Positions 1-31,686 of a stretch of DNA of 31,686 nt are shown piece by piece. Within the stretch, counting starts at the first letter, position 1, and every line of letters starts with the position of its first letter. The notes beneath the pieces are model-generated. The model ran no database searches and was not told the DNA's origin. It saw nothing but the letters and a program-made list of their open reading frames with translations. The position numbers and the translations under genes were made by a program. The DNA comes from a virus, in IMG/VR virus record IMGVR_UViG_3300037847_000575, positions 1-31,686 of that record; one strand, written 5' to 3'.

Positions 1-79
1 TAGAATATGTTTGATTACCAACAGTAACAGAAACCATCTTTTCATTATAAGGAACTAATCTTATTTCTGGTTTATTCAC
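1..79 (-). CDS. Hypothetical early protein, 5' part (runs off left edge)
   Basis: A GTG start (complement 77-79) overlaps the TGA stop of the upstream gene as GTGA and is preceded at 7 nt by GGAG. It reads MNKPEIRLVPYNEKMVSVTV and continues off the window. Joined to the frame that enters at 31686, it stays open and ends at 31568, giving 65 residues. This is the strongest sign that the window is a closed circle. The product is unrecognised; its second half is rich in Lys and Phe. It belongs to the leftward early gene string. Confidence 0.7.
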   Translation of the reverse strand, partial: MNKPEIRLVPYNEKMVSVTVGNQTYS

Positions 80-462
80 AGAACATCTCCGTAATAAAGA
101 TCATATTTCTCTTCTCCATATTCTTCTATAAATTTTTGTCTTTCTTTTTCAGCTTTCTTTTGTTCTCTTTTCTCCTCTCTTTTTATTTTTGCATTTTCCT
201 TATCACATTGTTTTTCATACAATGTATCGTAAATATAACCAGACCTTACACGACAATGAACTTGTTTTAAAAATTCTCTCTTTGGAAAATTTTTATCTTT
301 TTTAATTAATAAATTTATAATTGTTTCAACAAATTCTGATTTAGGTGTTTCATAACCATCACAAACTGATGTCCACCACCTAAAATTAAATTCTCCATCT
401 TCGTCCCTTTCAGCTTTAATATCATTACATAAATCTATTAAAAATTTATATTCTTGTTTCAT
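76..462 (-). CDS. Hypothetical early protein, 128 aa
   Basis: Not recognised. The N-terminal two thirds look globular, with aromatic and charged residues (FNFRWWTSVCDGYETP around residues 25-40). Residues about 88-112 form a highly charged Lys/Glu helix. The ATG at 462 overlaps the TGA of the preceding gene (ATGA) and has a GAGGG ribosome site 5 nt upstream. The gene is the sixth or later of a run of small early genes and is translationally coupled on both sides. A role in host takeover would be a guess from position only. Confidence 0.75.
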   Translation of the reverse strand: MKQEYKFLIDLCNDIKAERDEDGEFNFRWWTSVCDGYETPKSEFVETIINLLIKKDKNFPKREFLKQVHCRVRSGYIYDTLYEKQCDKENAKIKREEKREQKKAEKERQKFIEEYGEEKYDLYYGDVL

Positions 463-662
463 AATTCCCTCGCATGATGAGTTAAAAAACCCTCTTGATA
501 TGCTTCAAACTCCATAATTTTTGATTTAGTATTTTCTTCAAATCTTGGAGTAATTAACATTCCTTGACTTCTATAATAATTACAAACACCATTAAGAACT
601 TCTTCTGCTGAATTATTCTTCTTGGATTGTTCTTCAATTATATCCCAAATAGTTTTAATCAT
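459..662 (-). CDS. Hypothetical early protein, 67 aa
   Basis: The frame is open further upstream, but the start is placed at the ATG at 662 because it carries the early-gene ribosome site GGAGAAAAAAATG; the upstream Lys-rich extension overlaps the end of the neighbouring gene. The product begins MIKTIWDIIEEQSKK and is mixed charged, with a predicted helical N-terminus. It ends in HHAREL, with its TGA overlapping the next ATG. No family is recognised. Confidence 0.7.
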   Translation of the reverse strand: MIKTIWDIIEEQSKKNNSAEEVLNGVCNYYRSQGMLITPRFEENTKSKIMEFEAYQEGFLTHHAREL

Positions 663-678
663 TTTTTTCTCCTTTTTT

Positions 679-918
679 TTAGTCATCAATTTCACAGCCA
701 AGTTCTCCTGTGTATTTATCTTGGATAATTCTCCATTTATAATCAGAATAATACCTATTTAAACATACATCGCGATAATATCCTTTTATATCGTCAACAT
801 AATGTTCTTCAAATTTGTTTCTGTCTTGCCAATGTTTAGCTTCCCATATTAGAAAGTTTTTTCTGATAGTTCTTGGTATTTCAATAAAGTCTAAATTATC
901 TTTAATAATTATATCCAT
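679..918 (-). CDS. Hypothetical early protein, 79 aa
   Basis: A small protein rich in aromatic residues (several Trp and Tyr, including YYRDVCLNRYYSDYKWR in the middle) and acidic at the C-terminus (ELGCEIDD). Its ATG at 918 is preceded by GGAGAAAAAAATG, and the GGAG overlaps the TAG stop of the upstream 50-residue gene, so the two genes are effectively coupled. No family is recognised. Small aromatic-rich early proteins in phages often bind a host factor, but nothing here shows which. Confidence 0.72.
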   Translation of the reverse strand: MDIIIKDNLDFIEIPRTIRKNFLIWEAKHWQDRNKFEEHYVDDIKGYYRDVCLNRYYSDYKWRIIQDKYTGELGCEIDD

Positions 919-927
919 TTTTTTCTC

Positions 928-1080
928 CTAATCTTCTAGTCTTTTATATCTTCTTATTAAGATACTACGGACTCTCTCCCATAATTTTCGTATGGAAACT
1001 TGTTGTACTGTTATTGGGTCTCTCAATGCAATCTTGTCTAATTCCATTTTGCATTTGATAAGTTTAGTTTCTATGTTCAT
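928..1080 (-). CDS. Hypothetical early protein, 50 aa
   Basis: A 50-codon gene with the canonical early ribosome site GGAGAAAAAAATG (1078-1090). The product begins MNIETKLIKCKMELDKI, is strongly basic in its second half (RKLWERVRSILIRRYKRLED) and is probably two helices. The TAG stop contributes to the GGAG of the next gene. The inverted repeat at 1101-1256 ends only about 10 nt upstream of this ribosome site, so its translation may be controlled by that RNA structure. The function is unknown. Confidence 0.62.
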   Translation of the reverse strand: MNIETKLIKCKMELDKIALRDPITVQQVSIRKLWERVRSILIRRYKRLED

Positions 1081-1262
1081 TTTTTTCTCCTATTAGTTTC
1101 TGTAGTTCTTTTAATAAGCCTTATGTTACTACAATGAATTAAACCTACACTACTAATTAAAGTATGCCCAAAGTTTATCTTAAGGTTGCGAACCTTTTGA
1201 CTAAAGACTTCAATGTGCAATATGCTCTTCGCATAAGACTTAATAAAAGAACTACAATTCAT
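1077..1262 (-). CDS. Doubtful small ORF, 61 aa
   Basis: An open frame beginning MNCSSFIKSYAKS and ending in a basic tail (TTETNRRKK). Its TGA overlaps the ATG of the next gene as ATGA, as expected for real genes here. Against it, there is no ribosome site, and the same bases hold a 25-nt inverted repeat, a 9-bp alternative stem and a short perfect hairpin, which suggests selection on RNA structure rather than protein. An opposite-strand ORF overlaps it. It could be a real gene, an untranslated leader or both. Confidence 0.35.
   Translation of the reverse strand: MNCSSFIKSYAKSILHIEVFSQKVRNLKINFGHTLISSVGLIHCSNIRLIKRTTETNRRKK
1101..1256 (-). repeat. Long inverted repeat, probable RNA stem (arms 1101-1125 and 1232-1256)
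   Basis: The 25-nt arms match at 23 of 25 positions and are separated by 106 nt. In the leftward transcript one of the two mismatches becomes a U-G pair, leaving a single U-U mismatch. The 3' arm ends about 10 nt before the GGAG of the gene starting at 1080. The loop contains a perfect hairpin, AAGGTT-CGC-AACCTT (1182-1196). A second, incompatible 9-bp stem joins 1270-1278 (GTGCAATAT in the transcript) to 1215-1223. Confidence 0.7.
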
Positions 1263-1264
1263 GT

Positions 1265-1336
1265 TTATAAATATTGCACCAATAAAAACATTGATACATT
1301 TGTAATAAAAAGTATTAGTGCTAATTCACTAGACAT
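1265..1336 (-). CDS. Possible membrane micro-ORF, 23 aa
   Basis: The ATG overlaps the TAA of the upstream gene as TAATG, a junction used repeatedly in this genome. The 23-residue product is almost one hydrophobic segment (MSSELALILFITNVSMFLLV), which would suit a single-pass membrane peptide. It ends 2 nt before the doubtful ORF starting at 1262. There is no independent ribosome site, and an ORF this short could arise by chance, so the call rests on the coupled start and the composition. Confidence 0.3.
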   Translation of the reverse strand: MSSELALILFITNVSMFLLVQYL

Positions 1337-1533
1337 TATTGAGCCACCTGTAATTTTTTATTTCTAATTTTAAAAGCAATTTGATTTTCAATGCTCACTC
1401 TTAATTTATCATAAGCCGCAATTCTTGTTTCAAGAATAGCTTGTCTATGATGTAAGTCTTTTATTTCTCCTAATAATAATTGATAATGATGGTCGTTAGC
1501 TAATTCTAATTCTAATTCTTTTTGTATATTCAT
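1336..1533 (-). CDS. Hypothetical coiled-coil early protein, 65 aa
   Basis: The ATG at 1533 follows an early-type site, GGAGAAAAAAATATG. The product (MNIQKELELELANDHHYQLL and onward) is predicted to be almost entirely helical, with Leu/Ile spacing suggesting a short coiled coil over residues 5-50 and a basic C-terminus (FKIRNKKLQ). It is the second gene of the leftward early string. No family is recognised; oligomerisation is inferred from the heptad-like pattern only. Confidence 0.68.
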   Translation of the reverse strand: MNIQKELELELANDHHYQLLLGEIKDLHHRQAILETRIAAYDKLRVSIENQIAFKIRNKKLQVAQ

Positions 1534-1568
1534 ATTTTTTTCTCCTTAATTAATATCTATATTCTTAT

Positions 1569-1612
1569 ACATTTATTTTACATTTGCAATACATTTATAA
1601 ACATTTTGCAAT
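1569..1612. repeat. Two tandem imperfect 22-bp direct repeats
   Basis: Units 1569-1590 and 1591-1612 both begin ACATTTAT and end TTGCAAT, differing by a few bases and a one-base shift in the middle. They are followed by an A/T-only run of about 20 bases and lie next to the decamer repeats at 1641-1670. The arrangement of direct repeats beside easily melted DNA, at the point from which transcription diverges, is typical of phage replication origins. That role is inferred. Confidence 0.5.
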
Positions 1613-1715
1613 TTTTTTTAATTTTGTTTAAATAATGGTTATTCATGAGTATTCGTGAGTAGTCATGAGTAAAAGGGTCGGTTGAGTATTCTTGTATTCC
1701 TTGAAAATTTTTCAT
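1578..1715 (-). CDS. First early gene candidate, 45 aa
   Basis: A 45-codon frame beginning MKNFQGIQEYSTDPFTHDYS and ending INVLQM, started by a perfect copy of the early ribosome site GGAGAAAAAAATG (1713-1725). It would be the first gene of the leftward early transcript. Its coding region includes the decamer repeats and one 22-bp repeat, so the DNA may serve a second purpose. The product is basic towards the C-terminus and is not recognised. The ribosome site is the main evidence. Confidence 0.5.
   Translation of the reverse strand: MKNFQGIQEYSTDPFTHDYSRILMNNHYLNKIKKNCKMFINVLQM
1641..1670. repeat. Three tandem decamer repeats
   Basis: ATTCATGAGT, ATTCGTGAGT and AGTCATGAGT follow each other without gaps. 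The consensus ATTCATGAGT recurs at exactly one helical turn, so three protein copies could bind on the same DNA face. GAGTATTC, which spans the junction of the first two units, occurs again at 1684-1691. They are a candidate iteron or operator array between the early genes and the divergent VRR-NUC gene. Confidence 0.55.
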
Positions 1716-1767
1716 TTTTTTCTCCTAAATTAAAATGTTCCGACCCTTTTTATGCTATATCTAGTGT
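1671..1767. promoter_or_regulatory. Divergent control region with an 11-bp inverted repeat
   Basis: AAAAGGGTCGG (1671-1681) is repeated as its exact complement at 1740-1750, with 58 bp between. The right arm lies between the start of the early genes (1715) and the GTG of the VRR-NUC gene (1768). TATGCTATATCTAG directly before the GTG could be a -10 box, making that transcript almost leaderless, but no convincing -35 box is visible in either direction. A DNA-binding protein acting on both divergent units is a reasonable inference. Confidence 0.45.
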
Positions 1768-2133
1768 GTGAAAGAATCTGACATACAAGAACAAATCTGT
1801 GATTATTTAGACGATAAGAAAAAAACCCATTTATTTCGCTATTTTCACGTTCCTAATGGCGGAAAACATAAGGTTTGGTATTTACATAAACTAGTGCGTA
1901 TGGGTATGAAATCTGGCGTTCCAGACTTAGTATTAGAATTTCCAGAGGGAAAGATGGTTTATTTGGAGATCAAAGCTGAAAAAGGCAGACTATCAGAAAA
2001 GCAGATTATATGGCAAAAAGTCTCTAAGATACTAAATACCCCACACTATGTCATAAAAGGCTCTGTAGAGGCAAATATGAGCGTTTTAGAGGGTATTTTT
2101 GATATGTTCCCAGATAGTAAAATTAAGCACTGA
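1768..2133 (+). CDS. VRR-NUC domain nuclease
   Basis: A 121-residue protein that is a single VRR-NUC domain of the PD-(D/E)XK fold. Visible motifs are E8 in the first helix, GxxSGVPDL (D53), the YLEIKAEKGRLS strand with E67-x-K69, and SEKQ at 76-79. Such stand-alone proteins in phages cleave branched or structured DNA, often assisting replication or recombination. The start is a GTG with no ribosome site and a possible -10 box just upstream. It is the only plus-strand gene, and its last 11 bases overlap the convergent gene ending at 2123. Confidence 0.9.
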   Translation: MKESDIQEQICDYLDDKKKTHLFRYFHVPNGGKHKVWYLHKLVRMGMKSGVPDLVLEFPEGKMVYLEIKAEKGRLSEKQIIWQKVSKILNTPHYVIKGSVEANMSVLEGIFDMFPDSKIKH

Positions 2134-2407
2134 TTTTAGTAATCTTTTGAACTACGCCTAACGGGATAATATTTCTATCGCCAAAACAACCATCTTGGGA
2201 GTAGCTAGCGAATGTATACAGGTATTTTTTATCTTTTTTTAGAATATAGGCGTATGTTTTGATCGTTGCGGTTTGTATTTTTAATGCTTCTTCTAGTGTT
2301 TGAATACTGGAGTCTCCTACGATATCTTCCCAAACAACTTCATGAAGAGAATATTCAATATCGTTAATTTTGATTTTTATATCGTTTTTTGAGTTTCTTT
2401 CTGGCAT
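2123..2407 (-). CDS. Conserved hypothetical protein, end of late genes
   Basis: About 94 residues from the ATG at 2407; a TTG at 2440 would add 11 residues but lies within the overlapping 38-residue gene. The core is beta-rich with Trp, Tyr and Phe (IEYSLHEVVWEDI, YLYTFASYSQDGCFGDR) and ends in short hydrophobic strands. I recall similar proteins of unknown function from marine T7-like and SAR11 phages, but cannot confirm this here. It is the last gene of the leftward late run and converges on the VRR-NUC gene with an 11-nt overlap. Confidence 0.72.
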   Translation of the reverse strand: MPERNSKNDIKIKINDIEYSLHEVVWEDIVGDSSIQTLEEALKIQTATIKTYAYILKKDKKYLYTFASYSQDGCFGDRNIIPLGVVQKITKISA

Positions 2408-2480
2408 TGGCTTTGAGCGGCTTACGTTTTTTCGTTCCAATAACCTCTCTAATTAATGTTGATGTTGTATATCCGCTCAT
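2364..2480 (-). CDS. Small basic protein, 38 aa
   Basis: A 38-codon frame beginning MSGYTTSTLIREVIGT and continuing as an almost wholly basic tail (KKRKPLKANARKKLKKRYKN). The ATG overlaps the TGA of the preceding gene as ATGA, the coupling used throughout this genome. It overlaps the start of the following gene in a different frame. Strong positive charge suggests nucleic-acid binding, as for the other small late proteins beside it, but no family is recognised. Confidence 0.55.
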   Translation of the reverse strand: MSGYTTSTLIREVIGTKKRKPLKANARKKLKKRYKNQN

Positions 2481-2659
2481 TTTCCTACTCGTCTTTGTGC
2501 TGTTCTATGTGCTGAGGAAAAAGTTGCACCCCTTTTCATAAGTCTAGCCATTAACCTCATATGTTTTAATGAATGATGCCTTGCATGACTATTCATTGTT
2601 TTTTGTTGTCTAGGTGTAAGGTCTTTGACAATATTTTTAATTGATGCAACTTTAACCAC
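2477..2659 (-). CDS. Small basic conserved protein, 60 aa
   Basis: Starts at a GTG that overlaps the TAG of the preceding mini-gene (TAGTG). The protein contains IKNIVKDLTPRQQKTMNSHA and a His/Met/Arg-rich helix pair (HHSLKHMRLMARLMKRG), then TFSSAHRTAQRRVGK. I recall the LTPRQ...HxxHHxxKHM pattern as a recurrent unknown family in marine phages. It is probably helical and binds nucleic acid, given the charge. It sits in a block of tiny basic genes behind the holin. Confidence 0.72.
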   Translation of the reverse strand: MVKVASIKNIVKDLTPRQQKTMNSHARHHSLKHMRLMARLMKRGATFSSAHRTAQRRVGK

Positions 2660-2742
2660 TATTTCTTTTTCTTCTTCTTTTTCTTTTTTTTGGCTTTTTT
2701 CATTCCCTTTGAATGAGAGCCTTTTCCTGTGTGATATGGCAT
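2659..2742 (-). CDS. Lys-run mini-protein, 27 aa
   Basis: Reads MPYHTGKGSHSKGMKKA followed by a run of ten Lys. The ATG starts 2 nt after the stop of the gene before, and its TAG overlaps the GTG of the next gene. Short proteins of this pattern (MPYxTGKG, then poly-Lys) are, as I recall, common in marine phage genomes without assigned function. They would neutralise charge or bind DNA, possibly as a packaged protein. The ORF is short, but position and coupling on both sides support it. Confidence 0.6.
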   Translation of the reverse strand: MPYHTGKGSHSKGMKKAKKKKKKKKKK

Positions 2743-2744
2743 AA

Positions 2745-2834
2745 TTACCCCCTTTTCTTTTTCTTCTTTTTTTTCTTCATTATTGCTTTTTGTAAAGCCA
2801 TAGGTAATTTTTTTTGTTTTTTAGTTAGTTTCAT
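2745..2834 (-). CDS. Lys-run mini-protein, 29 aa
   Basis: Reads MKLTKKQKKLPMALQKAIMK and then a run of Lys ending RG. It contains a short amphipathic helix (LPMALQKAIM) inside a basic frame, a pattern I recall from marine phages. A weak GAGA ribosome site lies 6-9 nt before the ATG. It and the next gene both end in long poly-Lys tracts made of AAA/AAG runs. The function is unknown; DNA binding is inferred from charge alone. Confidence 0.58.
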   Translation of the reverse strand: MKLTKKQKKLPMALQKAIMKKKKKKKKRG

Positions 2835-2842
2835 ATTTATCT

Positions 2843-2956
2843 CTAATGTAGAATATAATTATGTACTCCGATTGTTATTAACACAATAATAATCGCTTGA
2901 ATCCACCATTTCATAGAAATAAATGAATCCCACCATTTTTCTATTTTTTGCTTCAT
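2843..2956 (-). CDS. Small single-pass membrane protein, 37 aa
   Basis: A 37-codon gene with a strong ribosome site (AAGGGGGTATTATG). The N-terminus is amphipathic and Trp-rich (MKQKIEKWWDSFISMKWW), followed by a transmembrane segment (IQAIIIVLITIGV, about residues 19-32) and a short polar end. It lies 10 nt downstream of the holin gene, so a part in lysis, such as an accessory or regulatory membrane protein, is a fair inference. No lipobox or spanin features are present. Confidence 0.62.
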   Translation of the reverse strand: MKQKIEKWWDSFISMKWWIQAIIIVLITIGVHNYILH

Positions 2957-2966
2957 AATACCCCCT

Positions 2967-3383
2967 TTATTTCGTTAGACCACGGGACTTTTCTATAGTT
3001 CTAAGAGTTCCAAGGCCTAATAATGAAGTTACAAGAGTCATTAAAACCCCTGTATCAAGTTGTGGTATGTTTATCACTTCGTAGTGAAATACGCCAAGAA
3101 AAAATAAAATAAATTTTGAAAGGACAAATTCCCAAAATATTGCTATTGCCGCTGACATACCTATAAGCGGCCTCCAGCTACGTTGCATAAATCCACTTAA
3201 TCCTCCAGCAGTTGATTGAGCATCAGCTAAATTTATAGCCATTTGTTTTTCTTGAAGTCTTGCTTCAATCTCTTTCATTTGTATCTTTAACTTTTCTTTT
3301 TCTTCTCCAGAAAAGTGCATATCATCTATAACATTCCCTACAGCTTTTACTGTATCTCCACCGAATATTTTACCTAGTACCAT
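2967..3383 (-). CDS. Holin of the three-TM (gene-transfer-agent) type
   Basis: A 138-residue membrane protein that would form lesions in the inner membrane and release the lysozyme. An N-terminal charged helix (residues 20-55, EKEKLKIQMKEIEARLQEKQ) precedes MQRSWRPLIG, the signature seen in the GTA_holin_3TM family. Hydrophobic segments follow at about 72-98 and 107-126, and the C-terminus is basic. The ATG overlaps the upstream TAA (TAATG). It is grouped with a GH24 lysozyme that lacks a signal peptide and so needs a holin. Confidence 0.85.
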   Translation of the reverse strand: MVLGKIFGGDTVKAVGNVIDDMHFSGEEKEKLKIQMKEIEARLQEKQMAINLADAQSTAGGLSGFMQRSWRPLIGMSAAIAIFWEFVLSKFILFFLGVFHYEVINIPQLDTGVLMTLVTSLLGLGTLRTIEKSRGLTK

Positions 3384-3586
3384 TATAGTTTCCCTTCTTC
3401 TTTTAGTTGCTGAGTGATCTTATGCATTTTAGCTCTAAGATCATTATTTTGATATTTTTTTCGCATTTCGTTTATGTATGTTTTCTCTTCATAAGTTGTT
3501 ATTCTTTTCTTATGTTTTCTCAAGTCAACTCTCTCATTTTCTTCGCCAATCTCTCGGCTCTCGCTGGTGTGTGTTTCTTTGCCCAT
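3383..3586 (-). CDS. Hypothetical charged protein between lysozyme and holin
   Basis: From the ATG at 3586 the product has 67 residues, but this overlaps 67 bases of the lysozyme gene. A TTG at 3523 overlaps the lysozyme stop (TTGA), has GAGAG 5 nt upstream and gives 46 residues; it may be the true start. The core RKHKKRITTYEEKTYINEMR and the C-terminal helix are strongly charged, with no membrane segment or signal, so it is not a recognisable spanin. Its stop overlaps the holin start. The function is unknown. Confidence 0.6.
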   Translation of the reverse strand: MGKETHTSESREIGEENERVDLRKHKKRITTYEEKTYINEMRKKYQNNDLRAKMHKITQQLKEEGKL

Positions 3587-3954
3587 AAACTATCTAGCAT
3601 TTCATTTGCCGCACCATTATAATCTTTTTTACTTAATGCTTCAAACATCTTCTTAAATTTGCTTACTTTTGGCTTTCCAAGCTGGAAACACATATGAATA
3701 ATTATTTCTACACATTCATAACTAACATCTAAGTCTTTACAAAGACTAACAGCATCTTGATAGGCTATTTGAAAATCATACTCAAAAACTTTTTCTAGTT
3801 CTTTTTGAGAATATTTTACACCTTGTTTAAATTTATCTCTTGGTAATACTAAATGTCCATAGCCTATTGTGGCATACCCAAGATGGTCTCGGTACATCGT
3901 ATCTCTATAACCCTCTTCTTCTTTGATATGTTCTTTAACTTGTTCTAAATTCAT
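3520..3954 (-). CDS. Endolysin, GH24 lysozyme (T4-type muramidase)
   Basis: A 144-residue glycoside hydrolase that cuts the MurNAc-GlcNAc bond of peptidoglycan at lysis. The N-terminus carries the family motif: E14-G15 in IKEEEGYRD, D23 in YRDHLG and T29 in ATIGYGH, matching the Glu/Asp/Thr catalytic triad of T4 lysozyme. The length is typical of single-domain phage enzymes. No signal peptide or membrane anchor is visible, so release depends on the holin encoded downstream. The ATG overlaps the preceding TGA as ATGA. Confidence 0.92.
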   Translation of the reverse strand: MNLEQVKEHIKEEEGYRDTMYRDHLGYATIGYGHLVLPRDKFKQGVKYSQKELEKVFEYDFQIAYQDAVSLCKDLDVSYECVEIIIHMCFQLGKPKVSKFKKMFEALSKKDYNGAANEMLDSLWAKKHTPARAERLAKKMRELT

Positions 3955-4193
3955 CTAGTACCCCCTATGCCTAAATATATTTCTTCATCTTCTTCTTTTA
4001 TTTCGTGTACTGCTTTTTTTAGATAGACAGCCGCATCTAATAATTCTTCTATACTATTTTCTATAGCTTGTATTTTATTCATTCTAGCTGATTTCATAGT
4101 GTTTTTATATTTAATAATACCTCTGTTTGACCTGTCAGCTAACTGGTTCATCAGTTCCGTTACTATTGGGTCTTTCGTCTTTTTTTCTTTCAT
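3951..4193 (-). CDS. Small helical protein, possibly MazG-like fragment
   Basis: An 80-residue protein with a strong ribosome site (AAAGGAGAAATATG). Residues 43-63 (QAIENSIEELLDAAVYLKKA) contain the E-x3-EE-x2-D spacing seen in half of the MazG-type nucleotide pyrophosphohydrolase site, and phage MazG-like proteins often carry ELLDAAxYL. Only one such helix pair is visible and the protein is short, so activity is doubtful. It overlaps the end of the metallophosphoesterase gene by 59 bases and is coupled to the lysozyme gene by ATGA. Confidence 0.62.
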   Translation of the reverse strand: MKEKKTKDPIVTELMNQLADRSNRGIIKYKNTMKSARMNKIQAIENSIEELLDAAVYLKKAVHEIKEEDEEIYLGIGGTR

Positions 4194-5256
4194 ATTTCTC
4201 CTTTAGTTCTAACATAGATATAAAGTTATGTCCTTGAATATGTCCATCAGCTAACAACAACTGACTTACTCCATAACTCCAACCATTTGCACTATTTTTA
4301 GCATAACTTTCAACATGACCATAATCCATGCAAGTTCCAACATTCACAATTTTAACATAATTACCTCTTCCTAATTTTGATGCTCTCCAAGATCGCTCTC
4401 TATGACTATGACCGAATACTATGTCGTGAGTAGCACCATTTGAAACTTGACTAGCTTCAGCCATCTTTCCACCTATTTCTCTTCCTATTTCATTTAAAGG
4501 AACATGAACAAATGCTACGCCTTTTATAAAATAAAAATCTCCATACGCTGATATACCCCAGCCTTTTGACATAAACATTCTTTCATATTGCTGGGAGAAA
4601 GCACCTACGACTTCTTTGTTTTCGTTTTCGTATTTGTATAATCGCATCTCATGATTGCCTAAACAATAATGTTTTATAGGATTTACATCTCCCATCCCTT
4701 CATACAGTAATTCTAAAGCATCTTTTGTTGCATTTATATCAGCTAGTATTGGTGGTTTTTTTTGACCTTTTACAGTGTGGTTTTTGTCAAATGTACTGCA
4801 ACTATCAAAACTAGAAAAGTCACCAATACAAACAAGATAATCTGGATTGTAGTCTCTAATTTGTCTTCCTATCCAGTAAAATCTTTCTAAATCTTGCTCT
4901 GGAGATACATGAGCGTCTGGAATAACAAATACTTTTGTTGGGTCTGTAAATGTGGTGCGTTGAGCTGGTATTCTTACTATTGGTTTTTTATATTCTTCTA
5001 TTACGATCTGAGGTTTTACTTCTTTGTATCGTTCCCATTCTATTCTCCAATGTGAACTCTCTAAGGCTAGTTTTTCTATCTTATCTATTTTTCTTTGAAG
5101 TGTAGTTCTTGGTATTTGTGTTACTTCTTCTACTATTTTTTTTGCACCTTTAGGATTATGTGGTCCGCCTGTGCCTAAAGGCGGATAACCTTTATCTAAA
5201 GCCTCATGTAATTTTTCTTGAATGAGTTTTAGCTCATCCCATTCTTTATCATCCAT
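4135..5256 (-). CDS. Calcineurin-like metallophosphoesterase
   Basis: A 373-residue protein from the ATG at 5256, which overlaps the upstream stop as TGATG. The C-terminal 260 residues carry the two-metal phosphoesterase motifs: D114-x-H116 (FVIPDAHV), G145-D146 (LVCIGDF), G200-N201-H202-E203 and G282-H-S-H285. Residues 1-100 are a separate helical part, with a Gly/Pro segment (YPPLGTGGPHNPKG) and a possible helix-turn-helix (KIVEEVTQIPRTTLQRKIDK), suggesting nucleic-acid binding. The substrate is unknown; it could be DNA, RNA ends or a nucleotide signal. It sits in the lysis/accessory block, an odd place for a replication enzyme. Confidence 0.85.
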   Translation of the reverse strand: MDDKEWDELKLIQEKLHEALDKGYPPLGTGGPHNPKGAKKIVEEVTQIPRTTLQRKIDKIEKLALESSHWRIEWERYKEVKPQIVIEEYKKPIVRIPAQRTTFTDPTKVFVIPDAHVSPEQDLERFYWIGRQIRDYNPDYLVCIGDFSSFDSCSTFDKNHTVKGQKKPPILADINATKDALELLYEGMGDVNPIKHYCLGNHEMRLYKYENENKEVVGAFSQQYERMFMSKGWGISAYGDFYFIKGVAFVHVPLNEIGREIGGKMAEASQVSNGATHDIVFGHSHRERSWRASKLGRGNYVKIVNVGTCMDYGHVESYAKNSANGWSYGVSQLLLADGHIQGHNFISMLELKEKYERKKDERPNSNGTDEPVS

Positions 5257-5444
5257 CAGCCAAACATACGCAATACCCAACTCACAAATTGAGTAGCAAC
5301 CATAAATGCTATTGCCCATAAAATATAATTGAGGCGATCTATGTCTCTTTGCATATGTTTCAAATGATTGTTTTCTAATAAGTCTAGCTTATTATAAATG
5401 TGGAGGATATGTTCTTTTGTTGTTTTAGGTACTAACTTGCTCAT
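5256..5444 (-). CDS. Small membrane protein with N-terminal helix, 62 aa
   Basis: Residues 10-40 form a charged amphipathic helix (ILHIYNKLDLLENNHLKHMQ) followed by a transmembrane segment (about 41-59, YILWAIAFMVATQFVSWVL). This layout resembles XhlA-type proteins that act with holins, though the resemblance is one of design only. The ATG lies inside the end of the preceding gene (20-base overlap), and the stop overlaps the phosphoesterase start, so all three are coupled. It may be a second lysis membrane protein. Confidence 0.68.
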   Translation of the reverse strand: MSKLVPKTTKEHILHIYNKLDLLENNHLKHMQRDIDRLNYILWAIAFMVATQFVSWVLRMFG

Positions 5445-5634
5445 TTTTAAAACATTTCATTTTTAAAGATATATTTCTTTCTTTTAGTTGTTCATCTAGT
5501 TCTAACACAATACTATCAATCGCTCTATCACAACTTTCTAAATTTTCAAAATGTATTGGTAATTGTCCATTTAAAGAACAAAAAGGACTAATACTTAGAT
5601 TAAGAATACAAAGAACAGTATAAATAGACCACAT
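5425..5634 (-). CDS. Small secreted or membrane-anchored protein, 69 aa
   Basis: Begins with a hydrophobic signal-like segment (MWSIYTVLCILNLSISPFC) followed by a soluble part with three more Cys (C19, C35 and C61 among them) and an acidic helix (RAIDSIVLELDEQLKERN). It would be exported and could form a disulfide in the periplasm. The ATG overlaps the TAA of the preceding basic gene (TAATG) with AAGG just upstream. No lipobox is obvious. A role at the envelope, in exclusion or lysis, is inferred. Confidence 0.68.
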   Translation of the reverse strand: MWSIYTVLCILNLSISPFCSLNGQLPIHFENLESCDRAIDSIVLELDEQLKERNISLKMKCFKNEQVST

Positions 5635-5771
5635 TAACCTTGTCTATTGTATTTTTTCCATGATTTCAATTTATGCTTATTTTTTGGCTTGGAGCGTGTT
5701 GAATTACCAATACTTGTTCTTTTCTTTACTTTATCAAAGATAGATTTACCTGTATCTATTCTTTTAACCAT
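5634..5771 (-). CDS. Small basic protein, 45 aa
   Basis: A 45-codon gene reading MVKRIDTGKSIFDKVKKRTS and continuing with more Lys/Arg (RSKPKNKHKLKSWKKY). It overlaps the end of the coiled-coil gene before it by 8 bases and the ATG after it as TAATG. I recall the pattern TGKSxFDKVKKRTSIGNS as recurrent in marine phages. GKS is not part of a full P-loop here. Its charge suggests DNA or RNA binding; the function is unknown. Confidence 0.65.
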   Translation of the reverse strand: MVKRIDTGKSIFDKVKKRTSIGNSTRSKPKNKHKLKSWKKYNRQG

Positions 5772-6282
5772 TCATTTGACTAAGAGGATTTTCTAATGCA
5801 AGTTTTATTCTTTTCTCTATTTTTTCTTCTAGTTCATTCATACTTTTTTCCAACTTATCCGACAATGATTCCATGCGTTCCTCAATGTCCTTCATGGTAT
5901 ATTTTAAGTCCTCACTATTTTGTCTTTGATCTTCCTTAACTTGTTGCTCAACATCATTTACAATTCTTTCTATTCTTCTAACATCTTGTCGTAAGTCTCC
6001 TTTGAGTTCGTTAGCTACATCAGCAACAAGTTGTACTTCTTGAATAATCATAGATATTTCTTGTTGTAAAACATCAGATTTTTGTGAAACAAGTTCAAGT
6101 CTTTTATCAAATCCGCTTAAATCTGGTGCTGAATAACTTTGGATTTTTTCTTTCATATTTAGATAATCCTTGTAAAATTCAAAACCACCCCACATAGCAC
6201 CAATCAAAGTAGTTAGAGCAGTTATAACAACTACTATCTTTCCGCCTTTTACTTTAATGCCCGCAAATTCTAGTTCTGCCAT
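5764..6282 (-). CDS. Membrane-anchored coiled-coil protein
   Basis: A 172-residue protein. After MAELEFAGIKVKGGK comes one transmembrane segment (about residues 16-35, VVVITALTTLIGAMWGGF), then a long helical coiled coil from about 55 to 165 with regular hydrophobic spacing and many Glu/Lys. It lies among secreted and lysis-related proteins and may span the periplasm or organise a membrane complex. AGAGAG 4-9 nt before the ATG is the ribosome site, and the start lies within the end of the upstream gene. No enzyme motif is present. Confidence 0.75.
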   Translation of the reverse strand: MAELEFAGIKVKGGKIVVVITALTTLIGAMWGGFEFYKDYLNMKEKIQSYSAPDLSGFDKRLELVSQKSDVLQQEISMIIQEVQLVADVANELKGDLRQDVRRIERIVNDVEQQVKEDQRQNSEDLKYTMKDIEERMESLSDKLEKSMNELEEKIEKRIKLALENPLSQMNG

Positions 6283-7751
6283 TGACTCTCTATCATTTCA
6301 TTCATTAATCCATCACTTCCTACAAACAAAAAGTAACTTGCCAAATCATTATCATTTATTATTGCATCTGGTAAAGTTTTATCTGTAAAAAATCCTACTG
6401 TGTCTTGTAATTGTTTTTGACTGTCAAAAAATGTTTTACTATTTCCTAAGACTTGCATCACAATTAAAGTTTTAGTTTGATTTGCTGAGTCATACTTACC
6501 TTTGTCTCCCATCTTTTTAACAATCTTTTTTGCGGCTTCTTCTTTTTTGTTTTCTTTTGTTTCTACCTTATTGTCTTTTTTTTCTTCAATTGGTTTATCC
6601 TCATTCTCCTCAACCTCAGAAATGCTTTCTTCGTTCTCTGTCTCTTTTTGTAGATCGTCATTAGACTCATTGTTAGTTTCTTCAACAGGTTCATCTTGCA
6701 TCTCTTCTGGGGTTTCTTCTACAGGTTTAGGCATTTCAAGTTCAGCTTCTATCTCCATTTCAATTTCAGCCACCTCAACCTCAATCTCATTTATTTCAAT
6801 TTCTTGAATCTCTAATTCTACTGTCTCATATGTTGGTTCATCAATAGTAATTGGTTCAAATGTTATACCACTATCTGTTTGAATTGGGTCATTACTTTCA
6901 AAAATATTTTCTACAACGTTAATAACTTCTTCTGATGCATCAATATTTAATGCAACAAACATCTCAACTGATTCTATGGATTGAGTGACAATGGTATTGA
7001 TAACATTATATAAAACCTCAATTCTGGTATCTGAAAATAAGGGGCCGATGCTAAGATTAATATCTCTACCTCCTACTTCAATAACTAATGTTGTTAAGCT
7101 TCCAGAAAAATCAAAACTACTTTCATATGTTTGATAACCAGATGCTGTACCACTTGCTGAAAGAATATCAGTTCCAGAAAAAACATTTGTTTGACCATCT
7201 TTTCCTGTAATGTGCATATAAACTGAATCTTGTGCATCTTGTTTATCAACTTTAATTGAATAGTTTGTTTGACCTCCATATTTTATATTCAACTCAGAAA
7301 TATCTACTGTTTGTATAAAAGTTGTACCAACATTCTCAACACCCATAGTTGATGTAAAATTAGAACCGCCTGTTATTTCTCCACAATAATCAGTTCCAAG
7401 ATTATTACATTTAGAACCACTATGCATTGAAGCAGGCCCTTGACCGCCCCAATCCGTTTGAAGCGATCCAGATTTGCTTTCTGTGACAAAATCATTTTCT
7501 GGGTCTAGTATATCGCTAGAACTTTTATTTTCTATGGTGGTTGTTGTTATTTCTTTTTCTGTTGTAGTGGTTGTTAAAATACCATCTGGTTTTATTTCAA
7601 CAGTTTCGGTTATTGTTTCTACGATAACTTGATCTACAATTTCATCACAAAGACCTACGGTTGTTGTGGAACAATCTACAGCTTTACTAGAAAAGGATAG
7701 GGAGACCAATATACATAGCCATACCCATAATAACAAATTTTTCAAAATCAT
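6270..7751 (-). CDS. Large secreted protein with acidic low-complexity region
   Basis: 493 residues with a signal peptide (LLLWVWLCILVSLSF, likely cut after SSKA, residue 24). Residues 40-90 are Thr/Glu repeats (EKEITTTTIEN). About 100-240 is a beta-rich domain with Gly, Ser and Thr that resembles a sugar- or surface-binding fold. About 300-400 is extremely Glu-rich (EIEINEIEVEVAEIEMEIEA), followed by a Lys/Glu segment and a short globular C-terminus. It overlaps the preceding secreted-protein gene by 65 bases. A phage gene for an exported protein this large suggests action at the host envelope; the role is unknown. Confidence 0.75.
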   Translation of the reverse strand: MILKNLLLWVWLCILVSLSFSSKAVDCSTTTVGLCDEIVDQVIVETITETVEIKPDGILTTTTTEKEITTTTIENKSSSDILDPENDFVTESKSGSLQTDWGGQGPASMHSGSKCNNLGTDYCGEITGGSNFTSTMGVENVGTTFIQTVDISELNIKYGGQTNYSIKVDKQDAQDSVYMHITGKDGQTNVFSGTDILSASGTASGYQTYESSFDFSGSLTTLVIEVGGRDINLSIGPLFSDTRIEVLYNVINTIVTQSIESVEMFVALNIDASEEVINVVENIFESNDPIQTDSGITFEPITIDEPTYETVELEIQEIEINEIEVEVAEIEMEIEAELEMPKPVEETPEEMQDEPVEETNNESNDDLQKETENEESISEVEENEDKPIEEKKDNKVETKENKKEEAAKKIVKKMGDKGKYDSANQTKTLIVMQVLGNSKTFFDSQKQLQDTVGFFTDKTLPDAIINDNDLASYFLFVGSDGLMNEMIESQWQN

Positions 7752-8235
7752 TTAGGTCTCTTTTAGATTGTTCTGTTTGTTTTGCTATTTCTTTTTCATC
7801 TAATAAAAAACTTCCTTCTGGGATTAAATGTTTATTTAATATCCATTCTTCTTTTGCTTCTATGCCTATTTTACCATTTATAGGTGGGTATGTTCCAGCA
7901 CTCCACATAGCATCAAACACTCTGTAATCTTGAGTTAATAAACTTACAGCCGCAACTTTCATACCCATAGCATATAGTTGCCTTGATAATTTTATTCTTT
8001 CACAGTTCTCATCTCTTATTGTAACACCAGTTGCCAAGCCAAGAACATTATTTTGAATACTAGCACTAGCGGCACTCTTACAAACATCAGAATTATTTAC
8101 AACTACGCTTGGAGCGTTAGCTGTACTTGGCGTTGATTGAATTACGGTTGAGCTAACAGTGTTAGTTTCTGCTTGGATGGAATAATTAAATATTACTAGA
8201 ACAGTAAAAAAAACAAGGAATAAAACATTTTTCAT
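7687..8235 (-). CDS. Secreted conserved hypothetical protein
   Basis: 182 residues from the ATG at 8235, chosen because it overlaps the fibre gene stop as ATGA and begins directly with a signal peptide (MKNVLFLVFFTVLVIFNYSI, cut after QA at 22). The mature protein has a Ser/Thr/Val N-terminus, paired Cys (SDVCKSAA and ENCERIKL) and a conserved-looking LYAMGMKVAAVSLLTQDYRVFDAMW. It ends in a hydrophobic segment (VIMGMAMYIGLPILF) that could anchor it. I recall related proteins from SAR11 phages; their function is unknown. Confidence 0.78.
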   Translation of the reverse strand: MKNVLFLVFFTVLVIFNYSIQAETNTVSSTVIQSTPSTANAPSVVVNNSDVCKSAASASIQNNVLGLATGVTIRDENCERIKLSRQLYAMGMKVAAVSLLTQDYRVFDAMWSAGTYPPINGKIGIEAKEEWILNKHLIPEGSFLLDEKEIAKQTEQSKRDLNDFEKFVIMGMAMYIGLPILF

Positions 8236-9311
8236 CTTGCCGTGACGGGAACGCCCTCTGATGATACAAAAGGATGACTTGCAAAACACATATAAATATA
8301 AGAACCTCCACTAGCATTAGTATTTCCTAGTGTATTTCTAATTTTAAAACCATTTGAAGTCATATCAATACCTCTAGTATTATTATCTATTTCAGCAGAA
8401 ACATCATTAGCATATAATATTTTATGTACTTGGTTTGAGTCTGGCCCACTTGACCCGTTTCTAGTTGAATCGTAAATATACCAGTTACCAGTGGTGTCAG
8501 TTCTTTTTGTCATAACCCAAGCAGGTTTAAATCCAGTATAAACAAATGGCCCATCTGCACTACCATTACCCGTGTAGCTACCAAATTTACTGTAGCCTTG
8601 AATTGGTGTAAAACAATATGCTATAAAATTATTATCATTTTTATTTGTATTATTAGCACTACCAATAGTAAAAACACTTGATGTTGGTGTTGTATCATTA
8701 AAAACTGTAGATTCAGTAGCTACTGCATCAGTTGTATTTAGTTTTAAAAGTTTTCCATTTCCATTTACATGGTGATATACAATCCATGCGGCGGCTTCTG
8801 ACCTATCTTTAATAATAATTACTTGAGGTACAGCACCTAATCCATGTGCCATAGTTCCAGTTGCTCCTGTTCCAACATAATCTACAATAGAAAATCCTGC
8901 TGTAGTATTTGCTTGATAACCACCTGCGGGATTATTTCCACTTTCAGTATTGGTTGTTCTTGTTCCACCATTAGCTTTCCATTGCCATGAAACATACAAA
9001 GCACCACTAGAATTATAATGTTCATTAGCAGTATTATTAATTGAAAAACCATCACTTAAAAAAGCATCAATTAAACTAGATGTACCTTCACTATTTGTAG
9101 CATTAGGAAATATTTCTTTTGTTACACCTCTTGATGAATCTTTTACAACATGACTTGAAACATTTGGCGCACCACTTCTTTGTTTTATCCATAAAAAATC
9201 TGGTTGTAAATCTGAATTACCACCATTAATTATATCTTGTGAACCACCATTACCTGTATAAATAGTTGTCTGAAAATATGCTGATGGGTCGTTTATTGTT
9301 GTATAAGCCAT
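8232..9311 (-). CDS. Probable tail fibre or adhesin with duplicated domain
   Basis: A 359-residue beta-rich protein, poor in charged residues and rich in Asn, Gly, Ser and Thr, as in phage fibres. Two related halves are visible: one around FSIVDYVGTGATGTMAHGLG...IIIKDRSEAAAWIVYH, and one around FGSYTGNGSADGPFVYTGFK...VMTKRTDTTGNWYIYD. The N-terminus also has YTGNGGSQDI. It lies after the tail tip genes, in the usual place for receptor-binding proteins. The ATG overlaps the LamG/SPRY fibre stop by one base. Confidence 0.7.
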   Translation of the reverse strand: MAYTTINDPSAYFQTTIYTGNGGSQDIINGGNSDLQPDFLWIKQRSGAPNVSSHVVKDSSRGVTKEIFPNATNSEGTSSLIDAFLSDGFSINNTANEHYNSSGALYVSWQWKANGGTRTTNTESGNNPAGGYQANTTAGFSIVDYVGTGATGTMAHGLGAVPQVIIIKDRSEAAAWIVYHHVNGNGKLLKLNTTDAVATESTVFNDTTPTSSVFTIGSANNTNKNDNNFIAYCFTPIQGYSKFGSYTGNGSADGPFVYTGFKPAWVMTKRTDTTGNWYIYDSTRNGSSGPDSNQVHKILYANDVSAEIDNNTRGIDMTSNGFKIRNTLGNTNASGGSYIYMCFASHPFVSSEGVPVTAR

Positions 9312-10816
9312 TATCCGTACACCGCTAAGTTTTTAGTGCATAGTGCATAAAATCCACTAGGTACTGCGTATTCAAAGTTTCCATATCCGTTAGCGTCTGA
9401 ATTACCGCTTGATATAGAGAAAGGTGCGTTGCCGAAATTTAATTCATAAGCTGTTTGACCACTTGTAGATAAATCACTAACCCAAGGGTGGATAAAATCA
9501 CCATGATTTAATTTTGTCCTATAAGCATTGCTAGTTTCATTAATAATACCACCTGTGCCTGTTGCACCACTAGTTGGGTCTCCACTATCTTGCCAAGTTC
9601 CATTAATTCCATACCACAATTCATAATTATCCATATCTAATGCCCACATAATAATATCATTATCACTTAAATCTGCCGCCCAATTTTGATGGTCATCATA
9701 ATCTGCTCCACCTTTCCCATAAATATTTCCGCCTGCATTTACACTTATTATATTAGGATTAGTTTCATTATTGTAGTGTTGACTAGTTCCCATAATTTCA
9801 GTTAATATACCAACTCCTGTTTCAACTCTTGAAGCTGTTGGAACTTTAATTTCCCAATACCATTTACCACTTGTCACTCCCATTGTAGCAACGGAATAAA
9901 ATCTATCATTATCAGTAGAGGTACTAGTTATTTTAGTATTACCCTCAGAATAAACACCATCATTATTCAATCTACTTACTGCTAAAGGATTTAACGTACA
10001 AAAATTATTTGTCGGTGTATCTGTTGTAACATCTATAGAGGTAATATTACCTACTGAAAAATGATTATCATTACCACTTGTATCTGCACCTATACCACTT
10101 GCATTAGCACTTGTTCCTGTTTCTTTAAATTCTAAATGAAAACCATTAGTGCCAAAGGTAACATCGGCTTTTTTAGGAACCCAAACTCCATTATCATTTG
10201 TTTCACCAAAATCACTAGCGGCATAGGCATAACCATCAGTAAAATAAACATCAGCCATATACCCATCGGTGTAGCTAGCACTATCTATACCCCCAGAACT
10301 ATTATACCTAGAACCTATTATAAATCCTTTGTTATTGTTAGGAGTTGTTGCTAAAAATCCATCAAAATTTTGACTAGTATATGAAGATGCGGCAAGAGAA
10401 GTTTCTTCTGCTCCATTAACATATATTTTTTGTCTATTTGAAGCTGTTGATTGTGTGCTGTCGTATGCAAAAACTAAATGATACCAAGCAGAGGGGTCAC
10501 GAAATAACCTATTTGTTCTTACATCAAAATGGTCACTGCCAGGTGCATACCCGTTAAATCTTAATGTATCATCAGTTCTTAAACTAAGTATAACTCCTAT
10601 ATTACTACTATCACTTCCATAATTATAACTAAATAACTCGTCACCTGCTCCATTTGAACATCTTTTAATCCAAAATGAAAGTGTGTACTTATCGGCATTT
10701 GTTGGTGAACCAAATCTATCAGCGAACAAATAATTTGCATTATTATCAAACCTAAGTGAATTATCTATGGCAAATTCAGCTACCGCAGAATTAGAACCTA
10801 ATATAGGAAAAGGCAT
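9311..10816 (-). CDS. LamG- and SPRY-domain tail fibre/adhesin
   Basis: 501 residues. Residues about 15-205 look like a concanavalin/LamG jelly roll (YTLSFWIKR near 44, WYHLVFAYDS near 111, KIYVNGAEE near 129, YMADVYFTDGY near 186). Residues about 310-475 resemble a SPRY domain (VTSGKWYWEIKV, then a YELWYGINGTW strand, ending ELNFGNAPF). Both folds bind sugars or proteins, so a host-receptor role on the tail is likely. One-base overlaps join it to the genes on both sides. Domain limits are judged by eye. Confidence 0.75.
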   Translation of the reverse strand: MPFPILGSNSAVAEFAIDNSLRFDNNANYLFADRFGSPTNADKYTLSFWIKRCSNGAGDELFSYNYGSDSSNIGVILSLRTDDTLRFNGYAPGSDHFDVRTNRLFRDPSAWYHLVFAYDSTQSTASNRQKIYVNGAEETSLAASSYTSQNFDGFLATTPNNNKGFIIGSRYNSSGGIDSASYTDGYMADVYFTDGYAYAASDFGETNDNGVWVPKKADVTFGTNGFHLEFKETGTSANASGIGADTSGNDNHFSVGNITSIDVTTDTPTNNFCTLNPLAVSRLNNDGVYSEGNTKITSTSTDNDRFYSVATMGVTSGKWYWEIKVPTASRVETGVGILTEIMGTSQHYNNETNPNIISVNAGGNIYGKGGADYDDHQNWAADLSDNDIIMWALDMDNYELWYGINGTWQDSGDPTSGATGTGGIINETSNAYRTKLNHGDFIHPWVSDLSTSGQTAYELNFGNAPFSISSGNSDANGYGNFEYAVPSGFYALCTKNLAVYG

Positions 10817-11409
10817 TACTTTTCTGGAAACTCGCCTAGTGGTCTTGTAATACTACCATCATCTTGTTCGGTGTATTCAAACAATGCTTTGAGTTCATCT
10901 ACGTTTGTTGCACCATCTATTTGATCTTGCATAGAATTACATTTTGTTCTGACACTAGCTCGCCATGTTTTCCACCCACTATCCATTGTTGTTGATGTTT
11001 CTTTTGCTTTAATAACTCGCCAATCACTTGGTGCTAAAATACCAGCACATTGTTGATCTATCATTTCTTTTTTAATTGTTTTTAATCCTTTAATAACAAC
11101 AACTGGGTCTAACTCTACGCCATCTTCATCTGTTGCGTTTCTATCTTCTATTTCTTTAGCTGTAGCTGTACCATAAGAACCAACAACTTCATCTCCATCA
11201 ACAGCATAAGTAATATTAGTATTGATATACCATGCTTCATCTTTTTTATTAGTTGTATCTATTCTAACAGGATAAATACCTATCGCTTGTAGTTCACTAT
11301 TGGACCATGATTGAAATATTTGTTTTGGATATTGTATATCGCCAATAGTTACACCTTTGTTCCCTTTAAAAAACTTTGTTACTGAACCACTTTCTACTAA
11401 TGCAAACAT
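10816..11409 (-). CDS. Tail-associated protein, possible fibre chaperone
   Basis: 197 residues. An N-terminal MFALVESGSVTKFFKGNKGV is followed by a mostly beta region and, after residue 95, helices with QCAGILAPSDWRVIKAKETS and WKTWRASVRTKCNS. The short segment LAPSDWxxxKAxE recalls C-terminal regions of fibre assembly chaperones and DUF4376-type tail proteins. It lies between two fibre genes, which supports a role in fibre folding or attachment, but this is an inference from motif and place. Confidence 0.6.
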   Translation of the reverse strand: MFALVESGSVTKFFKGNKGVTIGDIQYPKQIFQSWSNSELQAIGIYPVRIDTTNKKDEAWYINTNITYAVDGDEVVGSYGTATAKEIEDRNATDEDGVELDPVVVIKGLKTIKKEMIDQQCAGILAPSDWRVIKAKETSTTMDSGWKTWRASVRTKCNSMQDQIDGATNVDELKALFEYTEQDDGSITRPLGEFPEK

Positions 11410-11416
11410 TTTATCC

Positions 11417-12277
11417 CTACGTTGCTGACATATTTAATGATCTGCCGACCTCTTGCCAAACAGTTCCGTTGTATCTAAAAACTAATTGATCTGATTTACC
11501 ACTTGTTGATGTTGCTGTTGGTGCGGTACTTGCCGCAAACTCAAAAACAGTATTCCAAGCAATCGTATGAGAACCACCATATTGAATATTTAATGCTATG
11601 AATGAACCTGTTGTAGCATTACTTGGAGCGGAAAATGTAGTGTTTTCTGTTGTTGTATGTTTTGCGTTTGGTGCCGCTTGACTATCCCAAGCAACAGCGT
11701 TTGATGATGATGTTATTGCTACTTCTGGAAAATACGCAAGATCATTAAATTTTATTTTTCCATTTCCTTTTGTAGAAACATCTAAACCAACATTTGTGTC
11801 ACTTCCTGTTACCGATAAACCAACATTATTTCCTGTAGCCGCATTTGTTAATTCAGCATAATTTACAGCACTAGCAGTTGTTTGAAATATTAACTGTTCA
11901 TTGTTGTTTTCATCAAATAAACCATGAGCATCATCTATTTGTATATTAAAACTATTTGTATCAAGATCGCCACCTAACTGTGGAGAAGTATCAGTTACAA
12001 TATTTACTCCTGTAACAACACTATCTAAAAAATTTATTGTATTTGCTGATGTATCTATTGTAGCAACAGAAATATCATCTGAGCCATCAAAAAATTTTAT
12101 TTCTAAAGAATTTGAGCCAGAATTAGTTGTATCTAACCACATAGTTCCAGTAGTTGCAGAAGCTGGTCTTGATGTACCGCTATGCATTGAGTTTAATGCA
12201 CCTAAAATATTGTTTAATTCTGTACGAAATGCACTAAAACCTTGATTCGCTAAACTTACATCTGAAACTTGACTCAT
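11417..12277 (-). CDS. Tail fibre-like structural protein
   Basis: 286 residues. Residues 1-35 are helical (SLANQGFSAFRTELNNILGA), followed by SRPASATTGTMWLDTTNSG, a stretch typical of phage fibre and spike stems. The rest is Asn/Thr/Ser-rich beta structure (SPQLGGDLDTNSFNIQID, GLSVTGSDTNVGLDVSTKGN), common in trimeric fibres of marine phages. It lies just downstream of the J-like protein, so it is probably attached to the tail tip. No catalytic motif is visible. Confidence 0.72.
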   Translation of the reverse strand: MSQVSDVSLANQGFSAFRTELNNILGALNSMHSGTSRPASATTGTMWLDTTNSGSNSLEIKFFDGSDDISVATIDTSANTINFLDSVVTGVNIVTDTSPQLGGDLDTNSFNIQIDDAHGLFDENNNEQLIFQTTASAVNYAELTNAATGNNVGLSVTGSDTNVGLDVSTKGNGKIKFNDLAYFPEVAITSSSNAVAWDSQAAPNAKHTTTENTTFSAPSNATTGSFIALNIQYGGSHTIAWNTVFEFAASTAPTATSTSGKSDQLVFRYNGTVWQEVGRSLNMSAT

Positions 12278-12294
12278 ATCTATCCTATAAACAT

Positions 12295-15273
12295 TTATGA
12301 AGAACTTTTCAAGCCATGTCCTGTTGCAACATAGTCAAAAGTTCTGTTAATTATAGTATCACTACTGTTTTTAAAGACTATATCAAATCCGTCAACTGAT
12401 TTATTAGATATAGAAAAGAAATCTCCTGTAGCCATATTTTGAGCGGCAATACCTATACTTGGAATAGCAAAAAATGAACTTCCATACGTTATAGATTTTG
12501 TACCTGTTCCGCTTGCTACATCTTCACCTGTTTCTTGTCTTTTTTGCATTTTAACATCTATTGAAATACCAGATACAAATGCTCTTGTTTTATTATTAGC
12601 ATTAGCTAATCGTAATCTAAATTTAAAGTATCTACCCTTAAATGTTGTTGATGTATTCATTGGCTGAAAACTTGTGGCATCATCTAATGATGTTGTAGAA
12701 GTGGCTATTTGTAATTGTGCTGTTGCATTTGTTGGGTCATTACCATCAAAAGGTGCTGGTGCATCATCAAATAAAGCCGCTCCTCTACCATCATCAAATA
12801 AATCGTAAGGGTCTTCAATTTGATCTATTGTAATATTTTTAATAAAAGAAGTATCGTAAATGCCAGCTAATGTAAGAGTTTGTGCAAGCGTATAAAATCC
12901 TTCATTATCTATATTATCGTCAGCACCACCTAAATCAAAGTCTCCACTAGCATCATCAAAGTTTCCAGTAACATCATCAAAATTATTTACAGTATCTAAA
13001 ACAATAGAATTAACACCAGAACTATCCGTCAATGCTGTATCACCGTCAAATGTTCCAGCAGTAATGTCTTCTGTGAGTGTTTGTATATCTTTGAAGTTAC
13101 TTGTTGCTGAGGCTATATTAGAATAGATAATTGTTTCATTGTTTGATTCGTTTCCTAATTTATCAACTGCCTTAATACAAAATGCACCATCTCTAACGTT
13201 TGTTGTAATACTTGTTCCAGATGTTCTTGGAACTTGTAACCAGTTAACTGATTTATTCCATTGAGCATTTGAAGTGACGTTTTGATAACGTATTTCATAA
13301 AAAGAAATATCTAGATCAGTATTAGCATCCCAGTTTAATTGCATTTGAGAACTGCCAAGCATATTGACAGAAAAGTTCTGTACGTCACTTGGTGGTTCTG
13401 TTGCACCAACAATTTTTCTATTTTCTGTTATGGTTGATGAAGAAGCACCCAAACTATTTATTGCTCTTGCTCTTACATTGTAAGTAGCATCATCAATAAC
13501 GTTTAATAATTCATAATTAAGTTCAGTACCTTGTCCAATAATTTTAAAATCAGATTCGGTACTTAATTTAGCTTCAACAATATAATATTGAACAAATTGA
13601 TCTGTACTTGCACCAATTGAAATATTTAATCTTGTTATTACTGTTCCCTCTGAATATTCTATTAATTCATCTGTCAATGTAATTGACGCTGGAGGTTGAA
13701 CTGTAAAAGGATTAGGTAATGTTGTATCTGGAATTGTGGCAACTTCTTGTTGTGTTCCAAATGTGTAATAACTATCTTGATGTTCTGTAAGTTGTAAGGA
13801 AACCGAACTATCTGGATTAATAGTAGTTGATAAAACTCTAAAAGGTTTAGCACTAAAGCTTGGAGTAGCGTGAGTGATGTTTACAATATCGCCTACAACT
13901 AAATCCATAGCGGTTGCGTCTGATGTTAGCGTAACATCTAAACTTGATCTAGACCTACGCAAAATTATTTCAGCCATTTCTTGAGCTTGATATGGACTTG
14001 TTATTGTTGGCATATCAAAACGACCTTCTAATAAAATACCACCATCTGCTGTTTTCATAGTTGCGTGTTGATCTGCTGAAGCTAATCCTGTTTCATCTAC
14101 AGGCGGAAACTGTGCTTCATCTACTTGGTAATTTTTACTAGGATTTATAAAAGTAACGATAACTCTATTAAATCTTTCGTTTTTATTTTTTGAAGATACA
14201 CCTATGCCGCCAATAATATTGTCTTCGGTTAAAGTTATTGAAGCACTTCCAGAACTTTCTACTGTAATTTTATATTCACCAGCAGAATAATTTAAAAATG
14301 CTCTTGAACCTGTTAAGAACTTTTTAACATTATCTATAACTTTTTGTGAAGTATCTATAACTGCATGACTATCAATTAAATCAATCGCACTAGCACCAGT
14401 ATAAGGCGTTATATCAGCATCACAAATATCCCCAGCAGTTTGCCAATCAGCATAATTAGAATCAAAATAACTATTAGCTATTCCCATTCCATATCTATCG
14501 TTTCTTAAATAATCTAGTAATTGATAAACTGGATTATCAGAATATTCCCAAGTAGAACTTGTATCTTCTCTATGCGAACCAGAACCACCAGTTTTTGTAC
14601 TATCTAAATTTGGATTATAAACTTTTTTACCTTTAACTATGGCATTAACTGTAGGAATAGAACCAAATGCGTCTGAGTTCCATTCAAAACGTAAAGCTAA
14701 ATATGAAATACCTCTTAATCTATGATTGCTTGTCCATGATGATAACGTAGATAAAAGACTTGAAGCTGTTTGGCTATCAGAACCAAAATGTGGCTCAACT
14801 GTGATTAAACTTGCACCATCTTTATAATAATTGCTATCAGAACTATTTACTGTGACTTGCGTATTATCTGCTAAATCAGCTGACCAAGTAACTTGATTAT
14901 CATTGATAAAAATAGATGTAATATCATCTATCTCACCCTCACCTAAAACAAATGCCATATATAAATATTGATTATCTGTTCCAGATGTTTCTAGAAAAGT
15001 AATTATACCTCCAACTTTTCTTGTTCCATAAATTACTGGTATTTGACCATTAGCAGATGTTTTATTAACTAGAACACCTTTTGCAATATTCTCTGGTGTT
15101 GTATCAAAATTAAATTCTGGGTCATCTGGTTTTCTTAACCAAGTAAGAGCAGTTGAAACAATACTTATTACTGAAAGTATAGGGCTTAGAAAAGGAACGG
15201 CTTTGGCAATTATTTTTCCAGCCGCACTTCCTAAAAGTTTCTTTGCAACTCCACCTAAAGAAATACCAAACAT
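12295..15273 (-). CDS. J-like tail tip / central fibre protein
   Basis: At 992 residues, the largest gene here. The N-terminus has a hydrophobic stretch (KAVPFLSPILSVISIVSTAL) and then the tip-hub region with GQIPVIYGTRKVGG, LYMAFVLGEGEID and LRGISYLALRF, which match J-type tip attachment proteins. About 525-620 and 625-710 resemble fibronectin type III repeats. Residues 764-781 and 825-843 carry clusters of xFDD. The C-terminal part is beta-rich. It would close the tail tip and contact the host. Its place after the tape measure and two small tail genes fits. Confidence 0.85.
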   Translation of the reverse strand: MFGISLGGVAKKLLGSAAGKIIAKAVPFLSPILSVISIVSTALTWLRKPDDPEFNFDTTPENIAKGVLVNKTSANGQIPVIYGTRKVGGIITFLETSGTDNQYLYMAFVLGEGEIDDITSIFINDNQVTWSADLADNTQVTVNSSDSNYYKDGASLITVEPHFGSDSQTASSLLSTLSSWTSNHRLRGISYLALRFEWNSDAFGSIPTVNAIVKGKKVYNPNLDSTKTGGSGSHREDTSSTWEYSDNPVYQLLDYLRNDRYGMGIANSYFDSNYADWQTAGDICDADITPYTGASAIDLIDSHAVIDTSQKVIDNVKKFLTGSRAFLNYSAGEYKITVESSGSASITLTEDNIIGGIGVSSKNKNERFNRVIVTFINPSKNYQVDEAQFPPVDETGLASADQHATMKTADGGILLEGRFDMPTITSPYQAQEMAEIILRRSRSSLDVTLTSDATAMDLVVGDIVNITHATPSFSAKPFRVLSTTINPDSSVSLQLTEHQDSYYTFGTQQEVATIPDTTLPNPFTVQPPASITLTDELIEYSEGTVITRLNISIGASTDQFVQYYIVEAKLSTESDFKIIGQGTELNYELLNVIDDATYNVRARAINSLGASSSTITENRKIVGATEPPSDVQNFSVNMLGSSQMQLNWDANTDLDISFYEIRYQNVTSNAQWNKSVNWLQVPRTSGTSITTNVRDGAFCIKAVDKLGNESNNETIIYSNIASATSNFKDIQTLTEDITAGTFDGDTALTDSSGVNSIVLDTVNNFDDVTGNFDDASGDFDLGGADDNIDNEGFYTLAQTLTLAGIYDTSFIKNITIDQIEDPYDLFDDGRGAALFDDAPAPFDGNDPTNATAQLQIATSTTSLDDATSFQPMNTSTTFKGRYFKFRLRLANANNKTRAFVSGISIDVKMQKRQETGEDVASGTGTKSITYGSSFFAIPSIGIAAQNMATGDFFSISNKSVDGFDIVFKNSSDTIINRTFDYVATGHGLKSSS

Positions 15274-15839
15274 TATTCTCTACCCCATCTAATATCTTGA
15301 ACAGTTAACGCACTAAATTCAAAACCTTTATCTCCACTAAAAAAACGTTGTTGTGAATTATCACTTGATCTACGACCAGAAACTTTTTCAAAATTACCCC
15401 AATGTGAAGTAATAGATAAACCTATGTTAGCTGAAGAAGTATCATCTTCTATTGAATATTGATCTATAAAACCTTCGTATAATAAAAAAGGGTCAGCAAT
15501 TAATGCATTAGAACTATCTAAAAAACCTCTATAGATTTGAACTGTATCGTTAATAATATTTTCATTTAAGGCTACAGATATATAAGTTTGATCAACACCA
15601 GATAAAGTTAAATTAAGTGAGTTTTTTATTGGCTCTGAACCTTCTTGAGCATTACCAATACCAAGAATATGTCCGCTTGCAGAATATGTTTGAGAACTTC
15701 CAGATATACTTGATGTTAATGGAAAGCTACAATCAGTTATATAAACAGGAGTAGAAAAGTTTAAATGAATTAAATGAACAGGATTAATGTTTCCTGTTGC
15801 CAATTCTGTTTTGACAGCACTTGTTAAACCTCTTGCCAT
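15273..15839 (-). CDS. Minor tail protein upstream of J (DUF2163-like position)
   Basis: 188 residues, beta-rich. It begins MARGLTSAVKTELATGNINP and includes LIHLNFSTPVYITDCSFPL and, near the end, FEKVSGRRSSDNSQQRFFSG. The order tape measure, this pair, J matches gene-transfer-agent-like tails, where the second small gene is a DUF2163-type hub protein. The family is therefore suggested by order more than by sequence. It is joined by one-base overlaps to its neighbours. Confidence 0.65.
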   Translation of the reverse strand: MARGLTSAVKTELATGNINPVHLIHLNFSTPVYITDCSFPLTSSISGSSQTYSASGHILGIGNAQEGSEPIKNSLNLTLSGVDQTYISVALNENIINDTVQIYRGFLDSSNALIADPFLLYEGFIDQYSIEDDTSSANIGLSITSHWGNFEKVSGRRSSDNSQQRFFSGDKGFEFSALTVQDIRWGRE

Positions 15840-16450
15840 TAGATACTCTCAATAACATCAAATTCAAAACTAAATAATAAACTTCCAGAACTATTAACTT
15901 GGTTAGTTTGGAACTCTTGCACATCACTATTCAAATGAACAGTAAAAGGAACACTATCATATGTAACGCTAGCATTGTCTGCTAAAGCTGTTGTTAATGG
16001 TGGTTCTATAGTTAATGTTGATGCGTTAGAACTTGGAGTCACATCTGAAACAATCATATAAACTTTTGAATGACCTCCAAACTTAATTAAGTCTCCAGCT
16101 TTAAAAGAACCAGCAGTATCAGCCGCATGACCATCAACAGCAATCGTTGTATCACCAACAGCATGAACACCATTAACTAAAACTGTTCCTGTTTCACTTC
16201 CTTGAGCGTTTAAATAGCTTGGGAATGTAATAGTGAAATCTTCTTTTTGTGAGCGTTGTTTTATAATGAAAGCTTGTATCGGTGCGAAATCTGATCTTGT
16301 TTTTAACGGATAAGAAACTGTGAAAGACCAACGTTGCCCATCTATTTGTCTTCGGAATGTTTTACCACTATCGGTTGTTGAAACTAATGTACGTTGTTCA
16401 CTTTTAAAATTAATAGCGTTAAAATCTACACTTGGTAATGCTCCACTCAT
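15839..16450 (-). CDS. Distal tail protein-like (DUF2460-like position)
   Basis: 203 residues directly after the tape measure, where distal tail proteins are normally encoded. The first half contains FRRQIDGQRWSFTVSYPLKT and IKQRSQKEDFTITFPSYLN. The middle has GTVLVNGVHAVGDTTIAVDG, which resembles a short beta insertion about a hydrophobic turn. The C-terminus is FSFEFDVIESI. It would form the ring joining tube and tip. ATGA overlap links it to the tape measure gene. No enzymatic motif is present. Confidence 0.68.
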   Translation of the reverse strand: MSGALPSVDFNAINFKSEQRTLVSTTDSGKTFRRQIDGQRWSFTVSYPLKTRSDFAPIQAFIIKQRSQKEDFTITFPSYLNAQGSETGTVLVNGVHAVGDTTIAVDGHAADTAGSFKAGDLIKFGGHSKVYMIVSDVTPSSNASTLTIEPPLTTALADNASVTYDSVPFTVHLNSDVQEFQTNQVNSSGSLLFSFEFDVIESI

Positions 16451-18291
16451 ACTATTGCCTGTCTTCCTGTTTCATTTACAGCACTATTAATCATATTTAC
16501 GATAACACCTCTACTATTAGTTAATAGTTCATTAAATCCTCTTGCATCAATTGTGTTAATATTAAAATTAACTGTTACTGGTTGACCACTTCCCATTTGA
16601 TTATTAGGAATTATTTTTCCAGAACCACTTGGTACAAACATTTCTGGCCCTTTTTCCCCAACCATATAAGCTTGATCTTTATTTACAGAACCACCTCCAG
16701 CTCTAAAGTTAGTAGATTTTATTTGAGCAACAAGGGCCATACCTTTTGCTAATGCACTTGCACTAACAGCAAGATTAAGAGGAAATGGATATTGACCAAA
16801 TGCTTTACTTGCAGCTCTAATTGCATTGATACTAGCTTCTGCAATTTGAAATCTTTTGTATGCTTCAAAGGCAGTTCTATTTAAACCACTAACAGCTTGT
16901 AAACTGTCTCTAGTATTTTTTTGAATTTCTTCTAAACCCATTTTATTAATTCTAACTTTTTCATTAGCTTCTGCTTGAGCAATTCTTTTATTCATATCTG
17001 CTCTTTTTTGATTTGCTTCTAAAGATTTTTTCATAGCCTCTGCTTCAGCTTCCATTAAAGATTTTACTGATAAAGTTTGAACTTGTATTGCATCACCTAA
17101 ATCTAATTTTTCTTTAATTAATCTTTTTGCTATGGCAATTTGTTTATGGATAAGAGCATTTTCTTCTTCATATGCTTTTATAACTGCATCATGTTGATCT
17201 ATTCCTAAAATATCAAATGGGCCTTCATCTTTTAATTGAATTAATTTATCTTTATTTTTTTCTAATTGTTTGTTTAAATCTTCTACTTTGTCCATGAGTT
17301 CAAAAAATTCCAAATTTTTAAACTCTTCATTAATTCCAATAGCCGCTAATTTTGCATCTTGAAATTTATCTGCTAAGACACCTATTGCAACTCCTAAAGC
17401 TGTTATTGCACCAATTTGAGGACTTAAAACTGTTACTACTCCTAAAAGAGCAACACCAAACAATTCTAAATTATTTGCCGCAACTTTTCCAAAACTTACA
17501 ATTTTTTGTAAAGCACCAGCTAAATTCTCTCCTATTAATTTTGCTGTTTCGGTAATTTGATCTTCATTATCTTTTAAAAATTTATCAAGATCACCAAATT
17601 GTCTTTTTAATTCGGGGAAGAAACCAGCATCTAATATATCTTTTTTAAATTTAAAGAATGAATCTCCAATCATGGATAAAGTACCTTCAAGTGTTTGTGC
17701 TAATGCTTTTGTTGTTCCTCCAAATTCTCCACCAGCACCAAACACTTCTTCAAATCTTTTAACAGTCTCATCTATTGATACTGTTGCGCCAGCTTGAAAG
17801 CCAAGCATAGCTCTAACACCTCTGTCTCTAAATAAGTCAGCCGCACCAATGCCAGCACTAAATGATCTTTGTATTTGCTCTGCTGTTGTTTGAAAATCTA
17901 GTCCTGTTGCCGCCGCAACGTTACCAGTTATTTCTAATAAATCAGATAATTCTTCTGCATCTTTTGCTACAACTGCTAAATTACCAGAACCAGCTTGGAT
18001 TTGTTCTAGACTAAAAGGCACTCTAGCGGCAAATTTTGCCATTTCATCAAATGCTTTTGCACCTTCTTCAACACTACCAAATAAAAATTTTAATCTTACT
18101 TGTAAACTTTCTATTTCTATTCCTGTTTTAACAAGACTTCGTATTGCTAATCCAGCACCAAGACCAACTAATGCGTTTCTTACATTGAATACAGAAGCCC
18201 TTACTTTGTCTAAACTACCACGTACTTTATTTAAGGCTTGTTGGGATTTATCCTTAGCAACTATGTCTATATTAACTCGTTTTGTAGCCAT
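16447..18291 (-). CDS. Tape measure protein
   Basis: 614 residues, mostly helical. The N-terminus is typical (VNIDIVAKDKSQQALNKVRG), followed by an Ala/Gly-rich region and the tape-measure block around FAARVPFSLEQIQAGSGNLA and FDRxR-like LFRDRGVRAMLGF. A hydrophobic region lies at about 275-310, then coiled coil at about 320-440, and the C-terminus has FRAGGGSVNKDQAYMVGEKG, common at tape measure ends. By the usual 0.15 nm per residue, the tail would be about 90 nm. Its ATG overlaps the stop of the frameshifted chaperone (TAATG). Confidence 0.92.
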   Translation of the reverse strand: MATKRVNIDIVAKDKSQQALNKVRGSLDKVRASVFNVRNALVGLGAGLAIRSLVKTGIEIESLQVRLKFLFGSVEEGAKAFDEMAKFAARVPFSLEQIQAGSGNLAVVAKDAEELSDLLEITGNVAAATGLDFQTTAEQIQRSFSAGIGAADLFRDRGVRAMLGFQAGATVSIDETVKRFEEVFGAGGEFGGTTKALAQTLEGTLSMIGDSFFKFKKDILDAGFFPELKRQFGDLDKFLKDNEDQITETAKLIGENLAGALQKIVSFGKVAANNLELFGVALLGVVTVLSPQIGAITALGVAIGVLADKFQDAKLAAIGINEEFKNLEFFELMDKVEDLNKQLEKNKDKLIQLKDEGPFDILGIDQHDAVIKAYEEENALIHKQIAIAKRLIKEKLDLGDAIQVQTLSVKSLMEAEAEAMKKSLEANQKRADMNKRIAQAEANEKVRINKMGLEEIQKNTRDSLQAVSGLNRTAFEAYKRFQIAEASINAIRAASKAFGQYPFPLNLAVSASALAKGMALVAQIKSTNFRAGGGSVNKDQAYMVGEKGPEMFVPSGSGKIIPNNQMGSGQPVTVNFNINTIDARGFNELLTNSRGVIVNMINSAVNETGRQAIV

Positions 18292-18796
18292 TAGCGATTC
18301 ATTCGTTGTTGTTGTTCAGCTCTTTCATGTTGTAGTTCAAAATAAGCCATCCACATATTAAACTCTTGAACAGGCATTTGCAATACATCTCTAACGGACA
18401 TATGCAATCGTTCAGCCAATGCTAATACGGAATATAATTCTGGGTCAGAATTTACTTTTTTTTAAGGTCAGAAATTGTGTCTTGGGAAAGTATTTCTGAA
18501 GCAACTCTAGAAATAACATCTGTATCTGCTTTAATTTTAAATTTAGGCTTGTGAGATAGATCAAACATTTTCTCACCGCTTTTTGTTTCAGCTTTTTGAA
18601 TTATAACATCTACTAAAACATTGAGATCAGATTCGTTTGCACCTTTAAATATTCGTGCTTTCTCATTCATAGTAAAAGGGCGAACATACATAGCTTTGTC
18701 GCCCTCTAAACCCCATTCTGGTACTTCTATAATTTTAACTTCTAAACTTTCAAAGTGATCTCTGACACCTTGAAAAAAATCAATTTTTTCTGGCAT
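18291..18796 (-). CDS. Tail assembly chaperone, G/GT type with programmed -1 frameshift
   Basis: The normal frame (18452-18796) makes 114 residues (MPEKIDFFQGVRDHFESLEV, with IIEVPEWGLEGDKAMYVRPF, typical of tail chaperones) and stops at DLKKK. A -1 shift at A AAA AAG (18455-18461) bypasses the stop and adds 54 residues (VNSDPELYSVLALAERLHMS onward, ending QQQRMNR), giving 168. The added frame ends precisely at the tape measure ATG. This matches the lambda G/GT system, in which both products bind the tape measure and bring in tube protein. AAGGA is the ribosome site. Confidence 0.9.
18455..18461 (-). promoter_or_regulatory. Slippery heptamer A AAA AAG for -1 frameshift
   Basis: Within a run of eight A then G on the coding strand, the normal frame reads CTT AAA AAA AAG TAA. 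The last A of one codon plus AAA AAG form the same heptamer that drives frameshifting in bacterial dnaX. Slipping back one base replaces the stop with GTA and opens 54 further codons. I did not find an obvious strong stem-loop just downstream by eye. Confidence 0.85.
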
Positions 18797-18803
18797 TTAA
18801 TCC

Positions 18804-19193
18804 TTATACTGTAGTGTGCGTTACTCCACCACTAAATTGAATATTAAGAGTTCTGCTAATAATACCATCCATAGTTACAGCTACGTCAGCACCTGTTACA
18901 ATCCCTGTACCAGTATAATAAGCATCTCCACTATCTGCACCTTCTGGATAAAGTTCAATAGTTGCACTTGTTCCTACATCTAAAGCTTCTTGTCCATTGG
19001 TATCTGTTTCATCCCAATGTGCTTCAATAGTTGCAGTAGCATCGCCTCTTAATGCAATGTATGATTTTTTTGAATCAGTTAAGCTAGTATCCTCAACTGT
19101 ATCCTGTGTTTCATTTAAAGTAAATCCTGTCACCTCTGCAACAGTATTTGCTCCAACTTTTACAACACCGCTTGTTCCCACATGAGTTGCCAT
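18804..19193 (-). CDS. Major tail (tube) protein
   Basis: 129 residues, beta-rich, without Cys. It begins MATHVGTSGVVKVGANTVAE and contains EVTGFTLNETQDTVEDTSLT, the early strand pattern typical of phage tail tube proteins (TGxxxxxxxDxxDxTxxxD). It ends with NIQFSGGVTHTTV. It stacks as hexamers around the tape measure. It is directly upstream of the tail chaperone, as expected, and has the strongest ribosome site in the tail block (GAGGAGTAAATTATG), fitting high expression. Confidence 0.85.
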   Translation of the reverse strand: MATHVGTSGVVKVGANTVAEVTGFTLNETQDTVEDTSLTDSKKSYIALRGDATATIEAHWDETDTNGQEALDVGTSATIELYPEGADSGDAYYTGTGIVTGADVAVTMDGIISRTLNIQFSGGVTHTTV

Positions 19194-19196
19194 AAT

Positions 19197-19370
19197 TTAC
19201 TCCTCGTTGTTTTCTTCTGGTTTAATTTCAACCTCAACTTTTTTTGAAGTTGATCTAGAAACTTTTTTATCTTTTTTAAAGCCATTTGCAAGATATTTCT
19301 CTAATTGATCATCATAGATTTCAATTTGATCTTTACCATTAGGAAAATAAATTTTTATTCTTTTAGCCAT
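19197..19370 (-). CDS. Hypothetical small protein, 57 aa
   Basis: A 57-codon gene reading MAKRIKIYFPNGKDQIEIYD, then a basic linker (GFKKDKKVSRSTSKK) and an acidic tail (VEVEIKPEENNEE). Its ATG overlaps the stop of the tail terminator gene, and its GAGGAG-TAA end provides the ribosome site of the tube gene. It may be a small minor tail or regulatory protein. No family is recognised. A similar short basic-acidic protein (52 aa) lies before the head-tail gene at 20769-20927. Confidence 0.65.
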   Translation of the reverse strand: MAKRIKIYFPNGKDQIEIYDDQLEKYLANGFKKDKKVSRSTSKKVEVEIKPEENNEE

Positions 19371-19813
19371 TATGCTGTACCTCTAACAAATTCATATAAA
19401 ACTCTTACCACAATTCTTATACCACCATAAGGAAAAAGTACACCTTCATCAGTATTTGCTTCAATAATCTGGGTATTTAAGGCATTACCATTTCTTGTAA
19501 TATCAGCGTCTAATGTCTCTTCAATAACTTCTATGAGTTGATTGCGTAGGGTATCTATATTTGAGTCAGTTCCTTTTACAAAGCCTACGATTAAGAAATC
19601 TATTGTTCCAGATCGTTTGCCTGTACCAACATCTCCTAATGATAGCATCTCTCTGGTTTCATCTCCTGTTTGCACATAAGCGGCTGGGAACTGAGCATTG
19701 CTTAATTCTTCTGGCTCAAAAGGTTCTCTTTTAATTAGCTTTAGCTCAATAGGTGATGTAACCGCATCTAGCTTAGTAATTATATCTCCAGCAATATCTT
19801 CTCTTTTACTCAT
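19370..19813 (-). CDS. Tail terminator-like protein
   Basis: 147 residues. It begins MSKREDIAGDIITKLDAVTS and includes LIKREPFEPEELSNAQFPAA and, towards the end, GGIRIVVRVLYEFVRG, a closing beta-strand typical of tail terminator/completion proteins (lambda gpU and gp16-like families). The gene position, after the HK97 gp10-like protein and before the tube, fits the ring that caps the tube and joins the head. The fold is inferred from length, order and the alpha/beta pattern. Confidence 0.72.
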   Translation of the reverse strand: MSKREDIAGDIITKLDAVTSPIELKLIKREPFEPEELSNAQFPAAYVQTGDETREMLSLGDVGTGKRSGTIDFLIVGFVKGTDSNIDTLRNQLIEVIEETLDADITRNGNALNTQIIEANTDEGVLFPYGGIRIVVRVLYEFVRGTA

Positions 19814-20262
19814 AGTTTTATAGCTCTAAAAAATATCTTTCTTATCTTATCTTCATCTCTACGTCCAATAGCAAAAAAAGGTCTTTGTGGCATTTTACCA
19901 TGTCCTGTATCATGGAAGAAAGCCTTTTTGTTTTCTTCTTGTCTACGAAAAAATAATGTTGCTTTGTTTTTTGTTACTTTGTTTGTTAGCGATCTAAACA
20001 TTCTGCCTGTATCTGTTAAGTCTACAAATGATATTTGTCTTCCTCTTTTAGCTCTGTCTTTTCTTGCCGCTTTTGAATATGGTCTAAATCTTCCACCATC
20101 TGGCATTTGACCTTTTTGTGTTTTATCAGTGATTTGTTGAATACCAAATAATGAAGCTTGTGCTAATCCTTTTTGAATGTCACTAGGAATAGCTTTAGCA
20201 ACTCTTTTTATATAGTTACTTACATCTATTGTATTAGCTGTGATTTTTACGTCAGCGACCAT
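19810..20262 (-). CDS. HK97 gp10-like head-tail joining protein
   Basis: 150 residues, basic. Helix VSNYIKRVAKAIPSDIQKGL is followed by KTQKGQMPDGGRFRPYSKAA, DLTDTGRMFRSL and FFHDTGHGKMPQRPFFAIGR. The DTGxMxxSL and GxxxPxRPFFxI pattern is characteristic of the HK97 gp10 / Mu gpG group of head-tail proteins. The gene starts with one-base overlap after the adaptor gene and ends in an ATGA overlap with the tail terminator gene. Confidence 0.85.
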   Translation of the reverse strand: MVADVKITANTIDVSNYIKRVAKAIPSDIQKGLAQASLFGIQQITDKTQKGQMPDGGRFRPYSKAARKDRAKRGRQISFVDLTDTGRMFRSLTNKVTKNKATLFFRRQEENKKAFFHDTGHGKMPQRPFFAIGRRDEDKIRKIFFRAIKL

Positions 20263-20738
20263 TACCTAACAAGGCGTAGTGTATGAATAGGCTCTTTCTC
20301 GGAGTCTGATACTGTTCCTCCTCCATCTTCATCATATTCCACACCATCACGGAGACAAGCTTGGAACTCTTCAGCATATCTTGATCTGTAATAATCTATT
20401 TGTACTTGGAATGTATCTTTGCCTTCTCCAGTATCTGGGTCACGCCATTTTGTAAGCTGGGGAAATATATAATCTGCAAATGCTTTGTAACATACAGCTC
20501 TTCTCCATTGTGTGGCTGTGAGTTTTGAATTATCTAATTCTAAGGAAGTAACTTTTGTAATATCTTTGTATCTTACGGTATGTCTGTATCTTTCCCACCA
20601 TTCTTCTCTGATTTGACGTATTACATCATCTTCTGCATGTTGAAGCTGAGGGTCCCATGAAGCAATACCATAAGATGCAATATCTGGCTGGTATTCTTGC
20701 AAATGAGATAACGCTACACTAAAAACATTTGTTGCCAT
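20262..20738 (-). CDS. Head-tail adaptor-like protein
   Basis: 158 residues. It begins MATNVFSVALSHLQEYQPDI, is mostly helical and rich in Trp, Tyr and Arg (IREEWWERYRHTVRYKDITK, WRRAVCYKAFADYIFPQLTK) and ends in an acidic tail (YDEDGGGTVSDSEKE). It occupies the usual place of a gp6-type connector adaptor between capsid and gp10-like genes. Translation seems coupled to the 12-codon gene just upstream: TAATG overlap and no good ribosome site of its own. Confidence 0.72.
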   Translation of the reverse strand: MATNVFSVALSHLQEYQPDIASYGIASWDPQLQHAEDDVIRQIREEWWERYRHTVRYKDITKVTSLELDNSKLTATQWRRAVCYKAFADYIFPQLTKWRDPDTGEGKDTFQVQIDYYRSRYAEEFQACLRDGVEYDEDGGGTVSDSEKEPIHTLRLVR

Positions 20739-20776
20739 TATTTACCGCAAATACATTGTCCGTTACAATCACACAT
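20738..20776 (-). CDS. Cys-rich micro-ORF, 12 aa (CxCxxxCxC)
   Basis: Encodes MCDCNGQCICGK, with Cys at 2, 4, 8 and 10, a plausible metal-binding or redox peptide. Its ATG lies in the last codons of the preceding gene (AGATGTGTGA), and its TAA overlaps the ATG of the adaptor gene (TAATG), so ribosomes could reinitiate through it. The adaptor gene has no clear ribosome site, which supports use of this ORF. It may exist for coupling only, with the peptide having no role. Confidence 0.5.
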   Translation of the reverse strand: MCDCNGQCICGK

Positions 20777-20927
20777 CTTCTTTAACCTTTTTCTTTTTTT
20801 TAGGTTTACTCTCTTTTTCTTCACTATACAATTTAAAACCTCTAAACGTATAAACTTTTTCATTCTTTTCCCAATCTTCTTGGTTACGTTCTATAATTTT
20901 ATTATTTCTAATTAATTTTACTTTCAT
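20769..20927 (-). CDS. Hypothetical small protein, 52 aa
   Basis: Reads MKVKLIRNNKIIERNQEDWE and ends with a Lys-rich tail (KPKKKKKVKEDV). The sequence has ATGATG; the second ATG (20927) is preferred as it is 5 nt from AGGAG. It follows the hairpin terminator after the capsid gene and would restart translation for the head-tail and tail block. The protein is unrecognised. VYTFRGFKLYSEE suggests a small beta hairpin. Confidence 0.68.
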   Translation of the reverse strand: MKVKLIRNNKIIERNQEDWEKNEKVYTFRGFKLYSEEKESKPKKKKKVKEDV

Positions 20928-20944
20928 CATAACTCCTTAAATAA

Positions 20945-20961
20945 GGGGGCATAACGCCCCC
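20945..20961 (-). terminator. Intrinsic terminator/attenuator after the capsid gene
   Basis: In the transcript GGGGGC-GTTAT-GCCCCC forms a perfect 6-bp G/C stem with a 5-nt loop, followed by TTATTT. It starts 8 bases beyond the major capsid stop in otherwise very AT-rich DNA, so the G/C block stands out. It probably ends a share of transcripts or protects the 3' end of the capsid message, giving more capsid than tail protein. Confidence 0.75.
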
Positions 20962-20968
20962 ATTATAA

Positions 20969-21814
20969 TTATTGGATTGAAGAGTCAAAGTGTAATTCTA
21001 CACCATAACTATCATGCAATTCACCTACACCGTATACAGCAGTTGCAACGATCTCATCCGCTCTTAGAGAAGCATCTCTTTGAGTTTCAATTTTGAGGTC
21101 TTGCATCATTGCTAATGCTAATGCATCTCTGTGGAATATAGCACCTTTGTAATCTCCAGCATTTCCAGTATTGGACATGTTTGAAGTTTCAAAGATTTGT
21201 ACTCCAGCTAGTGAGCCAACAAAACCATTTCTCATAGCTTCGTTTTGTAAATCACCAGCATTTGGATTTGCAAAAGTATTAGTTAAGTTTGCTTTTAAGT
21301 CATAAGCGATCTTAGGGTGTAATACCGCAACACATTGATCAATCGGTAGACCTTCTGCTCTTAAAGTAGAAGCCGCATTGAAAATTGATGCCGCAGATAT
21401 TGCTCCTGTTCCATCACCTAAAGTTACTGAAAAACCATCAAATAGAGCAATTAAATCTTGGTCTATTTTTTTAGCAATACCTTCACCAAATAATCTACCA
21501 ATATCAGCAACAACATTTCTTGGTGCTGAATTTCTTGCTAGATCGGTTAAAGTAGTCATAACGCCAACTTCAGATGCTGTAACAGTTACAGAACTTGGGT
21601 TGACGGCAGTATTTGATAAATCAGTTGCTTCACTTACAGCCGCCGCCGCAATAGCAGAATAAATCGGTACTTCTACAGATTTTCCACCACCAGCGATTGT
21701 GTAGTTTTTTACTAAGCCACGCATTAAAGATTGCTCTTGTATTACGAACTCAGCTTCAGCAACGATTTCTGTATATAGTTCCGATAACGTGGAACTTGTA
21801 CTTTCGTTAGCCAT
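20969..21814 (-). CDS. Major capsid protein (HK97 fold)
   Basis: 281 residues. It begins MANESTSSTLSELYTEIVAE, with an N-terminal helix, then VEVPIYSAIAAAAVSEATDL, VTASEVGVMTTLTDLARNSA, a helix (RLFGEGIAKKIDQDLIALFD) and CVAVLHPKIAYDLKANL, and ends GVGELHDSYGVELHFDSSIQ. This is the pattern of HK97-type capsids: N-arm, E-loop, spine helix, P-domain. It follows the scaffold gene with a strong ribosome site (GGAGTTTACTATG) and precedes a terminator hairpin. No long propeptide is present, fitting the separate scaffold. Confidence 0.9.
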   Translation of the reverse strand: MANESTSSTLSELYTEIVAEAEFVIQEQSLMRGLVKNYTIAGGGKSVEVPIYSAIAAAAVSEATDLSNTAVNPSSVTVTASEVGVMTTLTDLARNSAPRNVVADIGRLFGEGIAKKIDQDLIALFDGFSVTLGDGTGAISAASIFNAASTLRAEGLPIDQCVAVLHPKIAYDLKANLTNTFANPNAGDLQNEAMRNGFVGSLAGVQIFETSNMSNTGNAGDYKGAIFHRDALALAMMQDLKIETQRDASLRADEIVATAVYGVGELHDSYGVELHFDSSIQ

Positions 21815-21830
21815 AGTAAACTCCTTTTAG

Positions 21831-22535
21831 CTATTGGTTAATTATAGCTGGTTTAGAATCACGTTGTTTGCGATATTCCGCATACGCTTTTCTATCATCA
21901 GCCTTACTCATATCTAAATCTGCAATATTAAACGGTCTTGCGTCAACCTTACCAACATTAGCCTTACTTCCGCTCCCAGAAGGAGTTGCCGCTTGGAAGT
22001 GAGGGTTCTGTGTAATGAACTCTTGAACATAATCATCAACGCTCAACAATTCGCCTTTGGAATTATATCTTGGTTGATTGTTTTCTGCAAGAACTTCAAC
22101 TCTACCATCATCATTTAATTTCACCTTGCCTTTGAGGAGGTTGGTGACTTGCTCTGGATTAATTGCTTTATTCTTAACTGCTGAGTTTACTAGAGCATCG
22201 TTTATCTTAATTTGCTCTAGTTGTTTTTGCAGTTGCGTTTTTTCTTGGTTAAACTTATCGGCTTGTTGTTTTAATAAATCTTCAAACTCGCCACGTTGTT
22301 TTTTACGTTCAACTTCTTGTTCTTCTTTTTCTTGTTTTAACTTTCTAGCCTCTTCTGGGTCAATACCAGAATACTTCTTTTCAAGAGATGATCTCTCTTG
22401 AGCTATTCTTTTTTGAATTATTCTTTCTAATTCGTTTTGTTTTAGATTAAATATTTTTTCTTCTTCTTTTTGTTCAGTAGCTTGTTCTACTGGTTTTGTT
22501 TCTTCAATAGTTTCAGTTTTTTGCTCTTCAGCCAT
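21831..22535 (-). CDS. Scaffolding protein
   Basis: 234 residues, highly charged. Residues 1-30 are Glu/Thr/Gln-rich. About 30-120 is a long coiled coil (ELERIIQKRIAQERSSLEKK, then KQQADKFNQEKTQLQKQLEQ), and about 120-160 is a small globular segment (INPEQVTNLLKGKVKLNDDG). The C-terminus is ADDRKAYAEYRKQRDSKP, a basic helix of the type that binds capsid. It is immediately upstream of the capsid gene, with ribosome site GGAGCTTAATATG. The protein would guide shell assembly and then leave. Confidence 0.85.
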   Translation of the reverse strand: MAEEQKTETIEETKPVEQATEQKEEEKIFNLKQNELERIIQKRIAQERSSLEKKYSGIDPEEARKLKQEKEEQEVERKKQRGEFEDLLKQQADKFNQEKTQLQKQLEQIKINDALVNSAVKNKAINPEQVTNLLKGKVKLNDDGRVEVLAENNQPRYNSKGELLSVDDYVQEFITQNPHFQAATPSGSGSKANVGKVDARPFNIADLDMSKADDRKAYAEYRKQRDSKPAIINQ

Positions 22536-22561
22536 ATTAAGCTCCTTTTTTTAAAAAAATA

Positions 22562-22774
22562 CTATAACTCATCTTCTGGTTCTAACCAATTCCAATTTTT
22601 TTCTTTTTTGGCTATTTCTGGCAATCTTAAATGAAATGCTTCATCAAAAGATGCAAAATATAATTTTTCTTCTATTTTTATTAATCTACCTATTTCTCTA
22701 AATCTTTTATAATCTTCTAAATTTATTGTTTTTTTATCTAGAATTTCTTCTGCTTCATTTAAAATAGCACTCAT
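22562..22774 (-). CDS. Small acidic protein coupled to the MuF-zincin gene
   Basis: 70 residues reading MSAILNEAEEILDKKTINLE and ending WNWLEPEDEL. It is helical and acidic at both ends, with no Cys or membrane segment. Its ATG overlaps the TGA of the MuF-zincin gene (ATGA), so the two are made together. Two explanations fit: a minor head or scaffold helper, or a partner that restrains the zincin domain. Nothing in the sequence decides between them. No family is recognised. Confidence 0.7.
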   Translation of the reverse strand: MSAILNEAEEILDKKTINLEDYKRFREIGRLIKIEEKLYFASFDEAFHLRLPEIAKKEKNWNWLEPEDEL

Positions 22775-24393
22775 TTCATAACCTCACTTTCTAAGAAATC
22801 TATAAATCTTTTATCAACTAAGTCTAATTTACCCATATGGTACAAACTAAAATTTTCAGCAAACCATTCTTTAGTATTTTTATCAGAATACCTAGAAGCA
22901 CCTTTCCCTTTCACTCTTAATTTTTTTAATGCTTCTTCAACAGGAACACTAAAAGAATAACCAAATGTTTCTTTTTCAAATTTTACTTTTTTTAGTTGGT
23001 GTACTGTATGTGCAAATTCGTGATATAAAATTGATCTCATTCTATCAAATTCATTATCTTCATAATAAAAAGCATTATGTGGTCTTACCCAAGTTGATTT
23101 AATTGTTTTTCTTTCTTTTGAAACTGCATCTCCAAGTTTAAATTTATTTGCTAATTGAACTTCATTTTCATAATATCCTGTACCTCTCATAACCTCTATT
23201 TCTTCTGCTGGATTATTTTTATTAAAATATTTGTAGTTAATTTTTAAATTACCATCTCCCATTGACATTATTGCACCCATTCTACCATTAATGTTTATGG
23301 AGCGTAATTTAGGAACATTATATAAAACAGCTAAATCATCTAATTCTTGCATTATAACAAGTAATTCTGTTGCAGTTTTATCGTCTAATTTTTCAATACC
23401 AATTATTTGTCCTATGTTGTCTGTATTAAATCTTGAAACGTGTCTATCTCTAACATCATCATAAGGGTATCTTTTATCTTTTGCATTTTTACTTATTTGT
23501 TTTTGTAATTCATTACCAACAACTGTATTTGGTAAAACCTTAATATCTTTTTCTTTTATTTTATTTTTAAGAGATGATTTATTAACTCCTTTTTCTTCTG
23601 GCTCTTCTGGAATATCATCTTCTTCTACTTCAACAATAGGAATCCAAGTATGTCTACATCTATATCCACCTCTAACAGTAAATGCATCTCCCTCAGCTTT
23701 TCCAGCCCAAGAACCTTTCCATATTTCTCTAATTCTTTCTTCTGTATATGTTTTGCCTAGATGAGTCCTACAATGGTCTCGGCTATCTCTAACCAATGTT
23801 CCAGTATATTTGAATTTATCTAGTCCAGCTTCTTTTGCTTTGTATATTGTGAACTGACCATCAAATTGCATTACAGAGTCGTGAGCTATTTGTGAGGCAT
23901 ATCCAGCCATCGTTCTTCCACGTCTATCAACATCTCCAGTAATTAATCCTCTAATATCTTTGACCATCTCATTAAATGGTTTCCCAGCTATGGCATTTTG
24001 ATAAACATTAGCATTGATCTCCGTTAAATATCTATTGGCTACTTCTTCAAAACCAGAAAAGGATTGAAACTTTAATTCATTAATCGTGATTAAATCTGCT
24101 TCTGTTAATGATTTAAACTTCTCTGGAATATTTAATTCACCAAACTCCTCCATAAAGCTATTCACTATTTGGTCATAATCTCTAACAAGGGTGTCAGCTT
24201 GTATTCTGTATTGTTCCATAAATCGTCTAATATCGTTGCGTAATTCTATGGATATTTTGGTGGTTATAACTCCACTATCATCTGTGACTTTACCTATTTG
24301 GGAAATAATATCAGCTTCAAGATTATTTAATGTACTTCTTATTTGTGCTTCGTGTTGATCAGCTAATCGTTCTATAAATGGATTTCTGGACAT
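22771..24393 (-). CDS. MuF-type minor head protein with C-terminal zincin domain
   Basis: 540 residues. Residues 1-140 are helical. About 150-255 is the MuF-like head morphogenesis domain, with YTGTLVRDSRDHCRTHLGKT (C208, H211), WKGSWAGKAEGD and GGYRCRHTWIP (C246, H248). After an acidic linker (255-285), the C-terminal 230 residues hold a metallopeptidase-like site, ILYHEFAHTVHQ (H458-E-F-A-H462), with E513 in KEWFAENFSLY as a likely third ligand. The protein is packed in the head near the portal. The zincin could mature head proteins, act as an injected toxin or open the cell envelope. No separate prohead protease is visible. Confidence 0.85.
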   Translation of the reverse strand: MSRNPFIERLADQHEAQIRSTLNNLEADIISQIGKVTDDSGVITTKISIELRNDIRRFMEQYRIQADTLVRDYDQIVNSFMEEFGELNIPEKFKSLTEADLITINELKFQSFSGFEEVANRYLTEINANVYQNAIAGKPFNEMVKDIRGLITGDVDRRGRTMAGYASQIAHDSVMQFDGQFTIYKAKEAGLDKFKYTGTLVRDSRDHCRTHLGKTYTEERIREIWKGSWAGKAEGDAFTVRGGYRCRHTWIPIVEVEEDDIPEEPEEKGVNKSSLKNKIKEKDIKVLPNTVVGNELQKQISKNAKDKRYPYDDVRDRHVSRFNTDNIGQIIGIEKLDDKTATELLVIMQELDDLAVLYNVPKLRSININGRMGAIMSMGDGNLKINYKYFNKNNPAEEIEVMRGTGYYENEVQLANKFKLGDAVSKERKTIKSTWVRPHNAFYYEDNEFDRMRSILYHEFAHTVHQLKKVKFEKETFGYSFSVPVEEALKKLRVKGKGASRYSDKNTKEWFAENFSLYHMGKLDLVDKRFIDFLESEVMK

Positions 24394-24671
24394 TATACAT
24401 TAAAACCTTTTCTCCATGATTTCATTGCCCAATAGACAGGGGCCAAAGTTTTTTGTCCTCTTACCTTTTTAAGAATGGCCCCATGTCTTGCTAAGAAGCT
24501 TCTTTGTCTTGCTGGGTTTGATTTTTTAATCTTCATGTTTGGGTCTCCGAAACGTACCTTTTTAATATTACCTGTTGAGCGATCTTTAACATAAACTGCA
24601 AACTTTTTTCTTTCGTTTGGAGTACGGAAAGGTTTATTTAATTTAACAGTTCTACCTTGATATTTAGCCAT
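24393..24671 (-). CDS. Small basic head-module protein, 92 aa
   Basis: Reads MAKYQGRTVKLNKPFRTPNE, then KKFAVYVKDRSTGNIKKVRF, GDPNMKIKKSNPARQRSFLA and RHGAILKK. I recall the pattern KLNKPFRTP...KKFAVYVK...FGDPNMxIK...RxxSFxARH from many marine phage head-module proteins. The versions I remember have Cys after RH that could bind zinc; here there is none. Strongly basic. It lies between the portal and MuF genes with TAATG overlaps on both sides; a structural role in the head is likely but unproven. Confidence 0.75.
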   Translation of the reverse strand: MAKYQGRTVKLNKPFRTPNERKKFAVYVKDRSTGNIKKVRFGDPNMKIKKSNPARQRSFLARHGAILKKVRGQKTLAPVYWAMKSWRKGFNV

Positions 24672-24916
24672 TATTTTTTCTTTCTTTTACGTAAATCCAA
24701 ATCATGTTTTCTTGAACCACGCAAGAATGAATTAACTCTAGCCATCGCCCAAGCGGCCATCGGTATTCTAGGTCTTGAACCACTAGATAAAAAAGCACCT
24801 TGTCCTCTACGATAAACTTTTGCAAGAGTTCCGTAAGTGTATCTTTTAGACGCTTTAGCTTTTCTTCTGAGAGTTGCTTGCGTAGTTGCTGATAATGCTT
24901 TTCTTCTTACAGCCAT
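24671..24916 (-). CDS. Small basic head-module protein, DUF5824-like
   Basis: 81 residues. The core KRYTYGTLAKVYRRGQGAFL, then SGSRPRIPMAAWAMARVNSF with a basic end (LRGSRKHDLDLRKRKKK), matches my memory of DUF5824, a short domain of unknown function in marine phages. The family is also found fused to larger virion proteins elsewhere. It is joined to both neighbours by TAATG. Extreme basic charge suggests contact with packaged DNA or with the acidic scaffold. Confidence 0.75.
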   Translation of the reverse strand: MAVRRKALSATTQATLRRKAKASKRYTYGTLAKVYRRGQGAFLSSGSRPRIPMAAWAMARVNSFLRGSRKHDLDLRKRKKK

Positions 24917-25098
24917 TATAATTTATCCCTTTGTCTGAGGAGTGATAGAGGTATTCTTTTACCAGCTTTGTATAGATCGCTGATTCGTTTGAGAATACTT
25001 GCTCTTTTAGATCGTTTAGAACCTTTTAACCCAGATAGATATTTCTTGGGAAGTCCTGTTGATTTATCTTTTGCTACTTTTCTACGCTTCTTCGCCAT
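24916..25098 (-). CDS. Small basic head-module protein, 60 aa
   Basis: The frame opens upstream, but the ATG at 25098 is preferred: it begins MAKKRRKVAKDKSTGLPKKY, a pattern I recall from marine phages, and overlaps the end of the portal gene by only 17 bases. It continues LSGLKGSKRSKRASILKRIS and ends KRIPLSLLRQRDKL. More than a third of the residues are Lys or Arg. It is the first of three consecutive basic genes between portal and MuF. The function is unknown; DNA binding is inferred. Confidence 0.72.
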   Translation of the reverse strand: MAKKRRKVAKDKSTGLPKKYLSGLKGSKRSKRASILKRISDLYKAGKRIPLSLLRQRDKL

Positions 25099-26503
25099 TG
25101 TCGTTTGTAGGTAATGTTGTTGAGAATTGTCCAATAGCTGTTGAACTTGCATCTATTTCACTATTGATTGAATTAATTGATTCATCATCATCTACGACAG
25201 CTTTTGCGATTTGTTTGTCTATTTCTTTTATAAATGTTTCTGATTTAACACCACTAGCTTTTGCAGTTTGTAAGAATTGTAAGTCACTAGCATAATCTCT
25301 TAAATCAAAAGTATCTGGGTAATTAATCTCGCCATCAAATACTTTATTCTGCCATTTAGCAAAATAAGACCATATTTGTTCTTCTGCATTTTCTAATAAA
25401 TCAGCTTTTTCAGATAATCTTGCATTAAGTAACTGGAACTCTGTCTGTAAAGCAATACCAGAATTAATTGTCTTTTCTGTTCCTCTAACTGAACCCATGT
25501 GTGTTATTCTATCAATAGCATTAACTTTCATTTGTACCACTTTCATGATGCTATCTAATGATTGAGAACTAGGTTGAATAATATAAGGTTTTAAATTAGC
25601 ATCCATATCTTCTGGCATTTCTATGATTGAGCCAGCACCAGCACTTGCTTCAACGTTAGGCGTTTTAACTAAGCTTGGGTGGTTAGATAATCTTATTAAC
25701 TGTTCTATTTCTGAATAGTCGTTATAAATAGACTGTTGTAATTCTGCAACATCTGACAAATCACTAATACCTATAGCTCTACGCATAGACTTTTGATTGT
25801 ATAAAACAACTGCTGGTATTTCGCCTAAAGCATTAGGTTGTTCATCAATCTTGATAGGTTTGTCTGTTGCATAATGCTTCATATAATCATCTACTTTGTA
25901 AGTTGTAATATCTTCTGGAGACCAAACTTTTACGATTGCACTATCAGCATTAATATCTTCAATGATTGTAAGTGATGTTAAATAAAATCTTCCATTCGGT
26001 AATCTTTCATATTTCCAGTTTGTAACATTCTCTGGAGTGAAGATAGAGATGTATGGTCTAATATCTTGAGCTAATTCTTCAGCTCTTGTTTTTGCTATTG
26101 TTGCTGGCTTGTCTATGATGGCCCAACATGAACCATATACAGATGCATGGATTTGCATATCTTTAATAACGTTATGAAAAGACCTACCATCTAAATCTGC
26201 ATCTTTTAAAAATGATTCTAATTGTGGATCGCCTGTCATAGAACCATAATCTCTTGTAGGTGGAACTCTAAATAAAAAACTTGAATAAATTTGTACTACG
26301 TTGCGGCAATGATTATCTAGTGGTGTGAAGTCAATACGCTTTATGTATTCATCATCTTGTTCTAGAATATATCGGTTAAGAAAATAACCATTAGAAAAAT
26401 CATCTCCTCCTAAGTATGACCTATAGTGAAAGTTCCAATGCTTAAGATTATCTTCATAATCTTGATGTTTTGCTGTTAAAAATTCTCTACTATAATTCGC
26501 CAT
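25082..26503 (-). CDS. Portal protein
   Basis: 473 residues, located between large terminase and head genes. It begins MANYSREFLTAKHQDYEDNL and includes YFLNRYILEQDDEYIKRIDF, DNHCRNVVQIYSSFLFRVPP, a clip region near 200-260 with ALGEIPAVVLYNQKS, and a long stem helix (DLSDVAELQQSIYNDYSEIE). ITHMGSVRGTEKTINSGIAL is followed by a second helix with many polar residues. This is the layout of a ring-forming portal with an acidic, flexible C-terminus (INSINSEIDASSTAIGQFS). GGAG lies in the TAG-ATG junction with terminase. Confidence 0.85.
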   Translation of the reverse strand: MANYSREFLTAKHQDYEDNLKHWNFHYRSYLGGDDFSNGYFLNRYILEQDDEYIKRIDFTPLDNHCRNVVQIYSSFLFRVPPTRDYGSMTGDPQLESFLKDADLDGRSFHNVIKDMQIHASVYGSCWAIIDKPATIAKTRAEELAQDIRPYISIFTPENVTNWKYERLPNGRFYLTSLTIIEDINADSAIVKVWSPEDITTYKVDDYMKHYATDKPIKIDEQPNALGEIPAVVLYNQKSMRRAIGISDLSDVAELQQSIYNDYSEIEQLIRLSNHPSLVKTPNVEASAGAGSIIEMPEDMDANLKPYIIQPSSQSLDSIMKVVQMKVNAIDRITHMGSVRGTEKTINSGIALQTEFQLLNARLSEKADLLENAEEQIWSYFAKWQNKVFDGEINYPDTFDLRDYASDLQFLQTAKASGVKSETFIKEIDKQIAKAVVDDDESINSINSEIDASSTAIGQFSTTLPTNDNGEEA

Positions 26504-27712
26504 CTAACTCCACCTAGTCGGTTCACTTGGTTTAAAATCTCTACGTAGAGGAAACATATATTCTACCATGTAACCAAGAGCATCATTAAAATGATCAAAG
26601 CCACTATCTTTATCTGGAACACTAGTTCCCTCTTTGTATATCTGTCTTTCTAAACTCTTAATTAAGTTTTTACAAGATTTTGTTATAAAAAGACTTGACA
26701 CTCCATTAGCGTTCTTGAGCTTGGAGTTGACAGCGTTTATCCTATCTCTGACTAGTGGGTGTTGCGATCTAACTCTCACTTCAAAACCAGCGTTGCGTAG
26801 TAAAGCCAAGTCTGTCATTCCTCCAGCAGATGTTTTACGTTGTCTTGATGCTGGGTCTGGATAAACAATTATTCTATGGCCTTGATATCTTGATTTGATT
26901 TCATCTATCATTTCTGAGGTATTAGAACTCCATATTTGAATTTCATCATCAATTATTAAATCATTTTGACGTTGTTCAGCTACAACACACACCATTGGGT
27001 CTATGTTAAAATCCATTCCAACATGAATAGTTTTTGAATTTCTTTCATAGTTATCTACGATATGCGTATTCCTATCAAAGTTATAATAAATAATACCAGC
27101 ATAATTAACAAAGGTTGCTAGATATTCTTGTTGAAATGTACGTTCATCTAGATCGTTTTTTGCTTGTTCTATTTCTTCTTTAGTTACTTGGCCGCCTTCT
27201 AGTGTAGTAAATTTGAATGATTTCCATTCTGGGTCTTGTTTTGAATATAAGTCATAAGCAAAATTAAATCCTTTTGGTGTACCAGTAAACAAAGCAGAAC
27301 CAATAGTATCACTTAATGTTGGTCTAATTACTTCGTACCATGCACTGGGTTTTATGTCTTGAAATTCGTCCATGATAACTAGATTTAGCCCTACGCCGCG
27401 CAAGGAACTTTCGTTATCTGCTCCTTTAAGACTAATTACAGAATTATTTCTAAGAACCATACTTAGATCAGCTTCATTAATTTTTTGTACCCATCTATGT
27501 TTAATCATTTGTTGTTTTAACATATCCCAACAAATAGTTTTTGATTGTCTATAACTAGGAGAAACATACCAAACACGCTGATTTGGAAACCTAGAAAATT
27601 TAGCCATCTCTTGAATACATAAAAATGTTTTGCCAAATCTACGCCCAGATATAAGCACTCTAAAACGCTTATCACATAGTATGACTTCTTTTTGAGGTTT
27701 AGTAAGTGGCAC
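26504..27712 (-). CDS. terL: Terminase large subunit
   Basis: 402 residues, the DNA-packaging motor and nuclease. The ATPase part has Walker A S22-GRRFGK-T29, Walker B LVIMDEF (D115, E116) and coupling motif FTGTPKG (142-148). The RNase-H-like nuclease has D234 (HVGMDFNID), D286 (YPDPAS) and D373/D377 (FDHFNDALGY). The start is a GTG overlapping the TAG of the small subunit (TAGTG), giving close coupling. Length is slightly short of the usual 420-550 but complete in motifs. Confidence 0.93.
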   Translation of the reverse strand: MPLTKPQKEVILCDKRFRVLISGRRFGKTFLCIQEMAKFSRFPNQRVWYVSPSYRQSKTICWDMLKQQMIKHRWVQKINEADLSMVLRNNSVISLKGADNESSLRGVGLNLVIMDEFQDIKPSAWYEVIRPTLSDTIGSALFTGTPKGFNFAYDLYSKQDPEWKSFKFTTLEGGQVTKEEIEQAKNDLDERTFQQEYLATFVNYAGIIYYNFDRNTHIVDNYERNSKTIHVGMDFNIDPMVCVVAEQRQNDLIIDDEIQIWSSNTSEMIDEIKSRYQGHRIIVYPDPASRQRKTSAGGMTDLALLRNAGFEVRVRSQHPLVRDRINAVNSKLKNANGVSSLFITKSCKNLIKSLERQIYKEGTSVPDKDSGFDHFNDALGYMVEYMFPLRRDFKPSEPTRWS

Positions 27713-28011
27713 TAATCAACTGACCATTTTAATGGCTCTGTATCTTCTGTAATTGGATAATCTGATTGATTTAACATTTGTTTTCCAAGCCAAATACCCA
27801 TAACCGCTGACTTTTCTGCAAGGTTAAACTGCATCTTTCTAAGTCTTATCTTCATGTTAGCTCTTCCTTTTGTTAAATATTCGGAATAACTCTTTCTAAT
27901 AAGACTTTCATCACAGCCAAAGAAATCAGCTATCTCTATGTTAGTACACCCATAAGAAGCTAATTTTTCTACTTCATCAGTATCAATGTCGTATTTTTTT
28001 GGTCTTGCCAT
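27712..28011 (-). CDS. terS: Terminase small subunit
   Basis: 99 residues, immediately upstream of terL. It begins MARPKKYDIDTDEVEKLASY and contains a helix-turn-helix (YGCTNIEIADFFGCDESLIR) that would recognise the packaging site. A helical middle (MKIRLRKMQFNLAEKSAVMG) could oligomerise, and a short C-terminal segment could contact TerL. The assignment rests on the HTH, length and gene order. Its ATG overlaps the previous TAA. Confidence 0.82.
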   Translation of the reverse strand: MARPKKYDIDTDEVEKLASYGCTNIEIADFFGCDESLIRKSYSEYLTKGRANMKIRLRKMQFNLAEKSAVMGIWLGKQMLNQSDYPITEDTEPLKWSVD

Positions 28012-28184
28012 TAATGGATAGTTTTATCTGGATTTAATATTTCCAATTCCTCTGTCTTATGATTTTTAATCAAATAATCGTTTGCTTCCTTTTCCGTTTC
28101 AAAACCAGATACTTGAATCACAGCAGAATATCCACCATAAATGTCTGGTATTGTTAAAAACAATTTCTTTAATTCATCTTCCAT
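28011..28184 (-). CDS. Hypothetical small protein, 57 aa
   Basis: A 57-codon gene reading MEDELKKLFLTIPDIYGGYS, then AVIQVSGFETEKEANDYLIK and a polar end. The alternating pattern suggests a small alpha/beta fold (SGFETEKEANDYL resembles the second helix of ferredoxin-like or SPOR-type small domains). No ribosome site is visible, but it starts 8 bases after the replication gene and its TAA overlaps the terS ATG, so it bridges early and packaging genes. It is unrecognised. Confidence 0.65.
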   Translation of the reverse strand: MEDELKKLFLTIPDIYGGYSAVIQVSGFETEKEANDYLIKNHKTEELEILNPDKTIH

Positions 28185-28191
28185 GCATTAT

Positions 28192-28977
28192 TTATATGCT
28201 AAAATTCATTTTTTCCATAGCTTCTTTTGTTATTTCACCTTGTTTATACTTAAATAAGATATCTTGATCATCGTCATTCATTGTTTTTATACCTTTTTGC
28301 CATAAAGGAAGATTTTGAAATTTATTTCTATTGACTACTCTAACAGGTGCATTTTCTTTTTTATCTGGTAATAATTCCTCTGTCCAACCCTCCGCATTTA
28401 GCCAAGAACTAAAATGAGGTAAAAACGTCTTATCCTCCAAGCTATCTGCCTTAGCATTAAATTTCTCTATGAGAGTGTTGGGTTCTACTTTTCCATGCAG
28501 TTTGTTGTATGCTTTAAGACCTTTTGCTTTTGTTCCACGTTTGATCTTAAGATTATTCCATATCTTCTCAAAAGCATCATTTATTATTTTATTATTATAA
28601 CTATTACTATAACTATAACTGCTTTGCGTTCGCATATGCGTTTGTGATGCGTTCGCATTAGACCATCTCTTATCTGCGGCTTCTTTTGCTTTATCAGATT
28701 TTTCTACAACCCAATCTAATTCCTCTCTTTGTGCCTTATTATAATACCCTTGATCATTCTCTATGAAGTAAGTTTCTATAATGTAATTTATCCTATCTTC
28801 TTCAGCATTTTGGACAATACGCTTTAACCTAGAAATATCTTTTGGTAAATTAGCGTCATTCTTCCATGAATAACATAACAATCTAAAGTAAATACCTATC
28901 TCTTCATTTGTTAGGTTTACAGTATCAGCAATAAAACTATCGGTGCTAATCCCCATCTTCCATATCTTTTGTGCCAT
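28192..28977 (-). CDS. DUF1376-like replication protein
   Basis: 261 residues from the ATG at 28977, which carries the exact early ribosome site GGAGAAAAAAATG; the upstream in-frame ATG lies within that site. The N-terminal 90 residues (STDSFIADTVNLTNEEIGIY, RLLCYSWKNDANLPKDISRL) match the DUF1376 / DnaD-type winged-helix region of phage replication initiators. A Ser/Tyr/Asn linker at about 120-135 and a C-terminal helical part (FLPHFSSWLNAEGW) follow. It probably binds the origin and recruits host helicase. No polymerase is encoded here, so host enzymes would replicate the DNA. Confidence 0.78.
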   Translation of the reverse strand: MAQKIWKMGISTDSFIADTVNLTNEEIGIYFRLLCYSWKNDANLPKDISRLKRIVQNAEEDRINYIIETYFIENDQGYYNKAQREELDWVVEKSDKAKEAADKRWSNANASQTHMRTQSSYSYSNSYNNKIINDAFEKIWNNLKIKRGTKAKGLKAYNKLHGKVEPNTLIEKFNAKADSLEDKTFLPHFSSWLNAEGWTEELLPDKKENAPVRVVNRNKFQNLPLWQKGIKTMNDDDQDILFKYKQGEITKEAMEKMNFSI

Positions 28978-29212
28978 TTTTTTCTCCATATTTTTTTATA
29001 AGTTCTATTTTCATTCTATAATCTTCACAACTATCAATTAATAAATGATTAAAACATCTAATGCATGCTCTATCAAAACCCCAATTAATATTATAATCTA
29101 TTACCAAATCCCTTGATAACTTATTGTATGTTATTTGGTTCTCTACTTCCATCATATTATTATTGAGATATTTTTTACCGCAAAAGCAACAATGACTATA
29201 TTCCCCAAACAT
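28946..29212 (-). CDS. Small protein with a zinc-ribbon-like Cys pattern
   Basis: 88 residues. It begins MFGEYSHCCFCGKKYLNNNM, with C8-x2-C11, and later has RACIRCFNHL with C50-x2-C53. Two CxxC pairs about 38 residues apart would bind one zinc, with GKK after the first pair as in zinc ribbons. It overlaps the exonuclease end by 17 bases and the replication gene start by 32 bases. It probably binds DNA or RNA in replication or late-gene control; the function is not known. Confidence 0.7.
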   Translation of the reverse strand: MFGEYSHCCFCGKKYLNNNMMEVENQITYNKLSRDLVIDYNINWGFDRACIRCFNHLLIDSCEDYRMKIELIKKYGEKNGTKDMEDGD

Positions 29213-29972
29213 CTTTTCGTTGCTCTAGTAATTCTGCATTGTTCCATGTCCAATCATCTAATTTTGGTACTATTAAATGTTTCATATCGTCTGGTTCATT
29301 ACAAGCATTGAATATATTAGCACAGCTCATAAGATGCATGCTTATTTCTTTCAAGTATTTTTTGTTTGGAACAAAATCTATTAATTCACATCTTTTAGGC
29401 GTACATAATAACATCTTAACTTCCACAGGCTTATCAAACTTTTCTTCAAAGGCTTGCTGATAGATAGACATTTGTAAATAATCATCATGCATTGGCATAA
29501 ACTTTTGCTTTGTTTTTAAATCAATAATAGTTATTTTCTCATCTTCAAAAACAAAATCTGTAAATCCATAAAATGGAATACCTAAAACGCTTGTATCTAT
29601 ACGACCTTGAAAAGATAAAAAGCTCATAAACCATTTATCTTGAACAAATATATCAAAACATTGCCTTACCATAGGCTCTATCATGTCGTATTGTTTATCT
29701 TCACCATCTAATAAAGCTGTTGCAGATTTATAATACGTTTTAGCTTTGTCTATACATTCCTCAACATTAGCATCTTTAGTGAACAAATGTTCTAGGCCAA
29801 ACTCAACCGCATTTCCTCGTTCTATTGCATGGTTTGTAGTTCTTGGATAACCATAAATGTAAGTCAAAAGAAATTGTGCTGGGTTATTCTTCCAAGTCTT
29901 GATCTTACTTGCTGAAAAAGGCAATATATCTTTTTCTAATTTAAACTTTGTAAATATTTTTTCGTCAATCAT
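29196..29972 (-). CDS. PD-(D/E)XK exonuclease (RecB/Cas4-like)
   Basis: 258 residues. Motifs of the RecB-type nuclease fold are visible: FSASKIKTWKNNPAQFLL near the start, RGNAVEFGLEH (E57, H62), FYGFTDFVFED with D139, IIDLKTKQK with D151-L-K153, and DDYLQMSIYQQAF with Q167 and Y171. There are no iron-sulfur Cys clusters, unlike most Cas4 proteins. With the nearby ERF protein it would form a two-component recombination pair that resects and anneals ends. ATGA overlap couples it to the upstream gene. Confidence 0.85.
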   Translation of the reverse strand: MIDEKIFTKFKLEKDILPFSASKIKTWKNNPAQFLLTYIYGYPRTTNHAIERGNAVEFGLEHLFTKDANVEECIDKAKTYYKSATALLDGEDKQYDMIEPMVRQCFDIFVQDKWFMSFLSFQGRIDTSVLGIPFYGFTDFVFEDEKITIIDLKTKQKFMPMHDDYLQMSIYQQAFEEKFDKPVEVKMLLCTPKRCELIDFVPNKKYLKEISMHLMSCANIFNACNEPDDMKHLIVPKLDDWTWNNAELLEQRKDVWGI

Positions 29973-30220
29973 ATTAAAATTCCCTGTCTTTTATCTAATG
30001 GTTTCCAATTATAATAATAAAGTTTAGCTGGTTCGCCTGTAAACTTATCAGTAACAATCGTAGTCTTAATTGGATTGTCTAATTGATTAAAAGCGATAAT
30101 CATTTTTTCGCCTTTATATTTAACTTGTAAATCTTTTTTATGAAAACTAGCCTTATTTACATAACGTTCATGTACTGGTGCTAAATTACCGAATAGTGTT
30201 TTTATTGTTTTCGTTATCAT
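29969..30220 (-). CDS. Hypothetical early protein, 83 aa
   Basis: Reads MITKTIKTLFGNLAPVHERY, then KASFHKKDLQVKYKGEKMII and KLYYYNWKPLDKRQGILI. It is basic and predicted to be mostly beta-strand, so possibly a small nucleic-acid-binding fold. The ribosome site is of the early type (GGAGAAAATAATG). Its start lies inside the end of the previous gene, and its TGA overlaps the exonuclease ATG. It is unrecognised; the exonuclease next door suggests a link with recombination. Confidence 0.7.
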   Translation of the reverse strand: MITKTIKTLFGNLAPVHERYVNKASFHKKDLQVKYKGEKMIIAFNQLDNPIKTTIVTDKFTGEPAKLYYYNWKPLDKRQGILI

Positions 30221-30386
30221 TATTTTCTCCTAAATATTTTTTCATAACATAGTTTAAAATTTTAGCTGAATTTAATCCAGTTATACCTACTTCCTTTTCA
30301 ACTTTTTCTTTTGTTTTAGTATATGAACTTTTATCTAATTCTAGAACAAATCGTTGATGCTCATATCCTCTAATTGGTTTTGGCAT
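30186..30386 (-). CDS. Small protein, possibly ribbon-helix-helix
   Basis: 66 residues. A single strand (HQRFVLELDKSSY) is followed by two helices (TKTKEKVEKEVG and SAKILNYVMKKYL) and an Asn/Lys tail. The strand-helix-helix order and size fit Arc/MetJ-type DNA-binding proteins, but no signature is decisive. It has GGAG 8 nt upstream and lies inside the HNH gene's end by 17 bases. It is a possible regulator of early genes. Confidence 0.62.
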   Translation of the reverse strand: MPKPIRGYEHQRFVLELDKSSYTKTKEKVEKEVGITGLNSAKILNYVMKKYLGENNDNENNKNTIR

Positions 30387-30642
30387 TTTCCATTCTCCTT
30401 TTTACTATTTCTTTTAGTTTATCTTTTTGTTTGTTTATTACTTCACTGTCCTCATGACATAATCTGCATAAAGGAATGAGATTATCAATTTTATCTCTAT
30501 GTTTTGACCCTCCCATTCCTCTACTAGTTATATGATGTACTTCAATCCAAACATTTTTGTTACAGTACCAACATAGTTCAGCATAACTATCAGCTTCGGT
30601 ATAGCCATAATATTTCATGAACATTCGTAGGTACTTCTTCAC
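30370..30642 (-). CDS. HNH endonuclease
   Basis: 90 residues. The HNH fold is clear: C24-x2-C27 (LCWYCNKN), the VHHITSRGMGGSKHRD loop with H36-H37, N54 in KIDNLIPLCRLCHED, then C59, C62 and H63. It starts at a GTG overlapping the upstream TAG (TAGTG); ATGs at residues 7 and 9 are alternatives. It cuts DNA, possibly in packaging (as with HNH partners of terminase) or recombination. It is not beside terL here, and lies in the ERF/exonuclease group. Confidence 0.87.
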   Translation of the reverse strand: MKKYLRMFMKYYGYTEADSYAELCWYCNKNVWIEVHHITSRGMGGSKHRDKIDNLIPLCRLCHEDSEVINKQKDKLKEIVKRRMENAKTN

Positions 30643-30857
30643 TAAATATCTGGCGATTGATTGAACTGTTCGTCTTTAAGTTCAATTTTAAGATTTAATG
30701 TACCATCTTCATTCTTCCAAATGGCGGCTGAATAAAGTCTTTCTGGGTCTAGTACAACTTTTTCTCTAACTTGAACTTTGTTGTTTTGATAGACAGGTTT
30801 TGAATCTCCCTCAACCTTACTATCGTTCTTGAACATTTTTATATACGTTTTGCTCAT
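30642..30857 (-). CDS. Hypothetical early protein, 71 aa
   Basis: Reads MSKTYIKMFKNDSKVEGDSK, then VYQNNKVQVREKVVLDPERL and an acidic end (KIELKDEQFNQSPDI). It looks beta-rich, and YSAAIWKNEDGTLNLKIEL resembles a beta hairpin of a small binding domain. The early ribosome site GGAGAAAATAGATATATG and ATGA overlap couple it to the ERF gene, so an accessory to annealing is possible. No family is recognised. Confidence 0.68.
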   Translation of the reverse strand: MSKTYIKMFKNDSKVEGDSKPVYQNNKVQVREKVVLDPERLYSAAIWKNEDGTLNLKIELKDEQFNQSPDI

Positions 30858-31345
30858 ATATCTATTTTCTCCTTATTTATTTTATTAATAATCTTCGGCT
30901 TATCCGTAAAATTATTAAAAGTTTCATTTGTTCTTCTTCCAGAACCAATGTTTCCATCATCTTCAAAATCAGCTTCAAGATTCAACATAGCTTGAATATG
31001 ATATCTACGAAAATACGTTATTCCACTACCGATCTCTTGCGGTTTGGAATTAACAGTTCCGATTGATGATGATGATTTAATATATTGACCACTAGGTAAA
31101 TGCATAATTGTTGTTGTCAAAAATATTAATTCGTTTTTATCTTCTATTGTATAGAACACTGATATTTCATTATTAGCCAATGCATCTTTACATGAAGTAA
31201 ATATATCATCTAATGTACTAAATTGATGAGGTTTACCATTTTGTGTTTTAAAAAAATTATTTACCCCACTTTTATTTAATGGTTTAAATTCTTCTCTGGC
31301 GGTTTCTATAGCACAAAGAATAGTTTGTATTTTTTCACTTTGCAT
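30854..31345 (-). CDS. ERF-family single-strand annealing protein
   Basis: 163 residues. Family marks are visible: FSTLDDIFTSCKDALANNEI, TTTIMHLPSGQYIKSS, and GSGITYFRRYHIQAMLNLEA followed by DFEDDG (positions about 107-131). ERF proteins anneal complementary strands and form rings. The C-terminal tail is short and basic. The start follows GGAGAAAAAAATATG. With the exonuclease at 29196-29972 it makes a phage recombination system, which may also help circularise permuted DNA. Confidence 0.87.
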   Translation of the reverse strand: MQSEKIQTILCAIETAREEFKPLNKSGVNNFFKTQNGKPHQFSTLDDIFTSCKDALANNEISVFYTIEDKNELIFLTTTIMHLPSGQYIKSSSSIGTVNSKPQEIGSGITYFRRYHIQAMLNLEADFEDDGNIGSGRRTNETFNNFTDKPKIINKINKEKIDI

Positions 31346-31356
31346 ATTTTTTTCTC

Positions 31357-31575
31357 CTATTTCAGAATAGAATAATTTCTATTCGTCATACATTTATTTA
31401 TCACTTTTTCTTCATGATAACCATACTGAAAGCCACTCATTTGGCTTTGAGCAGTAAAACGACATTCTTGCAAATCGTCATAAAATGATTTTGCTTGGCT
31501 TCCTGTTGGGTCCCAAACTGGCACATAATTCGCACAGCTTGATAAGAATAGTAAAATCGTTAAAACTCTAATCAT
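31357..31575 (-). CDS. Small lipoprotein, 72 aa
   Basis: The N-terminus MIRVLTILLFLSSCANYVPV is a lipoprotein signal with lipobox LSSC (Cys14), so the mature part would be 59 residues anchored to a membrane by lipid. It contains two further Cys (ECRF and NKCM) that could pair, and an aromatic middle (SGFQYGYHEE). The ribosome site GGAGAAAAGAATG is of the early type. An early phage lipoprotein often blocks superinfection or receptor use; that is an inference. Confidence 0.78.
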   Translation of the reverse strand: MIRVLTILLFLSSCANYVPVWDPTGSQAKSFYDDLQECRFTAQSQMSGFQYGYHEEKVINKCMTNRNYSILK

Positions 31576-31686
31576 TCTTTTCTCCGTTTTTCTTTTCTAA
31601 AAAAATTCGTTTTTCTTTTCTAAAAAAATTATTGATTGCTCTTTTCCACTTAGAGTCAAATAGTTTCATTTGTAATGGCTCTAAAT
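31568..31686 (-). CDS. Hypothetical early protein, 3' part (enters from right edge)
   Basis: The frame enters at the edge as LEPLQMKLFDSKWKRAINNF and ends FLEKKNGEKND, with its TAG overlapping the lipoprotein gene start. An ATG at 31669 has no ribosome site, and the frame is open beyond it, so the true start is probably the GTG at 79 across a circular junction (198 bases, exactly 66 codons). It holds a 23-bp tandem duplication read in two different frames. The function is unknown. Confidence 0.68.
   Translation of the reverse strand, partial: LEPLQMKLFDSKWKRAINNFFRKEKRIFLEKKNGEKND
31585..31630. repeat. Tandem 23-bp duplication
   Basis: CGTTTTTCTTTTCTAAAAAA followed by ATT is present twice in a row (31585-31607 and 31608-31630) without mismatch. 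It lies in the coding end of the junction gene; because 23 is not a multiple of three, the copies give different residues (FFRKEKR and FLEKKN). The duplication looks recent, as slipped replication would make it. Confidence 0.9.

Follow-up and report, generated by a model that had tools for sequence, protein, structure and literature searches.

The long inverted repeat between two small leftward genes of this linear 31.7 kb virus contig (the window, meaning the whole stretch of DNA analysed) is a real and statistically strong stem, and a switch between two stems is not supported. From comparison with related contigs, the best reading is that the stem belongs to a lineage-specific cassette in a leftward mRNA. 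An insert bearing only a long RNA stem can apparently fill a slot used by small accessory phage genes. Following up the stem also brought to light a conserved leader hairpin that shows covariation and has no match in Rfam. The cassette nature of the junction and the covarying upstream leader are the most valuable results.

The virus is a relative of phages infecting the marine bacterium Pelagibacter, and its terminase and that of Pelagibacter phage HTVC026P share 55% identity. The minus strand of the window carries portal, capsid, tape-measure and tail genes. Small leftward genes lie at 76-1533; a VRR-NUC nuclease gene (1768-2133) points rightward, away from them. A scan for tRNA and tmRNA genes found none. 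The earlier note had seen a structured RNA segment in a gene-packed genome, and this holds: no other same-strand gap between the genes delimited here exceeds the 183-nt one that contains the stem, and the stem is highly significant. Features are collected in Table 1.

Table 1. Features at the stem-bearing junction and in the upstream leader; handles beginning with L denote related loci
Feature	Positions	Strand	Basis or remark
Insert, 172 nt	1094-1265	-	3-nt ATA direct repeat at both ends; net +175 nt relative to empty site
5′ arm of long stem	1232-1256	-	Inverted repeat and predicted fold
3′ arm of long stem	1101-1125	-	Ends ~10 nt upstream of the GGAG belonging to gene 928-1080
Small hairpin in loop, AAGGTTCGCAACCTT	1182-1196	-	Predicted fold
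Partner in alternative 9-bp stem, probably chance	1215-1223; other side 1271-1279	-	Shuffles, partial-transcript folding
Micro-ORF, 23 codons, MSSELALILFITNVSMFLLVQYL	1265-1336	-	13 IMG/VR loci, 87-100% identity
Downstream gene, 50 aa	928-1080	-	GGAG ribosome site; 96% conserved in L021-L023
Open frame, 61 codons, probably not a gene	1077-1262	-	Stop overlaps next ATG; no Shine-Dalgarno
Leader hairpin	1671-1750; 5′ arm 1740-1750, 3′ arm 1671-1681	-	Conserved, covarying; GGAG in loop
Junction content, L022/L024			70-aa gene
Junction content, L025, L039-L041, L044, L045			Gene of ~104 aa
Junction content, L046			67-aa gene
Junction content, L042/L043			C5 cytosine methyltransferase (Pfam PF00145)

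The inverted repeat is as the earlier note described it: in the leftward RNA 23 of 25 positions form Watson-Crick pairs and one more is U-G, making 24 of 25, and the distance from stem to GGAG is likewise confirmed. It is the top inverted repeat of the whole window; in 20 whole-window shuffles the best 25-nt arms matched at no more than 20 of 25 positions. Shuffled sequence had been proposed as the yardstick for folding stability, and the leftward RNA of the insert (1094-1265) exceeds it, at −46.4 kcal/mol (z = −4.9) with none of 200 shuffles equally good. RNA of the opposite strand reaches −36.8 kcal/mol (z = −4.2); the U-G pair and the lower predicted energy favour the leftward RNA. By itself the 106-nt loop is no more stable than shuffled sequence (z = −0.25), which leaves the long stem as the sole significant element; the third hairpin reported in the loop does exist but adds no significance. 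The downstream ribosome site lies outside the stem in the predicted fold and is not occluded, and the presence of the cassette leaves its GGAG about as accessible as it is where the site is empty. Relatives yielded no other strong inverted repeats, and an Rfam scan at gathering and relaxed thresholds gave nothing credible.

Relatives were found via the downstream 50-aa gene, an upstream 65-aa gene and the conserved micro-ORF. Two of them, L021 and L023, are exact empty sites: the alignment runs to 1266 and resumes at 1093 with flanks intact, and the micro-ORF MSSELALIIFIMNVSMFLLVQYL ends TATTTATAG, directly overlapping the TAGGAGAAAAAAATG of the next gene. The micro-ORF stop is TAA in the window and TAG (within TAGGAG) at most other junctions. 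Because there are both empty sites and unrelated genes at this one junction, the insert is one of the alternative cassettes that occupy a swap site, and not a conserved leader. The segment had been taken for a leader, which does not stand, as it is an insertion about 400 nt inside the operon.

Two side observations concern the same junction. The micro-ORF encodes a hydrophobic peptide, and the genes on either side of it vary across 13 contigs. The methyltransferase cassette of L042 (3075-3941) begins 2 nt past the micro-ORF TAA, without a Shine-Dalgarno sequence.

Only one genome carries the insert, and this phage holds no second copy. Searches with its DNA, with arm and arm-gap-arm patterns and with the translated frame found no homologue in IMG/VR, phages, plasmids or genomes, collections that may lack the records closest to the window, so the pairing has no covariation or conservation behind it. 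Several candidates were rejected. The sole genome-contig match (L050) is chance, antisense to a Flavobacteriales gene, as are the arm matches in L036 and L037, which lie inside a frame similar to a LAGLIDADG endonuclease gene, and those in L038, which lie in unrelated DNA. L036 (IMGVR_UViG_3300009431_000082) is an unrelated virus contig with no similarity to the window over the part compared; that both are 31,686 nt long is probably coincidence. The resemblance over 22 nt to the end of gp57 (MNCSSFI), the tail-fibre gene of HTVC026P, goes no further, and for descent of the insert from the L042 methyltransferase cassette, as its relic, there is only 'ATGAAT' and a 13-nt match.

The earlier note had proposed a switching leader with two mutually exclusive stems, which we now consider very improbable. 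The perfect 9-bp complement exists, one base away from where it had been placed, and it is completed by a GTG codon of the micro-ORF that is GTA in the nearest relatives; however, the same GTG occurs in L022 and L024, both lacking the insert, and in about 12% of shuffled inserts some 9-mer pairs perfectly with the 70-nt flank. In growing transcripts the 9-bp stem has a probability of at most 0.21 and vanishes as soon as the long stem is able to pair; for the RNA 1367-1040, even the most favourable fold that includes it costs 11.9 kcal/mol. The alternative is never dominant, and its partner falls within a micro-ORF that relatives keep without the insert. The features of a riboswitch are not seen: there are no two competing structures of comparable stability, nor a conserved aptamer with covariation, since the searches found neither a homologue of the insert nor an Rfam match. 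A pseudoknot of both stems would be strained, since a 13-nt linker must span a 25-bp helix.

A protein-coding insert is quite unlikely. It would be a real gene for a translationally coupled 61-aa protein, with the inverted repeat incidental or opened by translation. Its frame does start 2 nt past the micro-ORF stop (as the L042 methyltransferase does, also without Shine-Dalgarno) and ends in a stop that overlaps the start of the following gene; the chance of so long a frame in a shuffled insert is 0.5% per frame. Against this, the frame lacks a Shine-Dalgarno sequence and any relative in viral contigs, phages or genomes, and its codon score is under that of every real 60-codon segment of this phage, a weak criterion alone because short genes score poorly: two short conserved frames are poor too, and the conserved micro-ORF scores even lower. 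Neither the phage-like codon usage nor the homologues of a protein-coding cassette were thus found. Synonymous recodings of the frame fold at −22 ± 4 kcal/mol versus −46 kcal/mol for the actual sequence (z = −6.5), so the peptide sequence does not by itself account for the fold. RNA or passenger DNA is favoured over protein for the insert.

If the stem has any role, processing or insulation is the most likely one. We suggest tentatively, as a possibility still short of probable, that the insert is a lineage-specific cassette whose stem is processed by RNase III in a polycistronic mRNA. In the leftward small-gene operon, relatives exchange gene cassettes between the micro-ORF and the next TAGGAGAAAAAAATG ribosome site; the cassette of the window, of ~172 nt, has no convincing gene and a predicted stem with 25-nt arms closing the 106-nt loop. 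The insert would be co-transcribed with the operon, gene packing suggesting that the genes flanking the stem share one transcript. Host RNase III may then cut the stem, as happens in the early mRNA of T7 and in pre-rRNA. The cut would divide the message into an upstream and a downstream part and might free an RNA of ~110-130 nt. The stem offers the double-stranded RNA of about two helical turns expected at an RNase III site, with 24 of 25 positions paired when its U-G is counted.

The T7 early precursor RNA has five cut sites (PMC4858673). Like the RNase III stems of T7 early mRNA, the stem described here is long, imperfect and double-stranded, lies between genes of a polycistronic phage message and leaves the downstream ribosome site free; unlike them it closes a 106-nt loop and is known from a single genome, and cleavage is proposed here by analogy. 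Bacterial pre-rRNA processing stems share the long-range closing stem and the large loop, but the loop of the insert holds no recognised stable RNA and has no Rfam match.

Almost as likely as the RNase III processing stem, and so equally to be held with doubt, is passenger DNA, a functionless palindromic (MITE-like) or template-switch-derived insertion tolerated because it falls precisely into the space separating a stop codon from a ribosome site. Its occurrence in a single genome, the exact empty sites, a loop structured no more than by chance and the 3-nt ATA direct repeat at its ends all speak for this, although the repeat, as a candidate target-site duplication, is a weak signal in an AT-rich site. 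The insert resembles miniature inverted-repeat elements in being short, in carrying inverted repeats and in the brief direct repeat found at its target. Unlike in those elements, the repeats are not terminal, the arms beginning 7 and 9 nt inside the insert ends, and no cognate transposase is known. There is one copy in the genome; no further one was found in the phage, in IMG/VR pattern scans, or in phages, plasmids and the genome collection, where the arm pattern occurs only by chance.

A discrete trans-acting small regulatory RNA with the long stem as its body is unlikely. The fold is stable and rod-like (z = −4.9), cleavage by RNase III would free such a molecule, and phage sRNAs are known (reviewed in PMC12197685), which resemble the insert as structured non-coding segments of small-RNA size in a phage operon. 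The insert differs from them in having no promoter or terminator of its own; none was recognised around it on the leftward strand, in a search that covers Pelagibacter-type promoters poorly, and it has neither an Rfam match nor relatives.

About 400 bases upstream of the insert, in the same leftward operon, lies the leader hairpin, just downstream of a conserved box CACACACTAGATATAGCATAAAA beside the VRR-NUC start. The leftward transcript could well begin at this position. The stem has 7-11 bp and is present in all relatives with a complete leader (L013 ends before the 3′ arm). Four arm sequences occur: GGGUCGG/CCGACCC in the window, GGGCUGG/CCAGCCC in the L004-L020 group, GGGUGGU/ACCACCC in L021-L024, and GGCUGGUC/GACCAGCC in L025, L040 and L042-L046. 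A covariance model built from the L004-L020 group finds the other groups at the same place (E 0.0015-0.033). Both sides change at four of seven pairs among 16 distinct sequences, in an alignment fitted to the structure, and no shuffle reaches the observed values; an independent MAFFT alignment of 12 sequences gives two covarying pairs. A stem enclosing GGAG is expected by chance at 0.075 per genome. In the L025/L042 type the start codon after GGAG is absent and the GGAG is kept, so a small gene alone does not account for the loop.

A broader view, which is unlikely, is that RNA structure governs the leftward accessory operon in this uncultured phage group, with the GGAG-displaying 5′-terminal hairpin as a new leader RNA family and the insert as a swappable RNA cassette in a small-gene slot.

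Downstream of the leader hairpin, AATGT repeats occur at 1605, 1595, 1584 and 1573 (1568-1610, minus strand) with a spacing of 10-11. Relatives retain some or all of them, and they are part of the operon that holds the insert but distinct from it. They could be a protein-binding array, either an operator or iterons.
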